Positions 1 to 64,000 of a DNA stretch of 64,000 nt are shown piece after piece. Position 1 is the first letter of the stretch. Every line of letters starts with the position of its first letter. Both the position numbers and the translations under genes were made by a program. Under the pieces are notes generated by a model, which did not search any database, was not told the DNA's origin, and saw nothing but the letters and a program-made list of their open reading frames with translations. The stretch comes from Achromobacter xylosoxidans A8 (GTDB lineage Bacteria > Pseudomonadota > Gammaproteobacteria > Burkholderiales > Burkholderiaceae_B): positions 5,518,001 to 5,582,000 of the forward strand of contig NC_014640.1 of the NCBI RefSeq assembly GCF_000165835.1, given 5' to 3'.

Positions 1-1152
1 CAGCAACACCGCGAACTGATGGACAGCCTCAGGCGCTTCATCGCCGCCGAGATCGACCCTTACGTGGACGAATGGGAAGCCGCCGAGATCTTCCCGGCGC
101 GCGAACTGTTCAGGAAGATGGGGCCACTGGGATACCTGGGCATTACGAAGCCCGAAGCCTACGGTGGCCTGGGCTTGGACTTCTCATACGCCATGGCGGC
201 CTCCGAGGCCATGGGATACGCCCGCGCGCAAGGAGTCGCGATGGGCATCGGCGTACAGACCAATATGGCCACCCCCGCGCTGGCCGCGTTCGGCTCCGAC
301 GCGCTGCGCCAGGAGTTCCTGGCGCCCGCGATAGCTGGCGAGGCGGTCGCGTCCATCGGCGTATCCGAACAGGGCGCGGGATCGGATGTGGCATCTCTCA
401 AGACCCGCGCGCGGCGCGACGGCGACGACTATGTGATCAGCGGATCGAAGATGTGGATCACCAATGGCACCCAGGCAGACTGGATCTGCCTGTTGTGCAA
501 TACCTCCGAGGGCAATCCGCACAAGAACAAGTCGCTCATCGTGGTGCCGCTGCGGGAAAACGGCAAACGCGTGCGCGGCGTCGAGGTGCAGAAGATCCGC
601 AAGCTCGGCATGTGGAGTTCGGACACCGCGCAGATCTTCCTCGACGAAGTCCGCGTGCCCGTGCGCAACCGCATCGGCGAGGAAGGCATGGGCTTCATCT
701 ACCAGATGAAGCAGTTCCAGGAAGAGCGTCTGGACGGCGCAGCGCGGCGGCTGGCCGCCATCATGTGGATTCAGGAGACCGTGGACTACCTGCGGCAACG
801 CCAGGCCTTCGGCCGCCCGCTGCTGGACAACCAGTACATCCAGTTCAAACTGGCCGAACTCAAGACCGAACTGGAGGCGCTGCGCGGGCTGATCTATCTT
901 GCGACCCAAACCTATATCGAAGGCGGCGACGTCGTCGAGCTTGCGTCCATGGCCAAGCTGAAGGCAGGACGCCTGTCGCGCGAGATCACCGATTGGTGCA
1001 TGCAATTCCAGGGCGGCATGGGCTACACCTGGGACAACCCGGTGTCCCGCGCCTATCGCGACTACCGGCTGTGCTCCATCGGCGGAGGCGCCGACGAGGT
1101 CATGCTGATGGTGATCGCCCGCCACATGGGCCTGATGGCCAAGAAAGCCTGA
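1..1152 (+). CDS. Acyl-CoA dehydrogenase (5-prime end outside window)
   Basis: FAD-dependent oxidation of an acyl-CoA to the enoyl-CoA. The frame is open to base 1 (codons before the internal ATG at 19 read Q-Q-H-R-E-L, as in the usual family N-terminus), so the gene starts upstream. Visible family motifs are the substrate/FAD loop around VSEQGAGSD, KMWITNG, the FAD-contact segment QFQGGMGY and the C-terminal GGGADEVML. The usual Glu of the YEGT motif is not in that C-terminal loop, as in LCAD/AtuD-like groups where the base lies elsewhere. It is the first visible gene of a catabolic operon with the hydratase 6 bp downstream. By order it could be an AtuD (citronellyl-CoA dehydrogenase) relative; the substrate is unproven. 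Confidence 0.93.
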   Translation, partial: QQHRELMDSLRRFIAAEIDPYVDEWEAAEIFPARELFRKMGPLGYLGITKPEAYGGLGLDFSYAMAASEAMGYARAQGVAMGIGVQTNMATPALAAFGSDALRQEFLAPAIAGEAVASIGVSEQGAGSDVASLKTRARRDGDDYVISGSKMWITNGTQADWICLLCNTSEGNPHKNKSLIVVPLRENGKRVRGVEVQKIRKLGMWSSDTAQIFLDEVRVPVRNRIGEEGMGFIYQMKQFQEERLDGAARRLAAIMWIQETVDYLRQRQAFGRPLLDNQYIQFKLAELKTELEALRGLIYLATQTYIEGGDVVELASMAKLKAGRLSREITDWCMQFQGGMGYTWDNPVSRAYRDYRLCSIGGGADEVMLMVIARHMGLMAKKA

Positions 1153-1158
1153 GGCCCC

Positions 1159-2013
1159 ATGGAACACGTCTATCAGCATCTGATCGTCACGCGCCTGCGC
1201 GGCTTGTTGTTCGTGACGCTCAATCGTCCCGAAACGCGCAACGCGCTGGGCGCCGAAGTCGTGGCCGAAATGGACCGCGCCATTGCCGGCGCGCCCGGCG
1301 AGCCGCCGCCTCGGGCGGTGATCCTGCGTGGCAGCGGCGGCTTCTTCAGTGCCGGCGGCAACGTCGGCAACTTCTCCGCGCATCTTGGCGAACCCGCGCC
1401 GCAGCCCGACCCCGTAGCGGCGCGCAACCGCGAGTTCGGCCGCTTCATGGAGCGTCTGGCGGCGCTGCCCATGCCGGTCATCGCCGCCGTGGAAGGCGCG
1501 GCGATGGGCGGCGGCATGGGCCTGGCCTGCGCGGCGGACATCGTGCTGGCGACTCGGGACGCGCGCTTCGCGCTGAGCGAAACGCGGCTGGGCCTGATTC
1601 CGGCGCAGATCGCCCCCTTTGTCGTGGCGCGGCTGGGGTTGCGCGTCGCGCGCCGGCTGGGGATCAGCGGCGAGCGGATTCATGGAGAGGCAGCCCTGCG
1701 CCTGGGAATGGCGGACGAACTGGCTGACGACAGCGCATCGCTCGACATATTGCTGGCGCGCTGGCTTAGCGACATATGCGCCTGCGCGCCGCGCGCCAAC
1801 GCGCTGATCAAGCCCCTGCTGGCCGAATGCTCCGCACCCCCTGCCGCCGCCAATGGCGCACTCGATCGCGCGGCCGCGCTGTTCGCCCGCTGCCTGCGCG
1901 ACGAAGGCGCCGAAGGCATCGAGGCTTTCCGCAAGCGCCAGCCTCCGCGCTGGGCCGAAACCATTGCCGCCGAAGACGTGCGCCAGGCCTGCACCAGCCT
2001 GCTGGTCCCATAG
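1159..2013 (+). CDS. Enoyl-CoA hydratase/isomerase family protein
   Basis: Crotonase-fold protein of 284 residues, the normal length. The ATG at 1159 is preceded by TGAGG. The oxyanion-hole region FFSAGGNVGNF and the GAAMGGGMGLACAAD segment are present. SETRLGLIPA supplies one acidic catalytic candidate, while the first catalytic Glu position of classical hydratases is Gly (GGGMGL), so specificity may differ from crotonase. Together with the adjacent acyl-CoA dehydrogenase and biotin carboxylase it matches an AtuE-type (isohexenylglutaconyl-CoA hydratase) or methylglutaconyl-CoA hydratase role. The role is inferred from context. Confidence 0.9.
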   Translation: MEHVYQHLIVTRLRGLLFVTLNRPETRNALGAEVVAEMDRAIAGAPGEPPPRAVILRGSGGFFSAGGNVGNFSAHLGEPAPQPDPVAARNREFGRFMERLAALPMPVIAAVEGAAMGGGMGLACAADIVLATRDARFALSETRLGLIPAQIAPFVVARLGLRVARRLGISGERIHGEAALRLGMADELADDSASLDILLARWLSDICACAPRANALIKPLLAECSAPPAAANGALDRAAALFARCLRDEGAEGIEAFRKRQPPRWAETIAAEDVRQACTSLLVP

Positions 2014-2023
2014 TGAGAATCAC

Positions 2024-4054
2024 ATGATCCACTCCAAGCTTGTCCGACCCTTCCACACCCTGCTGATCGCCAACCGCGGCGAGATTGCACGCCGCATCAT
2101 GCGCAGCGCGCGCAAGCTCGGCTACCGCAGCGTGGCGGTCTACTCGGACGCCGACACCGACAGCCTACATGTCCGCGAAGCCGACCTGGCCGCGCGGATC
2201 GGCGGACCGGCACCCGCCGATTCCTATCTGAATATCGAGGCGGTGCTGGCAGCGGCGCGCGCCACCGGCGCCGACGCAGTCCATCCCGGCTACGGCTTCC
2301 TGGCGGAGAACGAAGCGTTCGCGGCGGCCGTGGAGCAAGCCGGGCTGGTCTTCGTCGGCCCGCCGGCTGCGGCTATCGGCGCCATGGGCAACAAGGCTCG
2401 GGCAAAGGCCGCAATGAGCCGCGCCGATGTGCCCTGCATACCCGGCTATCAGGGCGCCGACCAGAGCATCGACGCCTTCGTCCGCGCCGCCGGCGACATC
2501 GGATTTCCCGTCATGGTGAAAGCGGCGGCAGGCGGCGGAGGCCGCGGCATGCGGCTGGTGCGGGACCCGGCCGCGCTGCCGGCGGCGCTCGCCTCCGCCC
2601 GCTCCGAAGCCGCAGCCGCGTTCGGCTCCGACGAGCTGATCCTGGAAAAGGCCATCGAGCGGCCGCGCCATGTCGAAATCCAGGTGCTGGCCGACAGCCA
2701 CGGCCACGTCATCCACCTGGGCGAACGCGATTGTTCGGTGCAACGCCGCCACCAGAAGATCATCGAAGAAGCCCCGTCCCCGGCCGTGGACGACGCGCTG
2801 CGCGCATCGATGGGACAAGCCGCCGTGCGCAGCGCCCGCGCGCTTGGCTACCAGGGCGCCGGGACGATGGAATTCCTGCTCGCTCCCGACGGCAGCTACT
2901 ACTTCATGGAAATGAACACCCGGCTGCAGGTCGAGCATGCAGTGACCGAAGCCGTCACGGGCCTGGATCTGGTCGAATGGCAATTGCGCGTCGCCGCGGG
3001 CGAAATGCTGGACATCGCCCAGGAAGCGGTGCGCATCGACGGCCACGCCATGGAACTGCGCCTTACCGCCGAGGACGTGCCCGCCGGCTTCCTGCCGCAA
3101 ACCGGTGTCATGCGGCGCTGGCGTCCTCCCCTGGAAATGCCGGGCCTGCGGATCGACCACGGCCTGACCGAGGGTGGCGCCATCCCGCCCTACTACGATT
3201 CGATGATCGCCAAGCTGGTCGCCCACGGCCGCAATCGCGAGGAAGCCTGCCGCAAACTGCTGCGGGCGCTGGAACAATGCGTCGCGTTGGGCGTGCCCAC
3301 CAATCAATCGTTCCTGGCCGACTGCCTGCACGATCCGGTCTTCGCCGCCGCCTCGGGCGTTCATACCGGGTTTGTCGAAGAACGCTTCGGCGCCAGCCTG
3401 GCCGCGCGCCCCATTCCCGATGCGGCGGCCGTGGCGTGGGCTGCCTTTGCCGCCCACGCCTGCATGATGGACTCCGCCGGTCCCGAACTCGCGCCGCCGC
3501 TTCCGGCATCGCGTCCTTGGCGCGTCGCCTTGACGCTGGATGCAGGTCGTTGGGACGTCTCGGTGACGGGCAGAGCCGGCGGCTGGTGGATCGAGATCAC
3601 GCCCGCCGGAAGCGGCGCCGGACCCGCTCGGCTCGAACTGCGCGGCGCCCGTTGGCAAGGCCTGGACCGCAGCCGCCTGGAAGCCGAGGTGGACGGCGTC
3701 CGCGAAAGTATCTGGATAGCGCCGGGACCGGACGCAATGGGCTTGTTCCACCGGGGACAGGCCTGGGAGTTCCAAATGCCGCCTGCGCACCGGTCCCGCG
3801 CTGGCGCGCTTGCCAGCGGCACGCTCACGGCGCCGTTCACGGGCCGCATCCTGCATCTCTCGGTGGCGGCAGACGACCACGTCAGCGAGGGTGATCCGCT
3901 GATCATCATGGAGGCAATGAAAATGGAGCACACCTTGTACGCCCCGGTCGCCGGCCGTATCACCGATCTGGCGGCTCAGGCGGGCAGCCAAGCCGCCAAG
4001 GATCAGCCCTTGCTGCGCATCGTCCAGGAACCCGCCTTGCAGGCCACGCCATGA
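2024..4054 (+). CDS. Biotin-dependent acyl-CoA carboxylase alpha subunit (biotin carboxylase + BCCP)
   Basis: 676 residues from the ATG at 2024; the open frame extends further upstream but that stretch is a shadow of the hydratase gene. Biotin carboxylase start LLIANRGE (13-20), ATP-grasp glycine loop GGGGRGM near 168-174, EMNTRLQVEHAVTE near 296-309, and a C-terminal biotinyl domain with EAMKMEH (biotinylated Lys633). It carboxylates biotin with ATP and bicarbonate and passes CO2 to a separate carboxyltransferase beta subunit that is not in this window. Size and architecture fit the MccA/AtuF (methylcrotonyl- or geranyl-CoA carboxylase) class. It overlaps the next gene by ATGA. Confidence 0.93.
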   Translation: MIHSKLVRPFHTLLIANRGEIARRIMRSARKLGYRSVAVYSDADTDSLHVREADLAARIGGPAPADSYLNIEAVLAAARATGADAVHPGYGFLAENEAFAAAVEQAGLVFVGPPAAAIGAMGNKARAKAAMSRADVPCIPGYQGADQSIDAFVRAAGDIGFPVMVKAAAGGGGRGMRLVRDPAALPAALASARSEAAAAFGSDELILEKAIERPRHVEIQVLADSHGHVIHLGERDCSVQRRHQKIIEEAPSPAVDDALRASMGQAAVRSARALGYQGAGTMEFLLAPDGSYYFMEMNTRLQVEHAVTEAVTGLDLVEWQLRVAAGEMLDIAQEAVRIDGHAMELRLTAEDVPAGFLPQTGVMRRWRPPLEMPGLRIDHGLTEGGAIPPYYDSMIAKLVAHGRNREEACRKLLRALEQCVALGVPTNQSFLADCLHDPVFAAASGVHTGFVEERFGASLAARPIPDAAAVAWAAFAAHACMMDSAGPELAPPLPASRPWRVALTLDAGRWDVSVTGRAGGWWIEITPAGSGAGPARLELRGARWQGLDRSRLEAEVDGVRESIWIAPGPDAMGLFHRGQAWEFQMPPAHRSRAGALASGTLTAPFTGRILHLSVAADDHVSEGDPLIIMEAMKMEHTLYAPVAGRITDLAAQAGSQAAKDQPLLRIVQEPALQATP

Positions 4055-5850
4055 GCGCCGTGCGCATCGGCGGCGCCAGTGGATTCTGGGGCGATTCCGC
4101 CACCGCCACGCCGCAACTTCTGGACGTCCCCGGCATGCAGTACCTGGTGTATGACTACCTGGCCGAAACCACCATGTCCATCCTGGCCCGTGCTCGCGAC
4201 AAGGATCCGGCGCTGGGATACGCCACCGACTTCGTCCAGGCGGCGATGGCGCCGCAATTGAGCCGTATCCTGGAGCGCGGCATACGCGTGGTGGCCAACG
4301 CGGGAGGCCTGAACCCCCTGGCATGCCGCGATGCCCTGGCGCAGGCCGCGGCGCGCCAAGGGCTGGCGCCTCGCATCGCCGTCGTCAGCGGCGACGACAT
4401 CCTGCCTCTGCTGCCCGGGCTGCGCGAATCGGGCGTAGACGGCCTGCCCGAAGCACCGTACTCCGCCAATGCCTACACAGGCGCCCGGGGCATCGCGCTG
4501 GCGCTGGCGCAGGGCGCCCAGATCATCGTTACCGGCCGCTGCGTCGACAGCGCCATGGTGCTGGGCGTACTGGCCCACGAACATGGCTGGGCCTGGGACG
4601 AGTGGGACAAGCTCGCCGCCGGCACGCTCGCCGGCCACGTCATCGAATGCGGCGCGCAGGCCACCGGCGGTCTGTACACCGATTGGCAATCGGTGCCAGG
4701 GTGGGACAACATGGGCTATCCCGTCATCGATTGCGCCGCGGACGGCAGCTTCGTCCTTTCCAAACCCGCCGGCACCGGCGGCCTGATCGCTGCAGGGTGC
4801 GTCGCCGAACAGGTCCTGTACGAAATCGGCGATCCCGCCAGCTACCTGATGCCCGACGTCACCTGCGACTTCCGGCACGTCCACGTGACGCAGCTTGACG
4901 CGGACCGCGTCTCGGTCGGCGGCGCTCGTGGACGTCCCCCCACAAGCACTTACAAGGCCAATGCAACCTGGCGCGACGGCTACCAACTGGCGACCATGCT
5001 GGCCATCCGCGGCCCCGCAGCCCGCGCAAAGGCTGACAAGACCGCCGCGGCGCTGCTGGACCGCAGCCGGCGGATGCTGCGTGAACACGGTCTCGCGGAC
5101 TATCGGGAAACCTGCGTGGAAATGCTGGGCTGCGAAGCACTCTACGGCCCGCATGCCCGGCATCTCCCCACCCGGGAGATTGTCCTGCGCATCGTGGTCC
5201 GGCATGAATCGGCCGCGGGCCTGGGCTTTCTGCAACGCGAATGCGCTTCCGCCGGAACCTCCATGGGGCCGGGCACCCGCTCGTCCTTCCAGGGACGCTC
5301 CGATATCCAGCCAGTGGTACGCGTCCACTCCTTCCTGTTGCCGAAAACTCTGCTGCAAGAGCACGTGCTGCTGGAAGACCGCGTCATCCCCGTACCGCCT
5401 GCGGCCGGCGACGCGCAGCCCGCCCACCTTGCCGCGGCGCAAGCCGAACCGGAGACGGAGCGGGACGAGCCAGCCGCAACGCCGGATGAAGGCCCGTTGG
5501 CGACTGTCGCGCTGCAGGCGCTGGCCTGGGCGCGCAGCGGCGACAAGGGTGATACGGAGAACATCGGCGTCATCGCGCGCCGCCCCGAGTTCCTTCCCCT
5601 GATCCGCAGGCAACTGGGCGCAGAGCAGGTGCGCGTGTACTTCGCGCACCTGGCACATGGCCCGGTCGAGCGCTTCGACGTGCCTGGTTTGCACGCCATG
5701 AACTTCGTGCTGAACGAGGCCCTGGGCGGCGGCGGAATGTCCAGCCTGCGTTCGGATCCCTTGGGAAAGTCCTATGCCCAGATGCTGCTAGACCATCCCA
5801 TGCAAATTCCCCGGAGTTGGATTGAACATGGCTGGATCGCCCCGTCATAG
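4051..5850 (+). CDS. AtuA-like protein (DUF1446)
   Basis: 599 residues. The N-terminal about 450 residues match the acyclic terpene utilisation AtuA/DUF1446 family (opening RIGGASGFWGDS, ANAGGLNPLACRDAL, VTGRCVDSAMVLG, VIECGAQATGG). A short linker rich in Ala and Glu leads to a C-terminal domain of about 100 residues (ALAWARSGDKGDTENIGV to the end) that always accompanies this family. The biochemical activity of AtuA proteins is not firmly established. The start overlaps the carboxylase stop by 4 bp, so the two are translationally coupled. Its presence is the strongest pointer to a branched or terpenoid acyl-CoA pathway. Confidence 0.88.
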   Translation: MSAVRIGGASGFWGDSATATPQLLDVPGMQYLVYDYLAETTMSILARARDKDPALGYATDFVQAAMAPQLSRILERGIRVVANAGGLNPLACRDALAQAAARQGLAPRIAVVSGDDILPLLPGLRESGVDGLPEAPYSANAYTGARGIALALAQGAQIIVTGRCVDSAMVLGVLAHEHGWAWDEWDKLAAGTLAGHVIECGAQATGGLYTDWQSVPGWDNMGYPVIDCAADGSFVLSKPAGTGGLIAAGCVAEQVLYEIGDPASYLMPDVTCDFRHVHVTQLDADRVSVGGARGRPPTSTYKANATWRDGYQLATMLAIRGPAARAKADKTAAALLDRSRRMLREHGLADYRETCVEMLGCEALYGPHARHLPTREIVLRIVVRHESAAGLGFLQRECASAGTSMGPGTRSSFQGRSDIQPVVRVHSFLLPKTLLQEHVLLEDRVIPVPPAAGDAQPAHLAAAQAEPETERDEPAATPDEGPLATVALQALAWARSGDKGDTENIGVIARRPEFLPLIRRQLGAEQVRVYFAHLAHGPVERFDVPGLHAMNFVLNEALGGGGMSSLRSDPLGKSYAQMLLDHPMQIPRSWIEHGWIAPS

Positions 5851-5918
5851 CGCCGCAAACAGGCCCTGACCCGGCCGCGAATCACGCAGTCCCATAAAAA
5901 ACAGAGGAGACATACAGC

Positions 5919-6893
5919 ATGAGCCGGATCATCAGTAAAAGTATCGCCGCCCTAGCCATGGCCGGCCTTCTTGCTGGCGCGGGCAGCGCGGGCGCCGCAT
6001 ACCCGGAAAAGCCGCTGCGCGTGGTGGTGCCGTATACCGCGGGCGGCGTATCGGATGCGGTCGCGCGGCTCGTGACCCGCAAGCTGAGCGACGAAATCGG
6101 CCAACCGATAGTCGTCGAAAACCTGGGCGGTGCCAACGGTCAGATCGGCTCGGCCGCCGTCGCCCGGTCCGCGCCCGACGGCTATACCTTCCTGGTCGTC
6201 GTCATGGCGCATGCCATCAACCCCAGCCTCTATAAGAACATGACCTACGATCCGCTGCGCGACTTGCGCGGGATCAGCCTGTTCGGCCGCATTCCTTTGC
6301 TGCTGGTATCGAGCGCCCGCCTGCCGCCCCGCAATCTGGAGGAATTCCTGGCCTGGGCGCGGGCGAATCCCGACAGCGCCACGTTCGCCTCCAGCGGCGC
6401 AGGCTCGGGCGCGCATCTGGCGGCGGAAGAGTTCGCCCAGGTCAACAGCCTGCGCATCACCCATGTGCCTTACAAAGGCGTGGGACCCGCGCTACCCGAC
6501 CTTTACTCCGGGCAGGTGGCCGCCATCTTCGATTCGGTGCAAACCATGATGCCGCAGGTCAAGGCGGGCAAGTTGCGCGCGCTGGCCATGACCAGCGCCA
6601 GCCGGTGGCCCGGTGCGCCCGACGTCCCCACCATGGCGGAGGCCGGGGTACCCGATTTCGTCGTGGGCAGCTGGATCGGCATGCTGGCTCCCGCCAAGGT
6701 GCCGGACGAGCGCGCCGAGCAGATTTCCGCGGCGGTCCAGCGCGTGCTTGACCAACCCGATGTGCGCGCCCAACTGATCGGCTATGGCATCGATCCGGTC
6801 GGCGGCAAGCCCGCGGCATTCGACAGCTTCATCGCCGACGAAGCCGGCCGCTGGGCCGACGTCATCGCCAAAGCCGGCATCCGCCTGGAGTAA
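5919..6893 (+). CDS. Bug-type tripartite tricarboxylate transporter substrate-binding protein
   Basis: Periplasmic receptor of 324 residues with a Sec signal peptide (cleavage likely after AGAGSAGAA, about residue 27). It has the Bug signature YPEKPLRVVVPYTAGGVSDAVAR, then GQPIVVENLGGANGQIG and SAPDGYTFLV. GAGGAG-like spacing is good: GAGGAG precedes the ATG. No TctA/TctB membrane partners are adjacent, as is usual for orphan Bug proteins in Alcaligenaceae. It probably binds the carboxylate fed into the neighbouring CoA pathway; the ligand is unknown. Confidence 0.93.
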   Translation: MSRIISKSIAALAMAGLLAGAGSAGAAYPEKPLRVVVPYTAGGVSDAVARLVTRKLSDEIGQPIVVENLGGANGQIGSAAVARSAPDGYTFLVVVMAHAINPSLYKNMTYDPLRDLRGISLFGRIPLLLVSSARLPPRNLEEFLAWARANPDSATFASSGAGSGAHLAAEEFAQVNSLRITHVPYKGVGPALPDLYSGQVAAIFDSVQTMMPQVKAGKLRALAMTSASRWPGAPDVPTMAEAGVPDFVVGSWIGMLAPAKVPDERAEQISAAVQRVLDQPDVRAQLIGYGIDPVGGKPAAFDSFIADEAGRWADVIAKAGIRLE

Positions 6894-6896
6894 GCC

Positions 6897-8117
6897 ATGA
6901 GCCCCCGTATCCTGGAAGGCGTCAAAGTCCTGGACCTGACACGCGTGATCGCCGGACCGCTATGCACCCAGATCCTGGCCGACATGGGCGCCACCGTCTA
7001 CAAGATAGAACGTCCCGGCGAAGGCGACGATACCCGTCGCATGGGCCCCTTCCTGCCTGACGGCCACGGCGGCGACAGCAACGACTCCGCGCTGTACCTG
7101 GCCTACAACCGCGGCAAGCATTCCGTGACGGTGGATATTTCCACGCCTGAAGGTGCGGAACTGGTACGCGATCTGGCGCTGCGCTGCGACGTCGTCATGG
7201 AAAACTACAAGGTCGGAACCCTGGCCAAGTACGGACTGGACCAGGCCGCGTTGGCCGCGGCCAAGCCCGCCCTGGTCTACTGCTCATTGACCGGCTTCGG
7301 ACAGGACGGCCCCTACGCGCGGCGGCCAGCCTACGACTTTATCCTGCAAGGACTGGCCGGTGTAATGAGCACTTGCGGACACGCCGAGGGCGCGCCCGGC
7401 GGCGAGCCCATGCGCACAGCAATTCCCATCACGGACGTCGTCACCGGCCTGTACGCGGCCATCGCCATCCTGGGCGCCGTGCTGCACCAGCGGCAATCCG
7501 GCATGGGCCAGTTCGTGGACGCTTCCATGCTGGACGCTTCAGTGGCCCTCAACGGGCACCTGGCGGTGGGCTACCTCATGTCGGGGCAGTTGCCAAGCAG
7601 GCAAGGCAACACCAACCCCATCGCGGCCCCTTCCGAAGTGTTCGCCTGCACCGACGGCCGCATGATATTGGCCGCCGGCAACAACACCCAGTTCCACGCC
7701 CTTTGCGAGATCCTGGACCAGCCAGGGCTGGTGGACGATCCGCGCTTTTCCACGAATGCCTTGCGGGTCGCTCACAGAATCGAACTGCGCGATCTGCTGG
7801 CACCCCTGCTTGCCAGGCGGCGGCGCGCCGACCTGTTCCCGATCTTCGACCGGGCCGGCGTGCCCTCGGGACCGATCAATGACCTGTCCCAGGTTTTCGA
7901 AGACCCCCAGACATGTCACCGGCATCTCGCCCTGTCGCTGCCGCACCCCCGCGGGGGCAATGCCCCCATGCTGCGCAGCCCGCTGGACTTCTCGGCCACT
8001 CCTGTGCGCTATGGTCCGGCTCCCATGTTGGGGCAGCACAGCCTGGAGGTCCTGCGCGACGAACTGGGCCTGGACGACTTGCGGCTGGCCGATCTGCGCT
8101 CCCGCGCTATCATTTAG
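6897..8117 (+). CDS. CaiB/BaiF family CoA-transferase (family III)
   Basis: 406 residues, typical of formyl-CoA-transferase-like enzymes that move CoA between carboxylates. Motifs: LDLTRVIAGPLCTQILADMGATVYKIE at the N-terminus (positions 11 onward), NRGKHSV, the YDFILQGLAG region, and SMLDASV with probable catalytic Asp213. It starts 4 bp after the Bug gene with GGAG upstream, so it is the last gene of the operon. In this context it probably activates the imported acid, replacing an acyl-CoA synthetase. Confidence 0.92.
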   Translation: MSPRILEGVKVLDLTRVIAGPLCTQILADMGATVYKIERPGEGDDTRRMGPFLPDGHGGDSNDSALYLAYNRGKHSVTVDISTPEGAELVRDLALRCDVVMENYKVGTLAKYGLDQAALAAAKPALVYCSLTGFGQDGPYARRPAYDFILQGLAGVMSTCGHAEGAPGGEPMRTAIPITDVVTGLYAAIAILGAVLHQRQSGMGQFVDASMLDASVALNGHLAVGYLMSGQLPSRQGNTNPIAAPSEVFACTDGRMILAAGNNTQFHALCEILDQPGLVDDPRFSTNALRVAHRIELRDLLAPLLARRRRADLFPIFDRAGVPSGPINDLSQVFEDPQTCHRHLALSLPHPRGGNAPMLRSPLDFSATPVRYGPAPMLGQHSLEVLRDELGLDDLRLADLRSRAII

Positions 8118-8140
8118 GGAAGCTGGGCCAGCGGCTCAGG

Positions 8141-8175
8141 GGCGGGCCTCCTCCCGCCACCTCTTGTCTTTTCCC
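8141..8175 (+). terminator. Candidate intrinsic terminator after the CoA-transferase
   Basis: GGCGGG and CCCGCC arms separated by 6 nt, followed by a pyrimidine tract with TCTTGTCTTTT. It lies 24 bp after the stop codon and before the yajC promoter region. Confidence 0.5.
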
Positions 8176-8188
8176 GAACAGCCCCAAG

Positions 8189-8217
8189 TTAGGGCTCGCG
8201 CATAACCTCGCTACAAT
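8189..8217 (+). promoter_or_regulatory. Candidate sigma-70 promoter for yajC-secDF
   Basis: A -10 like TACAAT (8212-8217) and a weak -35 TTAGGG (8189-8194) with a 17-nt spacer, about 90 bp upstream of the yajC start. Confidence 0.5.
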
Positions 8218-8308
8218 AGTCGGCTTGCCCTATCCATGGCTCGCGCGGGGATGGGCGCATAAAAACACAGACATAAACACCCAAACAGACTAAACGCAGG
8301 AGAATTCA

Positions 8309-8650
8309 ATGTCCGTTATCGATACCGCCAGCCTCGTCGTGGCCCAGGCCGCCCCCGAGGGCAACGCGCTGATGGGCATGCTGCCCATCATCCTGATGTT
8401 CGTGATCCTCTATTTCCTGATGATCCGTCCCCAGATGAAGCGCCAGAAGGAACACCGCAATCTGATCGCCGCCCTGGCCAAGGGCGACGAAGTGGTTACC
8501 GCCGGCGGCATGCTCGGCAAGGTCACCAAGGTCAACGACAGCTACGTTACCGTCGAAGTCTCCGAACTGGCCGACAAGCCCGTCGAAGTGATCATGCAGA
8601 AGTCCTCGGTCTCGACCGTGCTGCCCAAGGGAACCATCAAGGCCCTGTAA
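8309..8650 (+). CDS. yajC: Sec translocase accessory subunit YajC
   Basis: 113 residues with one membrane helix (about 24-43, MLPIILMFVILYFLMIRPQ) and the family signature RPQMKRQKEHRNL followed by a basic cytoplasmic domain. AGGAG sits ahead of the ATG. YajC associates with SecDF at the SecYEG channel; here it heads yajC-secD-secF in the conserved order. Confidence 0.97.
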   Translation: MSVIDTASLVVAQAAPEGNALMGMLPIILMFVILYFLMIRPQMKRQKEHRNLIAALAKGDEVVTAGGMLGKVTKVNDSYVTVEVSELADKPVEVIMQKSSVSTVLPKGTIKAL

Positions 8651-8655
8651 GCGTC

Positions 8656-8684
8656 CCACAGGAGCCCCCATCGGGCTCTTGTGC
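8656..8684 (+). other. Hairpin between yajC and secD
   Basis: ACAGGAGCCC pairs with GGGCTCTTGT (one wobble) around a 5-nt loop. No T-run follows, so it more likely stabilises or tunes the polycistronic mRNA than stops transcription. Confidence 0.35.
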
Positions 8685-8760
8685 TTGATGGCCCTGCCGC
8701 CGCCCGCCGCGCTCGCCGCCCGGGCGGCCCTTTCATCACTTTTACATGAAGTAGCCGGCA

Positions 8761-10641
8761 ATGAACCGCTATCCCCTCTGGAAGTACATTACGGTCCTGG
8801 TCGCGGTCATCATCGGCCTGCTGTACACGCTTCCCAACTTCTACGGCGAGTCCCCGGCCGTCCAGGTTTCCAGCGCCAAGGCCACGATCAAGGTCGATCC
8901 AGCCATGCTGAACCGGGTCGATCAGATCCTGACCGACGCCAAGATCCCCAATGAAGGGGTCTACTACGAACAAAACGGCACGCTCGGCACCGTGCGCGCC
9001 CGCTTTACGTCGACCGACCTGCAGTTGCAGGCGCGCGACCTCATCGACAGATCCCTCAACACCGTCGCCGGCGACCCCCACTACACGGTCGCGCTGAACC
9101 TGCTGCCCGCCTCGCCCGCCTGGATGCGCGCCCTGGGCTGGTTCGCGCCCAAGCCCATGTACCTGGGCCTGGACCTGCGCGGCGGCGTGCACTTCCTGCT
9201 GCAAGTGGACATGCAGGGCGCCCTGACCGCCCGCTATGACTCCCTGGCCGCCGACGTGCGTTCGGTGCTGCGCGACCAGAAGGTCAACGTGGCCGGCGTC
9301 GAACGCTCGGGTCTGGCCATTGCCGCCACCTTCGCCAACGCGGACGACCGCGACCGCGCCATTTCCACCCTGCGCAGCCGCCTGCCCGACCTGGAATTCA
9401 CTGAACGCGAAGAGAACGGCAAGCCGCTGCTGATGGCCGCCCTGAACCCGGCCGCCGTCACCCGCGTGCAGGATTCCGCGCTCAAGCAGAACATCAACAC
9501 GCTGCACAACCGCATCAACGAACTGGGCGTGGCCGAACCTGTCATCCAGCAACAGGGCGCCGACCGCATCGTGGTCCAGCTGCCCGGCGTGCAGGACGTG
9601 GCCAAGGCCAAGGAACTGCTGGGCCGCACCGCCACGCTGGAAATCCGCATGGTCGACGACACCCCCGCCGCGCAAGCCGCGCTGCTGGGCGGCAGCGTGC
9701 CGTTCGGTCTCGAACGCTACAACGACCGCGACGGCCGTCCCATCCTGGTGCGCCGCCAGGTCATCCTGACCGGCGAAAACCTGCAGGACGCCCAGCCCGG
9801 CCGCGACTCGCAGACCCAGCAGGCCGCCGTCCACCTGACGCTGGATTCCAAGGGCGCCCGCATCTTCCGCGACGTCACCCGCGACAACATCGGCAAGCGC
9901 ATGGCCATCCTGCTGTTTGAAAACGGCAAGGGCGAAGTGGTCACGGCCCCGGTCATCCGCGGCGAAATCGCCGGCGGCCAGGTGCAGATCTCGGGCAGCA
10001 TGAGCTCCGAGGAAGCCGCCGACACCGCGCTGCTGTTGCGCGCCGGCGCCTTGGCTGCGCCCATGTCCATCATCGAGGAACGCACCATCGGCCCGAGCCT
10101 GGGCGCGGACAACATCGCCAAGGGCTTCTACTCGACGCTGTACGGCTTCCTGGCCATCGCCGTCTTCATCATCCTGTACTACCACCTGTTTGGCGTGTTC
10201 TCGACCATCGGCCTGACCATGAACGTGCTGCTGCTGCTGGCGCTGCTGTCCATGCTGCAGGCCACGCTGACCCTGCCGGGCATCGCGGCAATCGCGCTGA
10301 CGCTGGGCATGGCCATCGACTCGAACGTGCTGATCAACGAGCGGATACGCGAGGAACTGCGCGCGGGCGCCAGTCCGCAGCAGGCCATCCATCACGGCTT
10401 CGAACGCGCCTGGGGCACCATTCTCGACTCGAACCTCACCACGCTGATCGTGGGCCTGGCGCTGCTGGCCTTCGGTTCGGGCCCGATCCGCGGCTTCGCC
10501 GTGGTGCACGTCCTGGGCATCCTGACCTCGATGTTCTCGTCGGTGGTGGGCGTACGCGCGCTGGCCAACCTCTGGTATGGCCGCAAGAAGAAGCTCACGT
10601 CGATCTCCATCGGTGAAGTCTGGAAACCGAAGACCAACTGA
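8761..10641 (+). CDS. secD: Protein translocase subunit SecD
   Basis: 626 residues, the usual length. One N-terminal membrane helix, the conserved GLDLRGGVHFLLQVD segment, a large periplasmic domain, then five C-terminal helices with the RND-type motif ALTLGMAIDSNVLINERIREEL. With SecF it uses the proton gradient to pull exported proteins into the periplasm. The ATG at 8761 has only a weak ribosome site. Confidence 0.97.
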   Translation: MNRYPLWKYITVLVAVIIGLLYTLPNFYGESPAVQVSSAKATIKVDPAMLNRVDQILTDAKIPNEGVYYEQNGTLGTVRARFTSTDLQLQARDLIDRSLNTVAGDPHYTVALNLLPASPAWMRALGWFAPKPMYLGLDLRGGVHFLLQVDMQGALTARYDSLAADVRSVLRDQKVNVAGVERSGLAIAATFANADDRDRAISTLRSRLPDLEFTEREENGKPLLMAALNPAAVTRVQDSALKQNINTLHNRINELGVAEPVIQQQGADRIVVQLPGVQDVAKAKELLGRTATLEIRMVDDTPAAQAALLGGSVPFGLERYNDRDGRPILVRRQVILTGENLQDAQPGRDSQTQQAAVHLTLDSKGARIFRDVTRDNIGKRMAILLFENGKGEVVTAPVIRGEIAGGQVQISGSMSSEEAADTALLLRAGALAAPMSIIEERTIGPSLGADNIAKGFYSTLYGFLAIAVFIILYYHLFGVFSTIGLTMNVLLLLALLSMLQATLTLPGIAAIALTLGMAIDSNVLINERIREELRAGASPQQAIHHGFERAWGTILDSNLTTLIVGLALLAFGSGPIRGFAVVHVLGILTSMFSSVVGVRALANLWYGRKKKLTSISIGEVWKPKTN

Positions 10642-10647
10642 ACATGA

Positions 10648-10668
10648 GCGCGGGCGGCCCGGCCGCCC
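10648..10668 (+). other. GC-rich palindrome between secD and secF
   Basis: GCGGGCGG and CCGCCCGC arms around a 5-nt loop in the 53-bp secD-secF gap, without a T-run. A possible mRNA processing or stability hairpin. Confidence 0.35.
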
Positions 10669-10694
10669 GCCACAGATAAAGCCTAAGGCGAAAA

Positions 10695-11630
10695 ATGGAA
10701 TTTTTCCGTATTCACCGCACCATCCCGTTCATGCGCCACGCGTTGGTGCTGAACATCATCAGCTTCGTCACTTTCCTGGCGGCTGTCTTCTTCATCGTCA
10801 CCCGCGGCTTCCACCTGTCGATCGAGTTCACCGGCGGCACGGTCATGGAAGTCAACTACGCCCAGACGGCGCAGCTTGAAAACGTGCGCGGCGTGGTCTC
10901 CAAGCTGGGCTACACCGACTTCCAGGTGCAGAACTTCGGCACCTCGCACGACGTCATGATCCGCCTGCCCTTGCAGGAAGGCCAGACCTCGGCCACCCAG
11001 AGCGAAACCGTCATGGCCGCGCTGAAGACCGCCGACTCCGGCGTCGAACTGCGCCGCGTCGAGTTCGTCGGCCCGCAGGTGGGCCAGGAACTGCTGCACA
11101 ACGGGCTGATGGCCCTGCTCGTCGTGGTCATCGGCATCATGGTGTACCTGGGCTTCCGCTTCGAATGGAAGTTCGCCGTCGCCGGCGTGATCGCCAACCT
11201 GCACGACGTGGTGATCATCCTGGGCTTCTTCGCCTTCTTCCAGTGGGAATTCTCGCTGTCGGTGCTGGCGGGCGTGCTGGCGGTGCTGGGCTACTCCGTG
11301 AACGAATCCGTGGTCATCATGGACCGGATCCGCGAGAACTTCCGCAAGTACCGCAAGGCGGACGTGCACGAAGTCATCAACAGCGCCATCACGCAGACCA
11401 TCTCGCGGACCATCATCACCCACGGTTCGACGCAGATGATGGTGCTGGCCATGCTGTTCTTCGGCGGCCCCACCCTGCACTACTTCGCCATGGCCCTGAC
11501 CATCGGCATCTGGTTCGGCATCTACTCGTCGGTGTTCGTGGCCGCGGCCCTGGCCATGTGGCTGGGCGTCAAGCGCGAAGACTTGGTCAAGCCGGTCAAG
11601 AAGGAAGGCGAGGAAGGCGAAGCCGCCTGA
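10695..11630 (+). CDS. secF: Protein translocase subunit SecF
   Basis: 311 residues with six predicted membrane segments, the N-terminal periplasmic loop opening GFHLSIEFTGGTVMEV, and the conserved VLGYSVNESVVIMDRIREN motif. AAGG precedes the ATG. Last gene of the yajC-secDF operon. Its terminator, starting about 18 bp downstream, has been split by an IS. Confidence 0.97.
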   Translation: MEFFRIHRTIPFMRHALVLNIISFVTFLAAVFFIVTRGFHLSIEFTGGTVMEVNYAQTAQLENVRGVVSKLGYTDFQVQNFGTSHDVMIRLPLQEGQTSATQSETVMAALKTADSGVELRRVEFVGPQVGQELLHNGLMALLVVVIGIMVYLGFRFEWKFAVAGVIANLHDVVIILGFFAFFQWEFSLSVLAGVLAVLGYSVNESVVIMDRIRENFRKYRKADVHEVINSAITQTISRTIITHGSTQMMVLAMLFFGGPTLHYFAMALTIGIWFGIYSSVFVAAALAMWLGVKREDLVKPVKKEGEEGEAA

Positions 11631-11647
11631 TTATTTCCGCTTGAAGA

Positions 11648-11661
11648 GAAACCCGCCGCAT
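11648..11661 (+). terminator. Left half of the split secF terminator
   Basis: AAACCCGCCGC lies just left of the IS. Its complement GCGGCGGGTTTTTT lies just right of the IS at 13098-13111. Removing the IS and one CAT rebuilds an 11-bp perfect stem with an ATT loop and a T-tract, a convergent terminator between secF and the minus-strand gene at 13111-13458. Confidence 0.85.
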
Positions 11662-11684
11662 TGAACTGACCCCCAGAAGTTGGA
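11662..11684. repeat. IS terminal inverted repeat, left
   Basis: 23 bp beginning TGAACTGACCCCC. It matches the reverse complement of 13072-13094 at 21 of 23 positions. Confidence 0.92.
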
Positions 11685-11694
11685 TGATCAGAAG

Positions 11695-12534
11695 CTAAAG
11701 CCCGAAGGCCTGAGCTCGGTACTGCACCGGACTCAGGCCTTTTAGCTTGAGTTTGATGCGTTCGTGATTGTAATAACGGATGTACTGGCGGATGCCCGCC
11801 TGTAACTGCGCGACGTTTTCGAAGCGATTCAGGTGGAAGAATTCGGACTTCAACGTGCCAAAGAAGCTCTCCATGGCGGCGTTGTCCAGACAATTTCCCC
11901 TGCGCGACATGCTTTGGGTAAGCGACCGATCTGCCAGCATGCGGCGGTATTGGGGATGTTGATACTGCCAGCCCTGGTCTGAGTGCAGGATGGGGCTGTC
12001 GGTGGGCTTGAGCCGCGCCAGCGCTTTCTTCACCATGGTGCCAATAAGCTTGAACACTGGCCGTTGGCTGGTCTCATAGGCCACGATCTCACCGTTATAC
12101 AGGTCCATGACCGGCGACAGATACAGCTTTTCGCCTCGTACCTTGAACTCGGTCACATCGGTAACCCACTTTTGGTTCGGCCGCTCAGCAACGAAGTCGC
12201 GCGCCAGCACGTTGGCCGCCACGTGATGCGACTGGCCTCGGTAAGAGCGGTACTTTTTGACTCGCACCAACGACTTCAGGCCCAGCCTCTGCATCAGCTT
12301 CTGTACCGTTTTGTGATTCACTAATTCCCCCGCCTGGCGTAACGCGGCCGTGATCCGGCGATAGCCGTAGCGGCCCTTGTGGCGTGCATAGACCGCACTG
12401 ATGCGTGCCTTCAAATCAGCGTACTGATCGGCAGCGCCCTGCGCCTTCAGGTGATAGTAGAACGTGCTGCGCGACAGTTTGGCTGCGCGCAGCAACCGTT
12501 CCAGCGGATGCTTATGCCTCAATTCTTGGACCAC
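11695..12534 (-). CDS. IS3-family transposase OrfB (DDE integrase domain)
   Basis: 279 residues counted from a GTG at 12534, but most likely made as the C-terminal part of an OrfAB fusion by -1 frameshifting. An HTH_21-like N-terminal segment is followed by an rve-type catalytic core with Asp126 (WVTDVTEF), Asp186 (LHSDQGWQ) and Glu222 (AAMESFFGTLKSE). The 35-residue D-E spacing is diagnostic for IS3 elements. It overlaps orfA by 16 bp. Confidence 0.95.
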   Translation of the reverse strand: MVQELRHKHPLERLLRAAKLSRSTFYYHLKAQGAADQYADLKARISAVYARHKGRYGYRRITAALRQAGELVNHKTVQKLMQRLGLKSLVRVKKYRSYRGQSHHVAANVLARDFVAERPNQKWVTDVTEFKVRGEKLYLSPVMDLYNGEIVAYETSQRPVFKLIGTMVKKALARLKPTDSPILHSDQGWQYQHPQYRRMLADRSLTQSMSRRGNCLDNAAMESFFGTLKSEFFHLNRFENVAQLQAGIRQYIRYYNHERIKLKLKGLSPVQYRAQAFGL

Positions 12535-13043
12535 TTGCGCTTTGCAACGAGCGCTTGGGTCTTTTCCGCTTCGATCAAGGCATCGAGCTTTTTTAGGTAG
12601 TCCAGCTCCGCTCGCAGGTTCGCGACCTCTTCGCGTAGCTCCTCCTCGGTCATGTCTTTGGGCACTGGCTCGGGGGGATACTTATGTGGCATGGCGCGTT
12701 GTCCTCTCGGCTGGGGCTCCAACGCCCCAATACCATGCTTATGATACTGAGCGCGCCATTGGCCTATCGAACCCGCTGACCGAATATCGTAGAGCGCGAC
12801 CACCTCTCGGTCTGACAGCCCCTCCCGCTCGGCGTGCTTCAACACCCTCAGCTTGAACTGCGCGTCATAGTGACCGGACTTCTTGGCCAAGGCCGCGCGC
12901 CCATGGATCTGAAAACCCGACACCCAACGCCGCAGCATCGAGTAGTCGACCTGCAGTTCAGCAGCAATCAACTCAATACTGTGTTGCCCTGATAAACATT
13001 TCTTGACCGCGCGCAGCTTAAAGCGCTCGTCGTACTTCGTCAT
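12519..13043 (-). CDS. IS3-family OrfA (helix-turn-helix DNA-binding protein)
   Basis: 174 residues from the ATG at 13043 (MTKYDERFKL). The open frame extends 11 codons further into the inverted repeat, but that start would lie within the IS terminus. Two HTH-like units (SIELIAAELQVDYSMLRRWV and a second around YDIRSAGSIGQW) are followed by a C-terminal coiled-coil (EELREEVANLRAELDYLKKL) typical of IS150-type OrfA. It binds the IS ends and dimerises. A GGGGG tract, the only Shine-Dalgarno candidate, lies inside a hairpin stem directly upstream. Confidence 0.92.
   Translation of the reverse strand: MTKYDERFKLRAVKKCLSGQHSIELIAAELQVDYSMLRRWVSGFQIHGRAALAKKSGHYDAQFKLRVLKHAEREGLSDREVVALYDIRSAGSIGQWRAQYHKHGIGALEPQPRGQRAMPHKYPPEPVPKDMTEEELREEVANLRAELDYLKKLDALIEAEKTQALVAKRKWSKN
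12588..12594 (-). other. Programmed -1 frameshift site
   Basis: On the minus strand the sequence reads CTA AAA AAG CTC in the orfA frame, so the heptamer A-AAA-AAG is in the canonical slippery register. Slipping back one base continues without a stop into the orfB frame, giving the OrfAB fusion transposase. Confidence 0.85.
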
Positions 13044-13050
13044 GTAAAAA

Positions 13051-13086
13051 CCCCCGAAGGTTGGATCTACGTCCAACTTTCGGGGG
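13051..13086 (-). terminator. IS-internal hairpin/terminator guarding orfA
   Basis: 15-bp stem (13051-13065 with 13072-13086, one mismatch on the minus strand) around a 6-nt loop. On the minus strand it is followed by TTTTT and then the orfA start region. It would stop transcripts entering the IS from the right and hides the GGGGG in front of orfA. Confidence 0.7.
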
Positions 13087-13094
13087 TCAGTTCA
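13072..13094. repeat. IS terminal inverted repeat, right
   Basis: Partner of 11662-11684, ending in GGGGGTCAGTTCA. Its inner half is also the 5-prime arm of the orfA-upstream hairpin on the minus strand. Confidence 0.92.
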
Positions 13095-13097
13095 CAT

Positions 13098-13111
13098 TGC
13101 GGCGGGTTTTT
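13098..13111 (+). terminator. Right half of the split secF terminator
   Basis: GCGGCGGG followed by six T, complementary to 11648-11658. The T-tract runs into the stop codon of the convergent minus-strand gene at 13111. Confidence 0.85.
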
Positions 13112-13458
13112 TATTGCGCGGCGCCTGGCGGCTTCCGCTGGATCAGGAATCGCAATCCCGCCCGCAAGCCGAACGCGCAGGGGATGACAATGAACTGCAG
13201 CAAGCCTGCAAAAATCCAGGCCCAGGCCCAGCGGAAACGCCACGGAATGAATTCCTGCACCCCGTTGTCATCGAAGTACGGGTCATGACTGACAAGCGCC
13301 AGGCCGATCAGGTATGAAAACAGTGCGCATGCCGTGACGAAAAGCCAAAACCGGGTTGCGCTGGCCTTCAGGCCAAAACGCAGCCAATACACCGCGCTGG
13401 CCGCCAGGGAGGTCAGCAGGCTGACTGCGAACAGCAATGCGAAAAGATGGAAAACCAT
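13111..13458 (-). CDS. Small hypothetical integral membrane protein
   Basis: 115 residues with three or four hydrophobic segments (about 3-27, 38-57, 74-99) and a basic C-terminus (RFLIQRKPPG). No family recognised. The frame runs convergent toward secF, and its downstream terminator was shared with secF before the IS inserted. Its codon use matches neighbouring genes, which supports it being real. Function unknown. Confidence 0.7.
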   Translation of the reverse strand: MVFHLFALLFAVSLLTSLAASAVYWLRFGLKASATRFWLFVTACALFSYLIGLALVSHDPYFDDNGVQEFIPWRFRWAWAWIFAGLLQFIVIPCAFGLRAGLRFLIQRKPPGAAQ

Positions 13459-13592
13459 AGGGTCGATGTCCGCTGCCGGGGTCAGTCAGGCCGATGCGCC
13501 GGCGCGCAAGGCCGGGCGCGAGCACTGTACCGCAGGGCGCCGCCACGGTGTACGGGTACGGATCCGCGCGGATTCGCTACCATAGCCGCACC

Positions 13593-14270
13593 ATGAAACT
13601 CGTCATCGATCACCTCGTCATCGCCGCCGCCGACCTGGACAGCGGCGCCGAATACGTCGCCGGACTGCTAGGCATCGCCCCCTCGGGCGGCGGCGCGCAT
13701 CCCCGCATGGGCACCCACAACCGGGTGCTGGGCATGGCGGGCGGCATCTACCTCGAAGTCATCGCCATCGATCCGCGGGCCCCGGCGCCAGCGCGGCCGC
13801 GCTGGTTCGGACTGGATCAGGACGCAGTCCGCGCCCGCATCGCCCAGGGGCCCTACCTGGCACATTGGGCGGCTCGGGTGGAGGCGCCGCTGGACCTGAC
13901 CCTCATGCAGGCCGAACATCCCGCGCGCATCCCTCCCGCCATCCCTATGGAACGCGGGCAGTTGCGCTGGCGGCTGACGGTGCCCGACGACGGCAGCCTG
14001 CCCGCGTGGCGCGAAGCCGGCCACGCGGCCGGCGACGGCCTGCTGCCCACGTTGATCCAATGGGACGTCGAGAATTATCCCGGCGTCAGCCTGCCGCCCC
14101 AGGACCTGGTCCTCAAGCAATTGTCCGGCAGCCATCCCCAGGCTGGACTGCTGCGCCAGGGCTTGGCCTGGCTGGGCGCCGACCACCTGATCCAGGTGGA
14201 ACAGGCCGACGGGCCGCCCCGCCTGAGCGCGCAGATAGAAACGGCCGGCGGCCTGAAGATCCTGGCCTGA
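13593..14270 (+). CDS. VOC/glyoxalase-like domain protein
   Basis: 225 residues from the ATG at 13593 (MKLVIDHLVIAAADLDSG), chosen because the family begins at this beta strand; the upstream 33 in-frame codons have no domain. The opening IDHLVIAAADLDSGAEYVAGLLGIAPSGG and the later HRMGTHNRVL-like stretch fit the PF13468-type glyoxalase-like group. The order of His and Glu metal ligands cannot be assigned with certainty. It is followed by the tRNA-editing gene after 35 bp. Confidence 0.82.
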   Translation: MKLVIDHLVIAAADLDSGAEYVAGLLGIAPSGGGAHPRMGTHNRVLGMAGGIYLEVIAIDPRAPAPARPRWFGLDQDAVRARIAQGPYLAHWAARVEAPLDLTLMQAEHPARIPPAIPMERGQLRWRLTVPDDGSLPAWREAGHAAGDGLLPTLIQWDVENYPGVSLPPQDLVLKQLSGSHPQAGLLRQGLAWLGADHLIQVEQADGPPRLSAQIETAGGLKILA

Positions 14271-14305
14271 ATCCGCCCCATCAAAAAACATCCGGAGACC
14301 TGTAC

Positions 14306-15016
14306 ATGCATGCCACCCGCAAGCGATTCGACGAAGACCCTTACCTGGACCGATGCGACGCCACCGTGATCGCGGTCAGCCCCGAAGGCGTCGAACTGGA
14401 CGAGACCGTCTGCTACGCGCGCAGCGGCGGCCAGGCGGGCGACAGCGGCACGCTGACGCTGGCCGACGGCCGCGCGTTGGCGCTGACCGACACCGTGTAT
14501 GCCGACGACCGCCAGCGCATCCTGCATGTGCTGGAAGGCGGGATGACGCCGCAAGTAGGCGACCGCGTCTCGGTGGCCATCGATTGGCCGCGGCGCCACC
14601 GGCTCATGCGCCTGCATACCTGCCTGCACCTGTTGGGCGCGCTGGTGCCCGCGCCCGTGACCGGCTGCAGCATTTCACCCGACTCGGCGCGGGTCGATTT
14701 CGACCTGCCCGAGTCCACGCTGGACAAGGCCGACCTGACCGAACGCCTGAACGCCTTGATCGAGGCCCGCACCGGCGTCAGCATCAACTGCATCACGCCC
14801 GAGCAACTGGCGGCCGAACCCGACCTGGTGCGCACCGTGGGCGCTGCGCCCCCGGCCGGCACCGCCAGCATACGCATCGTCGAAATCCCGGGCGTGGATC
14901 GCCAGCCCTGTGGTGGCACGCACGTGGCCAACACCGGCGAGATCGGCGCGGTGATCGTTACGAAGATCGAGAAAAAGAGCCGCACCAACCGGCGCGTCGT
15001 GGTGAATTTCGCGTAG
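14306..15016 (+). CDS. Alanyl-tRNA editing protein (AlaX type)
   Basis: 236 residues from the ATG at 14306 with GGAG upstream; a longer open frame is a shadow of the VOC gene. Free-standing homologue of the AlaRS editing domain that deacylates Ser- or Gly-tRNA(Ala). Zinc motifs: His104-x3-His108 (RLHTCLHLL) and Cys202-x3-His206 (PCGGTHVANTGEIG). The N-terminal YARSGGQAGDSG beta-barrel element marks the medium AlaX-M type. It probably shares a transcript with the VOC gene. Confidence 0.92.
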   Translation: MHATRKRFDEDPYLDRCDATVIAVSPEGVELDETVCYARSGGQAGDSGTLTLADGRALALTDTVYADDRQRILHVLEGGMTPQVGDRVSVAIDWPRRHRLMRLHTCLHLLGALVPAPVTGCSISPDSARVDFDLPESTLDKADLTERLNALIEARTGVSINCITPEQLAAEPDLVRTVGAAPPAGTASIRIVEIPGVDRQPCGGTHVANTGEIGAVIVTKIEKKSRTNRRVVVNFA

Positions 15017-15026
15017 GGCGTAGTCT

Positions 15027-15055
15027 GGAGCCGGCCCCTGGCCGGCTTCCGGACA
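15027..15055 (+). terminator. Candidate terminator after alaX
   Basis: GAGCCGGCC and GGCCGGCTT arms with a 3-nt loop, 10 bp after the stop. The following CCGGACACTGG is not a good T-run, so termination may be weak or factor-dependent. Confidence 0.4.
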
Positions 15056-15129
15056 CTGGCTTATTTTGCTTCTTCGCAGGTTTGCGGGTTTGCAGGCGAA
15101 GGCCGTGTCGCTTCGTAGACCGCACGTCG

Positions 15130-15380
15130 TCGCGGACGGCTGGGTGGCGGGCGCGAGAGGATATTCATACGCAAGCCACCATCCCTCCCCCCCGACGGCG
15201 ACACCACCAGAAAACCAATCGCCGCATTCGCGCCAGCGATCACAATCACACTTAAAACAATGACGTATGTATTAATCGGCCGCCCGCGCGGCCGATTAAT
15301 ACGGGCAGCCCAAGACTCGCCCCCGACCACAGCTCCAGCAGCGCCACAGGCCAAGACGCACGTAGCCCGTCGGCGCGGGC
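15130..15380. repeat. Element P, copy A (palindrome-centred dispersed repeat)
   Basis: Bases 15181-15376 align without gaps to 31381-31576 at about 90% by eye; 15231-15330 has only two differences. At the centre, 15271-15300 form a perfect palindrome: 13-nt arms ATTAATCGGCCGC and GCGGCCGATTAAT around CCGC. Weaker similarity continues left to about 15130, including a hairpin with loop CATACGCAA. The minus strand is open through both copies (TYVIVLSVIVIAGAN is common to both), but the open frames diverge at both ends and have no convincing start, so it is called a repeat. It lies between convergent alaX and PAP2. Bases 15056-15129 hold nothing recognisable. Confidence 0.85.
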
Positions 15381-15536
15381 GGCGTGGCGGCTCGCAACCT
15401 CGATGCGCCCGAGGGAATCTGAAGGAAAGGCCGAAGGCCTTGACGAAGATGACGACGGGGCAGTCCGGAGCGAACGCTCCGGACCGCAATCGTGGGCGCG
15501 AGCCGCCACGCCGACCGCGCCGACGGGCGACCTACG
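15361..15536 (-). repeat. Element C, copy A (conserved core within long inverted arms)
   Basis: Inverted arms 15361-15395 and 15498-15536 pair over 34 of 35 positions plus a 4-nt insertion. The enclosed core 15396-15497, read on the minus strand, matches the core at 30843-30938 nearly base for base and holds two hairpins (15463-15484 with GTCCGGAGC arms; 15427-15441 with AAGGCC arms). The arm sequence is unrelated to that of copy B. On the minus strand it begins 31 nt after the PAP2 stop codon, in the sense of that gene. Possible structured 3-prime-UTR RNA or a small mobile element. Confidence 0.85.
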
Positions 15537-15567
15537 AAGCACAAGCCAACGCCAGCAACAGCAACCC

Positions 15568-16329
15568 TTACTTTTTCCACCAGCGCCAAGGCGCGCGCAG
15601 GGGCCACTGATATTCGGCGCCCAACACCCGGGGCGCCAACACATGCCCGACCAGCACCGCGATGCCCGCGGCCGTCATCACATCGGACAGATAGTGGTCC
15701 AGATTGACCAGCCGGCTCATGGCCACCAGCACCGCCAGCAGCAGGAAGACCCAGCGCCAGCGCGGCGCCAGGATGCCTAGCGTCACCGCCACGGCGAACG
15801 CCGCATAGGTGTGGCTGGAGGGAAAGGAGTTGTAGAGCTGCACGCGCGAGAACGACTCGCCCAGCCCGTAGATGCCCTTCTCGAAGAACAGCTCGGGACG
15901 CGCCCGCGCCACCGAACGCTTAAGCACCAGCACCACCAGCCCGCCCACCGCCATCGTCGACAACATCAGCAGGCTGCCGCGCGCCATGCTGGCGTAGCTC
16001 ATGCGCACCGGGTTGCGCCAGCCGCGCGCCAGGCCGACCAGCCCTATCACATAGAAGGCCAGCGCCACGCCGATATAGGGGCCGCTTTCGCCGAGCTCGC
16101 CGATCCATTCGAAGGATTCGTTCACGCCCTCGGAGACCGACTGCTTGATCCACACCGCCAGCGGCAGGTCCACCCACAGCGCGCAGGCGCTGGCGGCCAG
16201 CGCCAGGGCGCAGCCCAGCAGCACCCAGGTCAGCGCGGAAAACGGATTGCGGAACTGATCGGGCCCGGGGCCCGCCACGGCGTCGGTCACGGGAGCGGCC
16301 GCCGAAGGCGTCAGGGGATTGGTGTTCAT
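15568..16329 (-). CDS. PAP2-family phosphatase (membrane)
   Basis: 253 residues, about six membrane helices. The acid-phosphatase signature is complete: KRSVARARP (motif 1), PSSHT (motif 2) and SRLVNLDHYLSDV (motif 3, catalytic His). It hydrolyses lipid phosphates or undecaprenyl pyrophosphate at the periplasmic face; the substrate is unknown. Single gene, convergent with alaX and divergent from miaB. Element C lies just beyond its stop. Confidence 0.92.
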   Translation of the reverse strand: MNTNPLTPSAAAPVTDAVAGPGPDQFRNPFSALTWVLLGCALALAASACALWVDLPLAVWIKQSVSEGVNESFEWIGELGESGPYIGVALAFYVIGLVGLARGWRNPVRMSYASMARGSLLMLSTMAVGGLVVLVLKRSVARARPELFFEKGIYGLGESFSRVQLYNSFPSSHTYAAFAVAVTLGILAPRWRWVFLLLAVLVAMSRLVNLDHYLSDVMTAAGIAVLVGHVLAPRVLGAEYQWPLRAPWRWWKK

Positions 16330-16498
16330 CGGTACCGCTACAGGGAAATGAGAAATGTTCCTGGACCCCGGAATCGGCCCAGCACGCTATCGTAACGGCC
16401 TGGACGCGCCAGACCAAGAAGCAAATTCGGGCAAGGGTTAAAATCCCGGGTTTCCTACCTTTCTGCCCCCGGGATCTACACCCGTCACGGCGACCATC

Positions 16499-17932
16499 AT
16501 GCAAGAAACCACTCTCAAGCGCGCCGACGCCGCGCACGACGGCGCCAGCGCCGCCCTCCCCGCCGCCCAAGCCGGCTCCCCCCGCAAGCTGTACATCCGC
16601 ACCTTCGGCTGCCAGATGAACGAGTACGACTCGGACAAGATGGCCGACGTACTACGTGGCGACCAGGGCCTGGAACTCACCGACAACCCGGAAGACGCCG
16701 ACGTCATCCTGTTCAACACCTGTTCGGTGCGCGAGAAGGCGCAGGAAAAGGTCTTCTCGGACCTGGGCCGGGTGCAGCACCTGAAGAAAACCAATCCCAA
16801 CCTGGTGATCGGCGTGGGCGGCTGCGTGGCCAGCCAGGAAGGCGAGGCCATCGTCAAGCGCGCGCCCTACGTCGACGTGGTGTTCGGCCCGCAGACGCTG
16901 CACCGCCTGCCGGACCTGATCAAGCGCCGCCGCGACGAAGGCCGTTCGCAAGTGGACATCAGCTTCCCCGAGATCGAAAAATTCGACAACATGCCGCCCC
17001 CCCGCGTGGACGGCGCCACGGCGTTCGTCTCGATCATGGAAGGCTGTAGCAAGTACTGCAGCTTCTGCGTCGTGCCCTATACGCGCGGCGAGGAAGTCTC
17101 GCGCCCCTTCGAGGACGTGCTGGTGGAAGTCGCCGACCTGGCCGACCAGGGCGTGAAGGAAGTGACGCTGCTGGGCCAGAACGTCAACGCCTACCGCGGC
17201 CGCATGACGGACAGCGACGAGATCGCCGACTTCGCCATGCTGCTGGAGTACGTGCACGAAATCCCCGGCATCGAGCGCATCCGCTACACCACCTCGCACC
17301 CCAAGGAAATGACCCAGCGCATGGTGGACGCCTACGCCCGCCTGCCCAAGCTGGTGTCCTTCCTGCACCTGCCGGTGCAGGCCGGCAGCGACCGCGTGCT
17401 GGCCGGCATGAAGCGCGGCTACACCACCCTGGAATTCAAGTCGGTGGTGCGCCGCCTGCGCGCCGCGCGCCCCGACCTGACCCTGTCCTCTGACTTCATC
17501 GTCGGCTTTCCCGGCGAAACCGAGGAAGACTTCGAAAAGACCATGAAGCTGATCGAGGACGTCGGCTTCGACACCTCGTTCTCGTTCGTGTATTCGCGCC
17601 GCCCGGGCACCCCCGCCGCGGACCTGCAGGACGACACGCCGCAGGACGTGAAGCTGCGTCGCCTGCAACGCCTGCAAGCGCTGATCAACGAGCAGGCGGC
17701 CACGATCGCCCGCAACATGATCGGCACGCGCCAGCGCCTGCTGGTGGAAGGCCCCTCGCGCCGCGACCCGAACGAACTGATGGGCCGCACCGAGAACAAC
17801 CGCATCGTGAACTTCGCCGCGCCCGCGCGGCTCATCGGACAAATGGTCGACGTCATCATCACCGAAGCGCACACCAACTCGCTGCGCGCCCGGGTCGCCG
17901 ACGTGGACCGTACCCCCCAAGAGGCCGAATGA
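16499..17932 (+). CDS. miaB: tRNA-2-methylthio-N6-dimethylallyladenosine synthase MiaB
   Basis: 477 residues. N-terminal UPF0004 domain with cluster cysteines ([34 protein letters not shown]), a radical-SAM core with Cys183-x3-Cys187-x2-Cys190 (CSKYCSFC), and a C-terminal TRAM domain. It inserts sulfur and a methyl group at A37 of tRNAs. It heads the conserved miaB-ybeZ-ybeY-corC-lnt run and overlaps ybeZ by ATGA. The ATG at 16499 was taken because the family domain starts shortly after; the ribosome site is weak. Confidence 0.97.
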
Positions 17933-18954
17933 CCACTCCCCGCTCCCGCGCCCGCCGCAGCATGCCCATCGTCGTCACCCTGGACGGCGACAACACCCAT
18001 CTGGCCAACCTCTGCGGCCCGCTGGACGAGAACCTGCGGCAGCTGGCCGACGGCATGAACGTCAAGCTCTCGCGCCGCGGCAGCCGCGTCACCATCGAAG
18101 GCGAGCTGGCGGAGCTGGCCAGCCGGGTGCTGCGCCGCTTCCATGAGCAGGCCGTGCACCGCGCCCTGTCGGTCGACGATATCCAGCTCGGGCTGGTCGA
18201 GATCGGCGTCGGCCGGCAGGAACAGGAATTGAAGGAAGAGCAGGCCCGCGAGGCGGACCCGCTGCCCGCCCTGGACGACGAAAGCGACAGCATCGCCCTG
18301 CGCACCAAGCGCAGCGACCTGCGTCCGCGCACGCCGCGCCAGCGCGACTACTTGAACAACATCCTCAAGCACGACATCACCTTCGGCGTCGGCCCCGCCG
18401 GCACCGGCAAGACCTGGCTGGCCGTGGCCTGCGCCATCGACGCGATGGAGCGCGACACCGTGCAGCGCCTGGTGCTGACGCGCCCGGCGGTCGAGGCCGG
18501 CGAACGCCTGGGCTTCCTGCCCGGCGACCTGGCGCAGAAGGTCGACCCGTACCTGCGCCCGCTCTACGACGCGCTCTACGACCTGATGGGCTTCGAGAAG
18601 GTGCAGCGCCTGTTCGAAAAGCAGACCATCGAGATCGCGCCGCTGGCCTATATGCGCGGCCGCACGCTCAACCACGCCTTCGTCATCCTGGACGAAGCGC
18701 AGAACACCACGCCGGAACAGATGAAAATGTTCCTGACGCGGATCGGCTTCGGCAGCAAGGCCGTCATCACCGGCGACCCGTCCCAGGTGGACCTGCCGCG
18801 CGGCCAGGACAGCGGTCTGGCGCATGCGGTGAAGGTACTGCACGAGGTGCAAGGCATCGCCACCACCCGATTCACCAGCCGAGACGTCGTGCGCCATCCG
18901 CTGGTCGCACGCATCGTCGACGCCTACGACCGCGCCTCCGAAGATGAAGCCTGA
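17929..18954 (+). CDS. ybeZ: PhoH-like ATPase YbeZ
   Basis: 341 residues. An N-terminal KH-like segment is followed by the PhoH P-loop domain with Walker A GPAGTGKT (155-162) and Walker B-type VILDEAQNT. It partners YbeY in rRNA maturation and ribosome quality control; its start overlaps miaB by 4 bp and its end overlaps ybeY by 11 bp. Confidence 0.95.
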
Positions 18955-19417
18955 ACTGTCCCTGTCCGTACAGTACGGCGTCGAGGAAGCCCGCCTGCCC
19001 CGCTGGCGCCTGCGCCGCTGGGCCGAGCGCGCACTGGCGGCCGCAGCCGACGACGGCCTGGTGGCGTTCTCGGCCGCGGAGCTCAGCCTGCGCCTGGTCG
19101 GCGCGGCCGAGGGCCGGCGCCTGAACCGCGACTTCCGCGGCCGCGACTACGCCACCAATGTGCTGACCTTCGAGTACGGGGTGGATCCGCTGGGGGTTGC
19201 GCGCGGCGACATCGTCATGTGCGTGCCGGTGCTGGTGCGCGAGGCCCGCGAACAGCGCAAGGCCCTGCTGGACCACGCCGCGCACCTCACCATCCACGGC
19301 GTGCTGCACGCGCTGGGCTACGACCACATCAAGGCCCGCGACGCCAAGCGCATGGAAGCCCTGGAGACCGCCACCCTGGCCGACATGCGCATCGCCGATC
19401 CGTACGTGGCAGCCTGA
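18944..19417 (+). CDS. ybeY: Endoribonuclease YbeY (16S rRNA 3-prime maturation)
   Basis: 157 residues. Zinc-binding motif H-x3-H-x5-H is His118, His122, His128 (HGVLHALGYDH), and the upstream NVLTFEY segment is typical. It is translated from within the ybeZ 3-prime end. Confidence 0.96.
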   Translation: MKPELSLSVQYGVEEARLPRWRLRRWAERALAAAADDGLVAFSAAELSLRLVGAAEGRRLNRDFRGRDYATNVLTFEYGVDPLGVARGDIVMCVPVLVREAREQRKALLDHAAHLTIHGVLHALGYDHIKARDAKRMEALETATLADMRIADPYVAA

Positions 19418-19570
19418 CTCTGCCCCTCGGGTCAACCCTGAGAGGATGCCGCGAAATGGCGGCCTGCAAGGCGCAGATGGCGGTGGTTCCCTTCATTTAA
19501 CGGGCCGTCGTTACAAATTGCAGGCCAGTATCGGTTATGCTGGCCCCTCCATAACTTGTCCTCCCGGACG

Positions 19571-20458
19571 ATGTCTGACCCTTACCCTGCTCCCGAAGCG
19601 ACTCCTGCTCGCTCAGCCAAACCCGCCACCAAATCCCTTCTAGACCGCCTGCTTTCCCTTGTGCGCCGCCAGCCCGAGGACCGCGAAGGCATCAAGGCCG
19701 TTCTGGAAGCCGCGCACGAACGCCAGCTGCTCGACGCGGAATCCTACAAGATGATCAAGGGCGCGCTCGCCGTGTCCGAAGGCACTGTCGGCGACATCAT
19801 GGTCCCGCGTTCGCGCATGGATCTGCTGGACGTCACGCAGCCCATCCCCTACCTGGTGGCCTCGGTCATCGAGACCGCCCACTCGCGCTTCCCCGTGTAC
19901 GAAGGCGACCGCGACAACATCATCGGCATCCTGCTGGCCAAGGATCTGCTGCGCTGCATGCTGGAACCCGGCATCGAAGTGCGCACGCTGGTGCGGCCCG
20001 CCGTCTTCATCCCCGAATCCAAGCGCCTGAACGTGCTGCTGCACGAGTTCCGCGCCAGCCGCAACCACCAGGCCATCGTCATCGATGAGCATGGCGGCAT
20101 TTCCGGCCTGGTCACGATGGAAGACGTGCTGGAACAGATCGTCGGCGACATCGAAGACGAATTCGACGAAACCGAGGAAGACTCCATCTTCCCCGAAGGC
20201 GAGAACCAGTGGCGCGTCCTGGCGGCCACCGACATCTCGCACTTCAACGAAGTGTTCGGCTGCCAACTGCCCGACGACGAGTACGACAGCGTCGGCGGCT
20301 GGATGGGCGGACAGCTGGGCCGCATCCCGCGCCGCGGCGACATCGCCGAGTTCGACGGCCTGCGCCTGGAAGTGGCCCGCGGCGACGCGCGTCGCGCCAT
20401 CTGGCTGCGCGTCAAGCGCAACGCCGCGCCTCAAGCCTCACCCTCTTCCGACGAATGA
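19571..20458 (+). CDS. corC: CorC/HlyC-family CBS-domain protein
   Basis: 295 residues from the ATG at 19571; a TTG at 19556 is less likely. Two CBS repeats ([14 protein letters not shown]..., then [15 protein letters not shown]...[28 protein letters not shown]), then a CorC_HlyC transporter-associated domain. There is no DUF21 membrane part, so this is the soluble CorC form linked to magnesium/cobalt efflux and often encoded with lnt. The stop overlaps the lnt start (ATGA). Confidence 0.93.
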
Positions 20459-22083
20459 CCCAGTCCCCGCGCAGCCGTTACCTGCGCGGCGCCGCCGGCC
20501 TGGTGCTGGCGGGCGCCGTGCACGCCCTGACTTTCTCGCCCGGGCCCTTGCCGGATTGGGCGCTGGCGGTCACCCAGGTCCTGATGCTGGCCATCGCCGC
20601 GCGCGTCACCTTGTATGCGCCTTCCGCGAAACAGGCCTGGCTGCGCGGCTGGCTGTTCGGCTTCGCCAGCTATGCGCTGGGCTTGTACTGGATCTTCATC
20701 AGCCTGCACCGCTACGGCGATCTGGCCGCGCCGCTGGCCGTGGCCGCGGTGCTGGCGCTGTCGGCCTTCCTGGCCCTGTTCCCGGCCACCGCCAGCGCGC
20801 TGGCGCGCCGCTACGCGCCGCTGCTACCGGATTCTCCGCCTGCCCGCATCCTGTCAGGCACGCTGGCCTGGGCCGCGATGTGGGCCGCGTTCGAATGGCT
20901 GCGCGCCGTGCTGCTGACGGGCTTTCCCTGGCTCAACATCGGCTATGCGCAGGTCGACAGTCCCATCGCGGGCTGGGCACCGTTGCTCGGCGTGCATGGC
21001 ATGGCCTTCTTGGCCGCCTTCGTCGCCGCGGCCCTGGCAAGCCTGTGGCAGCCCTCGCGCCGGGCCGGCGCCGGCTCGCGCCACGCCCTGGCTGCCGGCA
21101 TCGCGCTGGCCTTGGCCGCTGCCGGCTGGCCGCTGTCCCGCATCGACTGGTCCACGCCGTCCGGCGATCCGCTGAACGTGCGCCTGGTCCAGGGCAACAT
21201 CGGACAATCCCAGAAATTCGACCCCGCCCTGCTCGACCAGAGCCTGACGCGCCACCTGGACCTGGCGGCGATGCCGCCGGCGCCGGGCGTGCCCGCGCCA
21301 CAACTGATCATCCTGCCGGAAACCGTGCTGCCGATCTTCCAGGACCAGCTCGATCCGCGCGCCTGGGCAGTCTGGCGCGACCTGGCGGCGCAGCGCAATA
21401 CGACCATCGCCATGGGCGTGCCGCTGCACGACCGCGTCAACGGCCGCGACCGCTACACCAACAGCGTCATGGGCTTTGACGGCAATACGCCAGTCGAGCA
21501 GCTCGTGGCCGGCAACACCGCCATGCGCTACGACAAGCGCCACCTGGTGCCCTGGGGCGAGTACGTGCCGCCCGGCTTCCACTGGTTCGTGGACATGCTG
21601 AACATTCCGCTGGGCGACTTCGACCGCGGCGCGGTGCGCCAGACGCCCTTCGCGGTCGGCGGCCAGCACGTCGCGTTCAACATCTGCTACGAAGACCTGT
21701 TCGGACCGGACCTGCTGCCCGCGCTGCAGCCCGGCCCCAATGGCGAACCGGGCGCGACGATACTGGTGAACGTCAGCAACCTGGGCTGGTTCGGCGATTC
21801 CTGGGCCTTGCGCCAGCATCTGCAGATCGGCCGCCTGCGCACCATGGAAACGGCGCGTCCCATGCTGACCGCCACCAACACCGGCATTACCGCCGCTATC
21901 GACGCAAAGGGCCACGTGGCGGCCCAACTCGCGCCGCTGCAAGCCGGCGTGCTGCCGGTGGCGGTGCAAGGCATGACGGGGCTGACGCCCTATGCGCGCT
22001 TTGGCGACAAGACCGCGCTGGCCCTGATCGGCCTGGCGCTGATTGCCGCGTTCGGCAGCGGCCGCAAGACGCGCCGCGGCTGA
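20455..22083 (+). CDS. lnt: Apolipoprotein N-acyltransferase Lnt
   Basis: 542 residues from the ATG at 20455, which overlaps corC by 4 bp. About six to seven membrane helices plus a nitrilase domain. The catalytic triad is readable: Glu289 (LPETVLP), Lys361 ([11 protein letters not shown]), Cys411 (NICYEDLFG), with spacing as in E. coli Lnt. It transfers the third acyl chain to lipoproteins in the inner membrane. Its stop is 7 bp from the convergent aldo-keto reductase stop. Confidence 0.96.
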
Positions 22084-22090
22084 AGCCGCC

Positions 22091-23146
22091 TCAGGCGAAC
22101 AGATTGACCGGCAGCGCGCCGCTCTCCTCGGGCGGGCGCAGCGGTCCGGCCCCTGCCCCCGTGCGCTCGATCGCGTCCGCGATGGCGTCCATGTCCTCCG
22201 CGTCCAGCTCCAACGACGCCGCGCCCAGCAATCCATCCACCTGAGCCGCGCTGCGGGCGCCGACGATGGCGCCCGTCACGCCCGGCCAGGCCAATGTCCA
22301 GCCCGCGGCCACGGCCGCGACCGTGGCGCCATGGCGTTCGGCGATGGGCTTGAACGCATCAGCCAGCGCCAGGTTGCGCTCGATGCCGGGCGAGGTGAAT
22401 TCCGCGTTGCGCGCGCGCCAGTCATCCGCCGGCAAGGCGCGGGCGCGCGCCACGCTGAAGCCGCCGGTCAACAGGCCGGACTGCATCGGGCTGTAGACGA
22501 TCACGCCCGTGCCGTTCCTCTCGCACCACGGAATCAGGTCCGCGCCAGCCCCCCGCTGGATGGCCGAGAACGGCGGTTGCAGCGTATCCACGTGGCCCAG
22601 GGCTTCGGCCTGCTCCAATTGCGCAAGATTGTGGTTCGACAGGCCCACCGCCCTGACCTTGCCCTCCTGTTTCAGGTCCAGCAATTCCTGCCAGTACACC
22701 TCCAGGGGCGTGCCGTCGCCCGCCGGCCAGTGCATCTGGTAGAGATCGATGCGCTCCACGCCCAGCCGGCGCAACGAATCCTCGATTTCGCGCCGAATGC
22801 TGGCCGGCGCGCCGGTACGCCGCGGCATCGCCTGCGGCTGCTCCGCTGACCAGGTCAGGCCGCACTTGGTGAAGACGTAGGGCCGCGCGTCCGGCGCCAT
22901 CTGCGCCAGCGCGCGGCGCACGATCTCCTCGGAATGTCCCAGCCCGTAAACCGCCGCGGTGTCGATCCAGTTGATGCCGCGCTCGACCGCGCGGCAAATC
23001 GCAGCCACCGAATCGGCGTCGTCCTGCGGTCCCCAGCCCACCGCCCAGCCGTTGCCGCCGATGGCCCACGCGCCGAGCCCGATGCGGGTGATGTCCATGC
23101 CGCTCTGGCCCAGCGGCCGCGTGGGAAACGAAGTCTTGTTGCTCAT
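22091..23146 (-). CDS. Aldo/keto reductase
   Basis: 351 residues, TIM-barrel NADPH oxidoreductase. The Asp and Tyr of DTAAVYGLGHSEE, the Lys of FTKCGLTW and the His of YQMHWP form the catalytic set, and the NADP-binding ...GAIVGARSAAQVDG lies near the C-terminus. The preference for short aldehydes or keto sugars is not readable. Single gene. Confidence 0.93.
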   Translation of the reverse strand: MSNKTSFPTRPLGQSGMDITRIGLGAWAIGGNGWAVGWGPQDDADSVAAICRAVERGINWIDTAAVYGLGHSEEIVRRALAQMAPDARPYVFTKCGLTWSAEQPQAMPRRTGAPASIRREIEDSLRRLGVERIDLYQMHWPAGDGTPLEVYWQELLDLKQEGKVRAVGLSNHNLAQLEQAEALGHVDTLQPPFSAIQRGAGADLIPWCERNGTGVIVYSPMQSGLLTGGFSVARARALPADDWRARNAEFTSPGIERNLALADAFKPIAERHGATVAAVAAGWTLAWPGVTGAIVGARSAAQVDGLLGAASLELDAEDMDAIADAIERTGAGAGPLRPPEESGALPVNLFA

Positions 23147-23501
23147 GGCGATGTCCGTGTGTGCCGATCCGGCATGGAAAATTTTCCGGATCGGCGAAAA
23201 AATTTTCCGCTCACGATAGCATTCTCACAAGCCTTTGATTTACTTGGATTCTGCATCAATCGCCCTGCCCAAGCCTGCGCAAAGAAAGAGCAAAAACGAG
23301 CAAAAAATCCCTTCCAACCCCCATTTTTTCGCGACTTTTGGGCTTTTTGCCCCGAAGCGACTTGCACACCCTATTTAGTTCGTGCATAATCTCGTTTCTT
23401 CGCCAACGGCACTAAACAAAACCGGCAACGAACTACGAAAAAGCACTCGGTAAAACGTGTGTTCGCCTTCGTAAAACGTTGAACGGGCTGATTAGAAAGA
23501 C
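23147..23501. other. Intergenic region between aldo-keto reductase and tRNA array
   Basis: 355 bp, distinctly AT-richer than its surroundings, with A/T runs (GCAAAGAAAGAGCAAAAACG, CCCATTTTTTCGCG). It holds the divergent upstream regions of the reductase and the tRNA array, including the promoter listed separately. No open frame is convincing. Confidence 0.6.
23362..23390 (+). promoter_or_regulatory. Candidate tRNA-array promoter
   Basis: TTGCAC (23362-23367), 17-nt spacer, CATAAT (23385-23390): a near-consensus sigma-70 site about 110 bp before the first tRNA. This position implies a leader that is trimmed. Confidence 0.6.
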
Positions 23502-23577
<76 letters not shown>

Positions 23578-23616
23578 GTCAACGGCGAAGGATGCAGTAC
23601 CAGTTTGCAAGTCCAA

Positions 23617-23692
23617 GTCCCCTTCGTCTAGAGGCCTAGGACATCACCCTTTCACGGTGAGTACAGGGGTTCGAATCCCCTAGGGGACGCCA
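23617..23692 (+). tRNA. tRNA-Glu (anticodon TTC), copy 1
   Basis: 76 nt with encoded CCA. Acceptor GTCCCCT/AGGGGAC, anticodon loop CTTTCAC, T-loop GTTCGAATC. Confidence 0.97.
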
Positions 23693-23755
23693 GTCTTTCT
23701 GGCAGCAGTATGTAGTGATGCAGTTGAAGTGACTATGTTTTGAGTACGCCGCTGC

Positions 23756-23832
23756 GGAGCGGTAGTTCAGTTGGTTAGAATACCGGCCTGTCACGCCGGG
23801 GGTCGCGGGTTCGAGCCCCGTCCGCTCCGCCA
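23756..23832 (+). tRNA. tRNA-Asp (anticodon GTC), copy 1
   Basis: 77 nt with encoded CCA. Acceptor GGAGCGG/CCGCTCC, anticodon loop CTGTCAC, T-loop GTTCGAGCC. Confidence 0.97.
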
Positions 23833-23856
23833 AAAGCTCTCGCTCAGAGTCTTTCA

Positions 23857-23882
23857 AGAGCTCCGTTTTCGGGGCTTTTTTG
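23857..23882 (+). terminator. Intrinsic terminator after first tRNA triplet
   Basis: AGCTCCG pairs with CGGGGCT (one wobble) around TTTT, followed by a T-run. It separates the two tRNA triplets, so the second may need its own promoter or readthrough. Confidence 0.75.
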
Positions 23883-23935
23883 CTTTATATAGTGTGAGAC
23901 CTTGTTGTCTGAAGTTTGGGGCATCGAGGATCCTG

Positions 23936-24011
<76 letters not shown>

Positions 24012-24050
24012 GTCAGCAGTACGGTAGTAAAGTAGTTCTGTTTTGTTCAG

Positions 24051-24126
24051 GTCCCCTTCGTCTAGAGGCCTAGGACATCACCCTTTCACGGTGAGTACAG
24101 GGGTTCGAATCCCCTAGGGGACGCCA
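24051..24126 (+). tRNA. tRNA-Glu (anticodon TTC), copy 2
   Basis: Identical in sequence to 23617-23692 and 434 bp downstream of it. Confidence 0.97.
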
Positions 24127-24197
24127 GTCTTTCTGGCATGTAGTACCAAGCTGCCTTGACACCGCAGTGCATTGAAGAAGTCAGAGTAAACCGCTGC

Positions 24198-24274
24198 GGA
24201 GCGGTAGTTCAGTTGGTTAGAATACCGGCCTGTCACGCCGGGGGTCGCGGGTTCGAGCCCCGTCCGCTCCGCCA
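24198..24274 (+). tRNA. tRNA-Asp (anticodon GTC), copy 2
   Basis: Identical in sequence to 23756-23832. The spacer before it differs from that of copy 1. Confidence 0.97.
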
Positions 24275-24319
24275 AGCGCATCGCGCGGTTCGCAAGTCTG
24301 TCTGCTTCAGCATCCCTTG

Positions 24320-24346
24320 AAAGCTCCGGTTTCCGGAGCTTTTTTG
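24320..24346 (+). terminator. Intrinsic terminator after second tRNA triplet
   Basis: AAGCTCCGG, TTT loop, CCGGAGCTT, then T-run. It resembles the terminator after the first triplet. Confidence 0.85.
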
Positions 24347-24501
24347 CATTTCGGCCCGCCGCATTTGCCTCAATCATCGGCCGGCAGCCATCTTCTCTAC
24401 CCTCCCCCCTACCCTCAGACTCGTCCATTTCGCCATCTGGACAGCCTTTCAGTGCGCCTTCATTCTCTTTGCGTCGTGCCCTGCGAAAAGAAGAGGACTA
24501 C

Positions 24502-25995
24502 GTGACCGCGAACGCCGCCGCTCCCCATCCGCACCGCCAGCATCTGCAACGCATCATCGCGGGCCTGAACGAAGGCGTCATCCTGCTCGAGGCGGACGGC
24601 GCCATCGCCTGGGCCAATGCCAGTGCGCTCGCGCTGCATGGCGCCGGCACGCTGGATGAACTGGGCGGCACGCCCGCCGGCTATCGCAAGCGCTACACCC
24701 TCAGCTACCGCAACCGTCACCGCGTGCCAGCGCGCCAGTATCCGCTGGATCTCCTGGCCGCGGCCGAGCCATTCGACGAACTGCTGCTGGACCTGGCACG
24801 CAAGGACGACGGGGAATTCCGGCGCAACGTGCGCGCCAGCGGCCTGCACCTGGACGGCGGCGACGGGGCCGATTACCGCGTCCTGATCCTGCACGACCAG
24901 ACCGGGCAGATCAACGCCGAAGAACGCTTTGAACGCGCCTTCGGCGCCAATCCCGCGCCCGCCCTGATCTGCCGCCTGTCCGACCTGCGCTACGTGAAGG
25001 TGAACCAGGGCTTCCTGGAAATGACCGGCTACGCGCGCGACGCCATACTGGGCAAGTCGGCCTACGAACTGGACGTGCTGGACGGTGGCGACGACAAGGA
25101 CAACGCGGTCGCCAGGCTCAACGAAGGACAGACCATTGCGCAGCGCGAAGGCGTGCTGAAACTCGCGGACGGCAATGTGAAGTTCGTCATTGTCGCGGGA
25201 CAGCCCATCGACATGCAGGGCGAGCCATGCATGCTGTTCACCTTCATCGACCTGGAAGGCCGCAAGCGCACCGAACTGGCCTTGCGCGAAAGCGAGGAGC
25301 GCTTCTCCAAGGCGTTCCGCCTGGCGCCCGTGCCCATGGCCGTCTGCGAGGGCGAGACGCTGCTCGCGCTGGACCTGAATGACGCCTTTGCCGCGGCCAC
25401 CGGCGCCTCGTCTCAGGACGGCATCGGCCAAGCGCTGACCGGCCTGGGCCTGCAGTTCCCTGAAGAACTGGAGGCCAGCCTCAGGCGCGGCGAAAGCGCC
25501 CGCAACCGGGATGTCGCGTTGGCGGCCAAGGACGGCAGTCCGCTGGCTTGCCTGCTGTCGGCCGAACCCGTGACCATCGGCGGCCAGCCACGCGTGCTGC
25601 TGGCGATCCAGGACATCACGGAACGCAAGCGCTCCGAGACGGAACTGCTGACGGCGATCGAAGCCGTCATGCAGGACACCTCGTGGTTCAGCCGCAGCGT
25701 CATCGAAAAGCTGGCGCAACTGCGCGAACCCGCGCCCGCCACGCGCGACGTCGCCGAACTGGCGCAACTCACTTCGCGCGAGCGCGAGGTGCTGGGCCTG
25801 ATGTGCCAGGGCCACGACGACGACAGCATCGCCCGGCAACTGAAGCTGTCGCGCAATACCGTGCGCAACCACGTGGCCACCATCTACAGCAAGATCGGCG
25901 TGCACCGCCGCAGCGCGGCCATCGTCTGGGCGCGGGACCGCGGCATCACCGGACACGAGCGCACGCGGGCGCGCGACAAGCGAGAACAGGCCTGA
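24502..25995 (+). CDS. PAS-domain LuxR-type transcriptional regulator
   Basis: 497 residues from the GTG at 24502, chosen for AAGAGGA just upstream; a TTG at 24469 is possible. Three PAS/PAC-like units: about 10-130 (LNEGVILLEADGAIAWAN), about 145-265 (the second with VNQGFLEMTGYARDAILGKS and ending FIDLEGRKRTE), and about 270-385 (ending IQDITERKRSE). The C-terminal GerE HTH is LTSREREVLGLMCQGHDDDS to RRSAAIVWARDRG. There is no phospho-acceptor domain, so a ligand or redox signal is likely sensed through the PAS domains. Single gene after the tRNA array; target genes unknown. Confidence 0.88.
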   Translation: MTANAAAPHPHRQHLQRIIAGLNEGVILLEADGAIAWANASALALHGAGTLDELGGTPAGYRKRYTLSYRNRHRVPARQYPLDLLAAAEPFDELLLDLARKDDGEFRRNVRASGLHLDGGDGADYRVLILHDQTGQINAEERFERAFGANPAPALICRLSDLRYVKVNQGFLEMTGYARDAILGKSAYELDVLDGGDDKDNAVARLNEGQTIAQREGVLKLADGNVKFVIVAGQPIDMQGEPCMLFTFIDLEGRKRTELALRESEERFSKAFRLAPVPMAVCEGETLLALDLNDAFAAATGASSQDGIGQALTGLGLQFPEELEASLRRGESARNRDVALAAKDGSPLACLLSAEPVTIGGQPRVLLAIQDITERKRSETELLTAIEAVMQDTSWFSRSVIEKLAQLREPAPATRDVAELAQLTSREREVLGLMCQGHDDDSIARQLKLSRNTVRNHVATIYSKIGVHRRSAAIVWARDRGITGHERTRARDKREQA

Positions 25996-26236
25996 CGCCT
26001 CTAAAATTTACAATCTGATGCAAAATAATGGACGTCCACGTGTCCCCGAAGATGTGAGCCACTTAGAAGCCGGTACCTGCCAAAATCGTCCATTTCCAGC
26101 AAAGGCAAGCCCAAGATACTGCTAATTTCCGCCAGACTGCCTGGATTGCGCAAACCCTGCGCAGCTTCTTACGATCCGCCGATCCCGCCCTTGCCTGCCA
26201 AGTGCCGCGATCCCGCAAGACCGAAAGGAGCCATCC

Positions 26237-27256
26237 ATGCAGACCGCCTACATTCCCGTCCCGACCATCGCCAAGCCGGCCCCGGCTCCCGCCTGGAGCG
26301 CCGCCGACATCATGGCGCTCTACGAGCTGCCGTTCATGGATCTGGTGTTCCGGGCCCAGCAGACGCACCGCGCCCATTTCGATCCGAACGCCATCCAGCT
26401 GTCCAGCCTGCTGTCGATCAAGACCGGCGGCTGTCCCGAGGACTGCGCCTATTGCCCGCAGTCCTCGCACTACGACACCGGCCTGGACGCCGACAAGCTG
26501 ATGCCGTTGGCGGACGTGGTAGCCGCGGCCCGCAAGGCCCAGGAAGGCGGCGCGCAGCGCTTCTGCATGGGCGCCGCCTGGCGCAGCCCCAAGCCGCACC
26601 ACCTTGAGGCGGTGGCGGAGATGGTCAGCGCCGTGAAGGCCCTGGGCCTGGAAACCTGCGTCACCCTGGGCATGCTGCGCGAAGGCCAGGCCGAACAGCT
26701 CAAGCACGCCGGCCTGGACTACTACAACCACAACCTGGACACCTCGCCCGAGTTCTACGGCAAGATCATTTCCACCCGCACCTACCAGGACCGTCTGGAC
26801 ACGCTGGACCGGGTGCGCGACGCCGGCATCAGCGTATGCTGCGGCGGCATCGTGGGTCTGGGCGAATCGCGCCGCGAACGCGCCGGCCTGATCGCCCAGT
26901 TGGCCAGCATGGAGCCCTATCCCGAATCCGTGCCGATCAACAACCTGGTGCAGGTGGAAGGCACGCCGCTGGCCGGCGTGGAAGCCCTGGACCCGTTCGA
27001 GTTCGTGCGCACCATCGCCGTGGCCCGCATCGCCATGCCGCGCGCGGCGGTGCGCCTGTCCGCCGGCCGCGAAGCCATGGACGATGCGTTGCAGGCCCTG
27101 TGCTTCATGGCGGGCGCCAACTCCATGTTCTACGGCGACGCCCTGCTGACCACCGCCAATCCGCAGATGGAAGCCGACCAGCGCCTGCTGCAGCGCCTGG
27201 GCATGCGCATCGACGCCGCCCAGCACCAGCACCACGACGCCACGGCATGCCGCTGA
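26237..27256 (+). CDS. bioB: Biotin synthase BioB
   Basis: 339 residues. Radical-SAM cluster motif Cys66-x3-Cys70-x2-Cys73 ([17 protein letters not shown]). AAGGAG precedes the ATG. It inserts sulfur into dethiobiotin. The other bio genes are not here. The cell has at least one biotin enzyme in this window (carboxylase at 2024). The 240 bp upstream contain the inverted GGACGTCC but no recognisable BirA or BioR site. Confidence 0.97.
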
Positions 27257-28128
27257 CGCCGGGCCTGCTCTACCTGCTGGCCAGCGTCGCCTGCAGCGTC
27301 ACCGTGGCCGTGCTGCTGAAGCTGGCGCGGCGCTACCAGGTGGACGTGCGCCAGGCCATCGCCATGAACTATGCGGTCGCCGCCCTGCTCTGCTGGGCGG
27401 TGCTGCGCCCGGACCCGGCCGCATTGCTGGCGCCACAAACGCCCTGGCTGGTGCTGGCCGCGCTGGGCGTGTTGCTGCCCAGCGTGTTCCTGGCGATGGC
27501 CGCGGCCGTGCGCCATGCCGGCATCGTGCGCAGCGACGCGGCGCAACGCCTGTCCTTGTTCATCCCCTTGCTGGCGGCCTTCCTGCTGTTCGGCGAATCG
27601 GTCAGCGGCCGCAAGCTGGCCGCGATCTTGCTGGCGGCCAGCGCCTTGTACTGCCTGCTGCGCCGCCCCGCCCGCGCACAAGGGCCGGGTGAGGACCCGG
27701 CGGCGAGCAGCCGCGCCATGTGGCTGTGGCCGCTGGTCGTGTGGGTGGGCTATGGCGTGATCGACATTCTGTTCAAGCAGATGGCGCGCGCAGGCACTGC
27801 CTTCGCGGGCGGCTTGCTGCTCGCGTTCGTCATCGCCGGCCTGCTGATGCTCGCCTATCTGTTGGGAAGCCGGGTGCGCTGGCAGCTGCGCCACCTGGCC
27901 GCTGGCGCAGTGTTGGGCCTGGCGAACTTCGGCAACATCCTGACCTACATCCGCGCGCACCAGTCGCTGCCCGAGCATCCCGCGCTGGTATTCGCATCGA
28001 TGAACATGGGCGTGATCACCCTGGGCACGCTGGTCGGCGCGCTGGCCTTCCGCGAACCCTTGACCCGGCTGAACCTGCTGGGCATCGCGCTGGCGCTGGC
28101 CGCCATCGTGCTGATGGCGCCCTGGTAA
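27247..28128 (+). CDS. DMT/EamA-family membrane transporter
   Basis: 293 residues from the ATG at 27247, which overlaps bioB by 10 bp; the long upstream open frame is a bioB shadow. About ten hydrophobic segments in two EamA-like halves, the second ending [32 protein letters not shown], which is typical of the superfamily. Overlap with bioB suggests co-expression and possibly transport of biotin or a precursor, but the substrate cannot be read. Confidence 0.85.
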
Positions 28129-28147
28129 GGACGCCAGCCTCCCGGCC

Positions 28148-29518
28148 TCAGGTGCCGGTGCGCCTTTGGTCCGCGTCGTCCGCCTGGTCCGCGCTGGCCT
28201 CGCCAGGCAGGTCCTGCGCGGGCGGCTCGGCCGCCGCCACCGGCGCCACGTCGGGCTGCACCATTTCCATGGCGATGTCGGTTGCTGGATCCACCCGCGG
28301 ATCCAGCACCGCCGCGGCCGGCGAACTCTGCAGCGTGTCCGGCATGGGCACGAAATGCGTGGGAGCCTCTTCCACCTGGTGCGCACCCGTGACGCGGGTG
28401 GGACGCACGTGCCAGACCAGGATCAGGGCGCAGGCGGAAATGAACACGTAGTACATGCTGGGCCCGGCCAGGGACATCAGCACCCCGGCAATCATCGGGC
28501 CGATGCAGGCCCCCACCCCGTAAGTCATGAGCAGCACGGCCGACAAGCTGACACGGCGCTCGGACTCCACGTGGTCGTTGGCAAAGGCCGCGCCCAGCGG
28601 ATACAGGGTGAACTGCAGCACGCCAAAAACACAGGACATGGCCACCAGCGCCCAGTACGGCAGGACGATCCAGCCCCACATGACCACCGGCAGCAGCACC
28701 AGCAACAGCGCGTTGAAACGGATCAGGCCGGCGCGGTTGATGCGGTCGGACAGCCAGCCCATGGGCCATTGCGACAACAGGCCCGCGGTCACCGCGGCGG
28801 CCACGAAAATGGCCGCCTGCGAGGTGGACAGGCCGTGCTTGGCGCCGTAGACGGCCGCCAGCCCATAGAAGGCCCCGGACAGGTTGCCCGCCACGAACAG
28901 TACAGTCATCGACAGCGGCACGCGCCGCATGAAGAAACGGATGTCCAGCGGCGCCGGCAGCGGCGTGGGCGGGTGCGAACGCGCGGTGACGGCGATCGGC
29001 ACCAGGCACAGCACCAGGCACATGGCCACCAGGGTCAAGGGCCGCAGATCCAGCGTGGCATAGGCGGTCAGGGCCAGCTGCCCCAGCACGGTGCCCAGGC
29101 CCGACACGACCATGTAGACGGAAAAGACGCGTCCGCGCTGGTGGTTTTCGGTCTGCTCATTGAGCCAGCTTTCGATGACCATGAACTCGGTCACCATCAC
29201 GATGCCCGAAATGACGCGGAACACCAGCCACAACGGCATGGAGTCGACCAGCGTCTGCGCCAGGATCATGCTGGTGGCAACGGCCGCACAGGCGACGAAC
29301 GCCCGGATATGGCCCACGCGGATGATGAGTTTGTGCCCCAGACGGGCGCCGCACACCAGGCCCAGGTAGTAGCCGGCGATCAGGGCGCCGATCCACACCT
29401 CGCTGACAGACTGCGCTGTCAGCCCGAGCCCCATGTAGGTATTGAACAGACCCGTGCCGATGAGCATCAGCAAGGTCGCGAAGTAAAGCGACGAGAAGGA
29501 GGAGATGGTGGCGAGCAT
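28148..29518 (-). CDS. Major facilitator superfamily transporter
   Basis: 456 residues with 12 predicted helices and loop motifs GARLGHKLIIRVGHIR (2-3 loop) and SQWPMGWLSDRINRAG (8-9 loop), closest in layout to YcaD-like MFS proteins. An unusual acidic Pro/Ala-rich cytoplasmic tail of about 70 residues follows the last helix. Substrate unknown. Confidence 0.88.
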   Translation of the reverse strand: MLATISSFSSLYFATLLMLIGTGLFNTYMGLGLTAQSVSEVWIGALIAGYYLGLVCGARLGHKLIIRVGHIRAFVACAAVATSMILAQTLVDSMPLWLVFRVISGIVMVTEFMVIESWLNEQTENHQRGRVFSVYMVVSGLGTVLGQLALTAYATLDLRPLTLVAMCLVLCLVPIAVTARSHPPTPLPAPLDIRFFMRRVPLSMTVLFVAGNLSGAFYGLAAVYGAKHGLSTSQAAIFVAAAVTAGLLSQWPMGWLSDRINRAGLIRFNALLLVLLPVVMWGWIVLPYWALVAMSCVFGVLQFTLYPLGAAFANDHVESERRVSLSAVLLMTYGVGACIGPMIAGVLMSLAGPSMYYVFISACALILVWHVRPTRVTGAHQVEEAPTHFVPMPDTLQSSPAAAVLDPRVDPATDIAMEMVQPDVAPVAAAEPPAQDLPGEASADQADDADQRRTGT

Positions 29519-29604
29519 GGCGTGGGCAACCGCTGCTGGCGGCAGCGCAACAGGCCGCGAAAGCGGCCCGCTGCACTAAGCGGTAAAACAGGAACTGCGT
29601 AGGA

Positions 29605-30108
29605 TCAGACTTGCGACAGCATCGTGGCTGCGTCGCTGACTTCGAACTTGCCGGGGCCTTCGACGTTCAGCTGCTTGACCACGCCGTCGACGATCAGGGC
29701 CGAGTAGCGCTGCGAGCGCACGCCCATGCCGCGCTGGATCAGGTCCAGCTCCAGGCCCAGTTCCTTGGTCCACAGAGCGGAACCGTCGGCCAGCATGCGG
29801 ACCTTGCCTTCCGTCTTCTGCTCGCGGCCCCAGGCGCCCATGACGAACGCGTCGTTGACCGACACGCACCAGATTTCATCGACGCCCTTGGCCTTCAGGG
29901 CAGCGGCCTGTTCCACATAGCCGGGCAGGTGCTTGGCCGAGCAGGTGGGCGTGAAGGCGCCCGGCAGGGCGAACAGCGCAATGGTCTTGCCGCGGGTCAG
30001 GTCGGCGACCTGGAACGCGTTGGGGCCCAGCGAGCAGCCGGCGCTTTCGGTTTCGATGAATTCGGTCAGGGTGCCGTCCGGCACGCGATCGCCGACTTTG
30101 ATCGTCAT
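29605..30108 (-). CDS. Peroxiredoxin, Prx5 type
   Basis: 167 residues from the ATG at 30108 with GGAG upstream. Peroxidatic Cys56 lies in PGAFTPTCSAKHLPGY; an extra Cys25 may be the resolving residue. It reduces H2O2 and alkyl hydroperoxides with glutathione or glutaredoxin as partner in this subfamily (family knowledge). Transcribed alone or with the MFS gene downstream (86 bp gap). Confidence 0.93.
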   Translation of the reverse strand: MTIKVGDRVPDGTLTEFIETESAGCSLGPNAFQVADLTRGKTIALFALPGAFTPTCSAKHLPGYVEQAAALKAKGVDEIWCVSVNDAFVMGAWGREQKTEGKVRMLADGSALWTKELGLELDLIQRGMGVRSQRYSALIVDGVVKQLNVEGPGKFEVSDAATMLSQV

Positions 30109-30350
30109 GTAGATCTCCAGGAATGGGGGCAATGCACTGGGGCAGGAGCGCCCCACAGCCTCCATCATAGTTCTTGCGCGGTCGCCTTGCTGGCCGTCAG
30201 GCCCCCGGGAAAAAAAGATGCACAGTCTGAAACGACTCCATACCGTGCCTACACGGGTTCGAAACGGCTGATTGCCATAATGTTGTGGTTGCAATCACCG
30301 CCCGCGCACGCCGCGCAGCCGGCTGGCGGGCATCTAGCGGAGAGTCATCG

Positions 30351-30773
30351 ATGCGCAAGATCTTGACCGGCCTGGCCCTGACGCTGGCCTCGGCTGCCAC
30401 GGCCTGGGCCGCTCCGGATGCCGCCGAACAGGCCCAATACGATTCCTTCGTCGTCGCCGCCGGCGCCTCCAACGGCGCCGCCCGCGCCTGCGGCGCCTCC
30501 GAACCCGACCTGGCCCAGCACTTGACCACGTCCCGCAAGAACCTGCTGCAGTATGCGCAGGAGTATGGCTTTTCGGCGGGCGGCTATGACGGGCTGTTCC
30601 AGCAGGGACAGGCCCAGGGGAAGACGATGATGGAGGAGATGAAGCGCTCGGGGGTGGATGGATGCCGGGGGGTGCTGGGTAGCTTTCAGAACGAGAGGGT
30701 GATGGAGTACGAGGATATGAAGAGTGCTTTGGCTGAGGTCAGTGATGGGTTGCCGGGGGAGAAGGCGCAATAG
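30351..30773 (+). CDS. Small secreted hypothetical protein
   Basis: 140 residues from the ATG at 30351 with a GGAGAG-type site. Sec signal peptide (MRKILTGLALTLASAATAWAA, cleaved about residue 21), then a soluble mostly helical domain with two cysteines (ARACGASEP and GVDGCRGVLG) that could form a disulfide in the periplasm. No family recognised. The last about 45 codons use more A/T and GGG/GTG codons than neighbours. Element C copy B begins about 40 nt after the stop. Confidence 0.78.
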   Translation: MRKILTGLALTLASAATAWAAPDAAEQAQYDSFVVAAGASNGAARACGASEPDLAQHLTTSRKNLLQYAQEYGFSAGGYDGLFQQGQAQGKTMMEEMKRSGVDGCRGVLGSFQNERVMEYEDMKSALAEVSDGLPGEKAQ

Positions 30774-30808
30774 CAGGTTCTGTTTCAGAAGCTTCAGGTT
30801 CTTGAGAC

Positions 30809-30972
30809 GCCAGTCGCGGCGGCGGGCCCAGAGGCGCGGGGCAACGATTGCGGTCCGGAGCCTTCGCTCCGGACTTCCCCTTCGTCATCTTCGTCAAGGC
30901 CTTCGGCCTTTCCTTCAGATTCCCTCGGGCTTATCGACGCCCCGCGCCTCTGGGCCCGCCGCCGCAACTGGC
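30809..30972 (+). repeat. Element C, copy B (conserved core within long inverted arms)
   Basis: Perfect 27-nt inverted arms 30816-30842 and 30939-30965, extended by a further six pairs beyond one mismatch (to 30809 and 30972). The core 30843-30938 matches copy A in the opposite genomic orientation, with hairpins at 30853-30874 (GTCCGGAGC arms) and 30896-30910 (AAGGCC arms). It lies in the sense of the secreted-protein gene, starting about 36-42 nt after its stop. No T-run follows the closing arm. Confidence 0.87.
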
Positions 30973-31315
30973 TCTGCTGGCTAAAACTTCCCGGCCCCGG
31001 GGGCGAACGGTGTGCTTAGGGTTCTCGCCGCCGGTGGGGGCTGGCGATGGATCTTGCGGGGCCCGCCCCCGGCCGGCCGCGCGGGCGGCCTCTGGGGGCT
31101 TACGCGGTTTCTGGCGATTGACGATGACGCTGCGCGCTGGTGGAGGATCGGTTCGAACACCTACAACAGGTGGCCATGACGACCGTGATGTCTCGCGCTC
31201 CCGCCCGTCATTGTTTGGAATGGGGGGGAGTGCCAGTATTTGGCCTTCGACGCCAACAGACCACGCGCGAGCGAGATCTGACATTTCCTCCATCGCCACT
31301 TGAACCCCGACGCTG
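30973..31315. other. Intergenic stretch with GC palindromes, no gene seen
   Basis: About 340 bp between the two repeats. It contains short GC palindromes, including 31075-31090, which is the inverse of the 16-nt centre of the element P palindrome (could be chance at this GC content). No open frame on either strand has credible coding character. Confidence 0.5.
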
Positions 31316-31377
31316 GATGGGTGGCGCGCGGGCGTAGTCTGCATGCGCAAACGACTACGCGCCGCGCGCCACCCATC
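31316..31377. repeat. Long hairpin at the left end of element P copy B
   Basis: Arms 31316-31339 and 31353-31377 pair over 24 bases with one single-base bulge, around a 13-nt loop with CATGCGCAA. Copy A has the loop (CATACGCAA) but only a six-pair stem. Confidence 0.75.
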
Positions 31378-31380
31378 ACC

Positions 31381-31580
31381 GCCCCTCCCCCCTGACGGCA
31401 ACGCCAGAAGAAATCCAATCGGCGCATTCGCGCCAGCGATCACAATCACACTCAAAACGATGACGTATGTATTAATCGGCCGCCCGCGCGGCCGATTAAT
31501 ACGGGCAGCCCAAGACTCGCCCCCGACCACAGCTCTAGCAGCGCTACAGGCCAAGATAGCGGCAGCCCGTCGTCGCGGGC
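31381..31580. repeat. Element P, copy B
   Basis: Counterpart of 15181-15376. Central perfect palindrome 31471-31500 with 13-nt arms. The right end (31561-31590) carries a short, uninterrupted version of the arm sequence that surrounds element C in copy A (CGACCTACGAA is shared). Located between the convergent secreted-protein gene and the dienelactone hydrolase gene. Confidence 0.85.
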
Positions 31581-31621
31581 GACCTACGAAAACCTGCGAC
31601 GAACCCGTATAAACCCACGCA

Positions 31622-31670
31622 AAGAAAAGAACACTTACATAGATATAAAAACTACCTATGTAGGCCTACA
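31622..31670 (-). terminator. Candidate terminator of the dienelactone hydrolase gene
   Basis: TACATAG/CTATGTA (31636-31642, 31656-31662) with an adjoining 12-bp palindrome TGTAGGCCTACA (31659-31670). On the minus strand the stem is followed by a T-rich tract. AT-rich unlike its surroundings. Confidence 0.35.
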
Positions 31671-31699
31671 TTCCCAACCCGCGTCCAAAGAAACACATC

Positions 31700-32578
31700 T
31701 CAAAGCCCGTTCTGCTTGAACCAATCCAACATCCGCGTCCAAGCCTGCTCCGCCTCCGCCTTCCGATAAGAAGGCCGATAATCCGCATGAAACGCATGCG
31801 GCGCGTCCGGATACACATCGATCCGCGACGCCTTCGCCGCCGCTGGCCCCTGCGCCAGTTCCAGCCGCATCTTGTCCACGTCCGCCATCGAAATCCCGGC
31901 GTCCTTGCCGCCGTAAGCCCCCAGCACCTTCGCCTTCAGCTCATTCACCTGGCTCAGCACCGACTTGGGCTTCAGGTCCGAAGGCTGCCCGGCCAACTGG
32001 CCATACCAGGCCGCGCCGGCCTTGAGCTTCGGGTTGTGGGCGGCGTACAGCCAGACCTGGCGCCCGCCCCAGCAAAAGCCCACGATGCCCAGCCGGTCCG
32101 CATTGCCGCCATTGGACGCGGCCCAGGCCGCAGCCGAATCCAGGTCGGACATCACCTGCGCGTCCGGCACCTTGCCGATTATTTCGGCCTGCAGCTTGGG
32201 GATCTCGGTGTATTTGGACGGATCGCCCTGGCGCGCGAACAGTTCGGGCGCGACGGCCAGGTAGCCCTGGTGGGCCAGCCGGCGGCACACGTCCTGGATG
32301 TACTCGTGCACCCCGAAAATTTCCGACACCACCAGCACCGTCGGCAGGTCCTTCTTGCCCTTGGGCGCCGCCCGGTACGCGGGCATCTTGCCGTCCTTGA
32401 CCGGAATGTCCACCTTGCCGGCCACCAGACCGTTGGCGTCCGTGGTGATCGCGGTCTGCGCCACGGCCTGCCCGGCCGCCAGCGAAAAACCCGTCGCCAC
32501 CGTGGTGGCCATGAAACCCCGCCGATTCAGCCGCAAGGGCGGAAGCAGGCTGTCGAAGTGCGCGTCCTGGTCATTCAT
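31700..32578 (-). CDS. Dienelactone hydrolase family protein with Tat signal
   Basis: 292 residues; AGGAG ahead of the ATG. Twin-arginine leader LRLNRRGFMATTVATGFSLAA (about 16-36), then an alpha/beta hydrolase of the carboxymethylenebutenolidase type with catalytic Cys in GFCWGG, Asp in GGKDAGIS and His in PHAFHADYR. It opens dienelactones or other cyclic esters; periplasmic export is predicted. The Tat leader is a known variant in this family. Confidence 0.92.
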   Translation of the reverse strand: MNDQDAHFDSLLPPLRLNRRGFMATTVATGFSLAAGQAVAQTAITTDANGLVAGKVDIPVKDGKMPAYRAAPKGKKDLPTVLVVSEIFGVHEYIQDVCRRLAHQGYLAVAPELFARQGDPSKYTEIPKLQAEIIGKVPDAQVMSDLDSAAAWAASNGGNADRLGIVGFCWGGRQVWLYAAHNPKLKAGAAWYGQLAGQPSDLKPKSVLSQVNELKAKVLGAYGGKDAGISMADVDKMRLELAQGPAAAKASRIDVYPDAPHAFHADYRPSYRKAEAEQAWTRMLDWFKQNGL

Positions 32579-32641
32579 CGAGAATCTCCTGGCAAAAAGC
32601 CGGCAGGGGCGGCTGGGCGCCGCCTCCCGGACCAGCCTGGT

Positions 32642-35600
32642 TCACTTCAGGGAGAAGTCCACGCGCGAGGGTTGCCCCTCGTCCTTGATGCCATCCGCGT
32701 CCAGTTGCGGCGCAACGATGAACACGCGATCCGCGAGTCCTTCCTGGGCTTGCAGCTTCTCATAAACCGCCTGCGCGCGCGCATCGGCCAGTTGGCGCAA
32801 CTGCTCGTCGCCCACGGGCGCCACGCTGCGCAGCATCTCCTCCATCTGCGCCGCCGGCACGGACTTGGACATGCCGATGAAGTTGCGCGGCTTGTCCTTG
32901 ATGTCCGTGTCGTCGTAGACCTCTTCCAGGTACTTGGCGCGCTCCGCGCCCGATACCTCGACGCCCGCCGGGTTCGGCTTCTTGCCGCGCGGCGTGACGT
33001 CGGCGGCCTTGGCGGCGCGGATCTTGGCGTCGACCCAGGCCTGGCGCAGGCCTTCCATGTCGGTCTTGGGATCGGCGCGGCCGCTGATGTCCATCTTCAG
33101 GGCCGGACGGTCGGTCAGCGCCTTGATCAGCGTGTCGATGCGCTGCTGGCTGTCCTCGGTCAGCGCCGCGCTGCCGGGCGCGAACTCGACGTAGGACAGC
33201 TCCTCGCCGCCGCCAAAGGCCGAGGCCAGCAGACTGAAGGGCGAGGTGACGGCCTTGACCACCAGGTTCAGCAGCACGCGCACCACGATGCCGCCCACCG
33301 AGAACTCCGGATCGTCCAACGAACCGGAGATCGGCAGGTTGATGTCGATGTTGCCGCGCGAATCCTTCAGCAGCGCCACGGCCAGCAGCACCGGCAGCTT
33401 GGTCGCGTCGGGGCTGTTGGTCTTGTCGCCGAAGGTCAGCTGGTTGAGCACCACATGGTTGGTGGCTTGCAGCGCGCGGTCCTTGATCTTGTATTCCAGG
33501 TCCACCGACAGCTTGCCGCGCTTGATCGGGTAGCCCACGTACTTCGCGGAATAGGTGTTGAAGCGCGGCAGGTCCACGCCCTTGGCCGAGGCCTTCAGGT
33601 CCAGCGACAGGTACTTGGCGAAAGGCTGTACCACGCCGCTGATCGACAGCGGCGCGGTGGTGTAGACGCGGCCGGTGACCTTGACCTTGGCAGGCTGGGG
33701 ATTGGTGGACGACACCGCCGTGATCGAGCCTTCGATGCTGGACAGCTCGGCCACGTAGTTGGGTTTGACGAAGCGGTCCGTGAAGGTCATGCGGCCGCGG
33801 TTCAGGGTGACGCTGTTCACCGAGATATCGGGCATGCCCCCGCCCCCCTTGGCGGCAGGCGTCGCGGGCGGCGGCGCGGCGCTGCGGCCGGGCGTCTGCG
33901 TGTCCTGGGTGATGGAGCCGCCGGCCTGACCTGGGGCCGCCACCAGATCCATGACGTTCAGGCGGCCTTGCGCATTGAGCAGCACGCGGCCGTAGAAATC
34001 CTCCAGCGCGATATCGCCCAGCTTGGCGCCGATCCTGTCGCCCGCCACCGAGATGTCCATGCCGGTAAAGCCCAGGCGCTTCCAGTTCAGGAAGTCGTCC
34101 TTGTTAACGCGGTCCTGCAGGTCCACGCCGGTGACTTCGACGCCGCCCTTCCAGTTGACCTTCATTGGCGCCGAACCGGCCGCGGCGGCGAACTCCGCGT
34201 TGCCTTTGGCGCCCAGCGTGATGGCGCGCACCGTGGCGTTCAGGCTGGAGGCGGCGTACGGCGCGAACGACGCGACGTTCAGTTCGGACAGGTCCACCGA
34301 GGTTTTCACGGTCAGCGGCTGCGGCGTGAATGCGCCCTTGAGATCCAGCTTGCCGTTGCCCTGGATGCCGGCGGCGGCCAGGGTAAAGTTGCTCTGTCCC
34401 GGCCCCATGGCCAGGCGGTCGGCGGTCACGCGCAAGCTTTGCAGCGCAATGTCCACGGCGGGCTTGAGGGATTCGTCGCGGGCCTTGAACTGCGTCAGGT
34501 CGGCCTGCACGGCGCTGGCGGACGCATCCACCGCGCCGTTCTTTTCCTGCACATGGACCTGCGCGCTGGCAGCCAGGCGGCCGTCCAGCAATGCGATCGG
34601 CGCCGCGTTGCGCACGGCCGGCGCCAGGGGCGCCAACGCGATATTGCCCAGGCGCACGCCCAGTTCCAGCGACAGCGGCTTGAGGACCAGCGGCCCTTTG
34701 GCGCGCAGCCAGCCGCCGTCGGTGCTGTTGTCCATGGTCAGCCACAGATTGATGGGCTGGCCCGGCACCTGCGGCAGGGCCACGCCCTCGACCGTCGCGG
34801 CCAAGCCGGTCATCACGTAGTCCAGCTTGCTGACGGCGTCGGTGACGTAGACCTCGCCTTCATGCAGGTTGAAGGCGTCCAGTTCGACCTTCCATTCCGC
34901 CGGCGCGGGCGCCGGCTGGGGGGCTGCGGCGTCCGCGGTGGCGGGCGCTGCGGGAGTCGTGGCGGACGGAGTGGCGGGAGCGCTGGCCGCTGCGGTAGCG
35001 TTTGCGGCGACAGACGCGTCGGATGGCGTCGCGGCAGGCGCGGAGGCTGCCGCGGGCGCGCCCGCGGATGCAGCGGGCACGGCCGGGGACGCCGGGGCGG
35101 AAGGCGCACCCTTCGCCGCGGCAGTTGCCGGAGCGGCGCCCTTGACGGCGGATCCCGGCGTTGCCGTCGCGGCCGGCGTGGCTGGCGTGGCTGGCGTGGC
35201 CTTGGTCGTGGCAGCGGCCGGACCTGCCTTGTCTCCCGCCTTGGCAGGATCCAATCCGCTGGCTTTACGCAGCTTGTCGGCCACCGGCGTGGCGGTCGGC
35301 TCGACACCGCCCAGCCGCTTCAGCCCGGCAACCACGTCCAGCCAGTTCAGATTTTCATTGGCGTAGCGGCGCACATGGATCTGCGGCGCCCACAGCCCCA
35401 CCTCGCCCACATAGGCATGGCGCGCGATGGGCTCCAGTTCCAGGCGGGTGACGGTCAGCGCGCTCCAGGCGGCCAGGTTCGCGCCCGTGGTGTCGCGCAG
35501 GTCCAGGCGGCGCAAGCCCAGGTCGCCGACCACGCGGATCTTGGGCGGCGCGTCCTTGGGCTGCTCGAACACCACTTGCAGGTTCGAATCCAGCAACGCG

Positions 35601-36379
35601 CTCTCCACCTTGAACGGCAGCGGCATGGGCCAAACGTCCGCCCACTTTTCCAACTGCAGGCCATTGAAGGCCACGCGCAGCGTGGACGAGGGCACCTTGT
35701 CGAAGGGGCGCGCCACACCGTTCAAATCGAATGGGCTGCCGTTGATGCGCAAGTGCACGCGCGGCTGCACGTCGATGTCGGTGGCGTAGCCGAAAGTGGA
35801 AATGAACGGCACGCCCACACCCACTTCATCGACCACCTGCTTGCGACCGGTGACCTTGTCGTCCAGCGTGATCGAGCCGTTCTCGATCACCATGTTGTTC
35901 AGCGAAAAACGCGGCAGCCCTTCGTCCGGCTTGGCCGGTTCCTCGGGCTGGGCGGCCGTCAATTCGGCCACTCGTTGCTGAATATCAGAGAAATTGAAGC
36001 GCGTGACGTCCTCGCGGACGATGGCGATGTTAGGCTCGCGCAGCGTCATTCGATCGACGACCGGCGCAAACCAGAACAGGGAAGTCCAGGCCGCGCTGAC
36101 GTCCAGCTCGGCCAGCGTCAAGAGCGGCGTCTGCGAATCGGGCTGGGCCACGGCCAGATCGCGCGCCCGGACGGTCAGCGTGAAGGGATTGAAGCTGATG
36201 TCGCCGACGGAGACGTCCCGCCCGATCATCTTGGAGACGTCCTGCACCAGGACGTTGTGCAGCACTTTGGGGACCTGCCAGGCGGCAACCCCGAAAAGGA
36301 TAAGTACGAATGCCGCGATACCCAGAAGAATCTTGCCGACTCGGCGGGTGAACCGAAGCTTGGGCATCCGCAAGGGCAT
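32642..36379 (-). CDS. DUF748 family envelope protein, 1245 residues
   Basis: One N-terminal membrane anchor (about 14-34, ILLGIAAFVLILFGVAAW), then a long periplasmic AsmA-like beta-rich region beginning IGRDVSVGDISFNPFTLTVRARDL. It is interrupted at about 373-493 by an Ala/Pro/Thr low-complexity stretch. The C-terminal part (EFAPGSAALTEDSQQRID...) has the start of an OmpA-like fold. AsmA/DUF748 proteins are linked to outer-membrane lipid or lipoprotein homeostasis; the exact role is unknown. AGGAG precedes the ATG. The plus strand is open through most of this gene but is a GC-driven shadow. Confidence 0.88.
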   Translation of the reverse strand: MPLRMPKLRFTRRVGKILLGIAAFVLILFGVAAWQVPKVLHNVLVQDVSKMIGRDVSVGDISFNPFTLTVRARDLAVAQPDSQTPLLTLAELDVSAAWTSLFWFAPVVDRMTLREPNIAIVREDVTRFNFSDIQQRVAELTAAQPEEPAKPDEGLPRFSLNNMVIENGSITLDDKVTGRKQVVDEVGVGVPFISTFGYATDIDVQPRVHLRINGSPFDLNGVARPFDKVPSSTLRVAFNGLQLEKWADVWPMPLPFKVESALLDSNLQVVFEQPKDAPPKIRVVGDLGLRRLDLRDTTGANLAAWSALTVTRLELEPIARHAYVGEVGLWAPQIHVRRYANENLNWLDVVAGLKRLGGVEPTATPVADKLRKASGLDPAKAGDKAGPAAATTKATPATPATPAATATPGSAVKGAAPATAAAKGAPSAPASPAVPAASAGAPAAASAPAATPSDASVAANATAAASAPATPSATTPAAPATADAAAPQPAPAPAEWKVELDAFNLHEGEVYVTDAVSKLDYVMTGLAATVEGVALPQVPGQPINLWLTMDNSTDGGWLRAKGPLVLKPLSLELGVRLGNIALAPLAPAVRNAAPIALLDGRLAASAQVHVQEKNGAVDASASAVQADLTQFKARDESLKPAVDIALQSLRVTADRLAMGPGQSNFTLAAAGIQGNGKLDLKGAFTPQPLTVKTSVDLSELNVASFAPYAASSLNATVRAITLGAKGNAEFAAAAGSAPMKVNWKGGVEVTGVDLQDRVNKDDFLNWKRLGFTGMDISVAGDRIGAKLGDIALEDFYGRVLLNAQGRLNVMDLVAAPGQAGGSITQDTQTPGRSAAPPPATPAAKGGGGMPDISVNSVTLNRGRMTFTDRFVKPNYVAELSSIEGSITAVSSTNPQPAKVKVTGRVYTTAPLSISGVVQPFAKYLSLDLKASAKGVDLPRFNTYSAKYVGYPIKRGKLSVDLEYKIKDRALQATNHVVLNQLTFGDKTNSPDATKLPVLLAVALLKDSRGNIDINLPISGSLDDPEFSVGGIVVRVLLNLVVKAVTSPFSLLASAFGGGEELSYVEFAPGSAALTEDSQQRIDTLIKALTDRPALKMDISGRADPKTDMEGLRQAWVDAKIRAAKAADVTPRGKKPNPAGVEVSGAERAKYLEEVYDDTDIKDKPRNFIGMSKSVPAAQMEEMLRSVAPVGDEQLRQLADARAQAVYEKLQAQEGLADRVFIVAPQLDADGIKDEGQPSRVDFSLK

Positions 36380-36436
36380 TGCGCGTCTCCTGATACGAAT
36401 TGAAGGGCGAGCGTTTCCGTCCTTCTAATGACTACA

Positions 36437-36453
36437 GGCGCGATTATCGCGCC
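36437..36453. promoter_or_regulatory. Palindrome between DUF748 gene and moaC
   Basis: GGCGCGAT and ATCGCGCC arms around a single T in the 171-bp divergent gap. A candidate operator or small cruciform; no regulator can be assigned. Confidence 0.35.
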
Positions 36454-36550
36454 CCCTGCACTGCTCGTCTATCATAGGCGTATCGATGGGCCGATCCGGC
36501 CAGCCGGGACCGCCCTTTTCAATCATTAACAATTATCGCTCCCGATTCCC

Positions 36551-37039
36551 ATGTCCACGCCCACCCCAACTTTGAGCCACCTGGATGAAGCCGGACAGGT
36601 CCGCATGGTCGACGTGATCGCCAAGACGGACACCGAGCGCGTGGCGATCGCCACCGCCAGCGTGCGCATGAACGCCATCGCCTACGGCCTCCTGACCCAG
36701 CCGGGCCAGGGCAAGGGCGAGGTCCTCAACACCGCCCGCGTCGCCGCCATCCTGGCCGCCAAGCGCTGCGCCGACACCATCCCGCTGTGCCACAGCCTGC
36801 CGCTGGCCTTCGTCGGCGTCGAGTTTTCGCTGGACGACGCGGAGCATCGCATCGACGTGCTGGCCACCTGCCGCACCAGCTACAAGACCGGCGTGGAAAT
36901 GGAAGCCATGATGGCCTGCAGCGTTGCCGCGCTGACCATCTACGACATGTGCAAGGCTGCCGACAAAGGCATCGTCATCGAGCAAGTTCGCCTTAAGTAC
37001 AAGGCAGGAGGAAAAAGCGGTGAATGGCGCAACGATTAA
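36551..37039 (+). CDS. moaC: Cyclic pyranopterin monophosphate synthase MoaC
   Basis: 162 residues. Conserved MVDVIAKTDTERVAIA, the KRCADTIPLCHSLPL active-site loop, and GVEMEAMMACSVAALTIYDMCKA. Second step of molybdopterin synthesis. It starts the moaCDE-moaB-moeA run; the moaD start lies 20 bp inside its 3-prime end. Confidence 0.97.
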   Translation: MSTPTPTLSHLDEAGQVRMVDVIAKTDTERVAIATASVRMNAIAYGLLTQPGQGKGEVLNTARVAAILAAKRCADTIPLCHSLPLAFVGVEFSLDDAEHRIDVLATCRTSYKTGVEMEAMMACSVAALTIYDMCKAADKGIVIEQVRLKYKAGGKSGEWRND

Positions 37040-37271
37040 TCTTCTTTACTTCGCGCGCGTCGCCGAACTGGTCGGCAAGCGCTCCGAAGCCTGGCCCCTG
37101 GAGGCCGAGTCCACCGGCGCGCAGCTGCTTGCCGCGCTGGGCGAACGCTACCCCCAGCTGGCGCCCTCCGCGCGCCTGAAGCTGGCCATCAACCAGACCC
37201 ACGCCAAGCCGTCCGCGCCCATCCGGGCGGGCGACGAGGTCGCGGTATTCGAACCCGTCACCGGAGGTTGA
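37020..37271 (+). CDS. moaD: Molybdopterin synthase sulfur carrier MoaD
   Basis: 83 residues from a GTG at 37020, supported by a perfect AGGAGG eight bases upstream. Ubiquitin-like fold ending in the di-glycine ...PVTGG that is thiocarboxylated and inserted into MoaE. Confidence 0.95.
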   Translation: MNGATINLLYFARVAELVGKRSEAWPLEAESTGAQLLAALGERYPQLAPSARLKLAINQTHAKPSAPIRAGDEVAVFEPVTGG

Positions 37272-37276
37272 ACGCC

Positions 37277-37744
37277 ATGATCAGCGTCCAGGAAGCCGAT
37301 TTCGACGGCGCCGCGCTCACGGCCGCGCTGCGGGAGAGCGCCGGCCCGGGCGTGGGCGGCATCGTCACCTTCGTGGGCTATGTGCGCGACTACGCGCCCG
37401 ACACGCCCACCGACACGCTCTTTCTCGAACACTACCCGGGCATGTGCGAACGCGAACTCGAAGAGATCGCCGCGACCGCCCGCGCCCGCTGGCACCTGGA
37501 CGGCACGGTCATCGTGCACCGGGTCGGCGCGCTGCACCGCAACGCCCAGATCGTCTTCGTGGCGGCCGCCAGCGCCCACCGCGGCGATGCCTTCCGCGGC
37601 TGCGAGTACATCATCGACGCGCTCAAGACCCGCGCGCCCTTCTGGAAGCGCGAAACCCTCGCGGGCGGCAACAGCTTCTGGGTGGAGCAACGCCAATCCG
37701 ACCAGGACCGCACGCAGTCCTGGGATGAAGACACCACCGTCTAG
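37277..37744 (+). CDS. moaE: Molybdopterin synthase catalytic subunit MoaE
   Basis: 155 residues from the ATG at 37277 with GGAGG nine bases upstream (overlapping the moaD stop); an in-frame TTG at 37268 is less likely. Motifs GGIVTFVGYVRD, LEHYPGMCERELEEIA, HRVGALH and the C-terminal FWKRETLAGGNSFWVE carrying catalytic Lys residues. Confidence 0.96.
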   Translation: MISVQEADFDGAALTAALRESAGPGVGGIVTFVGYVRDYAPDTPTDTLFLEHYPGMCERELEEIAATARARWHLDGTVIVHRVGALHRNAQIVFVAAASAHRGDAFRGCEYIIDALKTRAPFWKRETLAGGNSFWVEQRQSDQDRTQSWDEDTTV

Positions 37745-37764
37745 AAGATAGAAGAGGAGAATCC

Positions 37765-38286
37765 ATGAGCGACGAAAGCCTTGTTTCGCTGGCCTGCGCC
37801 GTGCTGACGGTCAGCGACACCCGCAGCGCGGGCGACGACACCTCCGGCAACCTGCTGGCCCATAGCCTGGCTCATGCTGGCCATCAGTGCGTGCGCCGCG
37901 ACCTGGTCAAGGACGACATCTATCAGATCCGCCGCGTCATCAGCGACTGGATCGCCGATCCCGAGGTGCAGGTGATCCTGACCACGGGCGGCACGGGCTT
38001 CTCGCATCGCGACCATACGCCCGAGGCCATCATGCCCCTGCTGGACCGCGAGATCCCCGGCTTCGGCGAACTGTTCCGCCAGATCTCCTACACCGAGATC
38101 GGCAGTTCCACCATCCAGTCGCGCGCCCTTGCAGGTTCGGCCAACCAGACGCTGATCTTCTGCCTGCCCGGGTCCAACAATGCCTGCGAAACCGCCTGGT
38201 CGCAGATCATCCGCGAACAGCTGGACAGCAGCCACCGCCCCTGCAATTTCGCCACCCAATTCAAGCAACGCGAAGAAGACAACTGA
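37765..38286 (+). CDS. moaB: Molybdenum cofactor biosynthesis protein MoaB
   Basis: 173 residues; GAGGAG upstream. MoaB/Mog fold with VLTVSDTRSAGDDTSG near the N-terminus and LTTGGTGFSHRDHTPEA, implicated in adenylylating molybdopterin before molybdate insertion. Confidence 0.94.
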   Translation: MSDESLVSLACAVLTVSDTRSAGDDTSGNLLAHSLAHAGHQCVRRDLVKDDIYQIRRVISDWIADPEVQVILTTGGTGFSHRDHTPEAIMPLLDREIPGFGELFRQISYTEIGSSTIQSRALAGSANQTLIFCLPGSNNACETAWSQIIREQLDSSHRPCNFATQFKQREEDN

Positions 38287-38289
38287 CCC

Positions 38290-39495
38290 ATGCTGGATTT
38301 TGATCAAGCCCAGACCCTGCTGGCCAATGCCGCGGGTCCGCTGCAACGCAGCGAAGAGGTGAGCCTGGCCGATACCGCCAGCCGCGTGCTGGCCGCCGAC
38401 CTCAACGCCACCGTGGACATCCCGCCCGCCGACAACAGCGCCATGGACGGCTATGCCCTGCGCGTGGCGGATTGGGGCGCCGGCGTGCGCCTGCCCATCC
38501 AGCAGCGCTGTTATGCCGGCGAAATGCCCGAGCCGCTCAAACCCGGCCACGCCATCCGCCTGTTCACTGGCAGCCTGATCCCGGAAGGCGCGGATACGGT
38601 CGTCATGCAGGAAGACACTACCGAAGCCGACGGCCAGGTGGAAATCTCGCGCGCGCCCAAGCCCGGCCAGCACATCCGCCGCCGCGGCGAAGACACCATG
38701 GCCGGCGCGCCGTTGCTGGCCGCGGGCACCGTGCTGGAAGCGGCTCACGTGGCGTTGCTGGCCTCGCAAGGCCTGGCCCGCGTGCGGGTCGTCGGCCAGT
38801 TGCGCGTGGGCATCCTGACCACCGGCGACGAGCTGGTGCTGCCCGGCCAGCCACGCGCGGCCGAACAGATCTACAACTCCAACGGCCCCATGCTGGCCGC
38901 GCTGGCGCGCGGCATGGGCGCCCTGCCGGTGCACGTGCTGCACGCCCGCGACACCGAGGCCGACCTGCAGGCCGCCTTCAAGACGCTGCTGGCCGATTGC
39001 GACCTGGTGGTTAGCGTGGGCGGCGTGTCGGTGGGCGAACGCGATCTGGTCAAGCCCGCGTTGGCCTCGCTGGGCGGCGAACTCGCGCTCTGGAAGGTGC
39101 GCATGAAGCCGGGCAAGCCGGTGGCCCTGGCGCAGATCGACGGCAAGCCCGTGGTCGGACTGCCCGGCAATCCCGTGTCGGCCTACGCCGTGTTCACCCT
39201 GCTGGTGACGCCGCTGATGCGCCGCATGCAGGGCCGCGACACGCTGTTCCCGCCGACCAGCCAGCTGCCGCTGCGCACCGAGCATCCGCGCCAGGACAGC
39301 CGCGAGGAATTCCTGCGCGTGCAGCGCCGCCTGGCCGACGACGGCAGCGCCGAACTGGTGCCGTACGGCCACCAGGGTTCGGGCGTGATCAGTTCGCTGC
39401 CCTGGGCCACGGGCCTGGCCCGCCTACCGGCCGACGTGCCAGTACAGGACCAGGACAGGGTCGCCTACTACGACCTGCGTCACTGGCTGGCGTAG
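38290..39495 (+). CDS. moeA: Molybdopterin molybdotransferase MoeA
   Basis: 401 residues, close to E. coli MoeA. DIPPADNSAMDGYALR and the LTTGDELV...YNSNGPML and VSVGGVSVGERDLVKPAL segments of the MPT-binding domain are all present, as is GLPGNPVSAYAVF. It inserts molybdate. It starts 4 bp after moaB; its 3-prime end overlaps convergent mobA by 16 bp. Confidence 0.97.
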   Translation: MLDFDQAQTLLANAAGPLQRSEEVSLADTASRVLAADLNATVDIPPADNSAMDGYALRVADWGAGVRLPIQQRCYAGEMPEPLKPGHAIRLFTGSLIPEGADTVVMQEDTTEADGQVEISRAPKPGQHIRRRGEDTMAGAPLLAAGTVLEAAHVALLASQGLARVRVVGQLRVGILTTGDELVLPGQPRAAEQIYNSNGPMLAALARGMGALPVHVLHARDTEADLQAAFKTLLADCDLVVSVGGVSVGERDLVKPALASLGGELALWKVRMKPGKPVALAQIDGKPVVGLPGNPVSAYAVFTLLVTPLMRRMQGRDTLFPPTSQLPLRTEHPRQDSREEFLRVQRRLADDGSAELVPYGHQGSGVISSLPWATGLARLPADVPVQDQDRVAYYDLRHWLA

Positions 39496-40103
39496 CGCTC
39501 GGCCCGCGCCAGTTCCTCTGGCGTGTTGACGTTCATGAAGGCCTCGGGCGCGTCGTCGAAGCAGGCTTCGACCGCGCCCGCCCTCGCCTGCCACAGCCCC
39601 ACCTTGCGGTCGCCGGCTCGCAGGTACGCCAGCAGATTGGGCAATAGCGAGGTGCGCAGGGCCATGCAGGCCGAATGCCGCTGCCCGCCGGCCATCGCAT
39701 ATGCCATCGGCGCCTTGGCGGACTCGGCCGCGCCGACCAGGCGCACGGCCAGGTCTTGGGGCAGGAACGGCGTGTCGCAAGGCACCACCACCAGCCATGC
39801 GTCTTCCCGCGCCGCGGCCAGGCCCGCGGCGATACCCAGCAATGGTCCTTGCCAGGCGCCGAGTTCGGCTTCACCGTCCCGCAGCACCTCGCCGTACCGG
39901 GCATAAAGGTCCTCGTGGCGGTTGGCACTGATGATCAGGCGCGACACTTGCGGCGCCAGGCGGCGCGCGACGTGCGCCACCATGGGCTCGCCGCGCAGGG
40001 CCACCAGGCCCTTGTCCTGTCCGTTCATGCGCGTGCCCTGGCCGCCGGCCAGGATCAAGCCGGCGATTCCTGCGGGTGCGATCGCGGGCGAGGCTTCAGC
40101 CAC
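39480..40103 (-). CDS. mobA: Molybdenum cofactor guanylyltransferase MobA
   Basis: 207 residues. The nucleotide-binding opening [28 protein letters not shown] and [14 protein letters not shown] are diagnostic. It makes the bis-MGD form that FdsA-type formate dehydrogenases require. It overlaps the 3-prime end of moaA by 8 bp in the same transcript. Confidence 0.96.
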
Positions 40104-41238
40104 CGATGTAGCTCATCTCGATCTTGCGCGCCGGATCGGCCATATTGCGGCCGCGCAGCTCGGAGTAATGGTCGTTGCGGCCCGCCCAGATGCCCGCGAT
40201 GATGCCGGCAAGTTCGGCATCGCTGGCGCCGTCGCGCAGCGGGGCGCGCAGGTCGTAGCCGTCGTGCGCGAACAGGCACAGGAAGAGCTTGCCTTCCGGC
40301 GACAGGCGCGCGCGCGTACAGCCGCCGCAGAAGGCGTGGGTGACGCTGGAGATGACGCCGATCTCGCCGCCGCCGTCCAGGTACCGCCAACGTTCGGCTA
40401 CGCGGCCCATTTCGCCACTGGCCACCGGCTCCAGCGGGTAGGCCGCGCCGATGCGGTCCAGCACTTCCTGGCTGGGCACCACCTCGGCCAGATTCCAGCC
40501 GTTGGTGTTGCCCACGTCCATGTATTCGATGAAACGCAAGATGTGGCCGGAATGGCGGAAGCGTTCGGCCATGGGCAGGATCTGGCCGTCGTTCAAGCCG
40601 CGCCGCACCACCATGTTGACCTTGACCGGCGCCAGCCCGGCCTCGGCCGCGGCGTCGACGCCGCGCAGCACGTCGTCGGGCGTGAAGCCGCTGTCGCTCA
40701 TGCCCTGGAACATGGCCGGATCCAGCGCGTCCAGGCTGACGGTCACGCGCGTGAGTCCGGCGCTCTTGAGCGCGGCGGCCTTGCGCGCCAGCATGCTGCC
40801 GTTGGTGGTCAGGGTCAGGTCCAGCGGACGGCCCGCAGGCGTGCGCAGTTCCGCCAGTTGGCCCACCAGGTTCTCGATGTGCTTGCGCAGCAGCGGCTCG
40901 CCGCCGGTCAGGCGGATCTTTTCCACACCCAGCTGCGTGAAGATGCCGGCCAGGCGGCTGATTTCCTCGAACGACAACAACGCCGCATGCGGCATGAAGG
41001 TGTAGCTGCTGTCGAAGACTTCGCGCGGCATGCAGTAGGTGCAACGGAAGTTGCAGCGGTCCGTGACCGAGATCCGCAGATCGCGCAGGGGACGCGTGCG
41101 CGCGTCCAGCGCCGGCTGTCCGTGCGGCGGCAGTTCGCCGGGCACGGCAGGGGCCAGCGGACCGGTCCGGTGATCGGCGAGGAAAATCACTTTGCTCATG
41201 GGGACATCATATCCCGGCGCATCGCGTTCCGCGCTCAT
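40096..41238 (-). CDS. moaA: GTP 3',8-cyclase MoaA
   Basis: 380 residues from the ATG at 41238, chosen because AGGAGG lies seven bases upstream and the start overlaps the regulator stop; a second in-frame ATG at 41199 has no good site. Radical-SAM motif in [13 protein letters not shown], second cluster in [21 protein letters not shown], and the typical ...YIGG terminus. First step of Moco synthesis. Confidence 0.96.
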
Positions 41239-42314
41239 GGAAAAGCCTCCTGCAGGGACTGCAGCCGGCCCGTATCCTGGGCGTCATATCCCGCCAGCTG
41301 GCTGACGTAGCCGACGTAGTCGGGACTGCGCATGATGGACAGCAGGTCGCGCATGGCCGGCGTTTCCAGCGAGGACTTGCGGATGGCGAAGAAGTAGCGC
41401 TCACGCACCAGCGGGATGAAGTCCAGGCCGAAGCGGCAGGCCGCCGTCTCCACCCCCACGCCCGTGTCGGCCATGCCGCTGGCGATATGCGCGGCGATGG
41501 CCATGTGGGTGAATTCATTGGTTTCGTAGCCCTGGACCTCGCTGATCGAGACCCCCGCCCGCTGCAGCATCAGGCCCACCAGATAGCGGGTGCTGGAACC
41601 GATCTGGCGGTTGACGAAGCGCACGTCGGGCCGCGCCAGGTCCGCCATGCCGCGTATCTGCTTGGGATTGCCGGCGGTGACGAACAGGCCGGCATTGCGC
41701 ACCGCCAGATGGATCAGCATGTATTCGTCCGCGTGCAGCCATTGCGCGTAGCGTTCCATGATGGGCGCTTCGAAATCGCCCAGCGGCACCTGGAAGCCCG
41801 CCAGGTCGCACTCGTGCCGCTCCAGCGAGGCCAGCGCCTCGATGGCGGTGCGGTAGCGCAGTTCCAGGCCCGGCTTGCGGTTGCCCATGTGCTGCATCAG
41901 CGATTCCACCGCGAAACCGTGGCTGGCGTGCAGCCGCAGGTGCGGGCCGCTTTCGGGCAGCAGGCGCTCCAGCTCTTCCTGCAGCTCCGACGCCATGCTG
42001 TCCAGCGTTGGCATCAGGCGCGCCTCGATGCGGCGGTTGGCCCACAGCAGGCGCTGCGCGAAAGGCGCCAGCTGCGTGCCCTGGCGGCGGTTGGTGATGA
42101 GCAATTGCGTGCCGAAAATGGCCTCGAAACGACGCAGCACGCCCCAGGCGTGCCGGTACGACAGGCCACAGGCGCGACAGGCGCCGGCGATGTTGCCGGT
42201 GGCGTCGATCGCCGACAGCAGCGCCAGCATGTCCTGCAGCGGTACGGGCGCCGGGTCGTCGTCTCCGCCCAGGCTCCACTGCGGCCGCAAGCCGATACGG
42301 AACTTATATGTCAT
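41235..42314 (-). CDS. ModE/LysR-like transcriptional regulator with substrate-binding domain
   Basis: 359 residues. The N-terminal winged HTH resembles ModE ([38 protein letters not shown]), and the following domain is a periplasmic-binding-protein fold ([38 protein letters not shown]) rather than the Mop molybdate domains. This combination suggests sensing of molybdate, formate or another small anion. It is divergent from fdsG and 4 bp overlapped with moaA, so it probably controls both the fds operon and moaA-mobA. It may be the functional counterpart of FdsR of Cupriavidus, which is not a claim of homology. Confidence 0.85.
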
Positions 42315-42374
42315 TTATTTCTTATTGAAGACGGTGAATTACCCCGCTAGAGTACACAAATAATGCGGCTGGAA

Positions 42375-42407
42375 GGGTTTTTATATGCTTTTAAAAACAT
42401 ATAACCC
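42375..42407. promoter_or_regulatory. AT-rich inverted repeat upstream of fdsG, candidate operator
   Basis: TTATATG (42381-42387) and CATATAA (42398-42404) separated by 10 nt, flanked by GGGTT and ACCC that extend the dyad imperfectly. The only AT-rich dyad in the divergent 138-bp gap. Its TATAT arms recall ModE operator half-sites. Confidence 0.55.
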
Positions 42408-42452
42408 AACAGAATCCAGCCCGACCCTACAGCAACACAGGAGGAGACCGAC

Positions 42453-43010
42453 GTGCATCAGCGCGAGGCAACATCCGATCTGGCGTCCAGCGGCGGCGCC
42501 CGCGGCGGCCAGATGGCCCTGGACGCGGCCCAAGCGTCCCCCACCCCGGCCATCGCGGCCACCGCCCGCATACTCGCCCGGTTGAAGGACCAGCCCGGCC
42601 CGCTGCTCCCTGTGCTCCATGCGGTCCAGCATGAATTGGGCTGTATTCCGGCCCCGGCGGTGCAGACCATCGCCGAGGCCCTGAACCTGTCCCGCGCCGA
42701 GGTCCACGGCGTCATCACCTTCTATCCCCATTTCCGCAGCGAACCCGCGGCGCGCCATACCCTGGAGGTCTGCCGCGCCGAAGCCTGTCAGGCCATGGGC
42801 GGCGAACATCTTGCCGCCCATGCGCGCACGGCCTTGGGCTGTGATTTCCACGCCAACAGCAGGAACGGCGATTTCACCCTGGAGCCGGTGTACTGCCTGG
42901 GCCTGTGCGCCCAGTCGCCGGCGGTGATGATCGACGGCCGGCCTTATGCCCGCGTCACGCCGGAAAAGCTGGACCGTCTGCTGGCCCGCACGCTGGAGGA
43001 CCGGTCATGA
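42453..43010 (+). CDS. fdsG: NAD-dependent formate dehydrogenase gamma subunit FdsG
   Basis: 185 residues from a GTG at 42453 preceded by GGAGGAG. NuoE-like [2Fe-2S] thioredoxin-fold subunit: the four cluster cysteines are in EVCRAEACQAMGG and PVYCLGLCAQSPA. Electron relay between FdsB and FdsA. The stop overlaps the fdsB start (ATGA). Confidence 0.94.
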   Translation: MHQREATSDLASSGGARGGQMALDAAQASPTPAIAATARILARLKDQPGPLLPVLHAVQHELGCIPAPAVQTIAEALNLSRAEVHGVITFYPHFRSEPAARHTLEVCRAEACQAMGGEHLAAHARTALGCDFHANSRNGDFTLEPVYCLGLCAQSPAVMIDGRPYARVTPEKLDRLLARTLEDRS

Positions 43011-44578
43011 GCGCTCCTATCGTCATCTACGTGCCGCGTGACGCCGCGGCATTGGCCATGGACGCGGACACGGTCGCGCGCGACATCGAACGCGCCGCCG
43101 ACGCCCGCGGCCTGTCGGTGCAGATCGTGCGCAACGGCTCGCGCGGCCTGCTGTGGCTGGAACCTCTGGTCGAAATCGCCACGCCGCAAGGCCGCATCGC
43201 CTACGGGCCGGTGCAGCCCGAGGACGTGGCCGCGCTGTTCGACGCGGACTGGCTGGCCGGCGGCGAGCACCCGCTGCGCCTGGGCCTGACCGAAGAAATC
43301 CCCTATCTGAAGCAGCAGGAACGCCTGACCTTCGCCCGCGTCGGCGTGACCGACCCGCTGTCGCTGCAGGACTATGCCGCCCATGGCGGCCTGCAGGGCC
43401 TGCAACGCGCCCTGACGATGGAGCCGGGGCAGATCGTCGATGAAATGGTGGCCTCGGGCCTGCGCGGCCGCGGCGGCGCGGCGTTTCCGACCGGCATCAA
43501 ATGGAAGACGGTGGCCGGCACTCCCGGCGACCAGAAGTACATCGTCTGCAACGCGGACGAAGGCGACTCCGGCACCTTCGCCGACCGCCTGCTGATGGAA
43601 GGCGACCCCTATGTGCTGATCGAAGGCATGACCATCGCCGGCTTGGCGGTGGGCGCGACCTACGGCTACATCTACGTGCGCTCCGAATATCCGCAAGCCA
43701 TCGACACCCTGGAAGCCGCCATCGCGCGGGCGCGCAGCGTGGGCTGGCTGGGCGACGACGTGCACGGCAGCGGCCGCCGCTTCGACCTGGAAGTGCGCAA
43801 GGGCGCGGGCGCCTACATCTGCGGCGAGGAAACCTCGCTGCTGGAAAGCCTCGAGGGCAAGCGCGGCGTGGTCCGCGCCAAGCCGCCGCTGCCGGCGATT
43901 TCGGGCCTGTTCGGCAAGCCCACCGTGATCAACAACGTGATTTCGCTGGCGACCGTGCCCATCATCCTGGCCAAGGGCGCGGCCTACTACCGCGACTACG
44001 GCGTGGGCCGCTCGCACGGCACGCTGCCGTTCCAGCTGGCCGGCAATCTCAAGCACGGCGGCCTGGTCGAGAAAGCCTTCGGCCTGAGCCTGCGCGACCT
44101 GTTGTACGGCTTTGGCGGCGGCAGCGCCTCCGGCCGCCCGCTGCGCGCGGTGCAGGTGGGCGGCCCGCTGGGCGCCTATCTGCCTGAATCGCAGTGGGAT
44201 GTGCCGCTGGACTACGAGGCCTACATCCAGATCTCCGCCATGGTCGGCCACGGCGGGCTGGTGGCCTTCGACGACAGCGTCGACATGGCGCGCATGGCGC
44301 GCTACGCGATGGAGTTCTGTGCCATCGAGTCCTGTGGCAAATGCACGCCTTGCCGCATCGGCTCCACGCGCGGCGTGGAAACCATAGACAAGATCGTCGC
44401 GGGCGGCCCTGGCCGCGAACAGCAGGTGCATCTGCTGCGCGACCTGTGCGACACGATGCTGGGCGGATCGCTGTGCGCGCTGGGGGGCATGGCGCCCTAC
44501 CCGGTGCTGTCCGCGCTGAACCACTTCCCGCAGGACTTCGGCATCGAGTCCTCCCAGTCTGCCGCCCACGCGGCCTGA
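43007..44578 (+). CDS. fdsB: Formate dehydrogenase beta subunit FdsB (NuoF-like)
   Basis: 523 residues from the ATG at 43007, which overlaps fdsG; the longer upstream frame is a shadow. An N-terminal thioredoxin-like part, then the NuoF core: GLRGRGGAAFPTGIKW (NADH/FMN), CNADEGDSGTFADR, GAYICGEETSLLESLEG, and [4Fe-4S] cysteines in ESCGKCTPCRIGSTRG. It holds FMN and reduces NAD. Confidence 0.95.
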   Translation: MSAPIVIYVPRDAAALAMDADTVARDIERAADARGLSVQIVRNGSRGLLWLEPLVEIATPQGRIAYGPVQPEDVAALFDADWLAGGEHPLRLGLTEEIPYLKQQERLTFARVGVTDPLSLQDYAAHGGLQGLQRALTMEPGQIVDEMVASGLRGRGGAAFPTGIKWKTVAGTPGDQKYIVCNADEGDSGTFADRLLMEGDPYVLIEGMTIAGLAVGATYGYIYVRSEYPQAIDTLEAAIARARSVGWLGDDVHGSGRRFDLEVRKGAGAYICGEETSLLESLEGKRGVVRAKPPLPAISGLFGKPTVINNVISLATVPIILAKGAAYYRDYGVGRSHGTLPFQLAGNLKHGGLVEKAFGLSLRDLLYGFGGGSASGRPLRAVQVGGPLGAYLPESQWDVPLDYEAYIQISAMVGHGGLVAFDDSVDMARMARYAMEFCAIESCGKCTPCRIGSTRGVETIDKIVAGGPGREQQVHLLRDLCDTMLGGSLCALGGMAPYPVLSALNHFPQDFGIESSQSAAHAA

Positions 44579-44591
44579 ACCCGAGACCGAC

Positions 44592-47468
44592 ATGCTAGAA
44601 ACCGTCATCAAGCGCGATCGCGACCTGGGCACGCCGGCGCGCGAGTCCGCCGTAACCGTCACCCTGACCATAGACGGCCAGGAAATCACGGTGCCCGAGG
44701 GCACTTCGCTGATGCGCGCGGCCGCCGAGGCCGGCATCAACATCCCCAAGCTGTGCGCGACCGACAGCCTGGAACCCTTCGGCTCGTGCCGCCTGTGCCT
44801 GGTGCAGATCGAAGGCCGCCGCGGCTATCCCGCGTCGTGCACCACCCCGGCCGAGAACGGCATGGTGGTCTACACCGAAACCCCCAAGCTGCACGACCTG
44901 CGGCGCGGCGTGATGGAGCTGTACATCTCCGACCACCCGCTGGACTGCCTGACCTGCCCGGCCAACGGCGACTGTGAACTGCAGGACATGGCCGGCGTGG
45001 TGGGCCTGCGCAACGTGCGCTACGGCTACGACGGCGCCAACCACCTGAAGAGCGAAAAGGACGAGTCCAATCCGTACTTCACCTATGACGCGTCCAAGTG
45101 CATTGTCTGCAACCGCTGCGTGCGCGCCTGCGAGGAAACCCAGGGCACCTTCGCCCTGACGATCTCCGGCAAGGGCTTCGAATCGCGCGTGTCGCCGGGG
45201 CAGGACCAGCCCTTCCTGGACAGCGAATGCGTGTCCTGCGGCGCCTGCGTGCAAGCCTGTCCGACCTCCACCCTGCAGGAAAAGACCGTCATCATGATGG
45301 GCCAGGCCGAACACTCGGTCGTGACCACCTGCGCATACTGCGGCGTGGGCTGCGGCTTCAAGGCCGAAATGAAGGGCCAGGAAGTGGTGCGCATGGTGCC
45401 CTGGAAGGATGGCCAGGCCAACCGCGGCCACTCCTGCGTCAAGGGCCGCTTCGCCTGGGGCTACGCCACGCACAAGGAACGCGTGCTCAAGCCCATGATC
45501 CGCAAGCACATCACCGATTCCTGGAAGGAAGTGTCCTGGGACGAGGCGATCAACTACGCGGCCTCCGAATTCCGCCGCATCCAGGGCCAGTACGGCCGCG
45601 ACGCGGTCGGCGGCATTACCTCGTCGCGCTGCACCAACGAGGAGACCTGGCTGGTGCAGAAGCTGGTGCGCGCCGCCTTCGGCACCAACAACGTCGACAC
45701 CTGCGCGCGGGTGTGCCATTCGCCCACGGGCTATGGCCTGAAGCAGACGCTGGGCGAATCTGCCGGCACGCAGACCTTCGATTCCGTCATGCACACCGAT
45801 GTGGTGATCGTGATGGGCGCCAACCCCAGCAGCGGCCATCCTGTGTTCGCCTCGCGCCTGAAGCGCCGCCTGCGCCAGGGCGCGCGCCTGATCGTGATCG
45901 ATCCGCGCCGCATCGAACTGGTGAGTTCGCCGCACATCAAGGCCGACTTCCATCTGCAGGTGCGCCCCGGCACCAACACCGCGCTGCTGTCCTCGCTGGC
46001 GCACGTGATCGCCACCGAAAACCTGATCGCCGAAGACTTCGTGGCCGAGCGCTGCGAAGCCAAGGCCTTCAAGGAATGGCGCGATTTCGTCTCGCTGCCG
46101 GAAAACTCGCCGGAAGCCATGGAAGAAATCACCGGCGTGCCGGCGCAGGCCGTGCGCGGCGCGGCGCGCCTGTACGCCACCGGCGGCAACGGCTCCATCT
46201 ACTACGGCCTGGGCGTAACCGAACACAGCCAGGGCTCCACCACCGTCATGGCCATCGCCAACCTGGCCATGGCCACCGGCAACGTCGGCCGCGAAGGCGT
46301 GGGCGTGAACCCGCTGCGCGGGCAGAACAACGTGCAGGGCTCTTGCGACATGGGCTCGTTCCCGCATGAGCTGCCGGGCTACCGCCACATTTCCGACAAC
46401 ACGGTGCGCGCGCAGTTCGAACAGGACTGGGGCGTGACCCTGCAGCCCGAACCCGGCCTGCGCATCCCCAACATGTTCGAGGCCGCGCTGGGCGGGACCT
46501 TCAAGGGCCTGTACTGCCAGGGCGAAGACATCGTGCAGTCGGACCCCAACACGCAGCACGTGGCAGCCTCGCTGGCTGCCATGGAATGCATCGTGGTGCA
46601 GGATCTGTTCCTCAATGAAACAGCCAAGTATGCCCACGTGTTCCTGCCCGGCTCCTCGTTCCTGGAAAAGGACGGCACCTTCACCAACGCCGAACGCCGC
46701 ATCTCGCGCGTGCGCAAGGTGATGGAGCCCAAGAACGGCAAGTCCGACTGGGAAGTGACGGTGGCGCTGTCCAATGCGCTGGGCTATCCCATGGACTACA
46801 AGCATCCGCGCGAGATCATGGACGAGATCGCGCGCCTGACGCCCACGTTCTCCGGCGTCAGCTACGAAAAGCTGGACAAGCTGGGCAGCCTGCAATGGCC
46901 CTGCAACGACGAGGCGCCCGACGGCACGCCCATCATGCACATCGACGAGTTCGTGCGCGGCAAGGGCAAGTTCATGATCACCAAGTACGTGCCCACGGAC
47001 GAGCGCAGCACGCGCCGCTTCCCGCTGCTGCTGACCACTGGCCGCATCCTGTCGCAATACAACGTGGGCGCGCAGACCCGGCGCACCCCCAACGTCATGT
47101 GGCATGGCGAGGACGTGCTGGAACTGCATCCGCAGGACGCCGAGGACCGCGGCGTGAAGGACGGCGACTGGGTCGGCATCCAGAGCCGCGCGGGCGAAAC
47201 CGTGCTGCGGGCCACGCTGACCGACCGGGTGCAGCCAGGCGTGGTATACACCACCTTCCATTTCCCCGAGTCCGGCGCCAACGTCGTCACCACCGACAGT
47301 TCCGACTGGGCCACCAACTGCCCCGAATACAAGGTGACGGCCGTGCAGGTCACGCGGGTGTCCCAGCCTTCGGAATGGCAGCGCCAGTGGTCGCGCTTTG
47401 CGGATATCCAGCAAAAGCTGCTGCGCGAGCGTTCACGCGAAAACGAGGCGGCGCTGACCGGGAAATAA
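44592..47468 (+). CDS. fdsA: Formate dehydrogenase alpha subunit FdsA (molybdenum catalytic subunit)
   Basis: 958 residues. Order: [2Fe-2S] ferredoxin/NuoG-like domain (GSCRLCLVQIEGR), His/Cys cluster (CLTCPANGDCELQ), two [4Fe-4S] motifs (CIVCNRCVRACEE, CVSCGACVQACPTSTL), the Mo-enzyme cluster motif CAYCGVGCGFKAE, the bis-MGD domain with probable Mo-ligand Cys375 (CARVCHSPTGYG), and a C-terminal dinucleotide-binding domain. It oxidises formate to CO2. No selenocysteine codon. Confidence 0.97.
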   Translation: MLETVIKRDRDLGTPARESAVTVTLTIDGQEITVPEGTSLMRAAAEAGINIPKLCATDSLEPFGSCRLCLVQIEGRRGYPASCTTPAENGMVVYTETPKLHDLRRGVMELYISDHPLDCLTCPANGDCELQDMAGVVGLRNVRYGYDGANHLKSEKDESNPYFTYDASKCIVCNRCVRACEETQGTFALTISGKGFESRVSPGQDQPFLDSECVSCGACVQACPTSTLQEKTVIMMGQAEHSVVTTCAYCGVGCGFKAEMKGQEVVRMVPWKDGQANRGHSCVKGRFAWGYATHKERVLKPMIRKHITDSWKEVSWDEAINYAASEFRRIQGQYGRDAVGGITSSRCTNEETWLVQKLVRAAFGTNNVDTCARVCHSPTGYGLKQTLGESAGTQTFDSVMHTDVVIVMGANPSSGHPVFASRLKRRLRQGARLIVIDPRRIELVSSPHIKADFHLQVRPGTNTALLSSLAHVIATENLIAEDFVAERCEAKAFKEWRDFVSLPENSPEAMEEITGVPAQAVRGAARLYATGGNGSIYYGLGVTEHSQGSTTVMAIANLAMATGNVGREGVGVNPLRGQNNVQGSCDMGSFPHELPGYRHISDNTVRAQFEQDWGVTLQPEPGLRIPNMFEAALGGTFKGLYCQGEDIVQSDPNTQHVAASLAAMECIVVQDLFLNETAKYAHVFLPGSSFLEKDGTFTNAERRISRVRKVMEPKNGKSDWEVTVALSNALGYPMDYKHPREIMDEIARLTPTFSGVSYEKLDKLGSLQWPCNDEAPDGTPIMHIDEFVRGKGKFMITKYVPTDERSTRRFPLLLTTGRILSQYNVGAQTRRTPNVMWHGEDVLELHPQDAEDRGVKDGDWVGIQSRAGETVLRATLTDRVQPGVVYTTFHFPESGANVVTTDSSDWATNCPEYKVTAVQVTRVSQPSEWQRQWSRFADIQQKLLRERSRENEAALTGK

Positions 47469-47496
47469 CCGCCAGCCCAAACCGCCAGGACGCGCC

Positions 47497-48318
47497 ATGC
47501 CCACGCCACCGCCTTCCCGCCCCGACTGCACGCAGGTTCAGGTCACCCGCGTGCGGGGCGGCGCCCTGGTCCCCGAGGTCGAAACCGACTCCGTGGCCGA
47601 GGAAACGCCGGTGGCGCTGGAGTTCAACGGCATCAGCCACGCCACCATGCTGGCCACGCCGTCCGATCTGGAGGACTTCGCGGTGGGCTTCGCGCTGTCC
47701 GAAGGCATCATCGACGGCGTCAGCGACGTGCGCGGCATCGACCTGCTGCCGCAATGCGACGGCATCGTGATCCAGCTGGAAATCTCCAGCGCCTGTGAAG
47801 TGCGGTTGAAGTCGCGGCGGCGCGCCATGGCCGGGCGCACCGGTTGCGGCCTGTGCGGCGTGGAAACACTGCCCGAGGTGCTGCGGCCGGTAGCGCCTGT
47901 CACCAATGGCGCGCCAGTGCGCATCCAGGCGGTGCTGGCGGCCATGCGCGACATGCGGGCCCGCCAGACCCTGCACGACCTTACCGGTGCGACCCATGCC
48001 GCCGGCTGGGCCGGCGCCGACGGCGCCGTGGCGCTGGTGCGCGAAGACGTCGGCCGGCACAACGCGCTGGACAAGCTGGTCGGCGCCCTGGCGCGCCAGG
48101 CCATGCATGCCGGCGACGGCATCATCGTGGTGTCCAGCCGCGCCAGCTTCGAAATGGTGCAGAAAACCGCCGCCGCCGGCGTCGCCGTGCTGGCGTCCGT
48201 CTCCGCGCCCACCGCGCTCGCCATCCGCCTGGCCCATGACGCCAACGTCAGCCTGCTGGGCTTTCTACGCGGCGAAGACGCCACCTTGTACACCCATCCC
48301 CTACGCATCATCTCCTGA
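47497..48318 (+). CDS. fdhD: Formate dehydrogenase sulfurtransferase FdhD (FdsC)
   Basis: 273 residues. CxxC sulfur-carrying pair Cys117/Cys120 in TGCGLCGVETL, plus VREDVGRHNALDKL and VVSSRASFEMVQK. It transfers sulfur from IscS to the Mo-bis-MGD cofactor. In fds operons this gene is called fdsC. It lies between fdsA and fdsD as expected. Confidence 0.95.
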   Translation: MPTPPPSRPDCTQVQVTRVRGGALVPEVETDSVAEETPVALEFNGISHATMLATPSDLEDFAVGFALSEGIIDGVSDVRGIDLLPQCDGIVIQLEISSACEVRLKSRRRAMAGRTGCGLCGVETLPEVLRPVAPVTNGAPVRIQAVLAAMRDMRARQTLHDLTGATHAAGWAGADGAVALVREDVGRHNALDKLVGALARQAMHAGDGIIVVSSRASFEMVQKTAAAGVAVLASVSAPTALAIRLAHDANVSLLGFLRGEDATLYTHPLRIIS

Positions 48319-48335
48319 ACCGGACCTACGCAAGC

Positions 48336-48593
48336 ATGGAAATCGGCAACCTGATCCGCATGGCCAACCGCATCGGCCAATTCTTCGAGGCCATGCCCGA
48401 CCGGCAGGAAGCGCTGGAAGGCGTGGCCAACCATATCCACAAATTCTGGGAGCCGCGCATGCGCAACGAGCTCCTGAACTTTCTCGAACAAAACCCGGAC
48501 GGCGATGCCGGCGGGGAACGGCTGCATCCGCTGGTGCTGGAAGCAGTCACGCAGAACCGTCAGCGCCTGACGCCGCTGGCCCGCGTGGCCTAG
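48336..48593 (+). CDS. fdsD: Formate dehydrogenase delta subunit FdsD
   Basis: 85 residues. NLIRMANRIGQFFEAMPDRQEALEGVANHIHKFWEPRMR is the family signature of this small helical subunit, which is found in FdsABGD complexes. 17 bp after fdhD. Confidence 0.94.
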   Translation: MEIGNLIRMANRIGQFFEAMPDRQEALEGVANHIHKFWEPRMRNELLNFLEQNPDGDAGGERLHPLVLEAVTQNRQRLTPLARVA

Positions 48594-48699
48594 CGCAGCG
48601 GCGCGACGCAAGACAACAAGAGCATCACAAAAGAAGGCGGCGGGACCGGCCAGATGCCGGGCTACGCGCGCCACAGAGCGGCCCCCAAGAGGAGACAAC

Positions 48700-50367
48700 A
48701 TGCAAAGCACTGCCACGCTGGACCTGCCCGGTTCGAAGCCGGGATTTTTCGACAAGGAACGCACCATCGCCGGCCCGGGCTTCTCGCGCTGGCTGGTGCC
48801 CCCGGCCGCCCTGGCCATCCACCTGTGCATCGGCATGGCCTACGGGTTCTCGGTGTTCTGGCTGCCGCTGTCCAAGGTGGTGGGTGGCGCCAAGCCGCTG
48901 GCCTGCCCCGCGGACATGAGCCTCGTCGCCGAGTTGTTCGCCACCAACTGCGACTGGAAAATCTCGACCATGGGGTGGATGTACACCCTGTTCTTCGTGC
49001 TGCTGGGCTGCTCGGCCGCGCTGTGGGGCGGCTGGCTGGAACGCGCCGGCCCGCGCAAGGCGGGCGTGGTGTCGGCCCTGTGCTGGTGCGGCGGCCTGGT
49101 CATTTCGGCCATCGGCGTGTACTTGCACCAGATGTGGATGCTGTGGCTGGGGTCGGGCGTCATCGGCGGCATCGGCCTGGGCCTGGGCTATATCTCGCCC
49201 GTGAGCACGCTGATCAAGTGGTTCCCCGACCGCCGCGGCATGGCCACGGGCATGGCCATCATGGGCTTTGGCGGCGGCGCCATGATAGGCGCGCCGCTGG
49301 CCGACCTGCTGATGCGCCACTTCGCCACGCCCGATTCGCCGGGGGTCTGGCAGACCTTCCTGACCATGGCGGCGGTGTACTTCGTTTTCATGATGTCGGG
49401 CGCGCTGGGCTACCGCGTGCCGCCCACCGGCTGGAAGCCCGAGGGCTGGACCGCGCCGGCCAAGCATGCCGGCAACGCCATGATCACCAAGGGCCACGTG
49501 CACGTGCAGCGCGTCTGGGGCGTGCCGCAGTTCTGGCTGGTGTGGTGGGCGCTGTGCCTGAACGTCACTGCGGGCATCGGCATCCTGGGCATGGCCTCGC
49601 CGCTGCTGCAGGAAGTGTTCGGCGGCGGCCTGATCAACCAGCCTGAACTGGGCTACACGCAGCTGGACAAGAGCCAGTTGGCGGCCATCGCCGCCATCGC
49701 CGCCGGCTTCACCGGCCTGCTCAGCCTGTTCAACATCGGCGGCCGCTTCTTCTGGGCCAGCCTGTCCGACAAGCTGGGCCGCAAAACCACCTACTTCGTG
49801 TTCTTCGTGCTGGGCTTCGCGCTGTATTCGGCCATCCCCTGGACCGCGCATATCGGCGCGCTGGCCCTGTTCGTGGCCGCCTTCTGCATCATCCTGTCCA
49901 TGTACGGCGGCGGCTTCTCCACCGTGCCGGCCTATCTGGCGGACCTGTTCGGCACGCAGATGGTGGGCGCCATCCACGGCCGGCTGCTGACGGCCTGGTC
50001 GGCGGCGGGCATTTTCGGGCCTGTGCTGGTGAACTACATCCGCGAATACCAGTTGTCCATCGGCGTGCCGCGCGCCCAGGTGTACGACATCACCATGTAT
50101 ATCCTGGCGGGCATGCTGGTGCTGGGCTTCCTGTGCAACCTGGCGATCCGGCCGGTGAACGCCAAGTACTTCATGAGCGACGAAGAACTGGCGCGCGAAA
50201 AGGCGCTGGCCCACGAACGCGCGGTCGCCACCGAAACGCATGGGGTCGGCGCATCCACGTTCCGCACGCCGGCGGCGCTGGTGGTATTCGCCTGGGCCTG
50301 CGTGGGCATTCCGCTGGCCTGGGGCATCTGGATCACCCTGCAGAAGGCGGTGGTGCTGTTCCACTAA
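48700..50367 (+). CDS. OFA-family MFS transporter (oxalate/formate antiporter-like)
   Basis: 555 residues; GAGGAG upstream. Twelve helices with the OFA pattern HLCIGMAYGFSVFWLPLSK, the enlarged first periplasmic loop containing CPADMSLVAELFATNCDW, and SLSDKLGRKTTYF at the 8-9 loop. The C-terminal helix pair is extended (about 530-555). Position 106 bp after fdsD suggests formate or oxalate movement coupled to the dehydrogenase; direction is not readable. Confidence 0.88.
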   Translation: MQSTATLDLPGSKPGFFDKERTIAGPGFSRWLVPPAALAIHLCIGMAYGFSVFWLPLSKVVGGAKPLACPADMSLVAELFATNCDWKISTMGWMYTLFFVLLGCSAALWGGWLERAGPRKAGVVSALCWCGGLVISAIGVYLHQMWMLWLGSGVIGGIGLGLGYISPVSTLIKWFPDRRGMATGMAIMGFGGGAMIGAPLADLLMRHFATPDSPGVWQTFLTMAAVYFVFMMSGALGYRVPPTGWKPEGWTAPAKHAGNAMITKGHVHVQRVWGVPQFWLVWWALCLNVTAGIGILGMASPLLQEVFGGGLINQPELGYTQLDKSQLAAIAAIAAGFTGLLSLFNIGGRFFWASLSDKLGRKTTYFVFFVLGFALYSAIPWTAHIGALALFVAAFCIILSMYGGGFSTVPAYLADLFGTQMVGAIHGRLLTAWSAAGIFGPVLVNYIREYQLSIGVPRAQVYDITMYILAGMLVLGFLCNLAIRPVNAKYFMSDEELAREKALAHERAVATETHGVGASTFRTPAALVVFAWACVGIPLAWGIWITLQKAVVLFH

Positions 50368-50384
50368 GGCCGGCAACGGCAGGC

Positions 50385-50405
50385 GCGGCAGGCCACGCCT
50401 GCCGC
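50385..50405 (+). terminator. Hairpin after the OFA transporter
   Basis: GCGGCAGGC, CAC loop, GCCTGCCGC: nine perfect pairs 17 nt after the stop. No T-run, so termination is uncertain. Confidence 0.4.
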
Positions 50406-50505
50406 GGCGGGGCGTGAAGCTGCTACATTGGCAGCCCGCGCCCCTTCTTTTTGCTTTCTCCATGACCACCCTGCCCCGCGCGCCCCGCCTTGCTGGAGCG
50501 ACACG

Positions 50506-51624
50506 TTGACCGTCCCTGAAATCCGCTGGGAAGAAAACCAGACCCCCCATTCCGCCCGCTGGCGCTCCGAATCCGGCGCCGCGCCGCCCAAGCGCGTGGT
50601 GGTCGCGGACGACACCATGACGGCGGACATGGCCTACCGCCAGGCCTGCGAAGGCGTCGGCCTGCTGTGGCGCGGCGATTTCCAGAATGCGCGGCAACTG
50701 CTGCAGGCCATGACGCGGCGGGTCGACAAGCGCCCCCGCAAGCCCGTGGACACCCTGCTGGACGCCTTCAACCAGCACCGTCAGATCCAGTCGCAGCGCG
50801 CCCGCATCCTGGGCATGCTGCTGATTCCGTTCGACGCCGGCCACGGCATTCCGCTGCGCCGCGCGCCCGACGCGCAACTGGCCTGCGAGGAAGCCCATGG
50901 CCCGGCCGCCGAGCCCTATGTCGCGTCGCTGCGCGAACTGCTGGGCCTGATCGGCGCCTTCGAATGGCGCAAGAAAGGCGTGGAAATCCCCGCGCTGAAC
51001 GCCCGCATCCATCCGCACTACGGCGTGTTTTCGCCGCTGCGCGGCGAGTACGTCGATCTGGTGGCGCGCACCCCGATGCCGCGCGGCAGCGTGGCCTTCG
51101 ACATCGGCACCGGCACCGGCGTGCTGGCCGCCGTGATCGCACGCCGCGGCGGCAAGCGCGTCATCGCCACCGACACGGATCCCCGCGCCCTGGCCTGCGC
51201 CCGCGAAAACCTGGAGCGGCTGGGCCTGTCCAAGCAGGTCGAGGTCGAAGAAACGGACCTGTTCCCCGAGGGACGGGTATCGCTGATCGTCTGCAACCCG
51301 CCCTGGCTGCCGGCCCGCCCCAGCTCGCCCGTCGAGCATGCGGTCTACGATCCCGACAGCCGCATGCTGCGCGGCTTCCTGAATGGACTGGCGGCCCATC
51401 TGACGCCGAACGGCGAAGGCTGGCTGATCCTGTCGGATCTGGCCGAACACCTGGGCCTGCGCAGCCGCGAAGCGCTGCTGGAGATGACCAGCCAGGCCGG
51501 TCTGCAGGTCATCGAGCGCATCGACACGCGGCCCACGCATGGCCGCGCGCAAGATGCGAGCGACCCGCTGCACGCGGCGCGCTCGAAGGAAGTCACGTCC
51601 TTGTGGCGCCTGGGCGCCGCCTGA
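50506..51624 (+). CDS. Class I SAM-dependent methyltransferase
   Basis: 372 residues from a TTG at 50506 with GGAG eight bases upstream; the more upstream in-frame codons lack a site. An N-terminal helical domain of about 170 residues is followed by a Rossmann core with motif I FDIGTGTGVLAAVIARRGG and NPPWLPARP, the NPPY-type motif of N-methyltransferases acting on Gln/Asn or nucleic-acid amino groups (PrmB/RlmG-like). Target unknown. Single gene convergent with the DUF1345 gene. Confidence 0.86.
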   Translation: MTVPEIRWEENQTPHSARWRSESGAAPPKRVVVADDTMTADMAYRQACEGVGLLWRGDFQNARQLLQAMTRRVDKRPRKPVDTLLDAFNQHRQIQSQRARILGMLLIPFDAGHGIPLRRAPDAQLACEEAHGPAAEPYVASLRELLGLIGAFEWRKKGVEIPALNARIHPHYGVFSPLRGEYVDLVARTPMPRGSVAFDIGTGTGVLAAVIARRGGKRVIATDTDPRALACARENLERLGLSKQVEVEETDLFPEGRVSLIVCNPPWLPARPSSPVEHAVYDPDSRMLRGFLNGLAAHLTPNGEGWLILSDLAEHLGLRSREALLEMTSQAGLQVIERIDTRPTHGRAQDASDPLHAARSKEVTSLWRLGAA

Positions 51625-51646
51625 GGCATGGCCCCGCTGGGCGGTC

Positions 51647-52333
51647 CTAGGCCCGCCCGGCCGCCACGTTCACGCTGATGGCGATGATGAAGACGTTGAA
51701 GAAAAACGCGATGACACTATGCGTCAGCGCGGTGCGGCGCAAGCGCCGGTTCACGATCTGCACGTCCGATACCTGGAACGTCATGCCCAGCACCAGCGCG
51801 AAATAGGCGAAGTCCCAGTAGTCAGGATCTTCCGTACCCGGGAAATCCAGGCCCTTGTGCATAGCGTTGCGATGGCCGTAATAGCCATGCGCGTAGTGCA
51901 GCGCGAAGATCATGTTCATGTAGAGCCACGACAGGATGATGGTCGCGGCGGCGGCCAGCATGGCCAGTACGCTGCCCGCGCCGCTCTCGCCCCGCAACTC
52001 GACCCACAACGCCATCATCACCATGCAGGACAGCGCCACGCTGCTCCACAGCACGCCCGTGCGTCCGACATCCTGCTGCTGCGCGTGCTGGCGCATGGCC
52101 GCAGAACTGGTCCGGCCGAACACCCGCGCCGTCATCAGCAGGAACACCAGCGCCCCTGCGTCGAATCCCAGCAACAGCGCCAGGACCCACGGCACGCCCA
52201 GGGCGTAGAGCGCGCCCGCCGTGAGCAGCAGCAAGCCGGCGCACCCGACCAGACGCCGATGCGCGTGGAAGAACGGCAAGGCAGCGCCGGAAGCAGCGTC
52301 GTCCTCGGGATCGAAATCCTTGAGCGGCGGCAT
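51647..52333 (-). CDS. DUF1345 membrane protein
   Basis: 228 residues with five or six helices and the family stretch [17 protein letters not shown], then [22 protein letters not shown]. Function not established. 34 bp downstream of the chromate-type transporter gene on the same strand, possibly the same transcript. Confidence 0.88.
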
Positions 52334-52367
52334 GCGGCGCTCCTTTAGACGTGAACAGGCCCTAACG

Positions 52368-52892
52368 CTAACCGATGCCGAGCAAACCGACCAGTGCGCC
52401 GCCGAACAGCAGCCATAGCGGATGGATGCGGGTGACGCTGCCCAGCAGCGCGACCACGGCGGTAATCACGCCCAGCAGCCAGGTATGCACCGAGGCTTCA
52501 GTGATGAGCGCCGCGCTGGCGGCCACCAGCCCCACGGTCATGGGGAAGATGCCGGCCTGGATCACCCCGCGCCAGGGGCGGTCCTTGAAGCGCTCCCAGA
52601 GCCCCAGGGCAATCACGGTGATGATGGACGATGGGCCGAACTTGGCGATGGTGGTGACCAGCACACCCAGGCCGCCAGCCACATGCCAGCCTACCAGCGT
52701 GACCACCATCAGGTTGGGGCCCGGAGCGGCCTGCCCCAGGGCGAACAGCGCGGAAAAGTCCGCTGCCGTCATCCAGCCGTGCACATCCACCACCTGGCGC
52801 TGCATCTCGGGCAGGATGGTGTTGCCGCCGCCGAATGCCAGCACGGACAGCTCGGAAAAGATCAGGGCCAGGGCAATCAGGGTATGGATCAT
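52368..52892 (-). CDS. Chromate transporter-type protein, second half-subunit
   Basis: 174 residues from the ATG at 52892, overlapping the upstream gene by 4 bp. CHR domain with [17 protein letters not shown] and [18 protein letters not shown]. Short-chain CHR pairs act as heterodimers; specificity (chromate/sulfate) is inferred from family only. Confidence 0.9.
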
Positions 52893-53467
52893 CGACGTTG
52901 CCTCCAGACCATCAGGATGCTCAGCGGCGTCAGCACCGCCATGGTCGGCAGCAGCGGAATGCGCAGCACGGCGATGGCGATGAAGCAGGCCGTGGCCACC
53001 ACGCCGGCCAGCCAGTCGCGGCGCTTGATCACCGGCAGCCCGATCTTCACGGCCATCGAGATCAGCAGGCCCGCGGCGGCCGCGGCCAGCCCGGCGAACA
53101 GGTGCTGGATGTGCGGATCGTTCTGGAAGCGGTCGTACACCATGCCCAGCAGCACCACGATGGCGGACGGCGCCAGGATCAGGCCCATCAGCGCCGCGAA
53201 GGCCCCGCGCGGGCCGCGGAACTTCATGCCCAGCGCCACCGACAGGTTGATGATGTTGCCGCCGGGCAGGAACTGGCACAGGCCCAGCAGATCGGTGAAC
53301 TCGGCGCCGCTGAGCCAGCGGTGCTTTTCGACGACCATGCGGCGCGCCAGCGGCAGGGCACCGCCAAAGGCCGTCAGGCCAAGCATGAGGAATCCGTAGA
53401 ACAATTGCCCGCAAGTGGGCGCGGGCCGGAGATCGGCCTCGGGGATGGAAGGTGCTGCGTTCATCAT
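52889..53467 (-). CDS. Chromate transporter-type protein, first half-subunit
   Basis: 192 residues. CHR domain with TAFGGALPLARRMVVEKHRWL and the LCQFLPGGNIINLSVALG motif. It lies upstream of the second half-subunit and divergent from a LysR regulator 125 bp away. Confidence 0.9.
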   Translation of the reverse strand: MMNAAPSIPEADLRPAPTCGQLFYGFLMLGLTAFGGALPLARRMVVEKHRWLSGAEFTDLLGLCQFLPGGNIINLSVALGMKFRGPRGAFAALMGLILAPSAIVVLLGMVYDRFQNDPHIQHLFAGLAAAAAGLLISMAVKIGLPVIKRRDWLAGVVATACFIAIAVLRIPLLPTMAVLTPLSILMVWRQRR

Positions 53468-53556
53468 TTTTTTATGCCGGCGCCGGACAAGGGGCGCGGG
53501 GTGGAACAGGGGAAGACGACGAGATTGCAGCCTACTCTTCGCCCAGGATAATGTCT

Positions 53557-53578
53557 AATATATGACTATCTATATATT
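53557..53578. promoter_or_regulatory. LysR-type inverted repeat in the chr/lysR gap
   Basis: AATATAT, 8 nt, ATATATT: a perfect AT-rich dyad just before the lysR start, fitting a T-N11-A-class autoregulatory site. Confidence 0.5.
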
Positions 53579-53592
53579 CATATCGGCTGAAT

Positions 53593-54513
53593 ATGGCATC
53601 CGTAGACTTGAGGCTGTTGCGCTACTTCCTGGCCGTGGCCGAGGAATCCCACCTGACCAAGGCCGCGGCGCGGCTGGGCATACGCCAGCCGCCGCTCAGC
53701 CAGCAGATCCGCGTGCTGGAGCAGGAGCTGGGCGTGACGCTGTTCCACCGCCTGCCGCGCGGCATGGAGCTGACCGAAAGCGGCCGCGCGCTGCTGGACG
53801 ACGCGCGCAACATCGTGGCCCTGGTGGACCAGGCCGTCGAAGGCGTGCGGCGAGTATCGCTGGGCGAGGCCGGACGCCTGACCGTGGGCTTCACCGGATC
53901 GGCCGCCTTCCACCCCTTCGTGCCGTCCGTCATCCGGCGTTTCCGCGAGGCCGCGCCCAATGTGCGGCTGGTGCTGGAGGAAAGCAGCACCGGGGAGCTG
54001 ATGGAGGCCGTGGGCGCGGGCCGCGTGGACGTGGCGTTCATCCGCGGCCCCTATGGGCTGGGTCCCGGCGTGGTAGTGGAGACGGTGCTGGAGGAACCGA
54101 TGCTGGCCGCGTTTCCCGCCGACCATCCGGCCGTCAAGGGCCGGTCGCGCAAGCGCATCGCGCTATCCGAACTGGCCGACGAATCCTTGATCCTCTATCG
54201 CCGCCATAGCGGGCCAGGACTGTATGACGCCATCATCGCCGCCTGCGGTGCCGCCGGCTTCAGCCCCCGTGTGGCCCAGGAAGCGCCGCGCATGCTGTCC
54301 ACCCTGAGCCTGGTGGCGGCAGGCCTGGGCGTGTCGCTGGTGCCGGCGTCGCTGCGCCGCGTGAACATCGAAGGCGTGGTCTACGTCAACCTGACCCAGC
54401 CCGCGGAGCTGCGCGCGCCGCTCAACCTCATCTGGCGCGACGAATCCCTGTCGGGCGCGACCCGCAAGCTGATCGACGAGGCCCGCCGGCAGCGGGAGGA
54501 ATCGCTGGCCTGA
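53593..54513 (+). CDS. LysR-family transcriptional regulator
   Basis: 306 residues. N-terminal HTH (LRLLRYFLAVAEESHLTKAAARLGIRQPPLSQQIRVLEQELG) and an effector domain with FTGSAAFHPFVPSVIRRFRE. It is divergent from the chromate-type transporter pair and probably controls it; the inducer is unknown. Confidence 0.94.
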   Translation: MASVDLRLLRYFLAVAEESHLTKAAARLGIRQPPLSQQIRVLEQELGVTLFHRLPRGMELTESGRALLDDARNIVALVDQAVEGVRRVSLGEAGRLTVGFTGSAAFHPFVPSVIRRFREAAPNVRLVLEESSTGELMEAVGAGRVDVAFIRGPYGLGPGVVVETVLEEPMLAAFPADHPAVKGRSRKRIALSELADESLILYRRHSGPGLYDAIIAACGAAGFSPRVAQEAPRMLSTLSLVAAGLGVSLVPASLRRVNIEGVVYVNLTQPAELRAPLNLIWRDESLSGATRKLIDEARRQREESLA

Positions 54514-54559
54514 GCACGCGGCGCTACACTGCCCCGCACCCGCACTCTGCATTGCAGCC

Positions 54560-55363
54560 ATGTTTTCAGAATCCCCCATAGGCATCTACGATTCCGGCGT
54601 CGGCGGACTGAGCGTGCTGCGCGCCATCCGCGACGCGCTGCCCCACGAATACCTGCTGTACGTGGCCGACTCGGCCCATGTGCCCTACGGCGAAAAGACC
54701 CAGGACTACGTCGAGCAGCGCGCCAGCACCATCGCCGATTACTTCGTGTCGCGCCAGGCCAAGGCCATGGTGGTGGCTTGCAACACCGCGACCGCGGCGG
54801 CCATCGCCCAACTGCGCCAGCGCCATCCGCAACTGATCATCATCGGTGTGGAACCCGCCATCAAGCCCGCCGCGCACCTGACCAGTAGCGGCGTGGTGGG
54901 CGTGTTCGCCACCACCGGCACTCTGGCCAGCCCCAAATTCGCGGCGCTGGTCCAGCGCCAGGCCCCCGAAGTCCGCATCCTGTTCAGGCCCTGCCCCGAA
55001 TGGGTGCGGCTGGTTGAACAAGGCGTGCTCAGCGGCCCCGAGGCCGAGGCCGCGGTGCGCGCTCCCGTGGCGGAGCTGCGCGAAGCCGGCGCCGATGTGC
55101 TGGTGCTGGGCTGCACCCACTTTCCTTTCCTGCGCGACGCGATCCAGGCGGCTGCCGGCCCCGGCGTGCCGCTGCTGGAAACCGGTGCGCCCGTGGCGCG
55201 CTGGCTGCGTCACCAGCTCCAGGAACGCGGCCTGCTGCGCGCCGACGGCCCGGGCGACCTGCGTCTGGAGACCAGCGGCTCGGCCGAGGCGCTGAGCGCG
55301 CTGGCCCCACGCCTGCTCGGACAAGCGCCCGCCGCACATACTTTGGAGCCGCGCTGGCGTTGA
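54560..55363 (+). CDS. murI: Glutamate racemase MurI
   Basis: 267 residues. Both catalytic cysteines are in place: ACNTATAAA and LGCTHFPFL. IYDSGVGGLSVLRAI at the start binds substrate. It supplies D-glutamate for peptidoglycan. Confidence 0.96.
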   Translation: MFSESPIGIYDSGVGGLSVLRAIRDALPHEYLLYVADSAHVPYGEKTQDYVEQRASTIADYFVSRQAKAMVVACNTATAAAIAQLRQRHPQLIIIGVEPAIKPAAHLTSSGVVGVFATTGTLASPKFAALVQRQAPEVRILFRPCPEWVRLVEQGVLSGPEAEAAVRAPVAELREAGADVLVLGCTHFPFLRDAIQAAAGPGVPLLETGAPVARWLRHQLQERGLLRADGPGDLRLETSGSAEALSALAPRLLGQAPAAHTLEPRWR

Positions 55364-55511
55364 TGACGCGTCGACCGCGCGCCCAGCGGACCCCGATTGC
55401 GCGCTGATTGCGCCCGGTTTGATCCCGCGCATGTCGCGCTAGTCCGATTCGGCGAATAATTCGGATACAGTGGACTACAACGCCGCCCGCGGCGCGCACA
55501 AGGAGACGCCC

Positions 55512-55937
55512 ATGAAACGCATCCTGATCCCCGTGGACGGTTCGCAGCCCGCCGTCCATGCGGTCCAAGCCCTGCTCGACGCCCGCGGCTACGACCCCGT
55601 CGAACGCGTGGAACTGCTCACGGTCCAGATCCCCCTGAAGTCGGGCAAGATCGGCCGCGGCCTGTCGCAGGCCGAGATCGACGCCTACCACGAGGAAGAA
55701 GGCCGCCACGCGCTGCAGGCCGCCAGCGACCTGCTGACCCAGGCCGGCGTGCCCTTCCAGGCCCGCGTCGAAGTGGGCGCGGCGGCCGAGACCATCGTGC
55801 GCGTGGCCGACGAATCCGGCGCCGACGAAATCTACATGGGCTCGCGCGGGCTGGGCTCGGTGTCGTCCTGGTTCCTGGGTTCGGTCGCAACACGCGTCCT
55901 GCATCTGACGGAGTTGCCCGTCACTCTGGTCAAGTAA
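55512..55937 (+). CDS. Universal stress protein
   Basis: 141 residues from the ATG at 55512 with AGGAG upstream. UspA fold with the nucleotide loop MGSRGLGSVSSWFLGSVATRVL (G-2x-G-9x-G-S). 16 bp before a second usp gene, so they form a pair. Confidence 0.93.
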   Translation: MKRILIPVDGSQPAVHAVQALLDARGYDPVERVELLTVQIPLKSGKIGRGLSQAEIDAYHEEEGRHALQAASDLLTQAGVPFQARVEVGAAAETIVRVADESGADEIYMGSRGLGSVSSWFLGSVATRVLHLTELPVTLVK

Positions 55938-55953
55938 CCGTCAAGGAGCATCC

Positions 55954-56382
55954 ATGCTGAACATCCTGGTCCCTGTAGACGGCTCCGACAACGCCAACCG
56001 CGCCGTCCTGTATGCCCGCCAGCTGGCCCAAGGCGCCGGCGCCGCGCGCATCCATCTGCTCAACGTCCAGACGCCCGTGCAAGGCCGGGCCGGCCTGTCG
56101 CGCCTGATCACGCAGGACATGATCGACGAGTTCTACCTGCGCGAAGGCCAGGAGGCCACGGACGAGGCACGCAAGCTTCTGGACGTGACCGGCGCCGACT
56201 ACACCAGCCACGTCGCATTCGGCCATGCGGCGACGGAAATCGCCGGCTACGCGCAAGACCACAACTGCGCACGCATCGTGATGGGCACGCGCGGCAACGG
56301 CACACTCGCGAACATCCTGATCGGCTCGGTCGCCAACCAGGTGCTGCAACTGGCCGAAGCGCCAGTCACGCTGGTCAAGTAA
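55954..56382 (+). CDS. Universal stress protein
   Basis: 142 residues; AAGGAG upstream. VDGSDNANRAVLYA and ATP loop MGTRGNGTLANILIGSVANQVL. It shares the layout of its neighbour at 55512-55937, suggesting an old duplication. Confidence 0.93.
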   Translation: MLNILVPVDGSDNANRAVLYARQLAQGAGAARIHLLNVQTPVQGRAGLSRLITQDMIDEFYLREGQEATDEARKLLDVTGADYTSHVAFGHAATEIAGYAQDHNCARIVMGTRGNGTLANILIGSVANQVLQLAEAPVTLVK

Positions 56383-56397
56383 ATCCGTGCGCCGGCC

Positions 56398-57774
56398 TCA
56401 GGCGGCCGGCAGCCACAGCGACACCCTCAAGCCCCCCAACGGCGAGCGCTCGGCCCGCACCTGGCCGCCATACGTGGTGGCCAGGTCGCGCACGATGTCC
56501 AATCCCAGGCCCGAACCCGGGCGCTGTTCATCCATGCGCACGCCGCGCAGGAAAATGCGTTCGCGCTCCTCGTCGGCAATGCCGGGGCCATCGTCGTCGA
56601 TCTGGATGAGCAACTGGCCAGGGTCCGCCGCAAGCGCGGTGACCTGTACCTGGCGTTCGGCCCATTTGCAGGCGTTGTCCAGCAGGTTGCCGACCATCTC
56701 CTGCAAGTCCTGCTCTTCTCCGCGGAACACCAGGCCATCGGCAAACTCGGGCATTTCCAGCTGCAATCCGCGCTGCGCATACAGGCGCTGCATGACCCGC
56801 AACAGGCCCTCGATGGGCTTGCGCAAGGGCGTGCGGCTGTCGGCCGCGTCGGACGCCGCGGCGGCGCGGGCGCGCGCCAGGTGATAGTCGATCTGGCGGC
56901 GCGCCATGCCGACCTGCTCCTGCACCAGCGCCGCCAGCGGCCCTTCCTCGCGCGCCGCGGCATTGCCCAAGATCGTCAGCGGGGTCTTCACCGCATGCGC
57001 CAGATTGCCGGCCTGCGTGCGCGCGCGCTGCACCATGTCGGCGTTGACGGCCAGGACGCGGTTGAAATCATCGACCAGGGGCTGGATTTCGCTGGGAAAA
57101 CTGCCCTCGATGCGCACGCTGGCCCCGCCATGCTGCCGGGCCAGCTGCCGCCTGAGCCTTGCCAGCGGCCGCAGGCCCACCATCACCTGGACCACGGCCG
57201 CCACGGTCAATCCAGCCGCCAGCGCGCCCAGCGAAATCAGCAGCATGTGGTTGAAGCGCCCTATCGGTTCAGCCAGCACCTGGCTGTCGGCCGCCACGAT
57301 CAGGCGCAAGGGCGCGGCCTCGGTCTCGGCCGGTTCCAGCATGCGCGTCAACGCGGTGAGGCGGTGCTTTTCCGGCCCCGCGATGTCATAGACGCCATCC
57401 GCGTTGTCGGCGGCGGGCAGCGCCAGTACCTGGTCCCAAAGGGAACGCGAGCGCGCCGCGCCCACGGCCACCGGGCGGCCCTGCTCGTCGAGCCGGTCGA
57501 TCTGCCAGTACAGGCCGGACAGTGGCTGCTCCAGCCTAGGATCGCTCAGCGGCGGCGATACCACCAGGCGGCCATCGGGAGCCACATTCACGGCGGCGGT
57601 CAGCTGGTTCAGGTGCAGGGTCAGTTCAGCGCGCAATTGCTCGGTGATGTGCTGGCGGAACAAGCTGCCCAGCCCCCAGCCGGCCAACACCACCGTGACC
57701 ACGATCCAGGCCAGCGTGCCGGCCAGCAGGCGCCAGCGCAGCGAGCCGGGTGCGCGCGCGCCCTGCGGCATCAT
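56398..57774 (-). CDS. Sensor histidine kinase
   Basis: 458 residues from the ATG at 57774, overlapping the regulator stop (ATGA). Two membrane helices (about 16-36 and 177-199) bracket a periplasmic sensor of about 140 residues. A HAMP-like linker precedes phospho-acceptor His260 (GNLAHAVKTPLTIL); N-box NLLDNACKWA, DDDGPGI and GSGLGLDIV follow. Partner of the response regulator upstream. The signal may be metal or envelope stress, given the PepSY neighbours. Confidence 0.94.
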   Translation of the reverse strand: MMPQGARAPGSLRWRLLAGTLAWIVVTVVLAGWGLGSLFRQHITEQLRAELTLHLNQLTAAVNVAPDGRLVVSPPLSDPRLEQPLSGLYWQIDRLDEQGRPVAVGAARSRSLWDQVLALPAADNADGVYDIAGPEKHRLTALTRMLEPAETEAAPLRLIVAADSQVLAEPIGRFNHMLLISLGALAAGLTVAAVVQVMVGLRPLARLRRQLARQHGGASVRIEGSFPSEIQPLVDDFNRVLAVNADMVQRARTQAGNLAHAVKTPLTILGNAAAREEGPLAALVQEQVGMARRQIDYHLARARAAAASDAADSRTPLRKPIEGLLRVMQRLYAQRGLQLEMPEFADGLVFRGEEQDLQEMVGNLLDNACKWAERQVQVTALAADPGQLLIQIDDDGPGIADEERERIFLRGVRMDEQRPGSGLGLDIVRDLATTYGGQVRAERSPLGGLRVSLWLPAA

Positions 57775-58433
57775 GCGGCGCAGGCCAGGCGATAACCCAG
57801 GCCGCGCACGGTTTCGATGGTGTCGGGCGGCAGCTTCTTGCGCAGCCGCCCGATGAACACGTCGATGGTGTTGGAATCGCGGTCGTGGTCCTGGGCGTAG
57901 ACGTGCTCGGTCAGCTCGCTGCGCGAAATGACTTCGCCCGCGCGCTGCATCAGCACGGCCAGCACCTTGAATTCGTGGCTGGTCAGGGACAACGCCTGGC
58001 CGTCCACCGTGACCTTGGCCAGGCGCGTGTCCAGCATCAGCGGTCCGCAGCGCCATTGCGCGCTGGCGTGGCTGCTGGAGCGGCGCAGCAGCGCCCGCAC
58101 CCGCGCCAGCAGCTCTTCCATGTGGAAAGGCTTGGTCAGATAATCGTCGGCGCCGGCATCGATGCCGGCGACCTTCTCGTGCCAGTTGTCGCGCGCCGTC
58201 AGGATCAGCACCGGCATGCCCTGGCCGCCGGCGCGCCATTGCTTGAGCACGGTCAGGCCGTCCATGACCGGCAGGCCCAGGTCCAGCACCACCACGTCGT
58301 AGGTCTCGACCGCGCCCATGTATTGGGCCGTCCCGCCATCGGCCGCCGTATCGACGGTATAGCCGGCCTGGCGCAAGGCGTCGGCCAATTGCGTGGCCAG
58401 GGTAGGTTCGTCTTCGACCACGAGTATGCGCAT
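57771..58433 (-). CDS. OmpR-family response regulator
   Basis: 220 residues. Receiver with phospho-acceptor Asp51 (VVVLDLGLPVMDGL) and an acidic pocket near VVEDEP, then a winged helix with DSNTIDVFIGRLRKKL. QseB/PmrA-like size. Its start touches the PepSY stop upstream. Confidence 0.95.
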   Translation of the reverse strand: MRILVVEDEPTLATQLADALRQAGYTVDTAADGGTAQYMGAVETYDVVVLDLGLPVMDGLTVLKQWRAGGQGMPVLILTARDNWHEKVAGIDAGADDYLTKPFHMEELLARVRALLRRSSSHASAQWRCGPLMLDTRLAKVTVDGQALSLTSHEFKVLAVLMQRAGEVISRSELTEHVYAQDHDRDSNTIDVFIGRLRKKLPPDTIETVRGLGYRLACAA

Positions 58434-58780
58434 CAGTGCTTGTCCCGGAATTGGATGTCGCGCCCCTTCACGCCCAGCACCTTGCCGTCGCGCGCGTCGA
58501 TCTTCAGCTTGACCAGCCGGCCGCCGCTTTGCAGCAGCCGGATCTCGTAGATGAACTCGCCATCGTCTTCCTCGAATTCGACCTTGACCACCTGCCCGGG
58601 ATAGTCGCGCTCGACGATGTCCAGCACCGAGCGCAGGGGCAGGACCTTGCCGGCCTGCAGGGCCTGGCGCGCCTGCTCATGGTCGCTTTCGTCGGCCACG
58701 CCCGTGCCGGGGCCGACGGCCAGCGCCAACATCAGCGCGCCGCAGGACAGCCAGATTCGGGTACGCATTCCTCGGGTCAT
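58433..58780 (-). CDS. PepSY-domain exported protein, first gene of the two-component operon
   Basis: 115 residues. Signal peptide (WLSCGALMLALAVGPGTGVA), then a PepSY domain (LRSVLDIVERDYPGQVVKVEFEEDDGEFIYEIRLL ... DARDGKVLGVKG). Co-transcribed with regulator and kinase, so it may modulate the sensor. Confidence 0.88.
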   Translation of the reverse strand: MTRGMRTRIWLSCGALMLALAVGPGTGVADESDHEQARQALQAGKVLPLRSVLDIVERDYPGQVVKVEFEEDDGEFIYEIRLLQSGGRLVKLKIDARDGKVLGVKGRDIQFRDKH

Positions 58781-58847
58781 GGTCTCTTTCGCAATTCAGG
58801 GTCCGTCATAAGAGGCGATTCTCCGCCCAGTTATAGCGCCCGAAAAA

Positions 58848-58865
58848 TGAACGGCACGTGAACGG
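58848..58865. promoter_or_regulatory. Direct repeat, candidate response-regulator site
   Basis: TGAACGG at 58848-58854 and 58859-58865, an 11-bp period (7-mer plus 4), in the divergent gap between the two PepSY genes. This is the usual layout for OmpR/PmrA-type regulators. Confidence 0.55.
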
Positions 58866-58952
58866 CGGCTTCAGAATTGGTTCATCCGCACAACCGAATA
58901 ATGCGGTCATGGTCGCCATTCCGGCAACCCGCAACAACCAAGGAGCCATTCC

Positions 58953-59264
58953 ATGACCGCAATCCGCAACACCCTGGCCGCCCTGGCGCTTGGCGCCGCA
59001 ACCCTCACCGGCGCGGCCGCCGTTCACGCCCAGACGCCGGCGCAAACGCCTGTCCAGCCCGCCGCCACGGCCCCTGCCAACGCGACGCTGACCGTGCGCC
59101 AGGTCTACGACACGCTGACCGCCGCAGGCTACCGCAACATCACCGAGATCGAGCTCGAACACGGCCGCTACGACGTCAAGGCCGACAACCCGCAAGGCCA
59201 ACGCGTGAAGCTGCGGGTCGACGCTCAAAGCGGCGCCGTCCTGCGCAGCAAGATCAAGGACTGA
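58953..59264 (+). CDS. PepSY-domain exported protein
   Basis: 103 residues; AAGGAG upstream. Signal peptide cleaved near VHAQ (about 27). PepSY domain with VYDTLTAAGYRNITEIELEHGRYDVKADNPQGQRVKLRVDAQSGAVL. Divergent from the PepSY/two-component operon and 62 bp before the reductase gene. Confidence 0.9.
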   Translation: MTAIRNTLAALALGAATLTGAAAVHAQTPAQTPVQPAATAPANATLTVRQVYDTLTAAGYRNITEIELEHGRYDVKADNPQGQRVKLRVDAQSGAVLRSKIKD

Positions 59265-59326
59265 AGCACCCGCGCGATCGCGCCTTGCCACGCTCCGCCC
59301 GCATCCGGCGGGCCGAGCGCCCCAAC

Positions 59327-60682
59327 ATGGATGTCATCATGAAACCGATAGGAACCGGCGCCGCCCTCGGCGGCTTCCTGCTTGCCCTTACCCTGGCCTG
59401 GGGCCTGGACGCGCTGATCCTGCAGCCGCCCGCCGCAGGCGCCTGGTACTGGATCGCGCGGCAGCAAGGCCTGTACCTCACGGGCGTCTGGTCCATCGGG
59501 CTGATGGCCTTGATCATGCTGCTGGCCTTGCGGCCGGTATGGCTGGAACGGCCGCTGGGCGGCATGGACAAGATCTACCGGCTGCACAAATGGGCCGGCA
59601 TGCTCGCGGTGGGCGCCGGCGCCGCGCACTGGCTGCTGAAGCTGGCCAGCGGCCCGCTGAAGGGCCTGGCGGACGCGGGCAACCGTCCCGCCCGCGACGT
59701 CGTGCTGGCGCTGTTCGAAGGCTCGCGCGGCGTGGCCAAGGACCTGGGCGAATGGTCGATCTACCTGCTGCTTGCCATGCTGGCAATCACCCTGTGGCGG
59801 CGCTTTCCCTATCGGGCCTGGCGCCTCCTGCATCGCGTCATGCCGCTGCTATTCCTGGCGCTGGTGTTCCATACGGTGGCGCTGGCGCCGGCGTACTACT
59901 GGAGCGGTCCCGTGGGCCTGCTGCTGATTCCGCTGCTGGCCGCGGGCGCCTATGCCGCGCTGGTGGCGCTGCTGGGACGCGTTGGCCACGGCCGCCGCGC
60001 GCGCGGAAAGATCGTATCGCTGACCCACCAGCCGGACGGCATCATGGAGGTCAGCTGCGATCTCGACGCCAATTGGCGGCATCACCATGCGGGGCAATTC
60101 GCCTTCGTCACCTTCGACCGCAAGGAAGGCGCCCACCCGTACACCATCGCCAGCGCCCCCGTGCCTGGCGAGCGCCGCGTGACGTTCCAGATCAAGGCCC
60201 TGGGCGACTACACCCGCACGCTGGCGCGCACGCTGCGGATCGGCCAGGACGTCGCCGTGGAAGGACCCTATGGCCGCTTTCAGCTGGAACCCGACGCGGC
60301 TGGCGCCACGCAGGTCTGGGTGGCGGGGGGCATAGGCGTCACTCCCTTCCTCGCATGGCTGGAAGCGTTGCAGGCCGGCCAGGCGCAGCCGCCGCGCGTG
60401 TGGTTGCATTACTGCGTGCGCGACGCCGCGACCGATCCCTTCGTGCCGCTGCTGCGGGAGCGCTGCGCCGCGCTGGACTGCGTGACGCTGACGATACACA
60501 GCGCGCGTGACGGCAACACGCTGACGGCCGGCGCGCTGGCGCAGGGCGAGGTGGCCGCGGGCCGCGTCGCCGACGTCTGGTTCTGCGGACCCACCGGCCT
60601 GGCGGATGCGCTCAGGCGCGGGCTGCGCAAACTGGGCGGCGCGCACGTGCACTGGCACCAGGAAGCGTTCGAGATGCGCTGA
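59327..60682 (+). CDS. Ferric reductase-like transmembrane flavoprotein
   Basis: 451 residues from the ATG at 59327 (ATG at 59339 equally possible; neither has a strong site). Six membrane helices with His residues suited to haem (KWAGMLAVGAGAAHWLL, RLLHRVMPLLFLALVFHTVAL), then a ferredoxin-reductase module with FAD motif HPYTIASAP, VEGPYGRF and NAD motif VWVAGGIGVTPFLAWL. It moves electrons across the inner membrane. Known relatives reduce Fe(III) or other acceptors. Confidence 0.9.
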   Translation: MDVIMKPIGTGAALGGFLLALTLAWGLDALILQPPAAGAWYWIARQQGLYLTGVWSIGLMALIMLLALRPVWLERPLGGMDKIYRLHKWAGMLAVGAGAAHWLLKLASGPLKGLADAGNRPARDVVLALFEGSRGVAKDLGEWSIYLLLAMLAITLWRRFPYRAWRLLHRVMPLLFLALVFHTVALAPAYYWSGPVGLLLIPLLAAGAYAALVALLGRVGHGRRARGKIVSLTHQPDGIMEVSCDLDANWRHHHAGQFAFVTFDRKEGAHPYTIASAPVPGERRVTFQIKALGDYTRTLARTLRIGQDVAVEGPYGRFQLEPDAAGATQVWVAGGIGVTPFLAWLEALQAGQAQPPRVWLHYCVRDAATDPFVPLLRERCAALDCVTLTIHSARDGNTLTAGALAQGEVAAGRVADVWFCGPTGLADALRRGLRKLGGAHVHWHQEAFEMR

Positions 60683-60745
60683 TCATCCCCGGGCCGGCGC
60701 GGGCCCAAGCGTATGATGGACCTCACCGCCCCCGGAGCATGCATC

Positions 60746-62080
60746 ATGCCCACACCACGCCTTCTGCTGGCCGCCGCGATGGCCGTCGCCACCCTCAATG
60801 CCTGCGGCGAAATGGCCACGCTGCCGGTCGAGGCCGGCATGGGCCCTTCGCCCCAGCTGCCCGCCCCCAATCCCACCGCCATACCCACCGTGAAGACCGC
60901 CAAGGCCGTGGGCTGGCCCGCAGGCGCGCATCCCGTGGCCGCCGATGGCATGGCGGTGACCGAGTTCGCCAGCGGCCTGGACCATCCGCGCTGGCTGTAC
61001 GTGCTGCCCAACGGCGACGTGCTGGTGGCAGAGACCAATGCACCGCCCAAGCCCGAATCGGCCTCGGGCGGATTCAAGGGCTGGGTCGCCGGCCTGGTCA
61101 TGAAACGCGCCGGCGCCAGGACCGACAGCGCCAACCGCATCACCCTGCTGCGCGACACCAACCACGACGGCGTCGCCGACGCCCGTAGCGTGCTGCTGGA
61201 GGGCCTGAATTCGCCATTCGGCATGGCCTTGATCGGCAATCAGCTCTACGTGGCCAATGCCGACGCCGTGGTCCGCTTTCCGTATGAAGCCGGGCAGCAA
61301 CGGATCAGCGCCGCTGGCGTGAAGGTCACCGACCTGCCGGCCGGCATCAACCACCACTGGACCAAGAACCTGCTGGCCAGCCCGGACGGCAGCAAGCTCT
61401 ATGTGTCGGTAGGCTCCAACAGCAACGTCGGCGAAAACGGCATGGACATCGAAGAGGGACGCGCCGCCATCTGGGAGATCGACGTGGCCAGCGGCAACAA
61501 GCGCCTGTATGCCACCGGCCTGCGCAACCCGGTGGGCATGGCCTGGGCGCCCGACGGCAAGACGTTGTGGACCTCGGTCAACGAACGCGACGAGCTTGGC
61601 AGCGACCTGGTGCCCGACTACATGACCTCGGTGCGCGACGGCGGCTTCTACGGCTGGCCCTACAGCTACTTCGGCCAGCACGTCGACACCCGGGTGCAGC
61701 CGCCGCGCCCGGACCTGGTTGCGCGCGCCATCGTGCCCGATTACGCGCTGGGTCCGCACACGGCCTCGCTGGGGTTGGCCTGGTCGGGTGGCTCCAAGCT
61801 GCCCGCGCCCTACACCGACGGCATGTTCGTGGGCCAGCACGGTTCCTGGAACCGCGATCCGCGCAGCGGCTATAAGGTCATCTTCGTGCCCTTCCGCGAC
61901 GGCAAGCCCGATGGCGCCGCGCGCGACGTGCTGACGGGCTTCTTGAACCAAAGCGGCGAAGCCCAGGGGCGGCCGGTAGGGGTAGCCATAGACCGCCAGG
62001 GCGGACTGCTGGTGGCGGACGACGTCGGCAATGTGGTGTGGCGGGTCGGTCCCGCTTCTACAATGGCCGCTCCCCAATAA
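60746..62080 (+). CDS. Glucose/sorbosone dehydrogenase-like lipoprotein
   Basis: 444 residues from the ATG at 60746 (GGAG upstream). Lipobox TLNAC (Cys20), then a six-bladed propeller of the GSDH/L-sorbosone dehydrogenase type: [66 protein letters not shown]-dependent sugar or aldose oxidation is the family role; binding residues cannot be confirmed by eye. Confidence 0.88.
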
Positions 62081-62099
62081 TTCAAGACCAGGAGTGAGC

Positions 62100-62804
62100 A
62101 TGAGCACGGAAAAAGTGGCGATCGTCACCGCCGGCGGCAGCGGCATGGGCGCGGCGGCGGCGCGCAAACTGGCGGCCGACGGCTGGCGCGTGGCCATCCT
62201 GTCTTCCTCCGGCAAGGGCGAGGCCCTGGCGCAGGAACTGGACGGCCTGGGCATCACCGGGTCCAACCGCTCGCCCGAAGACCTGGCGCGGCTGGTGGAC
62301 GCCACCCTGCAGAAATGGGGCAGGATCGACGCGGTAGTCAACAGCGCCGGCCACGGCCCCAAGGGTCCGCTGCTGGAAATCAGCGACGAGGACTGGCACC
62401 TGGGCATGGAGTTCTACCTGCTGAACGTGGTGCGCATCGCGCGCCTGGTCGCACCGGTGATGAAGCAGCAGAAATCCGGCGCCATCGTCAATATCTCGAC
62501 CTATGCCACCTTCGAGCCGGAAGCGTTGTTCCCCACGTCTGGCGTGTTCCGCGCCGGGCTGGCCGCCTTCACCAAGGTGTTCGCCGACGAATACGCCGAA
62601 CACAATGTGCGGATGAACAACGTGCTGCCGGGCTTCATCGACAGCCTGCCTGAAAAGGAAGACCGCCGCACGCGCATCCCGATGGGTCGCTACGGCACCG
62701 CCGAAGAGGTCGCGGACCTGATCGCCTTCCTGGCTTCCGACGCCTCTTCCTACATCACCGGCCAGAACATCCGCATCGACGGCGGCATCACGCGCTCGGT
62801 CTGA
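62100..62804 (+). CDS. SDR-family protein with non-canonical active site
   Basis: 234 residues from the ATG at 62100 (AGGAG). Rossmann motif TAGGSGMG (10-17), NSAG (81-84) and the C-terminal GQNIRIDGGITRSV are classical-SDR. Aligned to FabG, the catalytic Ser, Tyr and Lys fall at Thr134, Ser147 and Arg151 (ALFPTSGVFRAGLAAFTK), so the normal triad is absent. It follows the sorbosone-dehydrogenase-like gene by 19 bp and is probably in the same operon. Confidence 0.88.
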   Translation: MSTEKVAIVTAGGSGMGAAAARKLAADGWRVAILSSSGKGEALAQELDGLGITGSNRSPEDLARLVDATLQKWGRIDAVVNSAGHGPKGPLLEISDEDWHLGMEFYLLNVVRIARLVAPVMKQQKSGAIVNISTYATFEPEALFPTSGVFRAGLAAFTKVFADEYAEHNVRMNNVLPGFIDSLPEKEDRRTRIPMGRYGTAEEVADLIAFLASDASSYITGQNIRIDGGITRSV

Positions 62805-62840
62805 CACCATCCTTTTGGACTAGTCCCTCGTTCGAATGAC

Positions 62841-62871
62841 GGTATTGAAGCCCGCCCTGGGCTTCAGTACC
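62841..62871 (+). terminator. Hairpin between the SDR and DUF1800 genes
   Basis: GGTATTGAAGCCC and GGGCTTCAGTACC (one wobble) around GCCCT, then GTAGGTTTT. Outer TCGAATG/CATTCGA arms could extend it. Terminator of the SDR operon or leader structure of the next gene. Confidence 0.5.
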
Positions 62872-62903
62872 GTAGGTTTTCGCATTCGACGAGGTGCCTG
62901 CGC

Positions 62904-64000
62904 ATGTCCGCTACGCCGTCAGCGGCTGCGCCGCAGTCCGCCGATCTCTCCCACCGCAAACCCACCCCGGGCCAGGCCTCGCGCTTCCTGGCGCAGGCCA
63001 CGTTCGGCCCCACGCCCGCCGACATCGACGCCGTGGTGCGCGACGGCTACGCGGCCTGGCTGGACGCGCAGCTGGCCATGCCGCCGTCGCAGACCCACTT
63101 CGATTGGCTGCTGCAACAAAAAAAGAACACCGAGGAGTTCAAGGGCAACGGCATCAACGCCCCCCTGGAATCCACGCTATGGCGCAAGTTCATCGCCGCG
63201 CCGGACCAGGTGCGCACGCGGGTGGCGTTCGCGCTGTCCGAGATCTTCGTGGTGGGCGTGTCGTCCATCACGGCGTCCTGGCCGCTGTTCGGCGCGGCCG
63301 GCTTCATGGACCTGCTGGCCGAGCATGCCCTGGGCAATTATCAGCAGCTGCTGACGGCGGTGACCCGCAACCTGTCCATGGGCTGCATGCTGACCTATCG
63401 CGGCAACCGCAAGGAAGATCCCAAGACCGGCCGCCATCCCGACGAGAACTACGCCCGCGAGGTCATGCAGCTGTTCAGCATCGGCCTGCTGGAGCTGGAG
63501 CCGGACGGCGCCGTCAGGATGGTGAACGGCGCGCCGGTGGAAACCTATGACAATGCCGACGTGCAGGGCCTGGCCAAGGTCTTCACCGGCTGGGACATCA
63601 ACGGCCCGGAAACCGATGTGGAGTTCCACCGCCGGCCCATGGCCCTGAACAACGGACTGCATTCCCTGGCTGAAAAGCGCTTCCTGGGCGCGGTGGTGCC
63701 GGCGGGCACCGACGGCCACCTGTCGCTCAAGCGCGCCATGGAGGTGATCTGCGCCCACCCCAACGTGGCGCCCTTCATCGGCACGCAACTGATCCAGCGG
63801 CTGGTCACCAGTAATCCCAGCCGCGCCTATGTCGGACGCGTGTCCGCCGCCTTCAACGACGATGGCGCCGGCGCGCGCGGCAACCTGAGGGCGGTGGTGC
63901 GCGCAGTCCTGCTCGACCCCGAGGCGCGCAACCCCGACCTGGCCGCCCCCGGCTGGGGCAAGGTGCGCGAACCCATCGTGCGCTTTGCGGCCTGGGCGCG
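62904..64000 (+). CDS. DUF1800 family protein (3-prime end outside window)
   Basis: 365 codons visible from the ATG at 62904 (GAGG upstream); the frame is open to the window end. Family features: ASRFLAQATFGPTPADIDAVV near the N-terminus, WRKFIAAPDQVRTRVAFALSEIFV, HPDENYAREVMQLFSIGLLEL and DVQGLAKVFTGWDI. No signal peptide is evident, although a long Ala/Pro N-terminus precedes the domain. DUF1800 proteins often sit next to DUF1501 proteins; that partner would be beyond the window. Confidence 0.88.
   Translation, partial: MSATPSAAAPQSADLSHRKPTPGQASRFLAQATFGPTPADIDAVVRDGYAAWLDAQLAMPPSQTHFDWLLQQKKNTEEFKGNGINAPLESTLWRKFIAAPDQVRTRVAFALSEIFVVGVSSITASWPLFGAAGFMDLLAEHALGNYQQLLTAVTRNLSMGCMLTYRGNRKEDPKTGRHPDENYAREVMQLFSIGLLELEPDGAVRMVNGAPVETYDNADVQGLAKVFTGWDINGPETDVEFHRRPMALNNGLHSLAEKRFLGAVVPAGTDGHLSLKRAMEVICAHPNVAPFIGTQLIQRLVTSNPSRAYVGRVSAAFNDDGAGARGNLRAVVRAVLLDPEARNPDLAAPGWGKVREPIVRFAAWA

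Follow-up and report, generated by a model that had tools for sequence, protein, structure and literature searches.

A structured repeat found twice in the window—the stretch of 64,000 nucleotides of Achromobacter xylosoxidans A8 that was analysed as a whole—belongs to a family of paired and single units whose long stems change from copy to copy with pairing retained. The strand kept foldable is, in most cases, the one antisense to the neighbouring gene. The element is tentatively interpreted as an old, non-autonomous, transposon-like repeat whose active form would be a folded single strand of DNA.

Both copies described in the first-pass annotation, A and B, were recovered where it had placed them, with the shared core and the complementary arms (48 nt at 85% and 40 nt at 93%). 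Strand X corresponds to the + strand at copy A but to the minus strand at copy B, and Y is its complement; at both copies Y has the sense of the immediately upstream gene (minus strand at A, as the PAP2 gene; + strand at B), so that the cores of A and B, mutually inverted in the window, each lie in gene sense downstream of a stop codon, as had been noted. The hairpin of copy A ends about 32 nt past the PAP2 stop (15568, minus strand; PF01569), and that of copy B starts 36 nt past the stop (30773) of a small + strand ORF for which no Pfam match was obtained. On X, the big hairpin of copy A (15361..15536, +) is matched by the covariance model, CM R1, at 15364-15528 with 176.7 bits (other strand, 47 bits), and that of copy B (30809..30973, −), which likewise folds, with 177.3 bits on the minus and 50.8 bits on the + strand. 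Folded as DNA, copies A and B reach z-scores of −10.9 and −11.0, with none of 200 shuffles as good in either case; the RNA fold of copy B has a z-score of −13.9. The covariation structure, mapped by the covariance model, places the left arm of copy A at 15365..15395 and its pairing partner, the right arm, at 15498..15528 (both +), and the arms of copy B at 30942..30972 (5′ on X) and 30809..30839 (3′ on X; both −). Structure, DNA fold and covariance model agree on two enclosed helices. Helix A of copy A (15408..15459, +) has GA-rich internal loops and an apical c(GAA)g triloop, a loop shared by helix A of copy B (30878..30929, −); helix B is a GTCCGGAGC hairpin with loop GAAC in copy A (15463..15484, +) and carries loop GAAG in copy B (30853..30874, −). 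That the arms of A and B are unrelated holds for their sequences but not for their register, which is that of the arms of other copies.

The element proved wider than had been stated, since both copies are ends of larger inverted dimers. Copy B forms the left end of a dimer spanning about 800 bp (30790-31590), in which only a short stem-loop is left of the right hairpin: beyond the second hairpin, H2, of its own unit (31064..31099, −; apex GGCCGCCCGCGCGGCC on X) follow a central hairpin, H3, recognised by eye and similar to hairpins in other dimers (31317..31376, no strand assigned), the H2 of the right-hand unit (31469..31503, +), and the collapsed end itself, a foot plus short hairpin from which the core has been lost (31562..31589, +), resembling a scar in the relative locus L113. 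Copy A forms the right end of another dimer (~15106-15536), the left side of which is damaged; the H2 of copy A, the stem of which varies with compensation between copies, lies at 15269..15302 (+), and a remnant of the left foot and arm was recognised by eye at 15106..15150 (+), where the relative locus L111 has an intact type II hairpin. A T-run is absent at A and at B, as the first-pass annotation had observed, and Rfam 15 at gathering score returned only tRNAs in the window, with no match at the element. Among the other contents of the window are a cluster of three tRNA genes duplicated in tandem (23502-24271; 434-442 bp apart, 98-100% identity) and an ORF that by eye resembles an IS3-type helix-turn-helix transposase (12519-13076, minus).

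Searching the host genome for matches to copy B's 96-nt core, a step that had been recommended, yielded at least 28 cores (40 of 52 candidates scored), which form 22 sites once cores up to 1.5 kb apart are merged and of which A and B are members. Two core types are distinguished, type I (..GGGCTTATCGACGC) with 16 and type II (..GGGCGCATCGA) with 12 copies, and six type I/type II pairs stand head to head with 553-650 nt between cores. The stretches separating the paired hairpins are inverted homologues of each other, from which a basic unit of about 350 nt follows, with the order foot, long stem, core, stem, linker and H2; single units outside pairs are also present. The H2 stem also varies with compensation among copies, and a genome-wide search with its apex motif gives 21 matches in forward and 26 in reverse orientation (with palindromic versions counted twice), compared with 0 and 2 for the reversed motif used as a control. 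A full-element alignment was set aside as too noisy. Among pairs of neighbouring cores, 51 of 55 are X-divergent, four are tandem and none has the reverse arrangement; the corresponding figure in other genera is 21 of 22. Most dimers have 0.3-0.9 kb between cores, and X is the strand whose 3′ end points outward at each end of the dimer. The sites are unevenly spread along the own contig, with none of 22 in the 2.9 Mb between 2.61 and 5.53 Mb (about 9 expected, P ~7e-6, the limits having been set post hoc).

On X, each unit folds into a 31-bp variable stem around a three-way junction with two small hairpins, followed by the second variable hairpin. In 37 diverse copies this structure is paired in 94.9% of 2252 cells, both sides have changed in 36 of 61 pairs (in the arms, 29 of 31), and none of 500 shuffles scores as high on any of five pairing measures; shifting the partner by one to three columns lowers pairing to 35-43%. 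These copies are 37 of 71 cluster representatives, chosen for simple length and aligned by plain MAFFT rather than fitted to a structure, with the family itself as the source of the structure. One of two possibilities raised in the first-pass annotation, covariation in a structured nucleic acid, is therefore very strongly borne out. The other, that a small core had entered unrelated palindromes already in place, is unneeded and was rejected, as foot, linker and second hairpin are homologous between copies, partly across genera. Of the earlier contrast between a conserved core and changing arms, the second half stands, but the core also covaries, in the NGAT/ATCN helix and in the apical stem: the last pair of that helix is T-A in 104, C-G in 71, G-C in 13 and another combination in 5 of 193 copies. 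In the arms, G-C and C-G pairs often replace one another; substitution paths could be followed in only 8 usable pairs of same-site copies.

Which strand is kept foldable can be read from the irregular pairs. In stem columns 9-34 of 193 unique copies—obtained from 337 core hits after partial cores, contig ends and exact duplicates had been dropped—199 are G-U/G-T on X and 13 on Y, beside 78 transversions and 34 gaps. Because related copies remain among the 193, one representative per 75% arm-identity cluster was also used (n = 45), giving 37 on X against 5 on Y. Exchanging the arms between copies sets a baseline of 507 on X against 291 on Y; composition therefore explains only part of the bias, and the 45 representatives depart from this baseline with P = 0.0004. 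The asymmetry is weaker in other genera than in Achromobacter, with 37 on X against 13 on Y in 70 unique rows and 25 against 11 in 41 representatives, both tested against equality. With RNA parameters X is also the more stable strand in all 45 representatives, and with DNA parameters in 44 of 45, partly because wobble pairs score on X. The folding strand is thus X, which in most cases is antisense to the neighbouring gene. The main idea of the first-pass annotation, a structured RNA in the 3′-UTR of the sense transcript, was rejected as the folding strand on these counts, and maintenance of the fold on X also contradicts any purely symmetric process. The wobble asymmetry by itself cannot separate RNA from DNA.

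The loops bear on that distinction. In Achromobacter, the apical loop of helix A on X is c(GNA)g in 147 of 162 called cases (31 of 193 copies not called; GAA 69, GCA 61, GTA 13, GGA 4), and loop B consists of GNA followed by G or C in all 183 called cases (10 of 193 not called; GAAG 136, GAAC 44, GTAG 2, GGAG 1). Among 70 rows from other genera, 51 called A loops comprise 16 c(GCA)g, 23 c(GNAB)g (B = G/C/T) and 12 others, and 24 called B loops comprise 11 c(GNAB)g, 10 c(CCGC)g and 3 others. Neither a GNRA nor a UUCG tetraloop occurs among the called loops of Achromobacter or of the other genera. The d(cGNABg) loop is one of four stable DNA tetraloop classes (Nakano et al. 2002, as cited in PMC5090098), and d(GNA) triloops closed by a C-G pair are described as a stable DNA family, although the same source states that the interaction of GNA with its closing pair is portable between polymers (PMC5815330). 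Judged by their letters, the loops of X belong to these stable DNA classes and would contain sheared G:A pairs, which favours DNA without proving it. The same logic was applied in the opposite direction to the STAXI motif, which Weinberg et al. 2010 leaned towards assigning to RNA on account of its UUCG loops (PMC2864571). The c(CCGC)g loops and the three others at position B outside Achromobacter, 13 of 24 together, fit neither motif and count against the single-stranded DNA reading.

The position of the element relative to genes is strongly biased. At 25 of the 28 own units, the closest upstream gene called is co-oriented with Y; two of these 25 genes encode IS transposases (L021, L025), two lie more than 600 nt away (L003, L006), and the other 21 are not IS genes and end within 112 nt of the match start. 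Co-orientation with Y was found at 122 of 146 genus sites and at 29 of 37 sites in other genera with a gene called within 400 nt, those being 146 of 173 and 37 of 71 sites, respectively; genes were called by a codon-position GC rule in place of a gene finder, and each species' copy of an orthologous site was counted separately. At the 122 sites the core starts, in gene sense, a median of about 95 nt past the stop codon. Where both neighbours were called (n = 135), 79 genus sites lie between convergent, 35 + 16 between tandem and 5 between divergent genes. Copies lacking complementary arms, or scattered at random positions and senses relative to genes, had been named beforehand as evidence against a structured element; the other copies turned out to keep complementary arms and a non-random position and sense.

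Sites A and B were compared across relatives with regard to gain and loss. At site A, where 30 loci including the own one were compared (L110 is cut by a contig end, and the upstream gene was not found in L126), the stretch examined contains no core at 28 of 29 relatives' loci; the only relative with a core, L111, has it in opposite orientation, and L113 retains the core-less scar. Many relatives show, by eye, ordinary-looking terminators instead of the element. At site B, at least a partial core is present in 13 of 30 loci, the own included. Scars recognised by eye, consisting of the foot alone (L088) or H2 alone (L093), show that loss takes place. Against mobility count that empty sites may partly be losses as well and that no target duplication was established. 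In other species, a different, GTGTCTGACACC-rich repeat occupies the same intergenic spots (L117, L119, L123, L086, L094), which implies that these spots are invaded repeatedly.

The family is nearly universal in the genus. With at most 21 candidates scored per genome, the core was detected in 42 of 43 genus genomes, the own included; several species have about three cores, and in the remaining member, G024, neither this search nor a closer re-search found any. The same search of 151 family genomes returned 6 positives, all of the same genus, and an exact 28-nt core pattern occurs in at least 120 stretches of named genomes, the 80 listed titles being all Achromobacter. A covariance model with arms, which the first-pass annotation had recommended, was built from the 37 copies and matches 60 of 268 family genomes in 11 of 43 genera; closer re-search of 18 genomes from other genera was positive throughout (1-21 copies each). 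In these genera the letters of stems and hairpins differ, and the GAAGG/GACGA loop, the three-way layout and the flanking boxes are largely kept. No match was obtained by blastn (1e-5) in 50,697 phage and 72,556 plasmid records, from which records very near the own genome were possibly left out, nor with Rfam 15 at gathering score in 20 loci; at a relaxed threshold only animal and plant microRNA models appeared, far under their cut-offs. Sites near argG/kup, rodA and thiC (genes named from protein letters) are common to Achromobacter and another genus, which suggests very old residents at a few loci, although sites common to genera suit old residents as well as mobile elements. Overall, the family looks old and slow to move, with decay through deletions at its palindromes.

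No mobilising gene was found between or beside the units examined. The Y1 transposase PF01797, the sole candidate family searched genome-wide, occurs in 10 of 43 genus genomes but not in the own one. An autonomous, coding version of the element was also rejected, as the contents of long pairs do not recur except for a Mutator-family IS: they include a LysE-type gene (L233), two ORFs without Pfam match (L066, L267), ordinary metabolic genes over 4.7 kb (L139) and, in the 1.9-kb L378 of G141, no gene convincing by eye. A transposase of the Mutator family (IS256-type) lies between the units of three long pairs of G087 (L375-L377) and, in Achromobacter, of L264, with a PF00872 match in L375 and L264; such an IS also adjoins the own units L021 and L025, and in the own genome a transposase of this family stands between or beside units at loci L140 and L141. 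Accounting for 11 of 427 neighbour proteins, this transposase is the one gene that recurs. Since its position relative to the units varies, the IS is tentatively read as a secondary insertion, though it may have a role in mobility. That a known DNA transposase of this kind moves the element, the fold serving merely for transposase binding, is judged very improbable despite this recurrence: L377 holds pieces of more than one IS copy, the IS end in L025 cuts the unit foot, and the usual spacing of dimers leaves no room for an IS. A different insertion is seen in L312 (G037), where an IS110-family transposase (PF01548, PF02371) lies within the core at model position 50/51, and IS ends like those of L312 occur by eye at the same core point in L213 and L227; an IS110-family element thus seems to target this palindrome, and IS targeting of REP palindromes has been reported (PMC1525189).

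Intergenic mobile palindromes are already known as a kind. REP sequences are recognised as single-stranded DNA by TnpA-REP. Like the present element, which is 51/55 in one orientation, REP, BIME and REPIN form intergenic palindromes with often oppositely oriented neighbours, located mostly downstream of genes and where the neighbouring genes are convergent or tandem (PMC3733652), and mobilisation of REP by TnpA-REP has been proposed (PMC8266576). However, a REP measures 20-40 bp whereas the present unit has about 350 nt with a three-way junction; of the own copies, 7 of the 12 of type II and none of the 16 of type I show, by eye, a GTAG tag at the foot on X; and most listed copies of other genera have AG without GTAG there. 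With no general tag, and without a Y1 transposase in the own genome, membership in the REP/RAYT system was rejected. In the telomeres of Streptomyces, two G:A-closed hairpins on a 3′ overhang are enclosed by pairing of palindrome I to part of palindrome IV, a fold that has been likened to the rabbit ears of parvoviruses (PMC4513846). The present element resembles these ends in the stem enclosing two hairpins, in the outward 3′ strand and in the sheared G:A pairs predicted from its letters, but lies at many sites inside a 7.0-Mb contig rather than at the ends of linear molecules, and its stem is much longer and variable. Other likenesses are by description. ERIC sequences are likewise long intergenic palindromes able to fold as hairpins (PMC2267715), but differ in size, dimer architecture and hosts. 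Bor-2 of Bordetella bronchiseptica, catalogued in 2008 as an intergenic, structured repeat of 167 nt with 17 members (PMC2267715), comes close in length to the present hairpin and may be a catalogued relative. The Burkholderiales-1 motif (Weinberg 2010) is a candidate motif from the same taxonomic order, tabulated there with a doubtful structure and no Rfam number (PMC2864571). In the portions of the literature on intergenic repeats and motifs that were surveyed, no description recognisable as this element was found, nor one combining strand-specific folding with an inverted-dimer architecture.

Starting from the observed fold, strand and architecture, the tentatively favoured interpretation would add a single-stranded DNA state, an enzyme, transposition and a function. 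X would act as single-stranded DNA, and since X has its 3′ end outward at each end of a dimer, both ends would be recognisable in the same way by a putative enzyme acting on single-stranded DNA in excision, copying or end repair. Insertions would persist mainly just past genes, usually between convergent ones, because there they would do least harm. Template switching inside the long palindrome would help to restore matching arms, and selection on X would then decide which irregularities survive. Such switching probably contributes to the upkeep of the arms; alone, it would not yield the strand bias. That template switching between the arms of long palindromes accounts for all of their complementarity, with no selection on folding, therefore seems the least probable of the explanations considered: although the process is reported to create and maintain hairpins (PMC8794818) and the frequent G-C/C-G swaps agree with it, the 199 to 13 bias, the conserved GA loops, the GNA loops and the second hairpins kept across genera are not expected from it. 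Also improbable, if not to the same degree as a sense-strand RNA or a known transposase, is a variant in which the inverted pairs are integrated, gene-less derivatives of a linear replicon or transposon with 'rabbit ear' 3′ ends like those of parvoviruses or Streptomyces; here, each round of end copying would rewrite one arm from the other, so that the long stems would keep changing.

The main rival, ranking next after the single-stranded DNA model and judged unlikely though deserving weight, is that X functions as an antisense RNA, each unit giving a structured transcript of about 350 nt that would run outward from the dimer's middle in the direction of the neighbouring gene's 3′ end, fold into the big hairpin and perhaps be bound by protein. 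The G-U asymmetry on X, the very strong covariation and the conserved unpaired boxes upstream of the hairpin in several genera, such as CACGAAGC..CAAGAACCCC, would all agree with it, whereas no promoter or terminator on X was recognised by eye, the called loops include no GNRA or UUCG, and Rfam gives no match. The sense counterpart, a 3′-UTR structured RNA or terminator, is very improbable even though the core follows the stop codon in gene sense at 122 of 146 sites and terminators stand at site A in many relatives, for Y has 199 A-C mismatches against its 13 G-U pairs, folds worse than X and lacks a T-run at A and B. Palindromes extruding as double-stranded, cruciform DNA at convergent gene ends, as topological or protein-binding insulators, would suit the 79 of 135 convergent sites, and stable loops should help extrusion; both strands extrude, yet only X is kept foldable, and G024 without a core as well as several species with about three speak against such a role, which is accordingly thought improbable, on a par with the linear replicon.

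Palindromes between bacterial genes are commonly interpreted as sense RNA elements, whereas here it is the antisense strand that is kept foldable, with loops of DNA type, and copy number and divergence are high enough for the foldable strand to be told. Achromobacter includes opportunistic pathogens. If X acts as RNA, the genus would hold a large antisense RNA family absent from Rfam; if the linear-replicon reading were true, the element would represent an as yet undescribed proteobacterial lineage of mobile, telomere-like DNA. If X acts as single-stranded DNA, as tentatively proposed, the family would offer a natural system in which to test how folded single strands mobilise or replicate DNA, and strand asymmetry in wobble pairs, together with loop class, could serve to assign function to a strand.
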